Below are positions 1 to 46,069 of a stretch of 46,069 bases of DNA, piece by piece. The stretch covers positions 1-46,069 of the forward strand of contig PEAF01000011.1 of the NCBI GenBank assembly GCA_002753465.1. The letters run 5' to 3'. Each line of letters starts with the position of its first letter. The first letter of the stretch is position 1. The stretch comes from Candidatus Omnitrophota bacterium (GTDB lineage: Bacteria; Omnitrophota; Gorgyraeia; Zapsychrales; Fredricksoniimonadaceae). The notes below the pieces were generated by a model, which saw nothing but the letters and a program-made list of their open reading frames with translations, ran no database searches and had not been told where the DNA came from. The translations under genes were made by a program, and so were the position numbers.

Positions 1-507
1 GTTGTGGTCAAGGCGATCAAACTGACGCTGGAAAAAAAGATCCCGCCAGGTGTCTACAATATATCAACGGGTGTTAGCACGACTATCAGTTATTTAGCCA
101 CCGCATTAATGCTGCTTTTGGGGAAGCAGGTCCCCACCAAGGATCCAGGTGCGCATTCCCCGCAGCGTCATGTTTTAAGCTATATGAAATTCTTTTTTGC
201 GACGCTGGATGACGCGACAGGGCAGGGTTGGAGTCCGACGGCTTTTCTTGATGGCGTAAAGCTGAAGCTTGGGAATAAGTGGCGTCGCGCGTCAAGGGAG
301 GCTGATAATGCTCAGTTGCCCAAAGATGGCGGTGTGGACCTGCGTGATATTCAGGTTGAACGTCATGGGGCGGGGGCATCGACAGTGAATGACGATCAGC
401 AGTCTTTGCATGCGGTGTTAGGCAGTGGGCTGGGTGGATTTAAGCCGGTTGTTATCGGGTTCAGATCGGTTGAGAGCTTGGGGTATTTTCTAGGAATATC
501 GCCTTAA
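1..507 (+). CDS. NAD-dependent epimerase/dehydratase-like protein, C-terminal part, 5' truncated by window edge
   Basis: The frame is open from base 1, so the start lies outside the window. Early residues (GVYNISTG, then a hydrophobic helix and LLGKQVP) look like the C-terminal part of an extended short-chain dehydrogenase/epimerase, where a G-x-N-x-G-x-G strand is followed by a helix. The later GWSPTAFLDGVKLKL resembles the usual final 'GW.P...L.EG' helix of this family. After about residue 97 the translation no longer resembles the family and reads like out-of-frame sequence, so the annotated stop may be read-through after a frameshift. The next genes concern glycosyl transfer, which fits a nucleotide-sugar enzyme. 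The family call is tentative, and substrate and exact end are unknown. Confidence 0.45.
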   Translation, partial: VVVKAIKLTLEKKIPPGVYNISTGVSTTISYLATALMLLLGKQVPTKDPGAHSPQRHVLSYMKFFFATLDDATGQGWSPTAFLDGVKLKLGNKWRRASREADNAQLPKDGGVDLRDIQVERHGAGASTVNDDQQSLHAVLGSGLGGFKPVVIGFRSVESLGYFLGISP

Positions 508-642
508 GTAGGGTCAGCGCGCTGATATCGATCAGGTCCCGGTTATTGATGCCGCAGGTGTTGCTCAAGTGTGGAGCAGCGATAGATCTTCCTAATAAAC
601 AATAATATTAATTTTAACATTGTCGACCATGCGCTTCAGGGG

Positions 643-655
643 TATCATTTGACGT
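643..655 (+). promoter_or_regulatory. Candidate promoter with very short or no leader for the 656 gene
   Basis: TTGTCG at 620-625 is followed after 17 bases by TATCAT at 643-648. The ATG at 656 begins seven bases after this -10 box. An AGGGG purine run exists but is about 14 bases from the start, farther than usual. The arrangement suggests that transcription begins at or within a base of the start codon. Confidence 0.4.
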
Positions 656-1486
656 ATGCGAGGCCTTTTCTTATTCCTTATCAGTTTTTTCATATGCGTT
701 CATTCATCTGCTCAGGAGATGGATAAGATCGTCGTGTTGCAGGATGAGGTTTTCTTCGTTCAGAATGAATTGACCCAGTTAAAGAAAGCGTTAGCGGAAA
801 AGGACGAGGCGTTCAAGTCAGCTGTGATCGAGAATGCGTCTTCAGCGGCGAAGATCAACAGTCTGCAGCTTTCTTTGCTTCAGCGTGATAATGATCTGCC
901 TCGGCTCATGGAGCAGGCAGGCATGGTTTACCGCGCACAGATCAATGACATGAAAGATCAACTTAAGGCCATGACCTTGACGCTCGCGCAAAAGACGGAA
1001 CAGGTGTCGGCGCTTGAGGGGGAGAAAACTGGCTTGCAGGCCAAGATCGATATGCAGGCGGGTGAAAGGATATCCCTTCGGCAGTCCCTTAAGACGGTGG
1101 CGGATGAGGCGGACGCTCTTAAGCGTGAACTGAGTGAACGCGCGGCACATGAGATGTCAGTAGATCAGGTCAGGGAAAATGAGTTTAAATTACGCCTGTC
1201 TAGGGAGCAGTCATTGATGCAGGAGAAGATCACGGCCGCCAAGAAGCCGATCGAAGATAAGGTTGTTTTGCTTGAAGGGCAGCTGAAGGTTAAGGATGCG
1301 TACTGGACGCAGCGTCTTTCGGACGAAAAAACGCTGCTGGAGGATAAAGTGCATAAGCTTGAACAGCAGATCGCTGTTTTACGCGCGGGCGTGGGGCAGG
1401 AGATCAAACGGGCGCAGGATGCTGCCGCGGCTGAAATTCAGAAGATCAAAGACGAACTGGCTGTTTGCCGGTCCGGGAAGAAATAA
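656..1486 (+). CDS. Secreted coiled-coil protein of unknown function
   Basis: This 276-residue protein starts with a Sec signal peptide (MRGLFLFLISFFICVHSSAQ, cleavage probably after SAQ). The rest is almost entirely charged heptad-like sequence rich in E, K, Q and L, with no recognisable catalytic motif, so it should form a long periplasmic or surface coiled coil. It lies ten bases before a glycosyltransferase gene on the same strand and is probably co-transcribed with it. A structural or scaffolding role at the envelope is plausible but is only inference. I do not recognise a named family. Confidence 0.75.
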   Translation: MRGLFLFLISFFICVHSSAQEMDKIVVLQDEVFFVQNELTQLKKALAEKDEAFKSAVIENASSAAKINSLQLSLLQRDNDLPRLMEQAGMVYRAQINDMKDQLKAMTLTLAQKTEQVSALEGEKTGLQAKIDMQAGERISLRQSLKTVADEADALKRELSERAAHEMSVDQVRENEFKLRLSREQSLMQEKITAAKKPIEDKVVLLEGQLKVKDAYWTQRLSDEKTLLEDKVHKLEQQIAVLRAGVGQEIKRAQDAAAAEIQKIKDELAVCRSGKK

Positions 1487-1495
1487 CGTAATACT

Positions 1496-2728
1496 ATGCG
1501 CATTTCATTTATCGTCGATAGTTTTCCTGCCCTTTCTGAAACGTTCATCCTTAATCAGATGACAGGCCTGATGGATTCCGGTTGCGAGATCAGGATCTTT
1601 GCCGGTGCGCGCTCGTCTGAAAAGATCGTTCATGAGGATGTTGTTCGCCATGGCCTTTTATATCACGTTCAGTACTGGAATGAGCGTCCGGCATCCGTCC
1701 TGGGACGGATCCTTAAGTTTATTTTTATTTTCCCCATACATTTGACGCGCTCCCCGCGCGTTATTCTGCGTTCCATTAATGTGTTCGCTTTTGGCCGTGA
1801 AGCATGGTCGCTGGAGCTTTTTTATATGACCGTGGCTTTTCTTGCCGCGCGTGCAGATGACATCATCATATGTCATCTGCGCTCGAATGGACTGATCGGT
1901 ATTAAAATGAAGCAGATCGGCGCTTTGACAGGCAAGATCGTTACGGTATTCCATATCGAGGACCTCGCGGACCTTGTTAAGAATAAAACAGTCGGGGCTC
2001 TTGAGGATCTTTTTTTAAAGGGGGACTTGTTCCTGCCTGTCAGCCGGTATGCCCAGGAGCGGCTTCTGGAATTAGGGTGTCCTCCGCGCAAGATCGTGGT
2101 GCATCGGATGGGGGTTGATGTCCGGCAGTTTGACGTGAGTGCACGCCGGCGTTTCGGTTCAACCACATTGAAGATCCTGTCGGTGGCGCGTCTTATTGAT
2201 AAAAAGGGTATCGCCTATGCGCTCGAGGCCCTGGCGCTTTTGGAGAACGAGCCGTTCGAGTATGTGATCATCGGCGATGGGCCCTTAAGAGAAATGCTGG
2301 AAATGCAGGCGCGTTCATTTGGCCTTATGCACAAGGTGCGGTTCCTGGGTTGGCAGGATTCGGGGGCGATCCGTCGATATCTTAAAGATGCGGATATTTT
2401 TCTGGCGCCGAGTGTCACAACAGCATCCGGTGACAAGGAAGGGATCCCTGTTGTTTTGATGGAAGCCATGGCCAGCGGCGTTCCCGTTGTAACGACCAGT
2501 AACGGGGCGATCCGCGAGTTGGTTGAGGATGGCCGGACCGGGTTTCTGGTCCCGGAAAAAAATGCGGCTGCACTCGCGGCCAAGTTGCGGATACTGCGTC
2601 AGGATCCGGCTGTGGCCGATGCCGCCTCGCGTGCCGCACGCCGGTTGATCGAGGAGCAGTTCAATATTCAAATACTGAACCAGCATTTGTTGCGGATTCT
2701 AACCCAAACAGCTTATGAAAATGCGTGA
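1496..2728 (+). CDS. Glycosyltransferase family 4 (WcaL/AmsK-like)
   Basis: This 410-residue GT-B enzyme transfers a sugar from a nucleotide donor, probably onto a lipid-linked or surface polysaccharide acceptor. The C-terminal Rossmann half is clear: VARLIDKKG near residue 220, IIGDGPL near 255, and the donor-site segment GDKEGIPVVLMEAMASG around 305-325, ending with GFLVP. The wording 'GDKEGIPVVLMEAMA' is close to colanic-acid type transferases. The first half, beginning RISFIVDSFPALSETFILNQ, is the acceptor domain. The stop overlaps the possible GTG start of the next gene by four bases, so the two are translationally linked. Donor and acceptor sugars cannot be read from sequence. Confidence 0.88.
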   Translation: MRISFIVDSFPALSETFILNQMTGLMDSGCEIRIFAGARSSEKIVHEDVVRHGLLYHVQYWNERPASVLGRILKFIFIFPIHLTRSPRVILRSINVFAFGREAWSLELFYMTVAFLAARADDIIICHLRSNGLIGIKMKQIGALTGKIVTVFHIEDLADLVKNKTVGALEDLFLKGDLFLPVSRYAQERLLELGCPPRKIVVHRMGVDVRQFDVSARRRFGSTTLKILSVARLIDKKGIAYALEALALLENEPFEYVIIGDGPLREMLEMQARSFGLMHKVRFLGWQDSGAIRRYLKDADIFLAPSVTTASGDKEGIPVVLMEAMASGVPVVTTSNGAIRELVEDGRTGFLVPEKNAAALAAKLRILRQDPAVADAASRAARRLIEEQFNIQILNQHLLRILTQTAYENA

Positions 2729-4641
2729 ATGAGCCGATGATCATAAAATTCTTTGATAATTTTGAGGCGATCGGTCCCCAGGCATGGGATGCGCTTGTAT
2801 CTAAAGCACCGACAAAATCGATCTTTCAGACCTATGCCTGGCAGAGGGCATGGTGGCGTGCCTACGGGCAGAGTTCTTCACCGCTTCAGCCGGAGTATGC
2901 TTTGTGCCTGGTCGCTGGTTATGAAGGTGATAATTTGCGCATTGTTTGGCCGCTTGTTCGTCGGGAGGCCGTATTTTATTTTGTGGGCGATGGCATGGCG
3001 GACCGGCTGGATATTATTTATGAAGCCGCGCGCCCTTCTGACCTTCAGGCATTGCTGGCGCCCCTTAAAGAGCGGACAGATTGGCACGCGCTTGAATTGA
3101 ACGGGATCCCGGATACGTCGGTCACGTGGCGTTATTTGAAGGGTTTTTCACGCGCCGCCGGTCTTTTCCCTATGTCCGTGTCTAAAACGCCATTATGGGG
3201 GATCGTCATTCACGATCGAGAAGAGCGCGTCCGCCGGCATCTTCATACGGGATCTTTGGCCAAGCATGCCGGTATCTTTGCCTCAAAAGGCAAAGTCTCG
3301 GCATCTCATCAGGAGGCTCCGGATCACGCTGGCGTTCCGTGGAAGAACTTTTTTACCCAGCATATTCACCGATGGTCGTTGCGTTCTATGCCGGGGATGT
3401 TTGTCAAGCGTGCCGCGCGTGACCTGTGCCGTTATTATGTTGATGATCCGCAGCTGCGTTCAAGCCTGATCTTTACGACGTTATGCCTGAACGGTCAGCC
3501 TGCCGCTTACCATGCCGGATTCTTATATGATCAGGTTTTTTATTGGCATATTCCTTCCTTTGACCTTTCGCTGAAGCGTCTTTGTCCCGATGATGTGCTG
3601 TGGCGTGAAGTCGTGGCGTATGCCTACAAATGCGGCTGTTCTCAGGTGGCTTTTACCTCGTCAGACGAGCCGGTCGTGAGGCGTTTTGCAGACCGCTTGG
3701 GAACGGCGCGCACTGTTAAGATCTTCCGCCTTCGTAAGGAGGAATGGGTGGCGCGCTGGGTACGCTGGGTCAGTAAGATCCCCTGGGTGTCAGGATTTTA
3801 TCGTATGGCATCATCTTTGCTGGAAGCGCTGGGTGCCTGGATTTACCGCAAGAGGATCGTCAAGCAGGCCCGCCTTCAGATGAACGGCATTGATTCTTTT
3901 CAGGACCTTTATCTTCAGCGTGATATGCGCACCAGTGCAGATGCTAATTTATTTAAACCTGAAGCTGAGATCATCCGGCGGTTGCGGCCTGAGCTGAAAG
4001 ATATGTCCATGCTGGATATCGGGGTAGGGTATGGCCGGACCAGTATTTATTTTGCATCGATGGTAAAACGCTATGATGCCATTGACCATGTTCCGGCCAT
4101 GGTGGCCATTGCACAGGCTGATCTTGATGATCTTAAGGAGTGCGGTAATATTGTGCTGGCAGATGCCCGTCAGGTTAAGCCCGGGCCGGCCGGCACATAC
4201 GACTTTATTCTGTTTGCCGGTGAAGGTCTGGACGAATCTTCAGCGGAGGACCGTGTCAGGATCCTGCAGGAGATCCGTCGTGTGGGCCGCGAAGGGGCTC
4301 TGGTCTTTTTTTCATCCAGGAATTTACAAAGTTTGACCTTAAAGACAGCGCGCGGGGCTTTGGATTTTATTTCACGCTGGCGGCGGCGTTTTTTAATGTC
4401 GACAGCGAATGATAACTTATACCGTTCGCGCTGCCAGGAGTCGGTTTATCTTTTTGATGCTTCTGGAGGGTATCACCTGCCGGTTTATTACGGGACACCT
4501 AAAGAGCAGTCGCGCGTGCTCAAAGAGCTTGGTTTTCACGATGTCCGTGTTTTTTCCGGGCGATCAGGGCTGGAAGTGCGTGACTGGCGCCGCTGGGACA
4601 AGTTGACGGATGAAACGCTCTATTATCTGTGCCGTGTGTAG
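2725..4641 (+). CDS. Fusion of FemAB/BioF2-like acyltransferase and SAM-dependent methyltransferase
   Basis: This 638-residue protein has two domains. Residues about 1-350 resemble the GNAT-fold 'BioF2-like' acyltransferases (FQTYAWQRAWW near the N-terminus; PAAYHAGFLYDQVFYW and the C-terminal LGTARTVKIFRLR strand), which occur in exopolysaccharide loci. Residues about 390-638 form a class I methyltransferase with motif I MLDIGVGYGRTS near 430, acidic residue ID about 20 residues later, and DFILFAGEG as the motif IV region. The ORF start GTG at 2725 overlaps the upstream stop; ATG at 2737 is an alternative, and neither has a clear ribosome site. It may acylate and methylate a sugar or peptide group on surface material, which is inferred from context only. 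Confidence 0.75.
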   Translation: MNEPMIIKFFDNFEAIGPQAWDALVSKAPTKSIFQTYAWQRAWWRAYGQSSSPLQPEYALCLVAGYEGDNLRIVWPLVRREAVFYFVGDGMADRLDIIYEAARPSDLQALLAPLKERTDWHALELNGIPDTSVTWRYLKGFSRAAGLFPMSVSKTPLWGIVIHDREERVRRHLHTGSLAKHAGIFASKGKVSASHQEAPDHAGVPWKNFFTQHIHRWSLRSMPGMFVKRAARDLCRYYVDDPQLRSSLIFTTLCLNGQPAAYHAGFLYDQVFYWHIPSFDLSLKRLCPDDVLWREVVAYAYKCGCSQVAFTSSDEPVVRRFADRLGTARTVKIFRLRKEEWVARWVRWVSKIPWVSGFYRMASSLLEALGAWIYRKRIVKQARLQMNGIDSFQDLYLQRDMRTSADANLFKPEAEIIRRLRPELKDMSMLDIGVGYGRTSIYFASMVKRYDAIDHVPAMVAIAQADLDDLKECGNIVLADARQVKPGPAGTYDFILFAGEGLDESSAEDRVRILQEIRRVGREGALVFFSSRNLQSLTLKTARGALDFISRWRRRFLMSTANDNLYRSRCQESVYLFDASGGYHLPVYYGTPKEQSRVLKELGFHDVRVFSGRSGLEVRDWRRWDKLTDETLYYLCRV

Positions 4642-4656
4642 AATTCGTGGATATTT

Positions 4657-4684
4657 TTGACAAAAACGTATCGAGTGATATTAT
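4657..4684 (+). promoter_or_regulatory. Sigma-70-type promoter of the FKBP gene
   Basis: A perfect TTGACA box (4657-4662) is followed after 16 bases by TATTAT (4679-4684). A strong AGGAGG ribosome site follows at 4704-4709, five bases before the ATG. This is a conventional leadered start and contrasts with the leaderless-looking starts nearby. Confidence 0.6.
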
Positions 4685-4713
4685 AACTCATTAACTTTTT
4701 ACTAGGAGGATGT

Positions 4714-5274
4714 ATGAACAAGTTGTTATGTGTGAGTGTGCTGGCGGGGATCGCATTTTTGGGTACGGGCGTTGTTCATGCTCAGAATGTCGTGGCGCCT
4801 GGCATGAAGGTTAAGTTCGATTATACATTGACGGTAGATAAAGAGGAAGTTGAAACGACCAAGGGCAAGCAGCCGCTTGAGTACGTTGACGGCAAAAATA
4901 TGCTTATCCCGGGTCTTGAGAAAGAGTTAACCGGGATGAAGGTGGGTGAGGCCAAGACGGTCATGGTTAAGCCTGAAGACGGTTATGGTCCGGTACGTCC
5001 TGAAGCGGTACGTGAATTTGACAAGACAAAGTTTCCTGCTGATATAACACCGCAGGTCGGCATGGTGCTTGAAATGCAGGATCCTGACGGTAATCCTTAT
5101 CCTGCCATGGTCAAAGAGGTCAAGGACAAGGTCGTGATGCTTGATTTCAATCATCCGTTGGCCGGTAAGGAATTAAAGTTTGATGTAACGATCGTCGCTG
5201 TTGAACCGGCTCCGGCTGTGGCGGTTGCACCGGCTGCACCTCAAGTTCCGGCGGTCCCTGAAGTAAAGAAATAA
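4714..5274 (+). CDS. Exported SlyD-like FKBP-type peptidyl-prolyl isomerase
   Basis: This 186-residue protein begins with a signal peptide (MNKLLCVSVLAGIAFLGTGVVHAQ) and an FKBP domain of the SlyD/FkpA-like short form: VKFDYTLTVDKE, LIPGLEKELTGMKVGE, and the insert-in-flap region DGYGPVRPEAV followed by VVMLDFNHPLAGKELKFDVTI. It should catalyse cis-trans isomerisation of proline peptide bonds and chaperone exported proteins in the periplasm. The histidine-rich metal-binding tail of E. coli SlyD is absent. Instead there is a proline/alanine/valine-rich C-terminal tail. It has its own promoter and terminator, so it is monocistronic. Confidence 0.9.
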   Translation: MNKLLCVSVLAGIAFLGTGVVHAQNVVAPGMKVKFDYTLTVDKEEVETTKGKQPLEYVDGKNMLIPGLEKELTGMKVGEAKTVMVKPEDGYGPVRPEAVREFDKTKFPADITPQVGMVLEMQDPDGNPYPAMVKEVKDKVVMLDFNHPLAGKELKFDVTIVAVEPAPAVAVAPAAPQVPAVPEVKK

Positions 5275-5296
5275 TAAGGTCCCTGTCAAACGTTTC

Positions 5297-5330
5297 AAAA
5301 CCCCGGCATAACCTGTCGGGGTTTTTCTTT
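5297..5330 (+). terminator. Rho-independent terminator after the FKBP gene
   Basis: The arms AAAACCCCG (5297-5305) and CGGGGTTTT (5317-5325) pair perfectly around an 11-base loop, followed by further T residues. It lies about 20 bases after the FKBP stop and ends that transcript before the CcdA-like gene. Confidence 0.85.
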
Positions 5331-5360
5331 TGGCCGTCTTTTAAAACATCAATCTCTTTA

Positions 5361-5394
5361 TTGTTGATATTTTCCTTCATGGTATAGTAGCGAC
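5361..5394 (+). promoter_or_regulatory. Candidate leaderless promoter of the ccdA-like gene
   Basis: TTGTTG (5361-5366) and TATAGT (5383-5388) are 16 bases apart. The ATG begins exactly six bases after the -10 box and no Shine-Dalgarno sequence is present, so the mRNA probably starts at the initiation codon. Confidence 0.5.
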
Positions 5395-6060
5395 ATGATT
5401 ATTACCGGTCATTTGCTTGATTATGCGGTTGTTTTCGGGGCAGGGGTCCTTGTCAGCTTGACGCCCTGCGTTTACCCGCTGGTCCCTGTGACCATGGCGG
5501 CCATTGCAGGGGCTAATGTGGCCGGTGGCCGGTGGTCTGGTTTTTTATTATCTTTGATATACGTTTCAGGTTTAGCGCTTGTGTATGCTCTGTTGGGTCT
5601 TATCGCAGCCATGACAGGCAATATATTCGGAGTTCTGCAGAACAATCCCTGGGTTCTGGTCGCGGTGGCTAATATTTTCATGTTCTTCGCGCTCGCTTTC
5701 CTGGATGTTATTTCATTGCCCACCGTAAGATTGGTGACGGCGGTACGACCAAACGACAGTTGGAGTGTTTTTATGATGGGTGCTGCATCAGGGTTCCTGG
5801 TAGGGCCGTGTACAGCCCCAGCTTTAGGTGCATTATTAGCGCATATTGCCGCAAAGCAAAATATACTGTACGCCGTTAGTCTTCTGGTTGTTTTTGCCTA
5901 TGGCGTCGGCGCTTCACTTATTCTTGCCGGGACCCTGGGAGGGGTTGTTACCGGTTGGCCTAAGGTGGGGGCATGGACGCTGACCATCAAGAAGGTATCA
6001 GGCGTTATTCTTATAGGATTCGCAGAATATTATCTGTTGCGTGCGGGTGGACTTTTTTAA
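5395..6060 (+). CDS. CcdA/DsbD-family transmembrane thiol-disulfide electron transporter
   Basis: This 221-residue membrane protein has six predicted helices, the length expected of CcdA. The two redox cysteines sit in the characteristic proline-flanked contexts: SLTPCVYPLVPVT in helix 1 and VGPCTAPALGALL in helix 4. The family passes reducing equivalents from cytoplasmic thioredoxin across the membrane to extracytoplasmic thioredoxin-like proteins, for cytochrome c maturation or general disulfide reduction. The next gene encodes such an acceptor only 14 bases downstream, so the two form a functional pair. No cytochrome c maturation gene is seen nearby, so the final substrate is unknown. Confidence 0.9.
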   Translation: MIITGHLLDYAVVFGAGVLVSLTPCVYPLVPVTMAAIAGANVAGGRWSGFLLSLIYVSGLALVYALLGLIAAMTGNIFGVLQNNPWVLVAVANIFMFFALAFLDVISLPTVRLVTAVRPNDSWSVFMMGAASGFLVGPCTAPALGALLAHIAAKQNILYAVSLLVVFAYGVGASLILAGTLGGVVTGWPKVGAWTLTIKKVSGVILIGFAEYYLLRAGGLF

Positions 6061-6074
6061 AATTGGAGAAAAAG

Positions 6075-6560
6075 ATGAGATCATGGGTCATGGGATTATT
6101 GTTAGCAGGTGCGATCATTAATACTGCCGGCTGTGCGGTGGCGCAGGAAGAAAGTGCCTTGCTCGGCAAGAGGGCTCCGGATTTCACGCTCGAGCGTGCG
6201 AAGGGGACATCCGCCAGCCTGTACGAACTTATTAAAGGGAAAAAGGCTATCCTGTTCTTTTTCGCGTCATGGTGCCCGCATTGCCGTGAGCAGCTTAAAG
6301 AGATCAGCACGCGTAAGGCGGAGATAAAGCAAGAGGGTATTGAGATCGTTCTGATCAATATCAATGAGCCGAAGGCGAAGGTTTTATCTCTCCTGGAGAA
6401 GTATAATGTTGAGTACGATTCATTTATGGATTCAAATTCGTTTGTAGCCCAGACGTATCAGGTTGCGGGTATTCCGACCCTTGTTTTTATCGGGTCTGAC
6501 GGTCTTGTGCGGTATGTTGAATACGGTATGCCGAATAATTACAAGCAAATTTTGAACTAA
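6075..6560 (+). CDS. TlpA/ResA-like thioredoxin-fold lipoprotein
   Basis: ATG 6075 is preferred over the longer ORF start at 5973 because it follows a GGAGA ribosome site and gives a proper lipoprotein signal (MRSWVMGLLLAGAIINTAGC). The mature 161-residue precursor has a redoxin fold: APDFTLE at the start, the active site FFFASWCPHCREQ with a CPHC redox motif, and the cis-proline segment VAGIPTLVFIGSDG. It should be anchored in the membrane facing the periplasm, where the preceding CcdA-like protein keeps it reduced. TlpA/ResA relatives reduce apocytochrome c or other disulfides. Confidence 0.9.
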   Translation: MRSWVMGLLLAGAIINTAGCAVAQEESALLGKRAPDFTLERAKGTSASLYELIKGKKAILFFFASWCPHCREQLKEISTRKAEIKQEGIEIVLININEPKAKVLSLLEKYNVEYDSFMDSNSFVAQTYQVAGIPTLVFIGSDGLVRYVEYGMPNNYKQILN

Positions 6561-6563
6561 AGC

Positions 6564-6593
6564 TTGACTTGCCACACTTATGTGTGGTAAATT
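6564..6593 (+). promoter_or_regulatory. lexA promoter with an embedded palindromic operator
   Basis: TTGACT (6564-6569) and TAAATT (6588-6593, 18-base spacing) form the promoter, and the ATG starts six bases later with no ribosome site. Between the two boxes lies the inverted repeat CCACAC-TTAT-GTGTGG (6572-6587). LexA genes are normally autorepressed, so this palindrome is the obvious candidate SOS operator. It does not match the E. coli CTGT-N8-ACAG or Bacillus GAAC-N4-GTTC consensus. Confidence 0.6.
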
Positions 6594-6599
6594 AAAACC

Positions 6600-7202
6600 A
6601 TGGTTAATGAAGCCCTTACAGAAAAACAGCGCAATGTTCTTAAGTTCATTTATGAACGTATCCGCTTGCATCAATCAGCGCCTACCATCCGTGAGATCGG
6701 TGAGAAATTCGGATTTTCATCGACCGGCACTGTCCGCGATCATTTGAACGCTTTGGTGAATAAAGGTTATATCCGTATTAACGAAGGCAAATCCCGCGCC
6801 ATTGAATTGATCAAGGAAGCGCTTTTCCAGGTGCCTGTTCTCGGACGGGTGCAGGCCGGGATGCCGGTTTATGCCGCCGAAGACCTTTTAGGTTACCTTA
6901 ATCTTGATCAGTTCGCTTTCCCCGGGGCGGATGTGTTTGCGTTGCGTGTGCGCGGCGAAAGCATGCGTGATGCGGGTATCATGGAAGGGGATTTTGTGCT
7001 GGTCCGTAAACAGGATCATGCCCAGGCAGGTGATGTGGTCGTGGCGCTTGTCGGTGAAGAGGCAACGGTCAAGCGTCTGGCTAAGCAGGGCAGTAGCTAT
7101 TTACTGGAACCTGCCAATCCTGCTTTTTCGCCGATCCTCATGACAGCAGAAGCCTCGATCATCGGTAAAGTGCTGCAGGTTGTCCGCGATTATTCCAACT
7201 GA
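6600..7202 (+). CDS. lexA: LexA repressor (SOS response regulator, S24 self-cleaving)
   Basis: At 200 residues this is full length. The N-terminal winged helix (LTEKQRNVLKFIYERI, PTIREIGEKFGFSSTGTVRDHL) binds operators. A scissile Ala86-Gly87 (RVQAGMP) precedes the peptidase domain, with nucleophile Ser121 in GESMRDAGI and general base Lys158 in ATVKRL. RecA filaments trigger self-cleavage and derepress DNA repair genes. The start codon lies at the probable transcription start. The gene follows the TlpA-like gene by 39 bases but has its own promoter. Candidate targets in the window such as addAB show no obvious copy of the upstream palindrome. Confidence 0.96.
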   Translation: MVNEALTEKQRNVLKFIYERIRLHQSAPTIREIGEKFGFSSTGTVRDHLNALVNKGYIRINEGKSRAIELIKEALFQVPVLGRVQAGMPVYAAEDLLGYLNLDQFAFPGADVFALRVRGESMRDAGIMEGDFVLVRKQDHAQAGDVVVALVGEEATVKRLAKQGSSYLLEPANPAFSPILMTAEASIIGKVLQVVRDYSN

Positions 7203-7259
7203 TCATTATCCCGCAAAAATATAAACATGAAATTTTTTCTTTGCTATCTTGGCCGCTTG

Positions 7260-7275
7260 TGGTAAAACTTTACCA
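7260..7275 (+). promoter_or_regulatory. Perfect 16-base palindrome upstream of ridA
   Basis: TGGTAAAACTTTACCA has seven-base arms and a two-base centre, and ends 24 bases before the ridA start. It is too short for a terminator and has no T-tract, so a regulator-binding site is more likely. No regulator is identified. Confidence 0.35.
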
Positions 7276-7299
7276 TTCATTAATTACTTAGGAGCTCAT

Positions 7300-7677
7300 A
7301 TGAAGATCGTTAAGACAGATAAAGCGCCGGCAGCCGTTGGTCCCTATAGTCAGGCTGTCATTACCGGTAATTTGGTTTTCTGCGCCGGGCAGATCCCTCT
7401 GGACCCGGCCACAGGCAATGTTGTTGCTGGCGGCATTGAAGAGCAGACGCGCCGCGTGTGCGAGAATATCAAAGGCGTTCTCTCAGGCGCCGGCACATCG
7501 ATCGACAAGGTCGTCAAAGCTTCAGTTTTCCTGAAAGACATGAATGATTTTGCCGGCATGAACAAGATTTACGCCGAGTATTTTATGAAAGATTTTCCGG
7601 CGCGTTCGACGCTTCAGGTCGCGCGTATCCCGAAAGATTGTTTGGTTGAGATCGAAGTTGTTGCTGAATTGAATTAG
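7300..7677 (+). CDS. ridA: RidA (YjgF/YER057c/UK114) enamine/imine deaminase
   Basis: ATG 7300 is chosen because it follows TTAGGAG at the right distance and gives the family's usual N-terminus; the longer ORF start at 7249 adds unrelated residues. The 125-residue product hydrolyses reactive 2-aminoacrylate-type enamines made by PLP enzymes. Family hallmarks are GPYSQAV near the N-terminus, LVFCAGQIPLDPATG, a helix with TRRVCENIKGVL, the catalytic arginine in FPARSTLQVARIP, and VEIEVVAELN at the end. The protein works as a cytoplasmic trimer. It immediately precedes the cobalamin riboswitch but is not part of that unit. Confidence 0.95.
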   Translation: MKIVKTDKAPAAVGPYSQAVITGNLVFCAGQIPLDPATGNVVAGGIEEQTRRVCENIKGVLSGAGTSIDKVVKASVFLKDMNDFAGMNKIYAEYFMKDFPARSTLQVARIPKDCLVEIEVVAELN

Positions 7678-7684
7678 TATTATC

Positions 7685-7795
7685 AAATATAGGTTTGGGA
7701 AATCCTGTGCGCTGCCTTTAGGCGGCTAGTCAGGAACGGTCCCGCCGCTGTAGCCCCGTTTTCGGGGGAGTCAGAAAGCCAGCCTGTATTTAAGA
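7685..7795 (+). ncRNA. Cobalamin (B12) riboswitch aptamer
   Basis: The conserved core is visible: TTGGGAAATCC, then CGGTCCCGCCGCTGTA (the family's CCGCCACTGT element) and the B12 box AGTCAGAAAGCCAGCC at 7769-7784. The 3' end (CCAGCCTGTATT) can pair imperfectly with AATATAGGTTTGG at 7686-7698 to close P1. The aptamer looks compact, with short early arms. It lies directly upstream of the four-gene B12 uptake unit, as expected. Exact edges are estimated. Confidence 0.9.
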
Positions 7796-7862
7796 TCATC
7801 GCCACAGCGCACGACTGTGTTCGTTGATGCATCGTATTAAGGCCCAAGCACGAGGGTGCAAT

Positions 7863-7897
7863 CCTTAAGTCTTCCCAGGAAGACTTAGGGATTTTTT
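7863..7897 (+). terminator. Intrinsic terminator forming the riboswitch expression platform
   Basis: A stem of about 12 pairs (CCTTAAGTCTTC with GAAGACTTAGGG, loop CCAG) is followed by ATTTTTTATTTT and lies 20 bases before btuF. This position and the uridine tract indicate transcription attenuation when cobalamin binds the upstream aptamer. The competing antiterminator is not obvious by eye. Confidence 0.85.
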
Positions 7898-7917
7898 ATT
7901 TTAGACAGGGGTTAAAG

Positions 7918-8751
7918 ATGACAAGGTTTTTTATTTTTATATTTTCACTGCTGTTTTTAATCGCGCCTGTTCATGCCCAGGAGAGGGTCCCGTCAAGGAT
8001 CATTTCCCTGGGGCCGGTCATTACGCAGGAACTTTATTTGCTCGGCAGTGAAGACCGTATTGTCGGTGTTACCGCGTATTGCCAGCGGCCTGAGGCGGCT
8101 AAATTGAAAGAACGTGTCGGGAATGTTCAGGAGATCAATCTGGAGAAGGTCGTGGCTTTAAAGCCGGATATTGTTTTTGCAACCGTACTGACAGACCCTC
8201 GGGCTAAAACCAAGCTCCGTAATTTGGGCATTAATGTGATCGATATCCCCAATGCCCGCGATTTTAATGAGGTATGCGATGTTTTTCTAATGATCGGGAA
8301 GATCGTCGGTAAAGATCAGGCGGCGCGCGTGATCATTGCTCAGGCGAAGGCCGAGGTAGCTGCCCTGAAAGAAAAGGTCAGCCGCAGTCCGTGGCTGAGT
8401 GTTTTTGTTCAGGTTGGCGCCAATCCTTTGGTGACCATTGGCCGGGGATCCTTTGTGAATGACCTTATCGAGCTGGCTGGCGGCGTCAATATTGTAGAGG
8501 GGGCGGGATACCTTCAGTATTCTAAGGAAAAGATCGTGATGAGCGATCCAGACGTGCTGCTTATCTCAAGTATGGGTTTCGACGGGGAACGGGAGAAAAA
8601 GAATTGGCAAAAGCTGGGGGTCCTTAAGGCGGCCAGGCAGGAGAAGATCTTTATTATCGATGAATATCTTTTATGCAGCCCGACACCCCTGAGTTTTGCG
8701 GACGCACTTAAGAGCATTATGAAGCATCTTCATCCTGAGGTGGTTTTATGA
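7918..8751 (+). CDS. btuF: Cobalamin ABC transporter periplasmic binding protein
   Basis: This 277-residue protein has a signal peptide (MTRFFIFIFSLLFLIAPVHAQ) and the type III periplasmic binding-protein pattern: PSRIISLGPVITQELYLLGSEDRIVGVT at the start, KVVALKPDIVFATV, a long central helix, then SFVNDLIELAGGVNIVEGAG and DPDVLLIS. It captures a corrinoid delivered across the outer membrane and hands it to BtuCD. The riboswitch, the overlapping permease gene and a downstream BtuB-like receptor make cobalamin a much better substrate prediction than iron-siderophore. The start has an AGGGG ribosome site, and the stop overlaps btuC by four bases. Confidence 0.92.
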   Translation: MTRFFIFIFSLLFLIAPVHAQERVPSRIISLGPVITQELYLLGSEDRIVGVTAYCQRPEAAKLKERVGNVQEINLEKVVALKPDIVFATVLTDPRAKTKLRNLGINVIDIPNARDFNEVCDVFLMIGKIVGKDQAARVIIAQAKAEVAALKEKVSRSPWLSVFVQVGANPLVTIGRGSFVNDLIELAGGVNIVEGAGYLQYSKEKIVMSDPDVLLISSMGFDGEREKKNWQKLGVLKAARQEKIFIIDEYLLCSPTPLSFADALKSIMKHLHPEVVL

Positions 8752-9749
8752 ACCATGTACGCTGGACGTTTTGGCTATTTTCTTTATTAGGGCTCTTAGT
8801 GGCCGTGATGATGCTTTCCTTGTCTGTTGGAGCGGCGGGTATCCCTGTTACTAAGATCATCCCGGTATTCCTAGAGGGGCGCGGCAGCGCTGAGTACAGC
8901 ATCTTGTTCGATATCCGTTTGATGCGTATTATCCTCGGCTTTGCTATTGGGGGATCATTAAGTCTGGCCGGTGTTATTTTGCAGGGTCTGTTTCGTAATC
9001 CTTTGGTTGAACCATACACGCTGGGTATTTCCGGCGGTGCGGCCTTGGGCGTCGCGATCAATGTGGCCTTGGGGTTGGCGGTGTCCGGCCGGATTACAGG
9101 GCCATTGGCAGGGGTTCTGGGCGCCGGACTTGTTCTTGTATTCTTATATTTCTCGAATTTAAGGATGGGGGTCATCAAATTACAGGGTTTGCTGTTGAAC
9201 GGTGTCATGATCAGCTTTATCTGTTCATCGCTCGTGATGCTTTTGATGGCATTATCGAGCCGTGAAAGTTTGCAGGGGATCATATTCTGGATCATGGGGT
9301 GTTTGGGGGAATCGGAAGTGTCGCTTATCTGGTCCATGTTCATCGCCGCATGGGTATTATTGGTGGCGGCATATTTCTTTTGCCTGCCGTTGAATGCTTT
9401 AGCTTTGGGAGAAGAGGAGGCTCAGCATTTGGGCGTTCCTGTTGAGTGCACCAAGCGCAGCCTGTTTTTCCTAGCCGCGGTCTTGACGGGTTTTTGCGTG
9501 GCGGTCGCCGGCATGATCGGATTTGTCGGGCTTGTTGTGCCACATCTGATGAGAAGGCTCGTCGGGCATGATCACCGCATTTTACTGGGAGCCTCTTTCC
9601 TGGCGGGGGCGATCTTTCTGATCTTTTGTGACATGCTGGCACGGACCATCATTGCGCCCTTGGAACTCCCCGTTGGGGTGATCACGGGCATTGTCGGTGG
9701 CAGCCTTTTTGTGTATGCCCTTTCACGGGGGGAGGTTGATCATGCTTAA
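8748..9749 (+). CDS. btuC: Cobalamin ABC transporter permease (FecCD/BtuC family)
   Basis: This 333-residue polytopic membrane protein carries the FecCD signatures LMRIILGFAIGGSLSLAGVILQ, NPLVEPYTLGISGGAALG and, near the C-terminus, GMIGFVGLVVPHLMRR, with GVITGIVGGSLFVYAL as the last helix. About ten membrane helices are expected, as in BtuC. Two copies form the channel through which BtuF-bound cobalamin passes. ATGA overlaps with btuF upstream and an 8-base overlap with btuD downstream imply coupled translation. Confidence 0.93.
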   Translation: MNHVRWTFWLFSLLGLLVAVMMLSLSVGAAGIPVTKIIPVFLEGRGSAEYSILFDIRLMRIILGFAIGGSLSLAGVILQGLFRNPLVEPYTLGISGGAALGVAINVALGLAVSGRITGPLAGVLGAGLVLVFLYFSNLRMGVIKLQGLLLNGVMISFICSSLVMLLMALSSRESLQGIIFWIMGCLGESEVSLIWSMFIAAWVLLVAAYFFCLPLNALALGEEEAQHLGVPVECTKRSLFFLAAVLTGFCVAVAGMIGFVGLVVPHLMRRLVGHDHRILLGASFLAGAIFLIFCDMLARTIIAPLELPVGVITGIVGGSLFVYALSRGEVDHA

Positions 9750-10527
9750 GGTCAAGGCTTTAACGTGCGGGTACGGGGGCCGTGCCGTGGTATCAGGGGT
9801 TGATTTGGATGTTAAAAGCGGGGAATTTTTTGGTCTTATTGGCCCGAACGGATCGGGTAAGACGACACTTTTGAGGGCGCTCTCACGCATCATTAAGCCC
9901 ATGGCCGGGGATATTGCGCTTAACGGTAAAGCGTTGGGGAAGATGGCGTGGCGGGAAATAGCGCGCGATGTGGCCGTGGTGTCCCAGCAAGTGCCGGTGG
10001 CCGCTATGACAGTTGAAGAATTTGTGATGCTGGGAAGGCTTCCGCATTTTGCGCAAATGCAGTTTTTAGAGTCAGCTCATGATCGTAACATCACCCGTGA
10101 TTGCATGGCAACGACGGGTACGTTGTGTTTCAAAGATAAACCCCTGCAGCATCTTAGCGGCGGTGAAAGGCAGTTGGTGCAGATCACACGCGCGCTGGTG
10201 CAGCAGCCGAAAATGCTGCTTTTGGATGAGCCGACGGCGCATTTGGACATCACCCATCAGGTTGCGGTCATGGGGCTTTTAAAGCGTCTTGTGCGCGAGT
10301 TGGATGTGACGGTCTTAATGGTCCTGCATGACCTTAATTTAGCCAGTGAATATTGCGATCGCCTGGCGCTGGTAAGTGAGGGGCGTATTTATAAAACAGG
10401 GACCCCGCAGGAAGTGATGGAGCGCGGCATTATAGAAGCAGTTTACAAGACTACGATTACTGTCGGGAAAAGTCCTGTTTCATCCAAGCCGTATATTTTT
10501 ATTAATACATCAAAGGAGGAGAAATGA
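9742..10527 (+). CDS. btuD: Cobalamin ABC transporter ATPase
   Basis: ATG 9742, following GGGGGAGG, is preferred to the longer ORF start at 9691. The 261-residue protein has every ABC ATPase element in order: Walker A GPNGSGKTT, Q-loop at VSQQVP, signature LSGGERQ, Walker B MLLLDEPT, D-loop AHLD and switch histidine VLHDLN. It energises BtuC for inner-membrane import. It overlaps btuC by 8 bases and the receptor gene by 4, consistent with one riboswitch-controlled operon. Confidence 0.94.
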   Translation: MLKVKALTCGYGGRAVVSGVDLDVKSGEFFGLIGPNGSGKTTLLRALSRIIKPMAGDIALNGKALGKMAWREIARDVAVVSQQVPVAAMTVEEFVMLGRLPHFAQMQFLESAHDRNITRDCMATTGTLCFKDKPLQHLSGGERQLVQITRALVQQPKMLLLDEPTAHLDITHQVAVMGLLKRLVRELDVTVLMVLHDLNLASEYCDRLALVSEGRIYKTGTPQEVMERGIIEAVYKTTITVGKSPVSSKPYIFINTSKEEK

Positions 10528-12530
10528 AGAGGTTAGTACTTATTATCGGGTTAATGTTCGCGGGTGTCGGCTCGCTCTGGGCCCAGGAAGTCAAGGATCT
10601 TGGGCAGATCGTGGTAACGCCGGACCGCTACGTTTCGGATGCGTCCGAGGCTGGTTCATACGTGACGGTCATTACGCGCCGTGATATTGCCGCATCAGGG
10701 GCGTTCACGCTGCCAGATCTTTTGGTCAGACAGGCGGGTGTTCATGTGTATAACAAAGGAAGTCAAAAGAGTTCCGTCATAGATATGGGCGGGTACAATG
10801 ATGCCGCGGTGAGCAATGTGCTGGTCATGCAAAACGGCCGCAGGCTTAACCCTTCAGATTCATCGGGGCCTGACCTAGCACAGATTCCGCTGGATACGAT
10901 CGAACGGATCGAGATCGTGCGCGGTGGGGCTTCTGTGCTTTACGGTGATAATGCGGTGGGCGGCGTGGTTAATATCATTACCCGCAGCGGGCACGAAGGG
11001 GTGAATGGCTCCATTGCAACCGAGCTCGGAAGTTATGATCGTAAGAAGCTGAGTGCTGATGTGAGTGCCGGGAAAAAGGACCTTACGGTGTATGTGTTTG
11101 GCGGGACGGAGCGGACCAACGGGTATCGTACGAACAATGCTTTTCAGGCCTCTGATGGGCAGGTTCGTTTGAACTGGAAAGCGGTGGAACTTTTGTCGCT
11201 GGGGATCGAGGCTGGCTGGCATGAGGATGATTATGGTTTGCCTAGCGGTTTGCATGCGGATCAGCTTGGCTCACTTGGGCGGCGCGGGAGCAGGACCCCG
11301 GATGATTTCGGGGATACACGCGACCGTTATTTACGTTTAACGTCAGAGTGGAAACCTTTTGACGCCAGCGGTGAATTCGGCACTTTGTCTTTGGATTACA
11401 CGCATCGTGACCGGGATACGTATGGTTTTTATTATTACACCAGCCCTGAGTGGGAGTTCTCCAAGACGGGGATACTGAATGATTCGGCCAATTTGAAATA
11501 CAGGATCGAGAAAGATATTGCCGGCAGGAAAGCAGGTTTGACCACAGGGGTTGATGTTGTCAGTGACCGCAGCCATGTGATCGACCAGTATAATCCATGG
11601 TCTTTGCAGGATGTGAATATCGCTAAAAAAGAGCAGGGTTATTATTTTCTGGCCCAGTACGATGTTCTAGATAAGTTGACAGCTGATATTGGCGGGCGCC
11701 ACGAGAAAGCGGACTATACGTTCATCAGCCATGACATGGGGACTAAGGACAAAACGGCTCCGACAGCGAATGTATGGGGCGGCGGTTTGAAGTATGATTA
11801 TGCGCAAGGGTCCAATGTGTTTATTCGTGCGGATGAAACGTTCCGTTTTCTTAATACGGATGAGTATTTCAGCCGTTGGACGGGTCTGAATACGACGCTG
11901 CGTCAACAAACGGGGATCGATTACAGGGCAGGGGTTAAGCATGCCTTCGGTGAAGTTTTTGAGGCAAGGCTGACGCCGTTTATGACATTGAATAAAGAGG
12001 AGATCTTTCTGGATCCAACTGTGAGCCCTGGCAACAACAATAATTACGGGCGTACGCGTCGTTTGGGTGTGGATCTGGGACAGACATTCCATATGGTCCC
12101 TGCCTTGAAAGTGGCTGGATTGAGATCAACGGATATCAATGTGGATTATACGTACTTGGATGCTGAGTTTTCCGGAGGTTCATTTGGTGGCAAACGCTTG
12201 CCTATGACGCCCAGACATCAGGTTTCTGTCGGGATGAATATAGCTGCCAAGTCGGGGTTGTCGCTCAATGTGATGGGGCGTTTTCTGGGGGCTCAGTATG
12301 GGATCAATGATGATGCGAACAGGCGCGCGCCGATCAAAGCACGCGTGATTGCCGATACGCGCTTAGGGTATGCGTTTAATCCAAATTGGGATACGTTCGT
12401 GGGAGTTAATAACGTTTTTGACAAGCGTTACTACGAGTATGTTGCTTTTGGGGCAGGGGCATCGACCAACATTGATTACTATCCCGCCATTGGCCGCAAT
12501 TATGTGGCAGGGATGAAGTATAAGTTTTAA
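10524..12530 (+). CDS. btuB: TonB-dependent outer-membrane cobalamin receptor
   Basis: This 668-residue outer-membrane barrel has a signal peptide ending GSLWAQ, then a TonB-box-like strand (LGQIVVTPDR) and plug domain (LPDLLVRQAGVHV, IERIEIVRGGASVLYGDNAVGGVVNIITR). The remaining roughly 520 residues form the barrel, closing with VFDKRYYEYV and a terminal phenylalanine (GMKYKF), the usual BAM recognition end. It imports a scarce ligand across the outer membrane using TonB energy; no tonB/exbBD is in this window. The location at the end of a B12-riboswitch operon supports cobalamin, although corrinoid precursors are possible. The ribosome site AAGGAGGAG is strong. Confidence 0.9.
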   Translation: MKRLVLIIGLMFAGVGSLWAQEVKDLGQIVVTPDRYVSDASEAGSYVTVITRRDIAASGAFTLPDLLVRQAGVHVYNKGSQKSSVIDMGGYNDAAVSNVLVMQNGRRLNPSDSSGPDLAQIPLDTIERIEIVRGGASVLYGDNAVGGVVNIITRSGHEGVNGSIATELGSYDRKKLSADVSAGKKDLTVYVFGGTERTNGYRTNNAFQASDGQVRLNWKAVELLSLGIEAGWHEDDYGLPSGLHADQLGSLGRRGSRTPDDFGDTRDRYLRLTSEWKPFDASGEFGTLSLDYTHRDRDTYGFYYYTSPEWEFSKTGILNDSANLKYRIEKDIAGRKAGLTTGVDVVSDRSHVIDQYNPWSLQDVNIAKKEQGYYFLAQYDVLDKLTADIGGRHEKADYTFISHDMGTKDKTAPTANVWGGGLKYDYAQGSNVFIRADETFRFLNTDEYFSRWTGLNTTLRQQTGIDYRAGVKHAFGEVFEARLTPFMTLNKEEIFLDPTVSPGNNNNYGRTRRLGVDLGQTFHMVPALKVAGLRSTDINVDYTYLDAEFSGGSFGGKRLPMTPRHQVSVGMNIAAKSGLSLNVMGRFLGAQYGINDDANRRAPIKARVIADTRLGYAFNPNWDTFVGVNNVFDKRYYEYVAFGAGASTNIDYYPAIGRNYVAGMKYKF

Positions 12531-12544
12531 AGTTTTAGAATCAG

Positions 12545-12599
12545 AATTACGGGGACATGTACCAAATTGCTTTTTAATTGGGTACGTGTCCCCGTAATT
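12545..12599. repeat. Palindromic dispersed repeat, copy 1
   Basis: This is a 55-base element with 24-base arms around a 7-base loop, three imperfect positions, and ends in AATTAC/GTAATT. Its core GGGGACATGTACC is shared with copies at 15833, 33639 and 44395. It begins 15 bases after the receptor stop and could act as a 3' mRNA hairpin, but lacks a proper U-tract. Confidence 0.85.
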
Positions 12600-12775
12600 A
12601 TTCCCCTAAATACTCACACTATCAATCAGTTACAACATTTCAAGATAACGTTACCAGACAGGGTGTCATCTACCCTTGTTTTAGTTATCTTTTTACATAT
12701 ATATTTATACGTGGTGGAGGTCGTTGTGCAGGAAGCGTATTCTATATATAGGTGTGGCCTAAGGGGCGGCCGATT
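12600..12775 (+). other. AT-rich intergenic segment with possible promoter
   Basis: This 176-base stretch between repeat copy 1 and the large secreted protein gene holds no convincing gene. TTGTGC (12725-12730) followed by a TATATA run around 12742-12750 is a weak promoter candidate. TAAGGGG near 12760 is the ribosome site for ATG 12776. Confidence 0.35.
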
Positions 12776-15700
12776 ATGCGGAAGATAACATCATTCTTTA
12801 TCCTTATAGCATTTGTCCTGAGTTGTGTGATGCCCCCGCAGGGCTTTGCCCAGTCATTAACAGCTATTGGTTTGATGCCGGCACCTGGTACCCAGGTGAG
12901 TTTGACAGGTTCTTATACGCCTACGCACCTCAAAGGCATGGTGATCAATCCCAATGATCCATTCAAATTCGATTTTATCGTCTACCGTGGTGATGAAAAG
13001 CTTACACCCGAACAGAAACAGACCGAATATCCCAAGTTGATCAAATATTTTCTGGCGTCTTTGTCCGTTCCTGATACAGATCAGTGGGTCAACTTATCGC
13101 CTTACGAAAAAGAGCGGATTATCCCGGATAATTTTGGATTGACGGAGATGGGGCGTGACCTTTTGGCGCAGGATTACCTTCTTAAACAGGTCGCAGCATC
13201 GTTGACCAACCCCGATACAGATCTGGGTAAACAGTTTTGGGATGAAGTTTACGCCAAGTCGTATGAGAAATTTGGAACGACGGATATCCCTACGGATGTG
13301 TTCAATAAAGTTTGGATCACGCCGGATAAAGCTGTTGTCTTTGAAAAGGGGAATGCCGTGGTCATCATCGAGCATCATTTAAAAGTGCAGATGGAGAGCG
13401 ATTATAGGGCTATGCAGATGAACGCGGCCACGACGGCAACAGAACAGGATAATGAAGCGGTAAGGATCTCCAAGCAGGTGATGCGCGAGGTCATTATCCC
13501 GGCGATCGAAAAAGAGGTGAATGAAGGCAAGAGCTTTGCTCCGGTGCGGCAGGTTTATGGCGGCATGCTTTTGGCCACGTGGTATAAACGCGCACTCAGG
13601 GAATCGATTTTGGGCAAGGTTTATGCGGATCAGGGCAAGGTCAAGGGTATTGACCAGGACCCGGCGAATAATCAGCAGATTTATCAGGAATATGTCAAGG
13701 CGTTCAAGGTGGGCGTTTTTAATATGATCAAGGAAGATGTGGACCGCTACTCGCAGGAGATGATCCCGCGCAAGTATTTCTCCGGCGGTCTAAAGAATGA
13801 TTTTGCTCAGGTGTTAGTGATCGACCATACTCAGGCCGGTGAGGTGAAAGCACGAGAGATGATCAGCGATGACGACATCGTTAAGACTGAAATGAAGAAT
13901 TCAGACAGCTCAGCTCAGGACCGTGCCAGGGATTGGGTTACTGGTCAAGACGGCACGCTTATGGAACGATTTTCGAACGAAGGTATGCAGGCGTCGATTG
14001 ATCATGTTTGGAGTAACCCTGTCCTGAAGGAAGATATTTTAAGTATGGCAGGGTTAAAGGAATTGAAGAATCCCAGGATAATGTATGGCGGGCAGGGAAG
14101 CACAAAAGATGTTGCTTTTATTAAAGGGCAGGATGCTGACGGGAAATCGATTTCCATTGCGGTGAGGTTTTATAAATCGAATCATACGCCTTTTAAGAAG
14201 ATCGATGCGTTTGCGCAAGAGGAAGTTGCCGCGAATCTTGAAGACACGACTTCCGTGAAAGTATTCGGGTATCATTCATTTGCAGATTACTACAACAATA
14301 AGGCTATCAATGAGCTGGAGGATACTGTATTTACGGGCGCTGGATATGCAGGATTTTCAGTTGGTCAATATCTTCCATATAAGGTGACCGCATTAGAGAA
14401 CTCAGGGTTAAAGAGCAGTAATGTATATGCAGGGTTAATAGCTACGACTCTTTTAAGGTGGCTATTAAAAGGTGAATTTATGGGTGATCTTAAATTTGAG
14501 AATTTCGGTGTCGATACTGACGGTGCGGTTAAGATCATTGATACAGGGGATATGCATCAGGTGAGTTATGCGGACAGTGTTGTCAATGAACTGATATCAT
14601 TTTTCGAGAAAAAGGGATTATTAACTGATCCTGTTCAGAAGAAAGAGATATTAAAAGGGTTTAATTTGGGGCTGTCAAGGTTTTGGGATTTACAGCCTGA
14701 AAGTTTCCAAAAGTTGATGGACGGCCCTGATGAGCTCAATGCCATCCTTAATATTGAAACTAGTGTTAATAATTATATTAATCCCGGGGATCATGCTCAA
14801 GTTGATGCCGCGATGCAAGGATGGCGGGGGACGCAGAAGAAGTTCGAACGCCGGAAAAACACCGAAGCATATATTATGAGAGCCCTCAAGGCTGCTGGTG
14901 TTGCTGTTGCGGGGGTTGCCATGTATGGGATTATTAATTTGGGTACTTCAGCCGCAGCGCAGAGAAGTTATCCGGTGCCGAACATGCCAACCGTGAAGGT
15001 TGTTAAAGTTTATGATCAGAAAGGCCATGCTACGGCGGTTTCCATTGATGAAGCCAGTCCTGAGAATAATGCTGTTTTGAGTAAAGACCGTGCGATGAAG
15101 TCAACATTAGTGGCTGCCGCGATCTTGTTGGCTACGTTTATGAATGTTTCTTTGGCATCTGCGGCCGGTATTAATACGAAGACTCCTGATTCTCAGGAGT
15201 TGTCGGTAAAGAAAGAAATTACCGCTGATCCGATATTAGTAGAGTTGAATCGACTGCAAAGGGGTGCTGTTAATCCTTTCTTGATCCATAAGCAGGGCAA
15301 AGGATCATCAGGTTTTATGTCGATAAGCTTGGATAAATTAAGAGAAAACCTTAAGAATCCCGACACACTTACTGTGTTTTTTGGTTTAATGATGAAGAAT
15401 GTTTATTCGAGTTTTGAAGTTCCTGAAAGTGTTATGCCTTCTGATATTGTTAAAGAGCTTAAAGGCCTCACGAAGGGACTAACCATTGAAGGATCAAATA
15501 TTTCACCCCTCTTGCAAGAAGCGGTTAAGTTTGACGCACGCGACATTGCCAAGACGGAGGCCGTTAAACTTTATTATGATGCTAATAATGGCAATGAGAT
15601 CGGGGTCTTATTCTTTGATCGTATTTCTTCGGCAGATGTTAAAGAGAACGTGGGTGGTATTGACATGAATGCCGCTAATCTGAACATGCAGATCAAGCGT

Positions 15701-15820
15701 GACGGGGCTGGTGTTCCATTGCCTGTCAGCCAGCAGGATCTTGAGAATATCCGCATTGACGGCCTTGTGCCCGTGATCCTGGATATTAAACCGGCAGCGG
15801 GGATACCGTTATTTAGTTGA
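12776..15820 (+). CDS. Large secreted multidomain protein with a protein-kinase-like domain
   Basis: ATG 12776 follows TAAGGGG and starts a signal peptide (MRKITSFFILIAFVLSCVMPPQGFAQ); the ORF start at 12752 is less likely. The 1014-residue product has an N-terminal region of about 400 residues (for example YFLASLSV, NLSPYEKERIIP, EMGRDLLAQDYLLKQ). A kinase-like segment of about 430-660 follows: GGQG at 438-441, AVRFYK at 462-467, DLKFEN at 571-576 and DTG at 589-591. Two hydrophobic helices lie near 703-728 and 775-797. The C-terminal tail reads GGIDMNAANLNMQIKRDG and VPVILDIKP. From memory the N- and C-terminal styles recur in large Omnitrophota proteins. Its role is unknown. Confidence 0.7.
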   Translation: MRKITSFFILIAFVLSCVMPPQGFAQSLTAIGLMPAPGTQVSLTGSYTPTHLKGMVINPNDPFKFDFIVYRGDEKLTPEQKQTEYPKLIKYFLASLSVPDTDQWVNLSPYEKERIIPDNFGLTEMGRDLLAQDYLLKQVAASLTNPDTDLGKQFWDEVYAKSYEKFGTTDIPTDVFNKVWITPDKAVVFEKGNAVVIIEHHLKVQMESDYRAMQMNAATTATEQDNEAVRISKQVMREVIIPAIEKEVNEGKSFAPVRQVYGGMLLATWYKRALRESILGKVYADQGKVKGIDQDPANNQQIYQEYVKAFKVGVFNMIKEDVDRYSQEMIPRKYFSGGLKNDFAQVLVIDHTQAGEVKAREMISDDDIVKTEMKNSDSSAQDRARDWVTGQDGTLMERFSNEGMQASIDHVWSNPVLKEDILSMAGLKELKNPRIMYGGQGSTKDVAFIKGQDADGKSISIAVRFYKSNHTPFKKIDAFAQEEVAANLEDTTSVKVFGYHSFADYYNNKAINELEDTVFTGAGYAGFSVGQYLPYKVTALENSGLKSSNVYAGLIATTLLRWLLKGEFMGDLKFENFGVDTDGAVKIIDTGDMHQVSYADSVVNELISFFEKKGLLTDPVQKKEILKGFNLGLSRFWDLQPESFQKLMDGPDELNAILNIETSVNNYINPGDHAQVDAAMQGWRGTQKKFERRKNTEAYIMRALKAAGVAVAGVAMYGIINLGTSAAAQRSYPVPNMPTVKVVKVYDQKGHATAVSIDEASPENNAVLSKDRAMKSTLVAAAILLATFMNVSLASAAGINTKTPDSQELSVKKEITADPILVELNRLQRGAVNPFLIHKQGKGSSGFMSISLDKLRENLKNPDTLTVFFGLMMKNVYSSFEVPESVMPSDIVKELKGLTKGLTIEGSNISPLLQEAVKFDARDIAKTEAVKLYYDANNGNEIGVLFFDRISSADVKENVGGIDMNAANLNMQIKRDGAGVPLPVSQQDLENIRIDGLVPVILDIKPAAGIPLFS

Positions 15821-15832
15821 TGATTGACATGT

Positions 15833-15887
15833 AATTAAGGGGACACGTACCAAATTAAAAGGTAATTTGGTACGTGTCCCCTTAATT
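15833..15887. repeat. Palindromic dispersed repeat, copy 2 (perfect arms)
   Basis: This 55-base element has perfect 24-base arms (15833-15856 and 15864-15887) and a 7-base loop. It lies between two convergent genes, ending three bases before the metH stop, so it may stabilise or terminate both transcripts. The variable outer pair is A:T here (AATTAAGGGG/CCCCTTAATT). Confidence 0.95.
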
Positions 15888-15889
15888 CT

Positions 15890-18800
15890 TTATGCCAATA
15901 CCGGCGCGAGCCATTTAGCCATCACATCAACGCTCATACCTTTGCGTCGGGCATAATCTTCAAGTTGAGTGCGGTCAATATGCCCGAGCGGAAAATAGGT
16001 CGATCCCGGGTGGGCGAAGTATTGCCCGCATACGGAAGCGGCAGGCGTCATCATGAGGCTTTCGGTCAGCCCGATACCCGTAAGTGCGGTGGCATTGAGC
16101 AAATTAAAGAGCGTGATCTTTTCTGTATGATCAGGGCAGGCCGGATAGCCGGGTGCCGGGCGTATGCCGCGATAGCGCGCGCTGAGGATATCATCCAGTG
16201 AAAGATCTTCGTTGGGAGAGTAGCCCCAGTAAGTCTTGCGTACGTTCTCATGCAGCACTTCGGTAAAAGCTTCCGCGAGGCGGTCAGCCAGGGTTTTTAA
16301 GAGCATGACTTTATAGCCGTCATTGTCGACATATTTGATAGCTTCGTCCATGCCTATACCGCCAGTAGCCGCAAACCCGCCGATGTAATCTTTAATGCCG
16401 CTTTCTTTGGGCGCAATAAGGTCCGCGATCGCCATGAAAGGCTGGTCAGGATCGGTCCTCACACCTTGCTGGCGCAGGGAATGGAAGGTCGCGATCTTTT
16501 GAGCGCGCGATTCATCCGCATAGACCTCAATATCTTCACCGACGCTGTTAGCCGCAAATAAACCGACAACGCCGTTGCATGTCAGGAGTTTCTTGGCCAT
16601 GATCTCGTCAAGCATGTTCTGAGCGTCGTGGTAAAGTTTGGCTACTTCAGCACCGACCTTGGCATCCTTTAAGATCCCGGGATAGCGGCCTTTGAATCCC
16701 CACGCAAGGCAGAAAAATGACCAGTCGATCTTCTCGCGAACAGCCCTGATATCAAACCCTTTGAATGTTTTGGTCCCTAAAAATGATGGTGTGGTGATGG
16801 GCACGTTTTTCCAGTCGCTCACCATTTTGCCGCGGCGGGCTTCAGCGAGGGGGACTAATTTCCACTGTGAACGCTCTTTTTCAAAACTTTCACGCACCTT
16901 AGTCTGATGCGCCTTATGTTCGGCAATAAACGCATCGCGTGTCGCCGGGTTCATAAGGCAGCGGCAAGCGCCGACGCTCTTGGACGCATCTTTCATATGG
17001 ACCACCGGGCCAGAATAGGCAGGGGCGATCTTGACCGCGGTATGCGCTTCGGACGTTGTCGCACCACCTAAAGTCAGCGGGATGGTAAATCCCTGTGCTT
17101 CCATTTCTGTGGCGATATGGACCATTTCATCGAGTGATGGTGTAATGAGCCCTGAAAGCCCGATGATGTCAGCCTTGAGCTCCCTGGCTTTGGCCAGGAT
17201 CGTGGCGCAGGGCACCATGACGCCCAGGTCAATGATCTCAAAATTATTACACGCCAGTACAACGCTGGCAATATTCTTGCCGATATCGTGCACATCACCT
17301 TTAACGGTGGCCATGAGGATACGTCCGGCAGACCTGGCTGATCCGGCTTTATCTTTCTCGATAGCCGGCTGCAGATAAGCCACGGCTTTTTTCATCACAC
17401 GCGCGCTTTTAACGACCTGAGGCAGGAACATTTTTCCTGAGCCGAACAGTTCACCCACATGGTTCATGCCATCCATTAAAGGGCCTTCAATGATGGAGAG
17501 AGGTTTCGGGTATTTCTTTAATGCTTCTTCAAGGTCGGCATCAATGAAGTCTGTAATGCCTTTGACCATGGCATGGGCGAGGCGTGCTTCAAGTGTTTCA
17601 CTGCGCCAGGCCTGATCTTCGACGATCTTTTTGCCTTGATCCTTAAGGGTTTGGGCAAAGCTGATAAGTTTCTCAGTTGATTCGCCGTTGCGGTTAAGGA
17701 CAACATCTTCGACTAAATTCAAAAATTCGGCCGGGATCTGGTCAAGGACCGTGATCATGCCGGCATTAACGATACCCATATCCATGCCGGCCTTGATGGC
17801 GTGGTAGAGGAATACAGAGTGCATGGCCTCACGCACATGGTCATTGCCCCGGAATGAGAAAGATACATTGCTCACGCCGCCGGAAACACGGCAGTGGGGC
17901 AGGGTGGCTTTGATCGTGCGGGTCGCTTCAATGAAATCGACCGCATAATTGTTGTGGGCATCAATACCTGTCGCGACGGCAAAGATGTTGGGGTCGAAAA
18001 TGATATCTTCTGGCGCAAAACCGATCTCATCGACCAGGATCTTATAGGCGCGGGTGCAGATAGTGACCTTGCGTTGCTGCGTATCAGCCTGGCCATTTTC
18101 GTCAAAAGCCATAACGACGGTGGCCGCACCGTATTTCTTGATCTGCCGGGCGCGGTCTTTGAAAAGTTCTTCACCTTCCTTAAGCGAAATTGAATTGACG
18201 ATACCTTTGCCTTGCAGGCATTTGAGGCCAGCCTCGATCACATCCCATTTAGAGGAGTCGATCATGACAGGGACGCGCGCAATATCCGGCTCGCTCATGG
18301 CCAGGTTCAGGAATTTGACCATGGCGGCTTTGGAATCCAGCATGGCCTCGTCCATATTGATATCGATGACCTGGGCACCGGCATCAACCTGCTGGCGGGC
18401 GATGACCAGGGCTTCATCATAGTTGCCGTCAATGATAAGCTTGGCGAATTTTCTGGAACCTGTCACATTGGTGCGTTCGCCGACATTAACAAAGTTCATG
18501 CCTTCACGCAGGATGAGCGGTTCAAGCCCGCTGTAATTGGAAACAGGTGTTACGGTAGGTACCGGACGCGGCGGTATATTCTTTACTGTTTCAGCAATGG
18601 CTTTAATATGGTCCGGGGTTGAACCGCAACAGCCACCCAGAATATTAATGAGTTTATGATCTGCAAAGTCTTTGACGAGGGCGGCCATTTCAGCCGGCGT
18701 CTGGTCGTATTGCCCGAATTGATTGGGCAAGCCCGCATTAGGATACGCGCTGATGAACGTGTCCGCCATGGAGGACAATGTTTCAATGTGGGGCTTCATA

Positions 18801-19564
18801 TCTTTAGCACCCAGCGCGCAGTTGAAGCCGATGGCCAGCGGGTTGGCGTGCTTGACCGAGATCCAGAAAGCTTCGGCTGTCTGGCCTGAAAGTGTGCGGC
18901 CTGAGGCGTCCGTGATGGTGCCGGAAAGCATGATAGGAAGCGGGCGTTGGGCCGACTCATTATAGGTTAGCGCGGCATAGATCGCGGCCTTGGCGTTCAG
19001 GGTGTCGAATATGGTCTCAATGAGCAGCAGGTCAACTTCGCCCTCACCAAGGCCTTTTATCTGTTCGCCATAGGCTCTGACTAATTGGTCAAAATTGACG
19101 GCGCGGTAAGACGGGTCATTCACGTCTGGGGAGATGGACGCGGTGCGATTGGTCGGGCCAATGGAACCGGCTACAAAACGCGGCTTTTGAGGATCTTTGG
19201 CCGTGAATTCATCGGCGACTTTACGTGCTAATTTCGCGGAGGCCACGTTCAGTTCATGCACGAGGCTTTCCATGTGATAATCCGCCATGCTGATGGCATT
19301 GGCGTTGAAGGTATTGCTTTCAATGATGTCCGCGCCCGCTTCCAGATAAAGTTTGTGGATGCCGGCAATGACATCAGGGCGTGTGATAGAAAGAAGGTCA
19401 TTATTGCCTTTAAGATCACTGGCCCAGTCCTTGAAACGGGGTCCGCGATAGTCCTCTTCAGTCAGTTTGTGCCGCTGGATCATGGTGCCCATGGCGCCGT
19501 CGAGAATGAGGATGCGTTTTCTAAGTTCTTGGGCGATGGGGTATCGGGTAAATTTATTTTTCAT
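15890..19564 (-). CDS. metH: Cobalamin-dependent methionine synthase
   Basis: This 1224-residue enzyme has all four MetH modules. The N-terminal homocysteine domain opens [15 protein letters not shown] and carries zinc cysteines in GFNCALG and GGCCGSTP. The folate domain has [16 protein letters not shown] and [10 protein letters not shown]. The B12 domain carries the cobalt-ligand motif [11 protein letters not shown] and DLGVMVP, and the C-terminal reactivation domain has [15 protein letters not shown] and [13 protein letters not shown]. It methylates homocysteine from 5-methyltetrahydrofolate. It is the only - strand gene and is likely a customer for the adjacent B12 importer. ATG 19564 is preferred over the TTG start at 19582. 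Confidence 0.98.
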
Positions 19565-19599
19565 GGTATGACGATAATGCAAAGTTTTGGCAATGTCAA
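19565..19599 (-). promoter_or_regulatory. Candidate leaderless promoter of metH
   Basis: On the - strand, TTGACA (19599-19594) and TATCGT (19576-19571) are 17 bases apart, and the ATG at 19564 begins exactly six bases after the -10 box. No Shine-Dalgarno precedes it. There is no room for a riboswitch in such a transcript, so cobalamin or SAM control would have to act at the DNA level. Confidence 0.55.
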
Positions 19600-19610
19600 A
19601 TGCAGTTTCA

Positions 19611-19639
19611 TTGGACGAGTTGCAGCTCTTGCATATAAT
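19611..19639 (+). promoter_or_regulatory. Promoter of the trpB2 gene
   Basis: TTGGAC (19611-19616) and a perfect TATAAT (19634-19639) are separated by 17 bases. A short leader of about 35 bases contains AGAGG before ATG 19681. It diverges from the metH promoter. Confidence 0.7.
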
Positions 19640-19680
19640 GGAGTATTACTACTTTAACTTCATAAACATCAGAGGCTTAC

Positions 19681-21072
19681 ATGGAGCAGATAAAGATCTT
19701 TCTTGATGAAAAAGACATGCCGCGCAAGTGGTATAACCTGGCGGCAGACCTTCCTACGGCGATGTTGCCGCCTTTGACGCCTGATGGTCAGGTTGTGACA
19801 CCTCAAATGCTTGAGGCGGTTTTCCCCAAGAACCTCATTGAACAGGAAATGAGCACCAAGCGCTGGATCGATATTCCACCTGAGGTGCTGGAGGTGCTTT
19901 ATCAGTGGCGCCCGTCACCGTTGCGTCGTGCGGTGAATCTTGAACGTTACCTTAAGACGCCGGCAAAGATCTATTATAAGGACGAGAGCGTTTCGCCGGC
20001 GGGTAGCCATAAGACCAATACATCGGTCGCCCAGGCATATTACAATAAGAAATTCGGCGTCAAGAGTTTGACGACAGAAACAGGCGCGGGGCAGTGGGGT
20101 ACGGCGCTGGCTTATGCTTGCCATGTGTTTGGTTTGGAATGCAAAGTGTTCATGGTGCGTGTGAGCTTTGAGCAAAAACCCATGCGTAAGATCATGATGG
20201 GGCTGTGGGGCGCCAATTGCATTGCCAGTCCGTCAAACGAGACGCAGGCGGGGCGTACGATCCTCAAGAGCATGCCGGATACGCCTGGCAGCCTTGGCAT
20301 CGCTATCAGTGAGGCCGTTGAAGCGGCGGTCACAGATAAGACCGGCAGGACCCGTTATGCGCTAGGCAGTGTGCTTAATCATGTGCTGCTGCATCAGACC
20401 ATCATTGGCCTTGAGGCGCAGAAACAGCTTAAGAAGGTCGGCATTAAGAATCCTGATGTGATCATTGGGTGCGCGGGCGGCGGCAGTAACTTTGCCGGCA
20501 TTGCGTTCCCCTTTACACAGGAGAAGATCAACGGCGCCAAGATCGACATTATTCCTGTCGAGTCAGAGGCGTGTCCTAAGATGACCAAGGGCAAGTTTGC
20601 CTATGACCATGGCGATATTGCAGGCATGACACCGTTACTGCCCATGCACACATTAGGCTCACAGTTTGTGCCGCCGGCCATTCATGCGGGCGGATTGCGC
20701 TATCACGGCATGGCGCCTTTGGTCAGTCAGGCTATTGTTGAAGGCCTGATGCGTCCGACGGCCGTTGATCAGCTTCACAGTTATGAAGCGGCGATCATCT
20801 GGGCGAGGACAGAAGGCTTCGTTATTGCCCCTGAAAGTTCTAACGCGGTGGCACAGGTCATCAAAGAAGCAAATAAGGCTAAGAAAGAAGGCAAGCAGAA
20901 GACCATTCTGTTCAATTTGAGCGGGCATGGGTTGTTGGACCTGGTCGGGTATGATAAATATTTGAGCGGCAAGCTCGAAAGTTCACAGGTTACCAGCGAT
21001 GAGATCAAAAGATCGCTGGAGCGTGTGCAAAAAGTCCATGTGGCGCCTATGCGTAAGACGGGTAAGTGGTAA
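19681..21072 (+). CDS. trpB: TrpB2-type tryptophan synthase beta chain (PLP-dependent)
   Basis: At 463 residues this is the long TrpB2 form rather than the roughly 400-residue TrpB1. The PLP lysine lies in SPAGSHKTNTS, the substrate loop in TETGAGQWGTALA, and the phosphate-binding loop in GCAGGGSNFAG. The N-terminal extension with RKWYNLAADLP and the insertion around ETQAGRTIL are TrpB2 traits. Family members condense indole with serine, or O-phosphoserine in some, to make tryptophan. No trpA or other trp gene is nearby, which is common for TrpB2 and suggests indole salvage or use of a distant TrpA. Confidence 0.93.
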   Translation: MEQIKIFLDEKDMPRKWYNLAADLPTAMLPPLTPDGQVVTPQMLEAVFPKNLIEQEMSTKRWIDIPPEVLEVLYQWRPSPLRRAVNLERYLKTPAKIYYKDESVSPAGSHKTNTSVAQAYYNKKFGVKSLTTETGAGQWGTALAYACHVFGLECKVFMVRVSFEQKPMRKIMMGLWGANCIASPSNETQAGRTILKSMPDTPGSLGIAISEAVEAAVTDKTGRTRYALGSVLNHVLLHQTIIGLEAQKQLKKVGIKNPDVIIGCAGGGSNFAGIAFPFTQEKINGAKIDIIPVESEACPKMTKGKFAYDHGDIAGMTPLLPMHTLGSQFVPPAIHAGGLRYHGMAPLVSQAIVEGLMRPTAVDQLHSYEAAIIWARTEGFVIAPESSNAVAQVIKEANKAKKEGKQKTILFNLSGHGLLDLVGYDKYLSGKLESSQVTSDEIKRSLERVQKVHVAPMRKTGKW

Positions 21073-21103
21073 TAATACTCGAAAGATTAATCAAGGAGGG
21101 CGT

Positions 21104-21709
21104 ATGAGAAAGATCGTTGCAGGTATTCTGTTGTCAGTGGCCGTGACTTTGACCGGGGGAGCTTCTTTTGCCGCAACGCAGTTTGCCTTGGACAAGGTCC
21201 ATTCATCGGTGAATTTTGCTATTGCGCATTTGGTGGTTTCGAAGGTGACCGGAGGTTTCGATGACATTGATGCTGCCGTAGCCTTTGATGCGAATGATCT
21301 GGAGCATTCAAGCATTAACGCGACGATCCAGGTTGCAAGTATTAACACTAAGAACAAGCAGCGCGATGATCATTTGCGTAGCCCTGATTTCTTTGAAGTT
21401 GAAAAGTTCCCTACGATCAATTTCACCAGTAAAAAGATCGTCATGAAGGATGCTATGACGTATTTGATAACCGGAGACCTGACCATGAAGGGCGTCACGC
21501 ATGAGATCGAGGTCCCTGTCATGATCATGGGGCCGATCATCAATCCTATGAATCAGCAGCCGATATTGGGGCTGGAGGCTCATTTTAAGATCAACCGTCA
21601 GGATTATGGCGTTAAATGGAATAAGACATTGGACAACGGAGGGTTGATGCTGGGCAATGATGTTGACGTGGATATTGCATTTGCCGTTAATAAGATCGTA
21701 CAGAAATAA
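21104..21709 (+). CDS. YceI-family periplasmic lipid-binding protein
   Basis: ATG 21104 follows AAGGAGGG and starts a signal peptide (MRKIVAGILLSVAVTLTGGASFA); the longer ORF start at 20999 is rejected. The 201-residue precursor shows the YceI lipocalin-like barrel pattern: FALDKVHSSVNFAIAHLVVSKVTGGF, VASINTKNKQRDDHLRSPDFF, FPTINFTSKKI, LTMKGVTHEIEVPV, and RQDYGVKWN toward the end. Such proteins bind isoprenoid-type lipids in the periplasm. It lies 31 bases after trpB and 7 before the TPR lipoprotein, so it may head the sigma-factor cluster. Confidence 0.93.
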   Translation: MRKIVAGILLSVAVTLTGGASFAATQFALDKVHSSVNFAIAHLVVSKVTGGFDDIDAAVAFDANDLEHSSINATIQVASINTKNKQRDDHLRSPDFFEVEKFPTINFTSKKIVMKDAMTYLITGDLTMKGVTHEIEVPVMIMGPIINPMNQQPILGLEAHFKINRQDYGVKWNKTLDNGGLMLGNDVDVDIAFAVNKIVQK

Positions 21710-21716
21710 GAAATCG

Positions 21717-22091
21717 ATGCGGGTTATTTTATCTTTATTCCTGGGAGTATTTTTGATCGGCGCCGGTGCCGGCTGCTCTATGCTGCAGGATGCGCCTGAG
21801 GCTCCGTTTCGTGTTGAAAGTGCCTCAGTGCTGTATGAAAAAGCCATGGGCTATTATCAAAAGGGCCAATATCTCAGGGCTAAAGAGTCTTTTCATGAAT
21901 TTATCGGCCAGTATCCGGAGAGCCTGCTTTTTAAGACAGCACTCTATGACTTAGCGCATTGTTATCAGATCTTAGGTGAAACTAAAGAAGCATTAGCCTT
22001 GTATAACCGGATCGTAACAACGTACGGTGATGCGGATTTCTGGGGCGAGCAGGCGATGAAGCGTATTAAGCAAATTCAGGAAGAACAATGA
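21717..22091 (+). CDS. Small TPR-repeat lipoprotein
   Basis: ATG 21717 gives a 124-residue lipoprotein precursor (MRVILSLFLGVFLIGAGAGC, lipobox GAGC). The mature part holds two to three TPR-like helices: ASVLYEKAMGYYQKGQYLRAKESFHEFIGQYP, then ALYDLAHCYQILGETKEALALYNRIV. This resembles truncated BamD or CpoB-type proteins, which scaffold envelope complexes, but at this length only the TPR part is supported. The stop overlaps the following sigma-factor gene by four bases (ATGA), implying coupled expression with an envelope-sensing regulatory unit. Confidence 0.8.
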   Translation: MRVILSLFLGVFLIGAGAGCSMLQDAPEAPFRVESASVLYEKAMGYYQKGQYLRAKESFHEFIGQYPESLLFKTALYDLAHCYQILGETKEALALYNRIVTTYGDADFWGEQAMKRIKQIQEEQ

Positions 22092-22693
22092 AGTCAAAAA
22101 TAAATCATAATGAGTACCCGAAGGCCCTTTCTCCGGCAGAAACATGGGTTGATCAGCACGGTGATTATTTATTCCGCTATGCGATGATGCGTTTGCGCAA
22201 CAAGGATATGGCAGAGAACATGGTGCAGGAGACGTTTCTGGCGGCTATAAAGGGAAAGCGGTCTTTTAGCGGCCGTTCAACCGAGCGCACATGGATGGTA
22301 GGGATCTTAAAGCATAAGGTCATTGATCACTACCGCAAGGATTTCCGTGAACGCCCCGTTACGGATCTGCAGAATCTGCAGCGCGATGAGGAGCAGACCG
22401 TGGATCAATTTTACGATGCCATTGAAAATCCTCGTAAATATCCCAAGGACTGGATGCCTGATCAGCGGGCCATTCTTCAATCCAAGGAATTCTGGGTCAT
22501 TTTGCATGGGTGTATGGAGAAACTTCCCAAAACAACGTCGAGCGCCTTTGCGATGCGTGAGCTGGATGATATGGATACGTCCCAGATCTGTAAGGAGTTG
22601 GGCATCACGCCGACGAATTTGTGGGTTATGCTTCATCGGGCGAGGTTGCAACTGCGTGAATGTTTGGAAAGGAATTGGTTCGAAAAAAAATGA
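22088..22693 (+). CDS. ECF-type sigma-70 family RNA polymerase sigma factor
   Basis: The 201-residue product has only regions 2 and 4, as in ECF sigma factors. Region 2 reads YLFRYAMMRLRNKDMAENMVQETFLAAIKG, with TERTWMVGILKHKVIDHYRK for promoter -10 contact. The acidic linker is followed by region 4: CMEKLPKTTSSAFAMRELDDMDTSQICKELGITPTNLWVMLHRARLQLRECL. It directs polymerase to a stress or envelope regulon. A zinc anti-sigma gene overlaps its stop by four bases, the standard ECF pairing. Promoter targets are not identifiable here. Confidence 0.93.
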   Translation: MKSKINHNEYPKALSPAETWVDQHGDYLFRYAMMRLRNKDMAENMVQETFLAAIKGKRSFSGRSTERTWMVGILKHKVIDHYRKDFRERPVTDLQNLQRDEEQTVDQFYDAIENPRKYPKDWMPDQRAILQSKEFWVILHGCMEKLPKTTSSAFAMRELDDMDTSQICKELGITPTNLWVMLHRARLQLRECLERNWFEKK

Positions 22694-22992
22694 CAACACC
22701 CGATAACTGGGAACAGCCCACCGATCTACCTCTTACTACTTCCTGCAAGCAGGCAGCCAGGCTGGTATCGATCTCTTTTGAGCGTAAACTGACATGGCGT
22801 GAATATACGACCATGCGCATACATCTTATGATGTGTAAGACGTGTACGTTTTACGGTCGGCAGATCAAGGCGCTGCGCGCCATTTTCACACGGCATGAAG
22901 AAGTTCTTAATAATACCCCATGTACGTGTGATGAACAGTTAGCCGCCGATGCCAAGCAGCGCATGAAAGATATTATCCAGCAACATAAATGA
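22690..22992 (+). CDS. Soluble zinc-binding anti-sigma factor (ZAS domain)
   Basis: ATG 22690 overlaps the sigma-factor stop (ATGA), giving 100 residues. The ZAS signature is present: an early cysteine (TSCKQAARLVS), the linker FERKLTWREYTTMRI, then H-x3-C-x2-C in HLMMCKTC. A second cysteine pair, PCTCDEQ, lies toward the C-terminus. There is no transmembrane helix, so the protein is cytoplasmic and may respond to redox or metal state rather than act through a membrane sensor. It should sequester the upstream sigma factor. The short length and motif make the call fairly firm. Confidence 0.85.
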   Translation: MTTPDNWEQPTDLPLTTSCKQAARLVSISFERKLTWREYTTMRIHLMMCKTCTFYGRQIKALRAIFTRHEEVLNNTPCTCDEQLAADAKQRMKDIIQQHK

Positions 22993-23849
22993 CCCCCGGT
23001 TTGCGTATGAAGCCTTCATTGACCATCGGTCGTGGTGATATCGTCCTCGGGCTTTTGCCTGAATTGGGAGGACGCATCATTTCGCTGGCATTCCGCGGTG
23101 AAGAGCTTTTGTATGCACCTGAGGCCATGGTTTTTTCGGATATAGCGAGCATACCCGACCTCGCCGTTTTTAAACAAACGGCTGGTTTTAATGTTTATGG
23201 CGGTGACAAGACCTGGGTAGCGCCGGAGTGGGAATGGGGGCAAAAGATACCGCCGCTTGACCTTGATGCCGGTGTGTATACGCTTGAGCATAAAGACGGC
23301 GTGGTCGTGATGACCAGTCCCGTTTGCCGGGAAACGGGCTTACAGGTCATCCGTCGTGTTGGTTTTTCAGAAAGAGGAGATATTTTCCTGATTGAAACAC
23401 TGCGTAATATGTCAGCGCATACGATCACTAAAGGCATTTGGAATGTGACGCAGATCCGCCGGCCGTTCGATGTTTATCTTCCGGCAGGCAAGGACGATGT
23501 GCGTTCTTATCATTATGAGGATCAAACTTTGCCTGACCCTGAGCTTGAGATTTATTGTCAGAATGACTGGTCGACTATAGCGTGTCATGGCAATACATGT
23601 TTTAAGTTCGGGGCCATGTTGCGTGAAGGGCAGGTGGCTGTTGTTAAGGATACGCCGCACGGGCCATTGAGGTGGGTCAGGGCGTTCGATATAGCCCGGG
23701 ATAAGCCGTATGCACACCGTTCCATGGTCGAGGTCTTTAATGCCTCGCTGTATGATTATGGCGAGGTCGAAGTCCACAGCCCTTTAACAAAGATCGAACC
23801 TGGCGCTGAGGTGACCTTGACGCAATTATGGTGTTTATACCTGGCCTGA
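22989..23849 (+). CDS. DUF4380/galactose-mutarotase-fold protein
   Basis: This 286-residue protein begins at an ATGA overlap with the anti-sigma gene; internal ATG 23007 is an alternative. The opening pattern (ELGGRIISLAFRGEELLY) and the following GGDKTWVAPEWEW and WNVTQIRRPFDVYLP resemble the beta-sandwich of aldose 1-epimerase-like proteins, especially the DUF4380 group. No signal peptide is seen, so it is probably cytoplasmic. Carbohydrate binding is the family expectation, but I cannot locate the His/Glu pair of true mutarotases with certainty. Its location in the sigma-factor transcript is unusual. Confidence 0.65.
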   Translation: MTPGLRMKPSLTIGRGDIVLGLLPELGGRIISLAFRGEELLYAPEAMVFSDIASIPDLAVFKQTAGFNVYGGDKTWVAPEWEWGQKIPPLDLDAGVYTLEHKDGVVVMTSPVCRETGLQVIRRVGFSERGDIFLIETLRNMSAHTITKGIWNVTQIRRPFDVYLPAGKDDVRSYHYEDQTLPDPELEIYCQNDWSTIACHGNTCFKFGAMLREGQVAVVKDTPHGPLRWVRAFDIARDKPYAHRSMVEVFNASLYDYGEVEVHSPLTKIEPGAEVTLTQLWCLYLA

Positions 23850-23896
23850 AGATCCGTGTTATAATCAAAATTTACTTGTATCAGAAAGGATTTTGT

Positions 23897-24652
23897 ATGC
23901 GGTTTCTAATCATAGCCATATGTCTTTGTATCATAAATTTATCTCCGGTTCAGGCGCAACCGGTGGAGCCCTTGCCGGATAACCCATTCCAGCAGCTTAA
24001 CCCTGATATGGATAAGTATGCATTTGCTAAAACCTTCATCACCAGCCTGAGTTATTACGGGCGTGTCGATCAACGTCTTATGAGCGAACAGGAGATCGGT
24101 GATAAATTTACCCAGGATCTTAAGGCGATCAAGACGCTGGTGGATGATCGTACACTGGATAATACGGATCTGCGTGTCGCAAAGAATTATTTGATGAAGT
24201 ACGCAACATCCAGAAATATGCTGATCCGCAAAGTAGCGTATGACCTGGCCGTGGCCTATGAACAGCATATTCTGGTCAGTTCAAAAGAGCGCCAGATGTG
24301 GCAGGCATATTATAAATTCAAATCAGTCGGTCTGCCCAGGGATTTAAATGAAGCGGAGTTCAAGCTTCAGATGGAGAATTTGGCACGTGACCGTAAATCA
24401 GCGGCATTGTCCGTGCTTCAACAAGTTGTCATGTTAAAGAAGGTGATCCTGAGTGCCGCGCGTTGCCGTGACGAGAAATGTCAGGAATTAGCGCTGACGC
24501 AGAAAGAGCGCATCAAACTTGTGGCCAAGCTTGACTTATTTGCCAAGGAGAATGTGGCCTGGGGGATGAAGCCCGGCCAGGGTACCTTCGAGGCTGCCGT
24601 TGCCTCTTTGCGTGAGGTTTTGGAGGATCCGCTGTTCGTGAGCCGTCAATGA
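23897..24652 (+). CDS. Secreted helical protein of unknown function
   Basis: ATG 23897 follows AGAAAGGA and starts a signal peptide (MRFLIIAICLCIINLSPVQAQ); the ORF start 23828 would lie inside the preceding gene. The mature part of about 230 residues looks all-helical, with KNYLMKYATSRNMLIRKVAYDLAVAYEQHI and a later CRDEKC pair that could form a disulfide. No known domain is recognised. A TATAAT box at about 23860-23865 suggests its own promoter. Its stop overlaps the AddA gene start by four bases (ATGA), so it may be co-transcribed with the recombination genes. Confidence 0.7.
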   Translation: MRFLIIAICLCIINLSPVQAQPVEPLPDNPFQQLNPDMDKYAFAKTFITSLSYYGRVDQRLMSEQEIGDKFTQDLKAIKTLVDDRTLDNTDLRVAKNYLMKYATSRNMLIRKVAYDLAVAYEQHILVSSKERQMWQAYYKFKSVGLPRDLNEAEFKLQMENLARDRKSAALSVLQQVVMLKKVILSAARCRDEKCQELALTQKERIKLVAKLDLFAKENVAWGMKPGQGTFEAAVASLREVLEDPLFVSRQ

Positions 24653-27600
24653 AATTTTCGCATGAAGAAATGTTCTTATCACCCGAGATCAGGGTGGTGG
24701 AAGCCTCTGCCGGTTCCGGCAAGACCTATGCCCTGGCGAGGCGGTATGTTCAGCTTATCCTGCATCTGACGCGCCAGCGTCAAATACCGCCGGTCCATTC
24801 TATCCTTGCCATCACCTTCACCAATAAAGCTGCGTTCGAAATGAAAGAGCGCATTTTGAAGTTTCTCAAGCAACTGGCTTTGGGCGTGATGCCTGAAGAT
24901 GAATCAGCGGCGCTCCTGGCACCGATCGGCATGCGTGCTGAAGAGGCTAAAGAGCTGGCCGGGAAGATCATGCAGACCATCCTGCGGCATTATAATTATT
25001 TTCAGGTCGAGACCATCGATAAGTTCATCAATGCCTTACTCGTCAGTTCTGCTTTTCAGGTCGGATTGACCGCTAACTTCCGCATCAAGACCAATAGCCG
25101 GGAATATCTGGCGCGTGCACTGGATGTCGTGATCGAGCGCGTCAGGAAAGACCCCGTTCTGGCGCGTGCTTTTGATGATTTCCTGATCAGTATGCTACTG
25201 GTTGAATCTCGTTCCAGCTGGCTGCCCAAGGACGTCGTCCTTGATACCGTCGAGAAGTTGTTCAATGAATATAATACGTATGGCTTGGATTTTACGCGCG
25301 CCGGCATCACGCCTCAGGATTTGATCCAGTCTAAAGCCGCTGTCATCGCGGATATGAAGGTATTTGCCTCACCGCTGCCTGAGGGGCTTCAGGACAGGTT
25401 CGCGCAGGGCATAGACGCGTTTCTTGAAGAGTATCATGCCGCGTTCAGTTTCAAGGGTCTGCCGAAATCCTTTCAGCCGGATAACGAGAAGCGGATGAAA
25501 AAAGGTGCGTCGCTTTCACCGGAATATGAAAAGCTTTGGGGCAGGGTCGAGGAGGGTTTCAAGCGTGCGGCGGCTCTTGAGGTGGCCCATTTATATGATC
25601 CCTATATCGAGCTTTTTGAACAGGTGCGCGCCGTATTTGATACGGCCTGTGTGCGCGAAGATGTTGTTTTCCTAAGTCAGCTTAACGCTAAAGCGCGTGC
25701 TGTCTATGCCCAGGGGATGGGCGTCGATGAACTTTATTATCGCCTTGCGGCGCGGTATGAACATTATTTGCTGGATGAGTTCCAGGATACCAGCTTGTTG
25801 CAATGGGAGAATTTGAGGGTGTTGCCTGAGGAAGCCATTGCGCAGGGCGGGTCTTTGTTTTACGTCGGGGATAAAAAGCAGGCGATCTACGGTTTCCGCG
25901 GCGGAGATACGCGCCTGTTCGATGCTGTGGCGGCACGTTATGCGGCTCCGGATTATCATTGCCGTAAGGATACGCTGGATAAAAGTTACCGCAGCCGGCA
26001 GGCCATTGTGGATTTTAACAACAGGGTTTTCAGCCTGGAGAATCTAGAGCGGCTGATGATGGCCGTCAATGATAAGGGGGAGCGCCTGATCCCGGCGCGC
26101 GGGTGCGATAAAGATGAATTGCGCCGTGTTTACAGCCAGTCAAAACAAGAAGCTGTCCTGACCGGCGCTAAGGGGTATGTGCGTTTAGAGGTTCTTGCCG
26201 GGGTTAAGAAGGATGATTACCGTGAAGATGCGCGTATCAGGGTCCTGGCCAGGCTCGATGAATTAAAAGACAGGTTCAAATGGTCGGATATTGTTATTTT
26301 AGTTCGCAAGAATAATGACGTTGAGGATATGACCCGCTGGCTTTTGGAAGCAGGGGTGCCTGCCACATCTGACAGGACCTTGAGCATCAAGAAACATCCC
26401 TTGGTCGAAGAGATCGTCGCTTTTTTACGGTTCCTTCTTTCTCCGTCGGACAATGCCTCCTTTGGGTCTTTTATTTCGGGGGATATATTCTGTTCTGCCG
26501 CTGGTATTAAATCCAGCGATATCCAGGACCTTATCATGAGTTGGCGCCGGCAGCGGGGTGCGTCTTTGTCCCTGGTTTTTGCGGATAAATACCCGCAGGT
26601 TTGGAAGGAATTGGTTGAGCCGTTCCTTGTGCGCTGCGGTCTGCATCCATTATATGAATTACTGGTCATGTTCTTCCGCCAAACAAAGGCACTGGAAATT
26701 TTTGTGCCGGCGCAGGGTTTTCTGATGCGTTTTTTAGGCGTAGTCAAGGCGCGCGAAGATGAGTTTCCGGGTGTGGCGGAATTCCTTGCCTGTTATGAAA
26801 CGATCGAAGGTGATGAATTATTCGTTGAGGTTTTAAGCGGTGCTAAAGAGGGTGATGCGGTCCGTGTGATGACCGTGCATAAGGCAAAGGGCCTGGAATT
26901 CCCGGTCGTGATCATCCCGTTTTTGACGATGGGGTTGGGCAGTTCATCTTCGGGCGGCAATAAGGCATTGGCGTATACCCTGCGCGTTGAGGATGAAGCG
27001 CTGAAATTGTACCATTTTACAGCCGCTCATCTGCCGTATTCAGATTGTGCCCAGGAGTTGGATGTTGAAGAAGATATGCAGACATTTTTCTCGGAATTGA
27101 ATAATTTATATGTGGCCTTAACACGTGCGGCATGTGAGATGTACGGATTTCTGCCGCTTAAGGCGGGCAATGCGCATAATTTAGCGGTGGTGCTTTTCCC
27201 GGCAGAAACCTACGCGGTTGGTGCGCCGGCACAAGGTTATCCCGGTAAAGCCGCGGACCTGGAAGGAACGGTCAAAAAATTAATGCCCCCCGTCTGCCGC
27301 GATTGGATGGGCTTGTTGGAGGATGAGTTTGTACCCGTCGATCAGCCGTCGACACGCAGCCTGAAGGATTCCGGTAATGCGTTGCATGCGCTTTTGGCAG
27401 AGATCAAAGTCGTCGTGCCGGGACAGGAGCGTTCCGCGGTAAGCGATGCTTTGGCGCAGAACGGGCGATTAAAGGAGTTGGTGGATGAAGAAGCTTTGGT
27501 GCAGGCTTTAGCTGAGCCGTGTATTCGGACCTTCTTTAGGTCTGGTGCAGGAGAGGTCCACTGCGAATACGCATTGGTTGATCGTATGGGGAATACCCAT

Positions 27601-27825
27601 CGCCTTGATCGATTGATCATTACACCCGACGAAGTCATCATTGTTGACTTTAAAAGCAGTAGGGGTGACCCGGCAGGTCGCTCGCTGCAGGATGAAGCTC
27701 AGGTCCGGACATATATGGAGTTATTAAAACAGATCTATCCAGGACGTTCTGTTAAGGGTTATTTAGTTTTCATTAATGAAAAAGAAGTAAAAGAAGTAGG
27801 GGCTGACCTTGTGTCCACCTGCTGA
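24649..27825 (+). CDS. addA: AddA-type UvrD/Rep helicase-nuclease subunit
   Basis: The 1058-residue protein is a superfamily 1A helicase with a C-terminal nuclease. Walker A is EASAGSGKTYAL (residues 18-29), motif Ia AITFTNKAAFEMKERI, Walker B LLDEFQDTS, motif III GDKKQAIYGFRGGD, motif V VRVMTVHKAKGLEFPVV, and motif VI NNLYVALTRA. The C-terminus has the PD-(D/E)XK core RLDRLIITPDEVIIVDFKSS followed by QVRTYMELL. With AddB it processes double-strand ends for RecA loading. The ATGA overlap with the preceding gene suggests coupled translation. AddB follows after a 150-base gap that holds a long inverted repeat. Confidence 0.9.
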   Translation: MKFSHEEMFLSPEIRVVEASAGSGKTYALARRYVQLILHLTRQRQIPPVHSILAITFTNKAAFEMKERILKFLKQLALGVMPEDESAALLAPIGMRAEEAKELAGKIMQTILRHYNYFQVETIDKFINALLVSSAFQVGLTANFRIKTNSREYLARALDVVIERVRKDPVLARAFDDFLISMLLVESRSSWLPKDVVLDTVEKLFNEYNTYGLDFTRAGITPQDLIQSKAAVIADMKVFASPLPEGLQDRFAQGIDAFLEEYHAAFSFKGLPKSFQPDNEKRMKKGASLSPEYEKLWGRVEEGFKRAAALEVAHLYDPYIELFEQVRAVFDTACVREDVVFLSQLNAKARAVYAQGMGVDELYYRLAARYEHYLLDEFQDTSLLQWENLRVLPEEAIAQGGSLFYVGDKKQAIYGFRGGDTRLFDAVAARYAAPDYHCRKDTLDKSYRSRQAIVDFNNRVFSLENLERLMMAVNDKGERLIPARGCDKDELRRVYSQSKQEAVLTGAKGYVRLEVLAGVKKDDYREDARIRVLARLDELKDRFKWSDIVILVRKNNDVEDMTRWLLEAGVPATSDRTLSIKKHPLVEEIVAFLRFLLSPSDNASFGSFISGDIFCSAAGIKSSDIQDLIMSWRRQRGASLSLVFADKYPQVWKELVEPFLVRCGLHPLYELLVMFFRQTKALEIFVPAQGFLMRFLGVVKAREDEFPGVAEFLACYETIEGDELFVEVLSGAKEGDAVRVMTVHKAKGLEFPVVIIPFLTMGLGSSSSGGNKALAYTLRVEDEALKLYHFTAAHLPYSDCAQELDVEEDMQTFFSELNNLYVALTRAACEMYGFLPLKAGNAHNLAVVLFPAETYAVGAPAQGYPGKAADLEGTVKKLMPPVCRDWMGLLEDEFVPVDQPSTRSLKDSGNALHALLAEIKVVVPGQERSAVSDALAQNGRLKELVDEEALVQALAEPCIRTFFRSGAGEVHCEYALVDRMGNTHRLDRLIITPDEVIIVDFKSSRGDPAGRSLQDEAQVRTYMELLKQIYPGRSVKGYLVFINEKEVKEVGADLVSTC

Positions 27826-27843
27826 AACGTGTTAGAAGTGTGA

Positions 27844-27964
27844 GTTTTATGCCTGACGCGCCCATCGCCTTAAGCCGACATAAGTTGAGCGAGCGGGCAT
27901 GGTGTCGAGCCGAAGGCGAGCCAAGCGTTCGGCGAAGGTGATGGGCAAGTCAGGCAAATAAAAC
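27844..27964. repeat. Long interrupted inverted repeat between addA and addB
   Basis: The left arm TTTTATGCCTGAC-gc-GCCCATC-g-CCTT pairs with the right arm AAGG-t-GATGGGC-aa-GTCAGGCAaATAAAA, giving about 25 paired bases with small internal loops. The roughly 70-base centre can fold further (CGACA with TGTCG). It fills almost the whole gap between the two genes. The size and terminal symmetry suggest a dispersed repeat or small non-autonomous mobile element, though no second copy occurs in this window. Confidence 0.65.
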
Positions 27965-27975
27965 CAGAGTAGGTT

Positions 27976-30789
27976 ATGAGCAAGATATTCACCATTGATT
28001 TCACAAAATCTTTTATCGATGAACTTGCGTCCTATATTGAGCGCGAATATATCGACAAGGGCCGTGCTCTGGATAAACTCGCCATTGTCTTTGGCGGCAA
28101 GCGACCGGCTTATTTCCTGAAACGTGCTTTGGCTAAACGCATCGGCAGGGCATTTATCCCACCGCGGTTTTTTACGGTCAATGAGCTTATCGATGAGATG
28201 GCGGCCATGACAGGGAAGCGTGAATGCGCCACAAGCATTGAAGATGCTTTTGAGATCTACTGTCTGGCGCAGCAATTGACGCCAGAACTCCTGGCCGGAC
28301 GCGCTTCATTTGCGAAATTCCTGCCGTGGGCAATGGATATCCTGAATTTTATCGGCCAGTTGGATATTGAGGCGATCGAACCTTCAGCACTTAAGAATGT
28401 CCAGCAAAGCGCACGCATTGGTTATCCCGTGCCGGAGAACATCAATCAGCTTCTGGAAAAGATCGGCCATTTGCGTCAGGCGTTCCATGCGCGTTTACAA
28501 ATGCGTCAGGGATCATCGCGCGGCTTGCAGTATTTAAGGGCTAAAGACAATGTAGCCTTGTGGGCGGCCGCCCAGGGTGTGTGTTATGACGAGATCATTT
28601 TTGCGAATTTCTTTTATTTCCATCAGACGGAAGAGGCTGTTGTCCAGCATCTCTATAAGGCGGGCAAGGCCACGCTTATCTTTCAGGGAGATCAGACAAA
28701 ATGGCCGGTGCTTGAGCGCATTGCCCGTAAATTCGGTTGCGAGATCAAGGAAGGCGCGGGCGGGCCTGTTCCGACTGACTTTGAGCTGAAAGCCTATGCG
28801 GCGGGTGATGCGCACGCGCAGGCCGTGACTGTCAGGGATATTTTAGGGACACTGCCTCAACTGGATAACACATTGGTGGTCGTGCCTGACCCCGCGGCCC
28901 TGGTGCCGCTTTTATCGGCTTTGCCGGAAGAGATCCAAAACATTAATGTTTCCATGGGCTATCCTCTAAAGCGCAGCAGTTTGTATTTACTTTTAAGGGC
29001 ATTGTTTGAAGCGCACACTTCACGACGGGATGATACGTATTATGCGCAAAGTTATCTGTCGGTCATGACGCATCCTTTTGTCAGGCATCTGCACCTTGGC
29101 GCCGATGAGCGCATTATGCCGGTATTGACGCGACAGATCGAAGAGGTGATCAAGGGGCGCTTATCGGGTGAGATCTCGGGACGGACATTTATCGGCCTTG
29201 ATGCGATCGAATCCGAGCGCGCGGTGGTGGCATCGACACTGGAATCTCTAGCGGGTCAGGGTGTTATGGTGACGGCTCGGGAGATCACGGATGTCCTGAA
29301 AGAGTCGCATGATCTTTTATGGCGCCTTTGGGCCGGGTTTAAAGATCTGCGCACCCTGGCGGAGGGCCTTGACCATTTCCTGGACGTCCTTGCGCAGAAA
29401 AGCCCTATGCCGCAACATCAGCTTAATGGCAATATCACCGAGCGTCTGCGCTCATGGTGTGCCTCTTTCCGTCAGGCTTCATTCGCCGACGAACCATTTT
29501 CAATGGAAGATATGGGGCATATTTTTGAGGACAGCATGGGTGTTGAGGTTGTACGTTTTCAGGGCACACCTTTAAAAGGTCTTCAGATCTTGGGTCTGGA
29601 AGAGACCCGGTCGCTTAATTTCGAACACGTGATCGTGATGGATGTCAATGAGGGCGTCCTACCCAATATCAACGTGCATGCTTCGCTTATTCCGCGCGAA
29701 GTCATGATCCAGCTAAAACTCGACCGTCTTGAATTGGAAGAAGAGATCCAGCGTTATCAGTTCATGCGCGTGATATCGTCAGCTAAAACAGTTCATCTGG
29801 TCTATCAGAAGAACAAGGAAAAGGAACCGAGCCGTTTTGTCGAAGAGCTGGTTTGGGCGGCGCAGCAAAAGGCAGGCAAACTTGCGCCTTATCCTACACA
29901 GCGTGGGGGTTTTACGGCGGGGGCGGGGGCTAATATGCGCATGGCGGCCAAGACGCCGCAGTTGATCGCGTGGCTTAAGGACTTTACCTATTCCGCCAGT
30001 GCGATCAATGCCTATTTGGCCAATCCCTATACTTTTTACACGAGCTATGTTCTGGGGTTGCGTGAAGAAGAAGACCTTCTTGATGAACCGGATGCCGCCT
30101 TGATCGGCAATTTCTTTCATCAGTTCCTCGACGATGTTTATAGGCCTTTTGAAGGTAAGGCTCTGGAGTTGGGTGATGCTTTTGAGAAGCGTTTGTGGGG
30201 GCTTTTTGAAACAAAGTTCGAAGAAACATTCCTTCAGCGGATGCGGTCGGATGCCTTTCTCGTACGTAAGGTGATGGAACATAAACTGCGTGCCTTTTTG
30301 GTCAAAGAACGGGAACGAGCTCCGTCGATCGCCCGCATCATGGGTCTTGAGAAGGACCTTTCATCTATTATCGAGTTACCCAGTGGAGCAGTGAAGTTCA
30401 AGGCGCGGCTAGACCGCATTGAACAGGGCTCTGGTGGCGGCCTGTTGGTGCTGGATTATAAAACGGGTGGTTCTGATAAATTGCCGCAAAAGCCCGTTGT
30501 CCTGTCAGATGCCTGTGATCGCCGTGAGATCTTTGACAAGGTCCGTTCATTTCAGCTGCCGCTTTACATGCATATGGTAGCTGAAACCTTTCAAGAACAG
30601 AACGTGAATGGTGGTTTATATAGTTTAAGGGATGCCGAGATCGGGTATGTGTTCACAGACAGGTTCCCGCAGCAGGAAGCGGGCGTTTTCTTGAAGCCGT
30701 TCTACGTGGCATTGGACCATTTGATGCGCGAGATCTTTGACCCGGAAAAACCATTTTTGGATGACGAGTTAAGAAAATTTGACTTTTAA
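27976..30789 (+). CDS. addB: AddB-type nuclease/inactive helicase subunit
   Basis: This 937-residue protein has the AddB layout: a degenerate helicase-like N-terminus (DKLAIVFGGKRPAYFLKRAL, no Walker A), a middle with ILGLEETRSLNFEHVIVMDVNEGVLP (the family's 'hhG..E.R...F..V.V.G..EG..P'), and a PD-(D/E)XK nuclease at the end (VKFKARLDRIEQG, LLVLDYKTGG, FQLPLYMHMV). It partners AddA in double-strand break repair. The cysteines that bind the iron-sulfur cluster of Bacillus AddB are missing: the usual CP in the helix before the nuclease is NP (YLANPYTFY), and no C-terminal cysteine triad is visible. ATG 27976 has a weak GTAGG ribosome site. Confidence 0.87.
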   Translation: MSKIFTIDFTKSFIDELASYIEREYIDKGRALDKLAIVFGGKRPAYFLKRALAKRIGRAFIPPRFFTVNELIDEMAAMTGKRECATSIEDAFEIYCLAQQLTPELLAGRASFAKFLPWAMDILNFIGQLDIEAIEPSALKNVQQSARIGYPVPENINQLLEKIGHLRQAFHARLQMRQGSSRGLQYLRAKDNVALWAAAQGVCYDEIIFANFFYFHQTEEAVVQHLYKAGKATLIFQGDQTKWPVLERIARKFGCEIKEGAGGPVPTDFELKAYAAGDAHAQAVTVRDILGTLPQLDNTLVVVPDPAALVPLLSALPEEIQNINVSMGYPLKRSSLYLLLRALFEAHTSRRDDTYYAQSYLSVMTHPFVRHLHLGADERIMPVLTRQIEEVIKGRLSGEISGRTFIGLDAIESERAVVASTLESLAGQGVMVTAREITDVLKESHDLLWRLWAGFKDLRTLAEGLDHFLDVLAQKSPMPQHQLNGNITERLRSWCASFRQASFADEPFSMEDMGHIFEDSMGVEVVRFQGTPLKGLQILGLEETRSLNFEHVIVMDVNEGVLPNINVHASLIPREVMIQLKLDRLELEEEIQRYQFMRVISSAKTVHLVYQKNKEKEPSRFVEELVWAAQQKAGKLAPYPTQRGGFTAGAGANMRMAAKTPQLIAWLKDFTYSASAINAYLANPYTFYTSYVLGLREEEDLLDEPDAALIGNFFHQFLDDVYRPFEGKALELGDAFEKRLWGLFETKFEETFLQRMRSDAFLVRKVMEHKLRAFLVKERERAPSIARIMGLEKDLSSIIELPSGAVKFKARLDRIEQGSGGGLLVLDYKTGGSDKLPQKPVVLSDACDRREIFDKVRSFQLPLYMHMVAETFQEQNVNGGLYSLRDAEIGYVFTDRFPQQEAGVFLKPFYVALDHLMREIFDPEKPFLDDELRKFDF

Positions 30790-30811
30790 TGGCGGGGAAT
30801 GCATATCGACA

Positions 30812-30823
30812 TATAATTGGATT
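30812..30823 (+). promoter_or_regulatory. -10 box placed for a leaderless response-regulator transcript
   Basis: A perfect TATAAT (30812-30817) ends six bases before ATG 30824, with no ribosome site between. No good -35 box occurs at 16-18 bases, so the promoter is either weak, activator-dependent or fortuitous. Confidence 0.4.
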
Positions 30824-31189
30824 ATGCCTAAAACAATTTTGATCGTAGATGATGAGGATGTGGTTGTCGATATCAGCCGGCGCCGGCTGACCCAGGAAGG
30901 GTATGAGGTTCGCGGCGTTCACGACGGGGAGTCTGCCTTGCAGGCGCTGCGTGAAGGGGTGGTTGATCTGATCGCATTGGATGTGGAAATGCCTGTGATG
31001 AATGGTTATACGTTCCTGGCTGAGCGCAAAAAGATCCCGGGTGCCGAGAATGTGCCGGTCATTGTGCTGACCGCATATCCAAATATGCAGCCTATTTTGA
31101 AACGCCAGGGCATAGATATGTATTTGACCAAACCATTGCCGTTCCGTGACCTTCTGGCCAGTATTAAAAAAGTTATCGGCGAGCCTTGA
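30824..31189 (+). CDS. Single-domain (CheY-like) response regulator
   Basis: ATG 30824 gives 121 residues, one receiver domain and nothing else; the ORF start at 30779 adds unrelated residues. All phosphorylation-site residues are present: the acidic pair in LIVDDEDVV, the phospho-acceptor aspartate in LIALDVEMPVMNG, the threonine in VIVLTAYPN and the lysine in LTKPLPF. No histidine kinase or output domain is adjacent, so its partner is unknown. It lies just before yggS and proC and may simply be co-transcribed with them. Confidence 0.92.
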   Translation: MPKTILIVDDEDVVVDISRRRLTQEGYEVRGVHDGESALQALREGVVDLIALDVEMPVMNGYTFLAERKKIPGAENVPVIVLTAYPNMQPILKRQGIDMYLTKPLPFRDLLASIKKVIGEP

Positions 31190-31191
31190 GT

Positions 31192-31884
31192 ATGATCCAG
31201 TCTAATCTCGATGCTGTTATGGCATCGGTCAGATCTATTTGTCAGCGTGCGGGACGCGCGGAGGGTTCGGTCACCGTTGTTGGCGTGACCAAATATTCTG
31301 ACGCTTCGGCTGTCAATGAGGCGATGACGGCAGGCTTGTTGCATATTGCTGAGAACCGCGTTCAATCCGCCAAAGATAAGTTCCCTTTATTGAACTTCAG
31401 CGGCCGGTCGGTGGTCAGGCATCTTATAGGCCATTTGCAGACGAATAAGGCTAAAGAAGCCGTTCAGTTGTTCGACCTGATCCAGTCAGTTGACAGTTTG
31501 AAGCTGGTACAGGAGATCGACAAGCGTGCCGCGACCGTCGGCAAGGTTCAGGATGTTTTATTGCAGATCGATATTGCGCGTGAAGAACAGAAATTCGGCT
31601 TGCCGGAAGAAGAGCTGGGCTCTTTGCTGGCGCAGGTTAAAGAACTGACGCATGTGCGTGTTGGCGGACTGATGTGTATGGCACCCTTAACAGATAATAA
31701 GGATGTGATCCGTCAGGTTTTTCGCCGTCTGAAGGCCCATTTTGATCGTATCAGCAAAGAGTATGCAGGTTCATCTAATATCACCATGCAACATTTATCC
31801 ATGGGCATGAGCGGGGACTATGAGATCGCCATTGAAGAAGGCGCGACCATGGTCCGCATCGGGTCCGCGATATTTAAGGTTTAA
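31192..31884 (+). CDS. yggS: YggS/PLPBP-family pyridoxal phosphate homeostasis protein
   Basis: The product is about 230 residues. ATG 31192 lies three bases after the previous stop; a TTG at 31186 is the alternative. Family hallmarks are the PLP lysine in VVGVTKYSDA, the segment HIAENRVQSAKDKF, RHLIGHLQTNKAK, EEQKFGL and the C-terminal phosphate-binding pattern LSMGMSGDYEIAIEEGATMVRIGSAIF. It is a single-domain fold III PLP protein without known catalysis that buffers PLP and affects amino-acid metabolism. Position directly before proC is the classic conserved arrangement. Confidence 0.95.
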   Translation: MIQSNLDAVMASVRSICQRAGRAEGSVTVVGVTKYSDASAVNEAMTAGLLHIAENRVQSAKDKFPLLNFSGRSVVRHLIGHLQTNKAKEAVQLFDLIQSVDSLKLVQEIDKRAATVGKVQDVLLQIDIAREEQKFGLPEEELGSLLAQVKELTHVRVGGLMCMAPLTDNKDVIRQVFRRLKAHFDRISKEYAGSSNITMQHLSMGMSGDYEIAIEEGATMVRIGSAIFKV

Positions 31885-31886
31885 CG

Positions 31887-31918
31887 CCCTCCCCCTTGTG
31901 GGGAGGGAATGGGAGGGG
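31887..31918 (+). promoter_or_regulatory. C/G-rich hairpin adjoining the proC ribosome site
   Basis: CCCTCCCC (31887-31894) pairs perfectly with GGGGAGGG (31900-31907). The same C-run can instead pair over seven bases with GGGAGGG at 31911-31917, which overlaps the proC Shine-Dalgarno. It could therefore modulate proC translation, or it may simply be a small repeat. Confidence 0.4.
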
Positions 31919-31921
31919 ATT

Positions 31922-32704
31922 ATGAAAATAACATTCATCGGTTGCGGCAATATGGGCGAGGCTATTCTGGCGGGCATTCATCTTAAGCATACATGTTATG
32001 TGTGCGAGCCGCGCCTGGAGCGGCAGGTTGAGCTGAAAAAGAAATATAAGGTAGCTTTTGGCATGATCGTTGACGCTGTTAAGGCGGCGGACGTCATTGT
32101 TCTGGCCGTCAAGCCGCAGGATCTGCCGGATGTTTTGGCCGAGCTGCGTACTTTTTCTTTAGCTAAGAAGTTGATCATTTCCATTGCAGCTGGCGTCACG
32201 ACGAAGTCTATTGAGAAGAAATTAGGCCAGGGTGTGCGCGTTGTGCGGGTCATGCCCAATCTGCCGGCCATGGTGGGCCAGGGCGTGAGCGGTGTTTGCC
32301 GCGGTGCCAAGGCAACCCCTAAAGATGTGACATTGACACAAAGCATTTTTAACGCCAGCGGCACAACGGTCGTAGTACCCGAGAAGATGATCAATGCCGT
32401 TACGGCTGTTTCGGGCAGCGGTCCGGCGTATGTGTTTTTATTCGTGGAGTGCTGGATCAAGGCGGCACGCAAACTTGGATTTTCCGAGAAAGAAGCGGTC
32501 GCGCTGGTTTATCAGACGCTGGTAGGCAGTACACAGATGTTATTAAAGGGTGAGGCTTCTCCCGATGTTTTGCGTGCCAGGGTTACCTCAAAGGGTGGCA
32601 CGACACAGGCAGCCATGGATGTGTTTATGACTAAGGGTATGGATGCTATGTTCGAGGCTGCGCTTAAAGCAGCGCGCGACCGGGCTAAAGAATTATCGAA
32701 TTGA
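31922..32704 (+). CDS. proC: Pyrroline-5-carboxylate reductase
   Basis: ATG 31922, three bases after a GGGAGGGG ribosome site, gives 260 residues, near the usual length. The dinucleotide-binding start is ITFIGCGNMGEAIL; VIVLAVKPQDL follows, then VRVMPNLPAMVGQG and the signature VSGSGPAYVFLFVE, with TSKGGTTQAAMDVF in the C-terminal dimerisation domain. It reduces pyrroline-5-carboxylate to proline with NAD(P)H, the last step of proline synthesis. The upstream ORF start at 31820 runs inside yggS and is rejected. Confidence 0.96.
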   Translation: MKITFIGCGNMGEAILAGIHLKHTCYVCEPRLERQVELKKKYKVAFGMIVDAVKAADVIVLAVKPQDLPDVLAELRTFSLAKKLIISIAAGVTTKSIEKKLGQGVRVVRVMPNLPAMVGQGVSGVCRGAKATPKDVTLTQSIFNASGTTVVVPEKMINAVTAVSGSGPAYVFLFVECWIKAARKLGFSEKEAVALVYQTLVGSTQMLLKGEASPDVLRARVTSKGGTTQAAMDVFMTKGMDAMFEAALKAARDRAKELSN

Positions 32705-32710
32705 TGTAGA

Positions 32711-32728
32711 GGCACGCCATGGCGTGCC
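32711..32728. repeat. Perfect 18-base palindrome upstream of mtnP
   Basis: GGCACGCCATGGCGTGCC is its own reverse complement. It lies between proC and the phosphorylase gene, six bases after the proC stop. No T-tract follows, so it is not a normal terminator. It resembles short GC-rich palindromes that recur in bacterial intergenic regions. Confidence 0.5.
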
Positions 32729-32760
32729 AGTACGTGAAATATAAGAACAGGAGAACTATT

Positions 32761-33624
32761 ATGGTAGCAACAATCGGTGTGATCGGCGGCAGTGGTTTGT
32801 ATCAGATCGAAGGTATTCAGGATGTCAAAGAGGTGGCAGTTAAAACGCCTTTTGGGGATCCGTCAGACAAGTTCATTACGGGTACGCTTGATGGGACGCC
32901 GGTTGTATTCCTGCCGCGTCATGGCATTGGCCATCGCATTTCTCCGACCGAGATCAATAATCGCGCGAATATCTGGGCCATGAAGAAGCTGGGTGTTCAG
33001 GCGATCATTTCGGTATCAGCGGTGGGCAGCCTTAAGCTTCAGATCAAGCCCATGGATTTTGTTGTGCCGGATCAGTTCATTGACCGCACCGCGCCGCGCC
33101 GCCATTCGACGTTCTTTACGGACGGTATCGTGGCCCATGTTGGGTTGGCTGAGCCTATTTCAGAGGAGATCGCCGAGATCATTTACAAGGCCTGTGAAAA
33201 AGTCGGGGTTACGGCCCACAAGAATGGGACGTATTTGAATATGGAAGGCCCTCAGTTTTCCACCAAGGCTGAATCAAACCTTTACCGCAGCTGGGGCTGT
33301 GACATCATCGGCATGACCAATTTGCCCGAAGCCAAATTAGCGCGTGAGGCCGAGATCTCCTATGCCACCCTCGCGGCTGTTACAGATTATGACTGCTGGC
33401 ACCATTCCCATGGCAGTGTGACCGTTGAGATGATCATTGAGTATCTTACCAAGAATGTTGTGAGTGCCCGTCAGATCCTTAAGATCGCCATCCCTAAGGC
33501 CGGGAAGCTTAAGAAATTCTCCGCCGCGGATGCGCTTAAGTGTGCGATCATGACAGCGCCTGATCGTATCCCTGAGCAGAAGAAAAAGGATCTGGAGATC
33601 ATCATTGGGAAATACGTTAAGTAA
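32761..33624 (+). CDS. mtnP: S-methyl-5'-thioadenosine phosphorylase
   Basis: ATG 32761 follows AGGAGA and yields 287 residues. The purine-nucleoside phosphorylase family II pattern is clear: GVIGGSGLYQI, phosphate-binding FLPRHGIGHRISPTEINNRAN, SAVGSL, YLNMEGPQFSTKAES, IGMTNLPEAKLAREAEI and TDYDCWHHSHGSV, where the DYD fits MTA phosphorylase. It splits methylthioadenosine, the polyamine and SAM by-product, to adenine and methylthioribose 1-phosphate. This complements methionine synthesis by MetH, though no other salvage gene is present. A broader purine specificity cannot be excluded. Confidence 0.92.
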   Translation: MVATIGVIGGSGLYQIEGIQDVKEVAVKTPFGDPSDKFITGTLDGTPVVFLPRHGIGHRISPTEINNRANIWAMKKLGVQAIISVSAVGSLKLQIKPMDFVVPDQFIDRTAPRRHSTFFTDGIVAHVGLAEPISEEIAEIIYKACEKVGVTAHKNGTYLNMEGPQFSTKAESNLYRSWGCDIIGMTNLPEAKLAREAEISYATLAAVTDYDCWHHSHGSVTVEMIIEYLTKNVVSARQILKIAIPKAGKLKKFSAADALKCAIMTAPDRIPEQKKKDLEIIIGKYVK

Positions 33625-33638
33625 TTTGATCGGGTTTT

Positions 33639-33691
33639 GCGGGGGCATGTTTCAAATTCGTTGGTCGAATTTGGTACGTGTCTCTGTAATT
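33639..33691. repeat. Palindromic dispersed repeat, copy 3 (degraded left arm)
   Basis: The right half (CGAATTTGGTACGTG...TAATT) matches the other copies. The left half (GCGGGGGCATGTTTCAAATTCG) has several mismatches, so only the apical stem pairs fully. The element ends four bases before the ATG of the fibronectin-III protein. Confidence 0.7.
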
Positions 33692-33695
33692 TTTA

Positions 33696-35405
33696 ATGCT
33701 GCTTTTCTTGTCCGTTTCACCTTCCTTTGCCGAGATCGAGTTCAGCGGCGGGGTGGTTATCTCCGGAAAACAGAAGTTCACACGGCCCGTGAACTGGATC
33801 CCTTCCGTGGCACAGGCACCTACTATTCTGGGATCAACATTAACAGAACTTACCATTACCTGGCCGGATACGGTCGGAGCCGTTTCCTATAAATTGACGC
33901 GGGCTACCAATGCCGGGATGTCGACGGGCGTCACGGATCTTGGCACGCGCGCCAGCGGTTATACCAACACCGGCCTTGCCCAGGGAACTACCTACTATTA
34001 TACGGTTACTGCTGTTAATGCGACGGGGCCTTCAACACCGTCAGCACCCGGTAGCGGTGCTACAGGCCAATTGCCGGCTGAGCCAGGTGCGCCGGTTATT
34101 AACGTTGTGGCGCTGGCAAGTTTGCAAGTGACATGGAATGCAGCAGCACGCGCTACGTCATATACAGTGATTCGTGCTACAGATTCAGGTATGACGCAAA
34201 ATGTGACGGTGTTTACGAATAAGACAAGTCCTTATGCGGATACTGGTCTAGCTAATGGAACTCCATTTTGGTATACCGTGACTGCAGTGAATGGGTATGG
34301 TAGTTCGACACCTTCGTTAACGGGGACCGCTAGCACAATGGGGGTTCCCGATGCGCCTACAGGGGTCACGGCCGTGGCAGGAAATGCTTCAGCCACGGTG
34401 ACGTTCGCCGCACCAAGTTCCAATGGCGGCGGTGCGATGGTGTATGCGGTAACAGGCGGCGGGACTGATACCAATGCCGGTACATCCAACTTGACACATG
34501 CGATCACGGGTTTGACGAACGGTACGCCGTATACCTTTACGGTCAAAGCCACTAATTCAGCTGGGCAGGGTGTGGGGGGCACATCTAATACGGTGACTCC
34601 GGCGGGCGTGCCTGGTGCCCCGACAAGTGTGACCGCAACAGCCGGCAACACGACAGCGAGCGTAACATTTGTTGCGCCGAGTTCTAACGGCGGCGGTGCG
34701 ATGGTGTATGCGGTAACAGGCGGCGGGACTGATACCAATGCCGGTGCATCCAACTTGACACATGCGATCACGGGTTTGACGAACGGTACGCCGTATATCT
34801 TTACGGTCAAAGCCACTAATTCAGCTGGGCAGGGTGCGGGCGGCACATCTAATACCGTAACGCCGATCGCAACTTCATCCATTACCTTTACGAACAATGC
34901 TGGCAGTGCTGCTGCGGTGACTTTTACTGGAGTTTGGAGCGGTACACTTACACCAGGCAGTTCGCAAGTGATCAATGCCTCATCATTTTCAGTCACAATC
35001 ATCGGCGGTGGTGGTAATTGCGGTGCTTCAACGAGCGCCTCTCCACCTTGTCCTGCGGCTACTGGGGGTGGTAGTGGTGGTGGTGCTTCTTATGTTGTTA
35101 TGGGGGCTGCTTATGCTGCCGCTGGTGGTGGCAGTGGTGGTAGTGGATATTGTGGCGGAGCCGGGAGCCTTGGTGGAACTTATGGTGTAGCGGGTGCCGG
35201 AGGTTTTGGAAGCAGTGGTGTTAGCGTGACCGGCACTGGGACCGTGGGCAATGCTTGTACGTGTTATAGCCCCGACGATCAAGATTATTGTGGAGGAGGA
35301 GGCCAGGATGGAGGGTATATTGCGGCGGACTTCATTTCTTTAACGTCGCCTGTTTCGATCAAGGTCGGGGTCGGGGGTGTAGTCGCCATTATAACAGCAC
35401 CCTGA
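33696..35405 (+). CDS. Secreted fibronectin type III repeat protein with glycine-rich C-terminus
   Basis: This 569-residue protein begins MLLFLSVSPSFAEIEF, a short signal-like segment lacking the usual basic n-region. It is followed by four FN3 domains: about 35-120, 125-215, 216-303 and 304-391, each with the TYYYTVTAVN / PYTFTVKATN strand. Domains 3 and 4 are nearly identical and come from a 264-base tandem duplication. From about 400 the sequence is rich in Gly/Ala/Ser with scattered Cys (GGGGNCGAS, GGSGYCGGAG), like glycine-rich surface or adhesin tails. It is probably exported and adhesive. Upstream in frame there is a TAA inside repeat copy 3, so the original start may be lost. The C-terminus may be shortened. 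Confidence 0.7.
   Translation: MLLFLSVSPSFAEIEFSGGVVISGKQKFTRPVNWIPSVAQAPTILGSTLTELTITWPDTVGAVSYKLTRATNAGMSTGVTDLGTRASGYTNTGLAQGTTYYYTVTAVNATGPSTPSAPGSGATGQLPAEPGAPVINVVALASLQVTWNAAARATSYTVIRATDSGMTQNVTVFTNKTSPYADTGLANGTPFWYTVTAVNGYGSSTPSLTGTASTMGVPDAPTGVTAVAGNASATVTFAAPSSNGGGAMVYAVTGGGTDTNAGTSNLTHAITGLTNGTPYTFTVKATNSAGQGVGGTSNTVTPAGVPGAPTSVTATAGNTTASVTFVAPSSNGGGAMVYAVTGGGTDTNAGASNLTHAITGLTNGTPYIFTVKATNSAGQGAGGTSNTVTPIATSSITFTNNAGSAAAVTFTGVWSGTLTPGSSQVINASSFSVTIIGGGGNCGASTSASPPCPAATGGGSGGGASYVVMGAAYAAAGGGSGGSGYCGGAGSLGGTYGVAGAGGFGSSGVSVTGTGTVGNACTCYSPDDQDYCGGGGQDGGYIAADFISLTSPVSIKVGVGGVVAIITAP
34348..34875 (+). repeat. 264-base tandem duplication encoding two FN3 domains
   Basis: The segment around 34424-34602 recurs almost unchanged at 34688-34866 (offset 264 bases, 88 codons). 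Long runs such as GCGGTAACAGGCGGCGGGAC and the following roughly 150 bases differ by only a few substitutions. The outer parts are less alike, consistent with a recent in-frame domain duplication or gene conversion. Confidence 0.9.
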
Positions 35406-35547
35406 TTTGATTTTGGTTCAAGTGCCGTTACTATCCCTAGTCATCTTCATTCTGATTGCCTGCAAGCTTTTATATAAGGAGCGCGCACGGCGCATCAGGT
35501 ATCCTCCATCTTGACAATCTCTTTTTTTCCGCTAAAGTAATGCCCTT
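35406..35547 (+). promoter_or_regulatory. Intergenic region with ileS promoter and very short leader
   Basis: TTGACA (35511-35516) is followed after 16 bases by TAAAGT (35533-35538), and ATG lies nine bases later without a Shine-Dalgarno. The predicted leader is only a few bases, so no T-box or other riboswitch fits downstream of this promoter. Nothing else is seen in the rest of the gap. Confidence 0.5.
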
Positions 35548-38352
35548 ATGGATTATCAAAAGACATTAAATCTTCCGAAAACTGACTTCTCGATGAAGGC
35601 TGGCCTTGCCCAGAAAGAGCCTGTGATGCTGGCTCAATGGCTCAAGGACGGGCTTTATGAGCAGATCCGCGCCAAGTCTGTCGGTAAGAAACCCTTTATT
35701 CTGCATGATGGCCCGCCGTATGCCAATGGCAATATCCATATCGGCCATGCCCTTAATAAGATCCTTAAAGATATCATTGTCAAAGTTAAGACCATGCAGG
35801 GGTATGACAGTTTATATATCCCCGGTTGGGATTGCCACGGGCTACCCATTGAGCATGCCCTTTTAAAAGATCTTAAAGCGAAAAAGTCTGATGTGCAGTG
35901 TTTGGATATCCGCAAGAAAGCGCATGATTATGCGATGAAATATGTCGGCATTCAGCGCGAGCAGTTCAAGCGCCTGGGCGTGATGGGCGAGTGGGATAAG
36001 CCGTATCTGACGTTGGCGCCTGACTATGAATTCTGGATCCTTAAAATGCTGGCGGCCTTGACGCGTAAGGGCTATGTGCATCGCAGTTTAAAGCCGGTCA
36101 ACTGGTGCTGTGATTGTGAGACCGCCTTGGCTGAAGCTGAAGTTGAACATGAGGACCATACATCACCGACAGTTTATGTTCGTTTCCCGGTGAATAACCC
36201 TGATGTCCTGGGCTTTCCCAAGGGTAAGAAAGTTTCACTACTCATTTGGACGACAACACCATGGACACTCCTGGCGAATGTCGCTGTGGCGCTCAGCCCT
36301 GTTTTTGATTATGTGTGCGCCGAGGTCGGCGATGAGATACTCATCCTTGAAAAGACACTTTCTGCTGCGGTGCTGGACAAAGTTCCGGGCAAGTGGAGCA
36401 TTGTCAAAGAAGTGAAGGGCGATGTGTTGACGGCATTGGTTTATACTCATCCATTCGCCAAGATCGATAACTGCCGTGTTGTCCCTGTGGATTATGTGAC
36501 CAAAGAAGACGGCACCGGCCTTGTGCATACAGCTCCGGGACATGGCCAGGAAGATTTTCAGACCGGCGTGCGCCATAAGCTTCCTATTTTAATGCCGGTC
36601 AATGACCGCGGCGTGTTCACGGCGGAAGGTGCGCCATTCGCCGGACAGCATGTTTTTAAAGCCAATGATCAGATCATTGCTGACCTTCAAGGCCGCGGCT
36701 TATTGTTCTTCACTGAAAAGATACAGCATTCCTATCCGCATTGCTGGCGCTGCAAGAAGCCTATTATCTTCCGTGCCACGTCCCAGTGGTTCATGAAGAT
36801 CGACCACAACGGCTTGCGTACCAAGCTCAAGGAAACGATCCAGAAGGATGTGCAATGGTTCCCGGCAGCGGGCGAGGAGCGCATCAAGGCCATGGTCGAG
36901 ACACGGCCCGACTGGTGCCTGTCGCGTCAGCGTTACTGGGGCGTTCCTATTCCCGCGGTCAAGTTCAAGGGCCGTGATGAGCAGTATCTTTATCCCGAGC
37001 TCATTGAGCATGTGGCTGCTTTGGTTAAAGAGCACGGGTCAAATGTCTGGTTCGAGAAAGATATCAAGGACCTTTTGCCGCCCGGTTTTAAATGCGCCGA
37101 CGGCAATATTGAGGATATGGAAAAGACCCATGATATTCTGGATGTCTGGTTTGATTCAGGCGTCAGCCATCAGGCTGTTTTCCATTCCATGATGAAACGC
37201 CCTTTGCCGGCCGACCTTTATCTTGAAGGGTCTGATCAGCACCGCGGCTGGTTCCAGTCATCGCTTATCCCATCGGTAGCGGTTGACGGTATTGCGCCCT
37301 ATCGTCAGGTGCTGACGCATGGCTTTGTGGTGGATGGGGATGGCCGCAAGATGTCCAAGTCATTGGGCAATGTGGTGACCCCGGATGATTTCATTAAGAA
37401 TAATGGCGCCGATATTTTACGTCTCTGGGTCGCGGCGTCGAACTACAGTGATGATATCCGCCTGTCCAAAGAGATCATGGACCGGCTGATCGATGCCTAT
37501 CGCAAGATCCGCAATACAGCGCGCTATTTGCTGGCCAATCTGGATGGGTTTGATCCGGCGGCGCATACGGTATCGCCTGATGAAATGCTGCCCATTGACC
37601 GCTGGGCCCTGAACCGTTTGGCAGGCCTTATCACGCGTGTGGATGCGGCTTACAGCGTCTATGATTTCTCCAAAGTGTATAAGGAGATCTATGTATTTTG
37701 CAACGAGGATCTCTCGAGCATATATCTTGACATCCTAAAAGACAGATTGTATACTTCCAGCGCTCTTTCTCTGAAAAGACGTTCGGCACAGACGGTATTA
37801 CACCATATTTCCGACGTGATCACGCGCATGCTGGCACCTATTATGTCGTTTACGGCCGATGAAATGTATGCGTTTCTGCCAGGCAATAAGGCTAAAACCA
37901 GTGTTCATTTGGCGGAATGGCCGAAGGTGGGCGATGGTTGGTCCGGGCAGCAATTTGAAGACTGTTATGCTGCTTTCCTGGAGTTAAGGCCGTTCATTTT
38001 AAAGGCACTTGAAACGCAGCGCGCCCAAGGTTTGATCGGGGCTTCACTGGAAGCTAAAGTTGTCATCAGGACGGCTTCAAAACGTGATGCGGCGGTCCTT
38101 AAAGGGTTGATCGATGAGTTGCCCATGCTCCTGATCGTTTCGCAGGTCGTGGTGGAAGAAGCGGCGGCGATCACAGTTGCCGTGAGCAGTGCCTTCCCGC
38201 AGACGGAGATCGTTGTTGAGAAGGCGGATGGGGCTAAATGCCCGCGTTGCTGGAATTACAAGCTGGATATCGGGACGGACCCTGACCATGTCGAAATTTG
38301 TGGTCGCTGTACCAGGGCCGTTAAGGGTTTAGATCAAAAGGATGTTACTTAA
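35548..38352 (+). CDS. ileS: Isoleucyl-tRNA synthetase
   Basis: This 934-residue class I enzyme has the HIGH motif in GPPYANGNIHIGHALNK and KMSKS in DGRKMSKSLGN. The editing domain includes IWTTTPWTLLANVAVAL and GTGLVHTAPGHGQEDF. The C-terminal zinc finger is intact (CPRCWNY ... CGRC), marking the bacterial type 1 enzyme. It charges tRNA-Ile and removes misactivated valine. It heads a same-strand run with the TraR/DksA-like gene, lspA, lgt and rluD; ileS-lspA adjacency is widely conserved in bacteria. Confidence 0.98.
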   Translation: MDYQKTLNLPKTDFSMKAGLAQKEPVMLAQWLKDGLYEQIRAKSVGKKPFILHDGPPYANGNIHIGHALNKILKDIIVKVKTMQGYDSLYIPGWDCHGLPIEHALLKDLKAKKSDVQCLDIRKKAHDYAMKYVGIQREQFKRLGVMGEWDKPYLTLAPDYEFWILKMLAALTRKGYVHRSLKPVNWCCDCETALAEAEVEHEDHTSPTVYVRFPVNNPDVLGFPKGKKVSLLIWTTTPWTLLANVAVALSPVFDYVCAEVGDEILILEKTLSAAVLDKVPGKWSIVKEVKGDVLTALVYTHPFAKIDNCRVVPVDYVTKEDGTGLVHTAPGHGQEDFQTGVRHKLPILMPVNDRGVFTAEGAPFAGQHVFKANDQIIADLQGRGLLFFTEKIQHSYPHCWRCKKPIIFRATSQWFMKIDHNGLRTKLKETIQKDVQWFPAAGEERIKAMVETRPDWCLSRQRYWGVPIPAVKFKGRDEQYLYPELIEHVAALVKEHGSNVWFEKDIKDLLPPGFKCADGNIEDMEKTHDILDVWFDSGVSHQAVFHSMMKRPLPADLYLEGSDQHRGWFQSSLIPSVAVDGIAPYRQVLTHGFVVDGDGRKMSKSLGNVVTPDDFIKNNGADILRLWVAASNYSDDIRLSKEIMDRLIDAYRKIRNTARYLLANLDGFDPAAHTVSPDEMLPIDRWALNRLAGLITRVDAAYSVYDFSKVYKEIYVFCNEDLSSIYLDILKDRLYTSSALSLKRRSAQTVLHHISDVITRMLAPIMSFTADEMYAFLPGNKAKTSVHLAEWPKVGDGWSGQQFEDCYAAFLELRPFILKALETQRAQGLIGASLEAKVVIRTASKRDAAVLKGLIDELPMLLIVSQVVVEEAAAITVAVSSAFPQTEIVVEKADGAKCPRCWNYKLDIGTDPDHVEICGRCTRAVKGLDQKDVT

Positions 38353-38366
38353 CCAAGGAATTCTTC

Positions 38367-38753
38367 ATGCCCGAGAAGATGGATGCAAAAAAGTTGGATT
38401 TCTACAAGAAGCTTCTGCTCAAGATCAAGGCGCAGATCCAGGGTGATATCCGCAGCATGAAGGATGAGGGCGAGGACGGTTGTTCGGATAAGGGTGATGT
38501 TTCCGGGCACGCGATGCATATGGCAGATGTGGCCACGGATATGTATGACCGTGAGTTCAATCTTTCTTTGGCGTCGAACGACCGTGAAGTTATCCAGAAG
38601 ATCGATGCGGCGCTTGAGCGCATTGAAAAAGGTACCTTCGGTGTTTGCGTTAAAAGCGGTAAAAAGATCCCAGAGGCGCGTCTTAAGGCGATCCCTTACG
38701 CAGAGTTCTGTCTTGAGATTCAGGAAGAAATGGACCGTAAAGGCGGCCGCTGA
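38367..38753 (+). CDS. TraR/DksA-family protein with incomplete zinc finger
   Basis: The 128-residue protein shows the DksA/TraR layout: an N-terminal coiled coil (DFYKKLLLKIKAQIQGDIRSM), the linker with DVATDMYDREFNLSLASNDREVIQKIDAALERIEKGTFGVC, and a C-terminal finger. In typical members the finger has two CxxC pairs. Here they read CVKSGKKI and FCLEIQ, so only one cysteine of each pair remains, as in zinc-free DksA2-type variants. Relatives bind the RNA polymerase secondary channel; a similar role is inferred. A small conserved gene between ileS and lspA is common. AAGGA lies before ATG. Confidence 0.88.
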   Translation: MPEKMDAKKLDFYKKLLLKIKAQIQGDIRSMKDEGEDGCSDKGDVSGHAMHMADVATDMYDREFNLSLASNDREVIQKIDAALERIEKGTFGVCVKSGKKIPEARLKAIPYAEFCLEIQEEMDRKGGR

Positions 38754-38764
38754 TCCTTGGGCCT

Positions 38765-39292
38765 ATGTTGCACGACATGCGGGAAAAGCAGATCTCTTAT
38801 TTTGATATCATTGTTTGTCTGGCTACGGTCATATCTGTCGTGATCGCAGACCGTCTGACCAAAATACTTTTTTCAAATATCCTTCAGTTAGGCGAATCCC
38901 TTCCTGTTATAAAAAAAGTTTTTCACTTCACGCTTGTTCATAATACGGGCATAGCGTTCGGCCTGTTCAAGGACAATGGTTTCGTCTTCCTTATTATTCC
39001 TCTCATCGCGGTCGTGCTTTTAGGGTATAATCTTTATTATTACCATAAGGTTGGGGAATTAGACGCTGTTTACATCCTGGGTTTCTCAATGATCCTGGGA
39101 GGCGCGATCGGGAACCTGACGGACCGTATCATGCTCGGGCATGTGATCGATTTCATCGATCTGCGCATTTGGCCGGTGTTCAATATTGCCGACAGCGCGA
39201 TCACCGTCGGTGCGTGTTTGGTCCTGTTCAAGTGTTTCTTTCCGAAGCCGGTTAAAAAACCTTTCGAGCCGCGTTTCAATTTGCCGGATTAA
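38765..39292 (+). CDS. lspA: Lipoprotein signal peptidase (signal peptidase II)
   Basis: The 175-residue inner-membrane aspartyl protease has four expected helices. Its signatures are ADRLTKILF in helix 1, FTLVHNTGIAFGLF, the catalytic Asp region GAIGNLTDRIMLGHVIDFIDL, and the second catalytic Asp in FNIADSAITVG. It removes signal peptides from diacylated prolipoproteins, such as the TlpA-like and TPR lipoproteins in this window. The gene follows the TraR/DksA-like gene by 11 bases and precedes lgt by 14, so substrate modification and cleavage enzymes are made together. Confidence 0.97.
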   Translation: MLHDMREKQISYFDIIVCLATVISVVIADRLTKILFSNILQLGESLPVIKKVFHFTLVHNTGIAFGLFKDNGFVFLIIPLIAVVLLGYNLYYYHKVGELDAVYILGFSMILGGAIGNLTDRIMLGHVIDFIDLRIWPVFNIADSAITVGACLVLFKCFFPKPVKKPFEPRFNLPD

Positions 39293-39306
39293 CTCTGGAA
39301 AAGTTT

Positions 39307-40050
39307 ATGTTCCCAGTCATTTGTTACATAGGTCCTTTTGCTATTTATTCCTATGGTTTGATGCTGGCTTTAGCGGTCATGGTCGCAAGCTTTCTGGCAT
39401 CGGATCAGGCGCGCCAGCAGGGATTGTCCAAGGATGATATTTATGACCTGGCATTCTGGGTCGTGTTGTGGGGCATTCTGGGTGCGCGGCTTTTTTACAT
39501 CCTTTTGAATACGGGCTATTTTCTTCAGAACCCGCTTGAGATCGTGATGCTTCAAAAAGGCGGGTTAGCGTGGCAGGGAAGCCTGGTGGCCGGCATTATT
39601 TCAGGCATTGTTTTCATCCGTCGTAGAAAAATGCCGCTGTTGATCGTTCTGGACATTGTGGCGCCGTTCATTGCACTTGGACATGCCATTGGCCGTATCG
39701 GGTGTTTGTTCAATGGGTGCTGTTACGGCAAGCCGTGGGCGTACGGTTTATATTTCCCGGTATGGAATGAAAGGCTTCATCCGACACAGATCTATATGGT
39801 CATCGGGGAGCTTGTGGCATTCTTTATTTTGCGTCGCCTTCAAACCAGTGCCGCCTGGGGCAGGCAGCCAGCCGGACGTTTGTTTATGTTTTATCTTATG
39901 CTTAGTTCGCTGGAGCGTTTCATTGTCGAGTTCTTTCGTGCCGACCATGACGTGTTGTGGGGCGGTTTAAGTATATTTCAGTATGTATGCGCTGGCATTA
40001 TTGCGGCGGCGATCATTGTGAATGTTAATCTTCAACGTAAGGCTGTATGA
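39307..40050 (+). CDS. lgt: Prolipoprotein diacylglyceryl transferase
   Basis: This 247-residue multi-helix membrane enzyme carries the Lgt pattern: IGPFAIYSYGLMLALAV, GLAWQGSLVAGIISGI, the conserved signature ALGHAIGRIGCLFNGCCYGKPW, LHPTQIYMV and the helix SSLERFIVEFFRADHD. It transfers diacylglycerol from phosphatidylglycerol onto the lipobox cysteine, the step before LspA cleavage. A TGGAA ribosome site precedes the ATG. The stop overlaps rluD by four bases (ATGA), indicating translational coupling. Confidence 0.96.
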   Translation: MFPVICYIGPFAIYSYGLMLALAVMVASFLASDQARQQGLSKDDIYDLAFWVVLWGILGARLFYILLNTGYFLQNPLEIVMLQKGGLAWQGSLVAGIISGIVFIRRRKMPLLIVLDIVAPFIALGHAIGRIGCLFNGCCYGKPWAYGLYFPVWNERLHPTQIYMVIGELVAFFILRRLQTSAAWGRQPAGRLFMFYLMLSSLERFIVEFFRADHDVLWGGLSIFQYVCAGIIAAAIIVNVNLQRKAV

Positions 40051-40949
40051 GCCATAAAATTCTATCCGTGAGTGAAGAGGATAATGACACGCGCGTCGAT
40101 GTGTATATCACACGTACGCTGGGTGAGACCGTGCCTTCGCGCATGTTCATCAAGCGCTTGATCGATGCGGGGAGGGTGTCTCTTAAAGGTAAGATCATCA
40201 AGGCGCAGTACAAGGTTCAGGCTGGTGATCAGATCGATATTGATATCGCCCCTGAAGATTATCCCGATGAGCGCATTAAGCCTGAAGCGATCCCTTTGGA
40301 TATTTTGTATGAGGATGATGAGATCATTGCTATCAATAAGCCCATTGCCATGACGGTACATCCGGCCTCCGGTAATTACGGCGGTACGCTGGTCAATGCT
40401 TTGGTGCATCATTTTGGAACGCTTTCTGACGTTAATGGGGTACGCCGGCCGGGCATCGTACACCGGCTTGACCGTGAGACATCCGGGGTCATTCTTGTCG
40501 CAAAGACCAATATGGCGCATGCGCGCTTAGCCAAACAATTTGAGACACATACGATCGAGAAGAAATATGTGGCGCTCGTTGAGGGCGAGGTGCAGTTTGA
40601 TGAAGGCGTTGTTGAAGCGTCGATCGGGCGCCATCCGAAATATCATGATATGCGCTGTATTGTCCCCAAGGGCGATGGCAAGGCGGCCGTGACGTATTAT
40701 ACCGTTATCAAGCGCTCTAAATCAGTGACCGCCGTGGCGCTTTTCCCCGAGACTGGCCGTACGCATCAGTTGAGGGTTCATATGAAGCATATCGGCCATC
40801 CGATCATGGGCGATGAAAATTATGGCAATAAGGGGATCTTCCCGCGTTTAGCGCTACATGCGCAGGCCATCTTTTTTGAGCATCCGCGCACAAAATCACC
40901 GTTGGAATTGTCTACGCCTTTGCCGGTTGAATTTCTGCCGTATCTTTAA
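40047..40949 (+). CDS. rluD: RluA/RluD-family ribosomal pseudouridine synthase
   Basis: The 300-residue protein has an N-terminal S4 RNA-binding domain (VDVYITRTLGETVPSRMFIKRLIDAGRVSLKG) and the pseudouridine synthase domain with catalytic aspartate in VHRLDRETSGVILVAK, KKYVALVEG, and ETGRTHQLRVHMKHIGHPIMGD. RluD-type enzymes modify helix 69 of 23S rRNA; other RluA-family members act elsewhere, so the precise target is provisional. It overlaps lgt by four bases and ends the ileS cluster. The next gene has its own promoter. Confidence 0.93.
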   Translation: MSHKILSVSEEDNDTRVDVYITRTLGETVPSRMFIKRLIDAGRVSLKGKIIKAQYKVQAGDQIDIDIAPEDYPDERIKPEAIPLDILYEDDEIIAINKPIAMTVHPASGNYGGTLVNALVHHFGTLSDVNGVRRPGIVHRLDRETSGVILVAKTNMAHARLAKQFETHTIEKKYVALVEGEVQFDEGVVEASIGRHPKYHDMRCIVPKGDGKAAVTYYTVIKRSKSVTAVALFPETGRTHQLRVHMKHIGHPIMGDENYGNKGIFPRLALHAQAIFFEHPRTKSPLELSTPLPVEFLPYL

Positions 40950-40981
40950 GTATGGCCATTCTGACAAATCTTTCTTAATGC

Positions 40982-41009
40982 TTTACTTCGTTCGATAAAT
41001 TTTTATAAT
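40982..41009 (+). promoter_or_regulatory. Promoter upstream of the membrane coiled-coil gene
   Basis: TTTACT (40982-40987) and a perfect TATAAT (41004-41009) are 16 bases apart. A GGAGG ribosome site follows before ATG 41031, making this a normal leadered start. Confidence 0.55.
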
Positions 41010-41030
41010 GGTATTTGGTCGGAGGATTTT

Positions 41031-41882
41031 ATGCAAAAAGGTGGTCGTACCATCCTTATATTTTTAATTTTGATCATCGTTATCCTGATCTCAGGGATTT
41101 CGATCAGCCTTTTTATGCTTCAGAAAGAAACCCTGACGCGCCAGCAATCAGAGCTGACAGTACAGGATCTGACGACGCGCAGCACCAAGCTTGACGCCGC
41201 CCTGAAAGAAGCCCGCAAACAGATCGAAACAATGGAAGCGAAGAATAAAGATGCTGAAGACCGCATCAATAGTCTGCTGGAGGAGATTGATCTCGAAAAG
41301 GGATTGAATGAGAAGATCAAGACAGACAATAAGAAAGTCCGTGAAGACCTTGAGGCGGAAATGCGCAGCAAGCAGGAGTTGCGTGAACAGTTGGCTAAAC
41401 AGATCGCTGATGTTTCCGCTCAGTTGAAAGATGCGAACAGCAAGGTCATTGACCATGAGAGTGTTGTCAGCGGCCTTCAGCAGAAGATCGTAGACCTTCA
41501 AAAAAGCAACACCGAGTTTGAGAAGAAACTTAAAGATTTGATGGCGTCCCCCACGGTCAACCAGATCCGTCAGGAGATCATTCCTCCACCCGAAAAAGCG
41601 ATGGAGGACAAGGTGAACCTGGACCGTATTGTGATCACGCCTGAAGGCGCCAAAGAAGGGCGCGTACTTAATATCGATCTCGAGACGGAATTCCTGATCT
41701 TTGACCTGGGCGGCAAGCACGGCATCAAGCAGGGCGATATCATGTCGATCTATCGCGGTAAAACGTATTTAGGTGATGTGCGCGTGACGCGCGTTCAGGA
41801 AGAAATGGCGGCGGCTGATTTTATTCCGCCGTTCTCCAGCCGCAAGGTCCGTAAGAACGACCAGGTTGTTCCCAAGAGATAA
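41031..41882 (+). CDS. Membrane-anchored coiled-coil protein of unknown function
   Basis: The 283-residue protein has an N-terminal membrane anchor (ILIFLILIIVILISGISISLFML), then about 140 residues of coiled coil (Glu/Lys/Asp/Leu-rich, for example RKQIETMEAKNKDAEDRINSLLEEI). The C-terminal roughly 80 residues form a small beta-rich domain with FDLGGKHGIKQGDIMSIYRGKTYLGDVRVTRV. The phrase 'G..HGIK.GD...IYRG...G...V' resembles beta-barrel repeats in MreC and related envelope proteins. It is one base-overlapped with aroA (TAATG). A periplasmic structural role near the mre genes is plausible but unproven. Confidence 0.75.
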   Translation: MQKGGRTILIFLILIIVILISGISISLFMLQKETLTRQQSELTVQDLTTRSTKLDAALKEARKQIETMEAKNKDAEDRINSLLEEIDLEKGLNEKIKTDNKKVREDLEAEMRSKQELREQLAKQIADVSAQLKDANSKVIDHESVVSGLQQKIVDLQKSNTEFEKKLKDLMASPTVNQIRQEIIPPPEKAMEDKVNLDRIVITPEGAKEGRVLNIDLETEFLIFDLGGKHGIKQGDIMSIYRGKTYLGDVRVTRVQEEMAAADFIPPFSSRKVRKNDQVVPKR

Positions 41883-43153
41883 TGATCCTCAACGTTCCCC
41901 CCGTCCGGAAGCTCACCGGGAGCATTGATCTGCCCGCTTCAAAATCATATTCCATCCGTGCGTTCTTTGTGGCCGCATGCGGCGGACGCTCGCGTATCCT
42001 GGGCGCATCGGACTGTGATGATGCCAAGGTTGCCTTGCGGGTGGCCAGGGCCTTCGGAGCCAAAGTGACGGCTGTTCCGGGTGGATGCCTTGTCAATGTC
42101 CCCGCTTTTCAGAAAAAGAAGGCCATGCTAGCCATTGATGTGGGCGAATCCGGCACATCACTGCGTTTCGTTTTACCCTTATTGCCCCAGTATGCCGCTA
42201 AAGCCCGGGTGGTTGGCCGTGGGACTTTGATGGGCAGGCCTAATTATCATTTATGCGCGGCTTTACGCGAGCAAGGCTTAGAGATCCGGGGCGAAGGTGC
42301 TAATGAGTCTGTGCCTATTTCATTCAGTGGCGGTGATATTCCCTGCGGGCGTGTCGAGATCGATGGATCTCTCAGTTCCCAGTTTGTATCGGCGCTCATG
42401 ATCGCGGCGCCGTTGGCGGAAAACGACACGCGCCTCGTCATGGCTGGCAAAACGCTGGTGTCTCAGGATTATGTCATTATGACGCGGCAGATCCTGGAAC
42501 GCGCCGGCATTCGCGTGACGGTGAAGGGGCGGCGCGAGTTTCTTATTCCCGGCCAACAGCATTTTAAGGGGCTTAAGGATTTTCATGTGCCCTCTGATTA
42601 TGGATTGGCGGCATTTTTTATGGCCGCGGCCGCCCTGGTCGCATCAGATATTACTTTAAAAGGTTCTTTTGATGATGCGTTGATCCAGTCTGACGGGGCG
42701 ATCATACCGCTTTTGACCCGCATGGGATTGCGTATGCAGCGCACCGGCAGGAGTATCCGTATTAAAGGTCCGCAGGACCTTAAAGGCGGTGTCTTTTCTC
42801 TCAAGAGTTGTCCGGATCTGGTGCCTATCATGGCCGTTACCGCCATGTTTGCCAAGGGGGTTACGCGCTTGAAAGATATCGGTCATGCACGGGTTAAAGA
42901 ATCTGACCGTATCAGTGACCTGCGTCAAGAATTACTTAAGGTTGGCGCCGATATCCGTGAGACAAAAGATGAATTGATCATTCATCCCTGTTCGACCTAT
43001 ACGGGCGGGGCAACGCTCGATCCGCATCACGATCATCGTCTGGCCATGGCCTTTGCCGTCCTGGGTCTTAAAGTCGGGCTCAAGGTCAGGGATGTCGAAT
43101 GCACGGCAAAATCATATCCCGGTTTTGTTAAGAGCCTTAAGGCTATAATGTAA
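41882..43153 (+). CDS. aroA: 3-phosphoshikimate 1-carboxyvinyltransferase (EPSP synthase)
   Basis: This 423-residue enzyme catalyses PEP transfer to shikimate 3-phosphate in aromatic amino-acid synthesis. Recognisable parts are the first PEP/S3P lysine motif LPASKSYSIRAFFVA, GESGTSLRFVLPLL, SSQFVSALMIAAPLA, DYGLAAFFMAAAALV, the signature RVKESDRISDLRQELLKVGADI and DHRLAMAFAVLGLKVG. The N-terminal motif has LPAS where LPGS is most common. Other aro genes are absent. It shares a one-base overlap with the coiled-coil gene, a chance-looking but efficient operon junction. Confidence 0.96.
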   Translation: MILNVPPVRKLTGSIDLPASKSYSIRAFFVAACGGRSRILGASDCDDAKVALRVARAFGAKVTAVPGGCLVNVPAFQKKKAMLAIDVGESGTSLRFVLPLLPQYAAKARVVGRGTLMGRPNYHLCAALREQGLEIRGEGANESVPISFSGGDIPCGRVEIDGSLSSQFVSALMIAAPLAENDTRLVMAGKTLVSQDYVIMTRQILERAGIRVTVKGRREFLIPGQQHFKGLKDFHVPSDYGLAAFFMAAAALVASDITLKGSFDDALIQSDGAIIPLLTRMGLRMQRTGRSIRIKGPQDLKGGVFSLKSCPDLVPIMAVTAMFAKGVTRLKDIGHARVKESDRISDLRQELLKVGADIRETKDELIIHPCSTYTGGATLDPHHDHRLAMAFAVLGLKVGLKVRDVECTAKSYPGFVKSLKAIM

Positions 43154-43173
43154 AGAATGGCCGCAGCCATTCT
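43154..43173 (+). other. Hairpin after aroA
   Basis: AGAATGGC and GCCATTCT pair perfectly around CGCA immediately after the aroA stop. There is no U-tract, so termination would be Rho-dependent or weak; 3' end protection is the alternative. Confidence 0.5.
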
Positions 43174-43190
43174 GGGTGCCACGAAACCCT

Positions 43191-43219
43191 TTGACTTCCC
43201 ATATATTTTTGGTTATTAT
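43191..43219 (+). promoter_or_regulatory. Promoter of the mreBCD-PBP2 cluster
   Basis: TTGACT (43191-43196) and TATTAT (43214-43219) are separated by 17 bases. A leader of about 85 bases follows, ending in AAGGAAG six bases before the mreB ATG. Confidence 0.65.
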
Positions 43220-43309
43220 TGGTGCACCATAAGTTACAAGAATTCGGTGCGTGTTCAGCCAAATTCGACGAAATTCATAAAAAACGTATTTTGATTTGAG
43301 AAGGAAGCC

Positions 43310-44383
43310 ATGATCCCACAATTAATTAGATTTATTAAAACACTCTTTGATAATTTTCTTGGCATGTTCTCCAATGACATGGGCATTGACCTTGGTACAG
43401 CGACTACGCTTGTTTTTGTGAAGGGCGAGGGCGTTGTGCTGTGCGAACCGTCCGTTGTGGCCATTGAAAAAGATACCAACCGTGTGGTCGCGGTAGGCGA
43501 TGAGGCCAAGCGCATGCTCGGTCGTACGCCGGATAATATTATCGCTATTCGTCCGATGCGTGACGGCGTCATCTCGGATCCGGAAGTGACCGAGGCCATG
43601 CTTAAATATTTTATCAAGAAAGTCCAGCCCCGTCGTTTTTTGGTCAGGCCCTCCATTGTCATTGCGATCCCGCCCGAGATCAGTGAAGTTGAGAAGCGCG
43701 CGGTCATTGATTCCGCGATCCATGCCGGTGCACGTAATGTTATTTTGATCGAGCAGCCCAAGGCGGCGGCTATCGGCGTCGGCTTACCGGTACAGGAACC
43801 GGGCGGTAACATGGTCATTGATATCGGCGGCGGTACGACGGACTTTGCTGTTATTTCACTCGGCGGCATTGTTTATGCCAAGTCCATCAAGGTTGCGGGT
43901 GATGAGATGGATATGGCCATTATGGAATATCTGCGGCGCACCTATAACATTATGATCGGTGAACGCACGTCGGAAGAGATCAAGATCCGCATCGGTTCTG
44001 CGTATCCTCTGGAAGAAGAATTGAACATGGATGTGCGCGGGCGTGATCTGATCGCTGGTCTGCCTAAAACGATCTCTATCACGTCTGTTGAGATCCGTGA
44101 AGCTCTGGCGGATACGGTACAGGCGATCGTGGATGCGTCAAAATCAACACTTGAGCATACCCCGCCTGAACTTTCAGCGGATCTTATTGATCGCGGCATT
44201 GTTATGGCTGGCGGTGGCTCACTGCTACGCGGGCTGGATAAGCGCATCGCGGATGAAACAGGCTTGCCCGTGCATGTGGCGGATGACCCGACCATCGCTG
44301 TTGTTATGGGTACGGGCGATACGCTCAATATGCCGGCGCATATGCGCAAGCGTCTCATGGCGCAGACCAAATTGGCATTTTAA
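43310..44383 (+). CDS. mreB: Rod-shape-determining actin homologue MreB
   Basis: At 357 residues it is slightly longer than usual because of an N-terminal extension, MIPQLIRFIKTLFDNFLGMF, that probably forms the membrane-binding amphipathic helix. The actin-fold nucleotide motifs are present: DMGIDLGTATTLVFV (phosphate 1), MVIDIGGGTTDFAVISLGGI (phosphate 2) and GIVMAGGGSLLRGLDKRI (adenosine). Also typical are PSVVAIEKDT and IEQPKAAAIGVGLPV. It forms filaments under the inner membrane that guide cylindrical wall synthesis, with MreC, MreD and PBP2 encoded directly downstream. Confidence 0.97.
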   Translation: MIPQLIRFIKTLFDNFLGMFSNDMGIDLGTATTLVFVKGEGVVLCEPSVVAIEKDTNRVVAVGDEAKRMLGRTPDNIIAIRPMRDGVISDPEVTEAMLKYFIKKVQPRRFLVRPSIVIAIPPEISEVEKRAVIDSAIHAGARNVILIEQPKAAAIGVGLPVQEPGGNMVIDIGGGTTDFAVISLGGIVYAKSIKVAGDEMDMAIMEYLRRTYNIMIGERTSEEIKIRIGSAYPLEEELNMDVRGRDLIAGLPKTISITSVEIREALADTVQAIVDASKSTLEHTPPELSADLIDRGIVMAGGGSLLRGLDKRIADETGLPVHVADDPTIAVVMGTGDTLNMPAHMRKRLMAQTKLAF

Positions 44384-44394
44384 TACCGTACGTC

Positions 44395-44453
44395 AATTAT
44401 GGGGACACGTACCAAATTCGCTTCACGAATTAATGGTACATGTCCCCATAATT
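44395..44453. repeat. Palindromic dispersed repeat, copy 4
   Basis: This is a 59-base element between mreB and mreC, with arms ending AATTATGGGG/CCCCATAATT (the variable pair is T:A) and core GGGGACACGTACC. Minor mismatches lie near the loop. Its position inside the conserved mre cluster could lower downstream mRNA, but no U-tract is present. Confidence 0.9.
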
Positions 44454-44475
44454 GTAAATCATCGGTTTAGCGCAT

Positions 44476-45255
44476 ATGTTCAACAAGATCCCCAAACAAT
44501 TCATTTATCTTGTCGTTATTGTTGCGCCCTTCTGGCTGTTATTTTTCAATTCATCTTTCTGGCACGGATTGAAGCTTAAGGCGATGGGGGCTGCGGCGTC
44601 GGCGATCAGCGTTGCAAATACGCCGCTTGAAGAGCTGCAGATCCTTCTTTCTTACCGCAGTACCTATACACAATATCAAAAACTTCAACGCGAGAATTTA
44701 CAACTCAAGGCCAGGGCCATTGACTTTGATGAAACCCTGGGTGAGAACGTGCGGATGGAAACGCTTTTGGGCCTTAAGGCGCGTGAAAATTTTACCACAA
44801 CCGCCGCGCATGTGATCGCGCGCGACCCTGCCAGTTGGAACTCATCTTTTATGATCGATAAGGGCCGTATGCAGGGCATAAAATCCGGCATGCCCGTGAT
44901 CAATGCCCTGGGTGTTGTCGGCAAGGTCGCTGAGGTTTCCAGATCATCTTCCAAGGTTATTCTGGTGAATGACCCCGGCTTTAGCGTAGCCGTGGTCAAT
45001 CGCCGTTCGCGCGAAGCAGGCTTACTCAGCGGATCGCTTTCGGGGGAGTGCCGCCTCTCGTATCTGTCGGCTGACAGTGATGTGGAAACGGGGGATGAAC
45101 TTGTTACAGCCACGTTGAGCACCTCTTTTCCGGAGGGGCTCCTGGTGGGTACCGTTCTGGAGGTTTATGCACCGGGCGGTATATCTGACGCCCGTGCGCG
45201 CGTGAAGCCAACGATCGATGTGGCGAGGATCGAAGAAGTTCTGGTTGTTAAATAA
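44476..45255 (+). CDS. mreC: Rod-shape-determining protein MreC
   Basis: This 259-residue bitopic protein has an N-terminal membrane helix (LVVIVAPFWLLFFNSSFW), a coiled coil with YQKLQRENLQLKARAI, and the periplasmic MreC beta domain: HVIARDPASWNSSFMIDKGRMQGIKSGMPVINALGVVGKV, VILVNDPGFSVAVVNRRSREAGLLSG and VETGDELVTATLSTSFPEGLLVGTV. It links cytoplasmic MreB to periplasmic PBP2. The start at ATG 44476 has no strong ribosome site. Its stop overlaps mreD by one base. Confidence 0.95.
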   Translation: MFNKIPKQFIYLVVIVAPFWLLFFNSSFWHGLKLKAMGAAASAISVANTPLEELQILLSYRSTYTQYQKLQRENLQLKARAIDFDETLGENVRMETLLGLKARENFTTTAAHVIARDPASWNSSFMIDKGRMQGIKSGMPVINALGVVGKVAEVSRSSSKVILVNDPGFSVAVVNRRSREAGLLSGSLSGECRLSYLSADSDVETGDELVTATLSTSFPEGLLVGTVLEVYAPGGISDARARVKPTIDVARIEEVLVVK

Positions 45256-45743
45256 TGCGCCAGATCCTTATTATTCCCATCCTGTGTTATATTTTCCAAT
45301 TAATGGAATATTGCCTGTTCACCCTTTTCGGGCGTTGGGGCGATCCGCATCTCATGCTGTTATTGGTTATTTTCTTTAACCTCTACTCGGGCATACGCTT
45401 TAGTCTCCTGGTGGCGATCTGTGGCGGTATCCTCAAGGATTGTTTTAGCACGATGCCCTTTGGGACGCACATCTTTAGTTACATGGTCTGCGCGTGTCTG
45501 TCGACATTCATCCGTAAACACTGGTATGAACGGGGTTCTCCGGTTTCGAAACTGATGATGGTCTTTATGCTGACGATGGCGCATACGCTCATCATGGCCT
45601 TCGTATTTAAAATGGTATTTGAAGATATCCGCATGTTCGATGTATTTGCGGGGATATGGCTCCCTGAGATGATCACGACCATGGTCGTAGCACTTTTTGT
45701 GTTTGAGAAATTGATCGCTTTGGCCAGACGGTTCAAACTATAA
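45255..45743 (+). CDS. mreD: Rod-shape-determining protein MreD
   Basis: This 162-residue hydrophobic protein has about five membrane helices and the usual MreD pattern of PHLMLLLVIFFNLYSGIRFSLLVAICGGILKDCFSTMPFGTHIFSYMV. Sequence conservation of MreD is low, so position between mreC and a PBP2 gene is strong support. It is a core elongasome membrane component needed with MreC for rod shape. It overlaps mreC by one base. Confidence 0.92.
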   Translation: MRQILIIPILCYIFQLMEYCLFTLFGRWGDPHLMLLLVIFFNLYSGIRFSLLVAICGGILKDCFSTMPFGTHIFSYMVCACLSTFIRKHWYERGSPVSKLMMVFMLTMAHTLIMAFVFKMVFEDIRMFDVFAGIWLPEMITTMVVALFVFEKLIALARRFKL

Positions 45744-45749
45744 TTTTTT

Positions 45750-46069
45750 ATGCGCACACATATTATCCGCAACATCATTATCGCTCTTTTTTTTATTATC
45801 ACGATCGATCTGTTTTATATGCAGGTCATTCGCGGCGGATACTTCTTTCGGCAAAGTGAAACAAATTCGATCCGCATTATTCCCTTTGAAGGCAAGCGTG
45901 GCCGCATCCTTGACCGCAACGGTAAAGTGTTGGCGGACAACAAGAAAAGCTTCTGCGTTACGATCATTCCCCAGGATCAGAAAGATAAGAAAGAGGTCTT
46001 TCATTTCCTTGCGCGCGTGCTGGGGCTAGAGGCGGCGGGCCTGGAGGCGCATATTAAAAAAAACAAATT
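45750..46069 (+). CDS. mrdA: Penicillin-binding protein 2 (elongasome transpeptidase), 3' truncated by window edge
   Basis: This gene is missing from the ORF track because it has no stop in the window. ATG 45750 begins six bases after the mreD stop. The 106 visible residues contain a short cytoplasmic segment, a membrane helix (IIRNIIIALFFIITIDLFYMQVI) and the start of the PBP dimerisation domain, with FRQSETNSIRIIPFEGKRGRILDRNGKVLADN, the signature of class B PBP2. The transpeptidase motifs lie outside. It cross-links peptidoglycan during elongation with MreBCD. Confidence 0.93.
   Translation, partial: MRTHIIRNIIIALFFIITIDLFYMQVIRGGYFFRQSETNSIRIIPFEGKRGRILDRNGKVLADNKKSFCVTIIPQDQKDKKEVFHFLARVLGLEAAGLEAHIKKNK

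Follow-up and report, generated by a model that had tools for sequence, protein, structure and literature searches.

A family of near-identical palindromes recurs along a 46,069-nt stretch of DNA (the window) from an Omnitrophota draft genome (2.18 Mb, 64% complete), and the base pair at the outer edge of the arms differs from copy to copy. What are these elements, and what causes their two arms to change together?

Hairpin copies in the window and the host genome

All of the window copies share GGGGACAYGTACC arms. The first (12545-12599; AATTACGGGGACATGTACC...GGTACGTGTCCCCGTAATT) begins 15 nt past the stop codon of a TonB-receptor gene and consists of AATTAC-GGGGACATGTACC arms with a C:G outer pair and, on the plus strand, a T.G at arm position 8. 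The second (15833-15887; AATTAAGGGGACACGTACC...GGTACGTGTCCCCTTAATT) falls in the space separating a 1022-aa ORF from the convergent metH gene. Its outer pair is A:T and its arms are fully paired with C/C at position 8, making it the sole perfectly paired copy found in the host genome. The neighbouring ORF (12752-15817) has no Pfam match. The third copy (44395-44453; AATTATGGGGACACGTACC...GGTACATGTCCCCATAATT) sits between mreB and mreC and has a T:A outer pair and a plus-strand C.A mismatch at position 8. A fourth, decayed copy (~33639-33692), again 15 nt past a stop codon, in this case of a nucleoside phosphorylase gene, carries substitutions in both arms and retains a C:G outer pair and the T.G at position 8. 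A prior sequence-only reading had reported an outer pair that is C:G, A:T and T:A in the three intact copies, always complementary, as well as a damaged copy at 33639, and the sequences bear it out on both points. The arms are nevertheless not perfectly complementary, as position 8 (GGGGACA[Y]) pairs properly only in the second of the three intact copies.

No short-range inverted repeat in the window is stronger than the three intact copies, whose folding z-scores are -6.9 to -12.1. The hairpins have no match in Rfam, and the flanks of the four window copies show no consistent 3' T tract of the kind that marks an intrinsic terminator.

In the host genome there are 20 occurrences of the exact arm GGGGACAYGTACC and 0 of the reversed control; counting partial copies, the total comes to ~11 elements. 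These are scattered single hairpins with near-identical cores, and none forms a doublet. Every one of the ~11 copies read has complementary bases just outside GGGG, so the regularity seen in the window holds when copies of the core are gathered genome-wide. Three copies (L004, L017 and L019) have identical 47-nt cores and outer pairs of either AT/AT or TC/GA, that is, two adjacent pairs that are both compensated. Read by eye, 8 of the ~11 copies lie no more than ~25 nt from a stop codon. Two are in frame inside ORFs, where one lies at a hypervariable loop in one protein of a large paralogous family and the other occupies a glycosyltransferase linker. Because the paralogs are hypervariable at the loop of the in-frame copy in L017, neither the insertion boundaries nor an exact empty site can be set there. 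The family itself (L242; L207, L237-L252, L224, L229, L233) has 2 to 77 matches per genome, and its hypervariable loop, immediately before 'RLIKYFLASLTVP', has palindromes that differ by copy: L224 and L229 have the GTAGAGACGC type, L233 a different one and L242 the GGGGACA type. Palindromes in frame within protein genes are also a feature of the Rickettsia palindromic elements.

The mreB-mreC gap of the host spans 92 nt and holds the 59-nt hairpin copy. Among the 23 other genomes read, none has such a hairpin at this junction, although MreB of the nearest is 92% identical; the copy is thus lineage-specific. Other palindromes are present at the junction in G004, which belongs to the same genus, and in G006 and G028. 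The junction (window 44383-44476; L312, L314, L317) contains palindromic repeats that differ by relative, a pattern suggestive of a favoured insertion site.

Covariation of the arms

A search pattern that specified only AATT, GGGGACA and a single C in each arm recovered 35 distinct elements from 384 Omnitrophota genomes. Immediately outside GGGG, 28 of the 35 have a Watson-Crick pair, compared with a shuffled mean of 10.7 and with none of 2000 shuffles reaching 28. Shuffling within genomes gives the same picture (23/27 paired, mean 15.9; 2/5000 shuffles), and the free inner stretch, positions 2-5, is paired in 29-33 of the 35 elements. Since copies share ancestry, all of these counts overstate the number of independent events. 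Of 112 exact-core hairpins sampled from multiple phyla, however, only 32 have complementary bases at the outer position, near chance. Pairing beyond GGGG is therefore specific to some lineages, and an outer pair that covaries everywhere was rejected. The covariation test proposed from the sequence alone thus succeeds for both outer and inner positions among the Omnitrophota elements, but its outer-pair component does not carry over to other phyla.

A conserved non-pair at arm position 8

Position 8 behaves differently. Among the 35 Omnitrophota elements it pairs no more often than after shuffling, and when shuffling is confined to single genomes, all shuffles match or exceed the observed pairing. 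We collected 160 exact-core hairpins from 34 genomes with a pattern that admitted both C and T at this position of each arm. The two arms differ, one having C and the other T, in 142 of them, and such hairpins form the majority in 28 of the 34 genomes; independent arms would not be expected to give more than half, and the hairpins share descent, so these counts are not independent events. The loops vary among the exact-core hairpins, though descent from asymmetric founders contributes to the C/T count. In inverted doublets, nearly all of them from Caulobacterales, 34 of 36 close pairs follow the order T-C / C-T with the T arms outermost, and in such doublets the arms of the whole pair make a matched inverted repeat.

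The C/T non-pair presents a G.T wobble on one strand and a C.A mismatch on the opposite strand. When both strands of the two asymmetric window copies were folded, the G.T strand was more stable by 1.8-2.6 kcal/mol. The foot of the hairpin carries no GTAG (GTRG); instead, it reads AATTNN in Omnitrophota and varies in other groups. Canonical REPs have a GTAG tag that these arms do not, so the base at position 8 may mark the end or strand polarity, and a single fixed mismatch may allow an enzyme to distinguish the two ends or strands. Related transposases are strand-specific and contact stem irregularities (Corneloup et al. 2021, PMC8266576). On this hypothesis, the C/T non-pair would meet the need for strand recognition in a palindrome without GTAG. 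We tentatively propose a GTAG-less class of REPs, spread over Omnitrophota, Caulobacterales, Aminicenantes, Acidobacteria and others, in which polarity could reside in one non-pair of an otherwise perfect palindrome, with C inside and T outside, and could be read by subclass 2.1 RAYTs, which have been thought to lack REP partners.

Transposase genes with the same ends

RAYT genes (PF01797) bracketed by the exact hairpin, T outermost, occur in Caulobacterales (L276) and Aminicenantes (L284). A Caulobacter RAYT (L283) is bracketed by the compensated hairpin variant GGGGACAYGCACT, and in Rhodospirillaceae (L145) the gene has a complete hairpin on each side, with compensatory differences between the two cores. 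RAYTs from Clostridia (L270) and from the host's own Omnitrophota family (L185 and L189) have the same arm as a terminal inverted repeat (TIR), with T replacing the last C in L185. The outer flanks are complementary even where the TIRs are a ~700-nt gene apart (L270, L188).

One Y1 transposase gene was detected in the host genome, on contig C131. It encodes a protein of ~224 aa with NHVH and YVELNP motifs that scores 55 bits against PF01797 and 64 bits against NCBIfam NF047646, under the cut-off of 80. The gene is flanked by inverted TTTCGGGTACACGTACAAAACACC repeats, whose arm, GGGTACACGTAC, is related but not identical to GGGGACAYGTACC. This 64% complete draft yielded no RAYT whose ends are exactly GGGGACACGTACC; the cognate gene of the hairpins may be absent from the assembly or have been lost. 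In a tree of 38 RAYTs, a single group (86/96) unites the genes with GGGGACA-type ends and includes the host gene, which clusters with L185, L189, L270 and L284 in a well supported subgroup. The sequence-only reading had likened the palindromes to REPs and suggested looking for an IS200/RAYT-type gene flanked by the same hairpin. Such PF01797 genes do exist outside the window, in L276 and L284, and in the host with the related arm only.

Around the C131 gene (L022; G000:C131:27500-31663, positions 1479-3284 and 3368-4042), several GGGTACACGTAC repeats and the RAYT gene itself break up RHS-like coding fragments, and some of the repeats seem to be translated in frame. Other RAYTs of the host's Omnitrophota family (L192, L193, L199 and L205) have flanking GTAGGGGC repeats, so both GTAG-type REPs and the GGGGACA type are present in this family.

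Origin of the hairpins

The palindromes are very probably non-autonomous REP/REPIN-like mobile units, with arms that are the TIRs of a TIRYT-type (GGGGWSAS, TnpAY1 subclass 2.1) family of Y1 HUH transposases. RAYT genes in several phyla are bracketed by the same hairpin or arm, the arms covary and the mreB-mreC copy is lineage-specific. The RAYT would excise or copy the folded single strand and rejoin it elsewhere. Each transposase lineage would recognise its own paired end sequence, so that the arms change together, while the C/T non-pair, with T on the outer side of the doublet, would provide polarity, making end and strand distinguishable. The low copy number in the host (~11) and the lack of a RAYT with exact ends in its draft genome are points against this reading. 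In a variant of this explanation, the C131 RAYT mobilises the window hairpins in trans. This is possible but rather doubtful: it is the sole RAYT detected in the host, belongs to the same subgroup as the GGGGACACGTACC RAYTs and has a hairpin copy ~2.5 kb away, yet its arm differs at the fourth G and its TIRs run on as AAAACACC, not CAAATT.

The covariation itself had been attributed to either selection for pairing or a copying mechanism that regenerates arms. Fold-back template switching (quasipalindrome correction), which copies one arm onto the other with no selection for pairing, would account for the identical 47-nt cores with two compensated adjacent pairs, a change that is hard to reach via single mutations. 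Such correction should, however, wipe out the non-pair at position 8, which is instead kept in most exact-core hairpins, and flanks are complementary across an entire gene as well as within hairpins. With one stem position conserved as a non-pair, simple arm regeneration is disfavoured as the main cause of compensation, and we consider template switching improbable. Hairpins held by selection on RNA pairing, as transcription terminators or mRNA-end stabilisers, would fit the strong folding and the proximity to stop codons. Against this are the lack of a consistent T tract and of an Rfam match, the two copies inside ORFs and the bracketing of RAYT genes, and terminators would not be expected to keep near-identical sequence and the same non-pair across phyla. 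This reading is thus quite unlikely, although a secondary role of this kind may exist. That the hairpins are operator sites of a DNA-binding protein is barely credible. They are palindromic and multi-copy, but they mostly follow genes or lie in ORFs rather than preceding genes, they bracket RAYT genes, and their arm sequence varies while pairing stays, which points to pairing and not to a fixed binding sequence.

Relation to known systems

Among the papers searched, none contains GGGGACACGTACC and none mentions RAYT together with Omnitrophica. Among the closest known elements to the mobile units proposed here are TIRtrons, in which RAYT-like genes (TIRYT) are flanked by GGGGWSAS TIRs (Di Nocera et al. 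2013, PMC3733652). As there, the GGGGACAC arms fit GGGGWSAS, and the TIR families described there are moderately abundant and some are dimeric. Y1/RAYT genes bracketed by the same repeat are found in other genomes, and the transposase is of subclass 2.1 by motifs (NHVH, Y--LNP) and length. The cross-phylum GGGGACAYGTACC hairpin, its covariation, the non-pair at position 8 and the T-outside rule are particular to the present elements when compared with the passages on TIRtrons considered here.

Similarities also extend to REPINs, in which compensatory changes were noted previously (Bertels and Rainey 2011, PMC3116915). Both fold into hairpins, associate with RAYTs and show compensatory changes, and the close pairs of the present elements, nearly all from Caulobacterales, resemble REPIN doublets in their inverted arrangement, whereas the elements described here lack the GTAG tag and the host copies are single hairpins. 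Corneloup et al. 2021 (PMC8266576) asked how Y1 transposases achieve strand-specific recognition of near-perfect palindromes, and a natural family with one conserved non-pair across many phyla makes the question directly testable.

Most TIRtrons were placed in TnpAY1 subclass 2.1 by Quentin et al. 2018 (PMC6006769), who found no REP-like sequences beside those genes. The host RAYT resembles this subclass in its NHVH and YVELNP motifs and its length of ~224 aa. In contrast to that survey, such RAYTs here have bracketing hairpins and doublets, and subclass 2.1 would thereby gain a REP-like partner.
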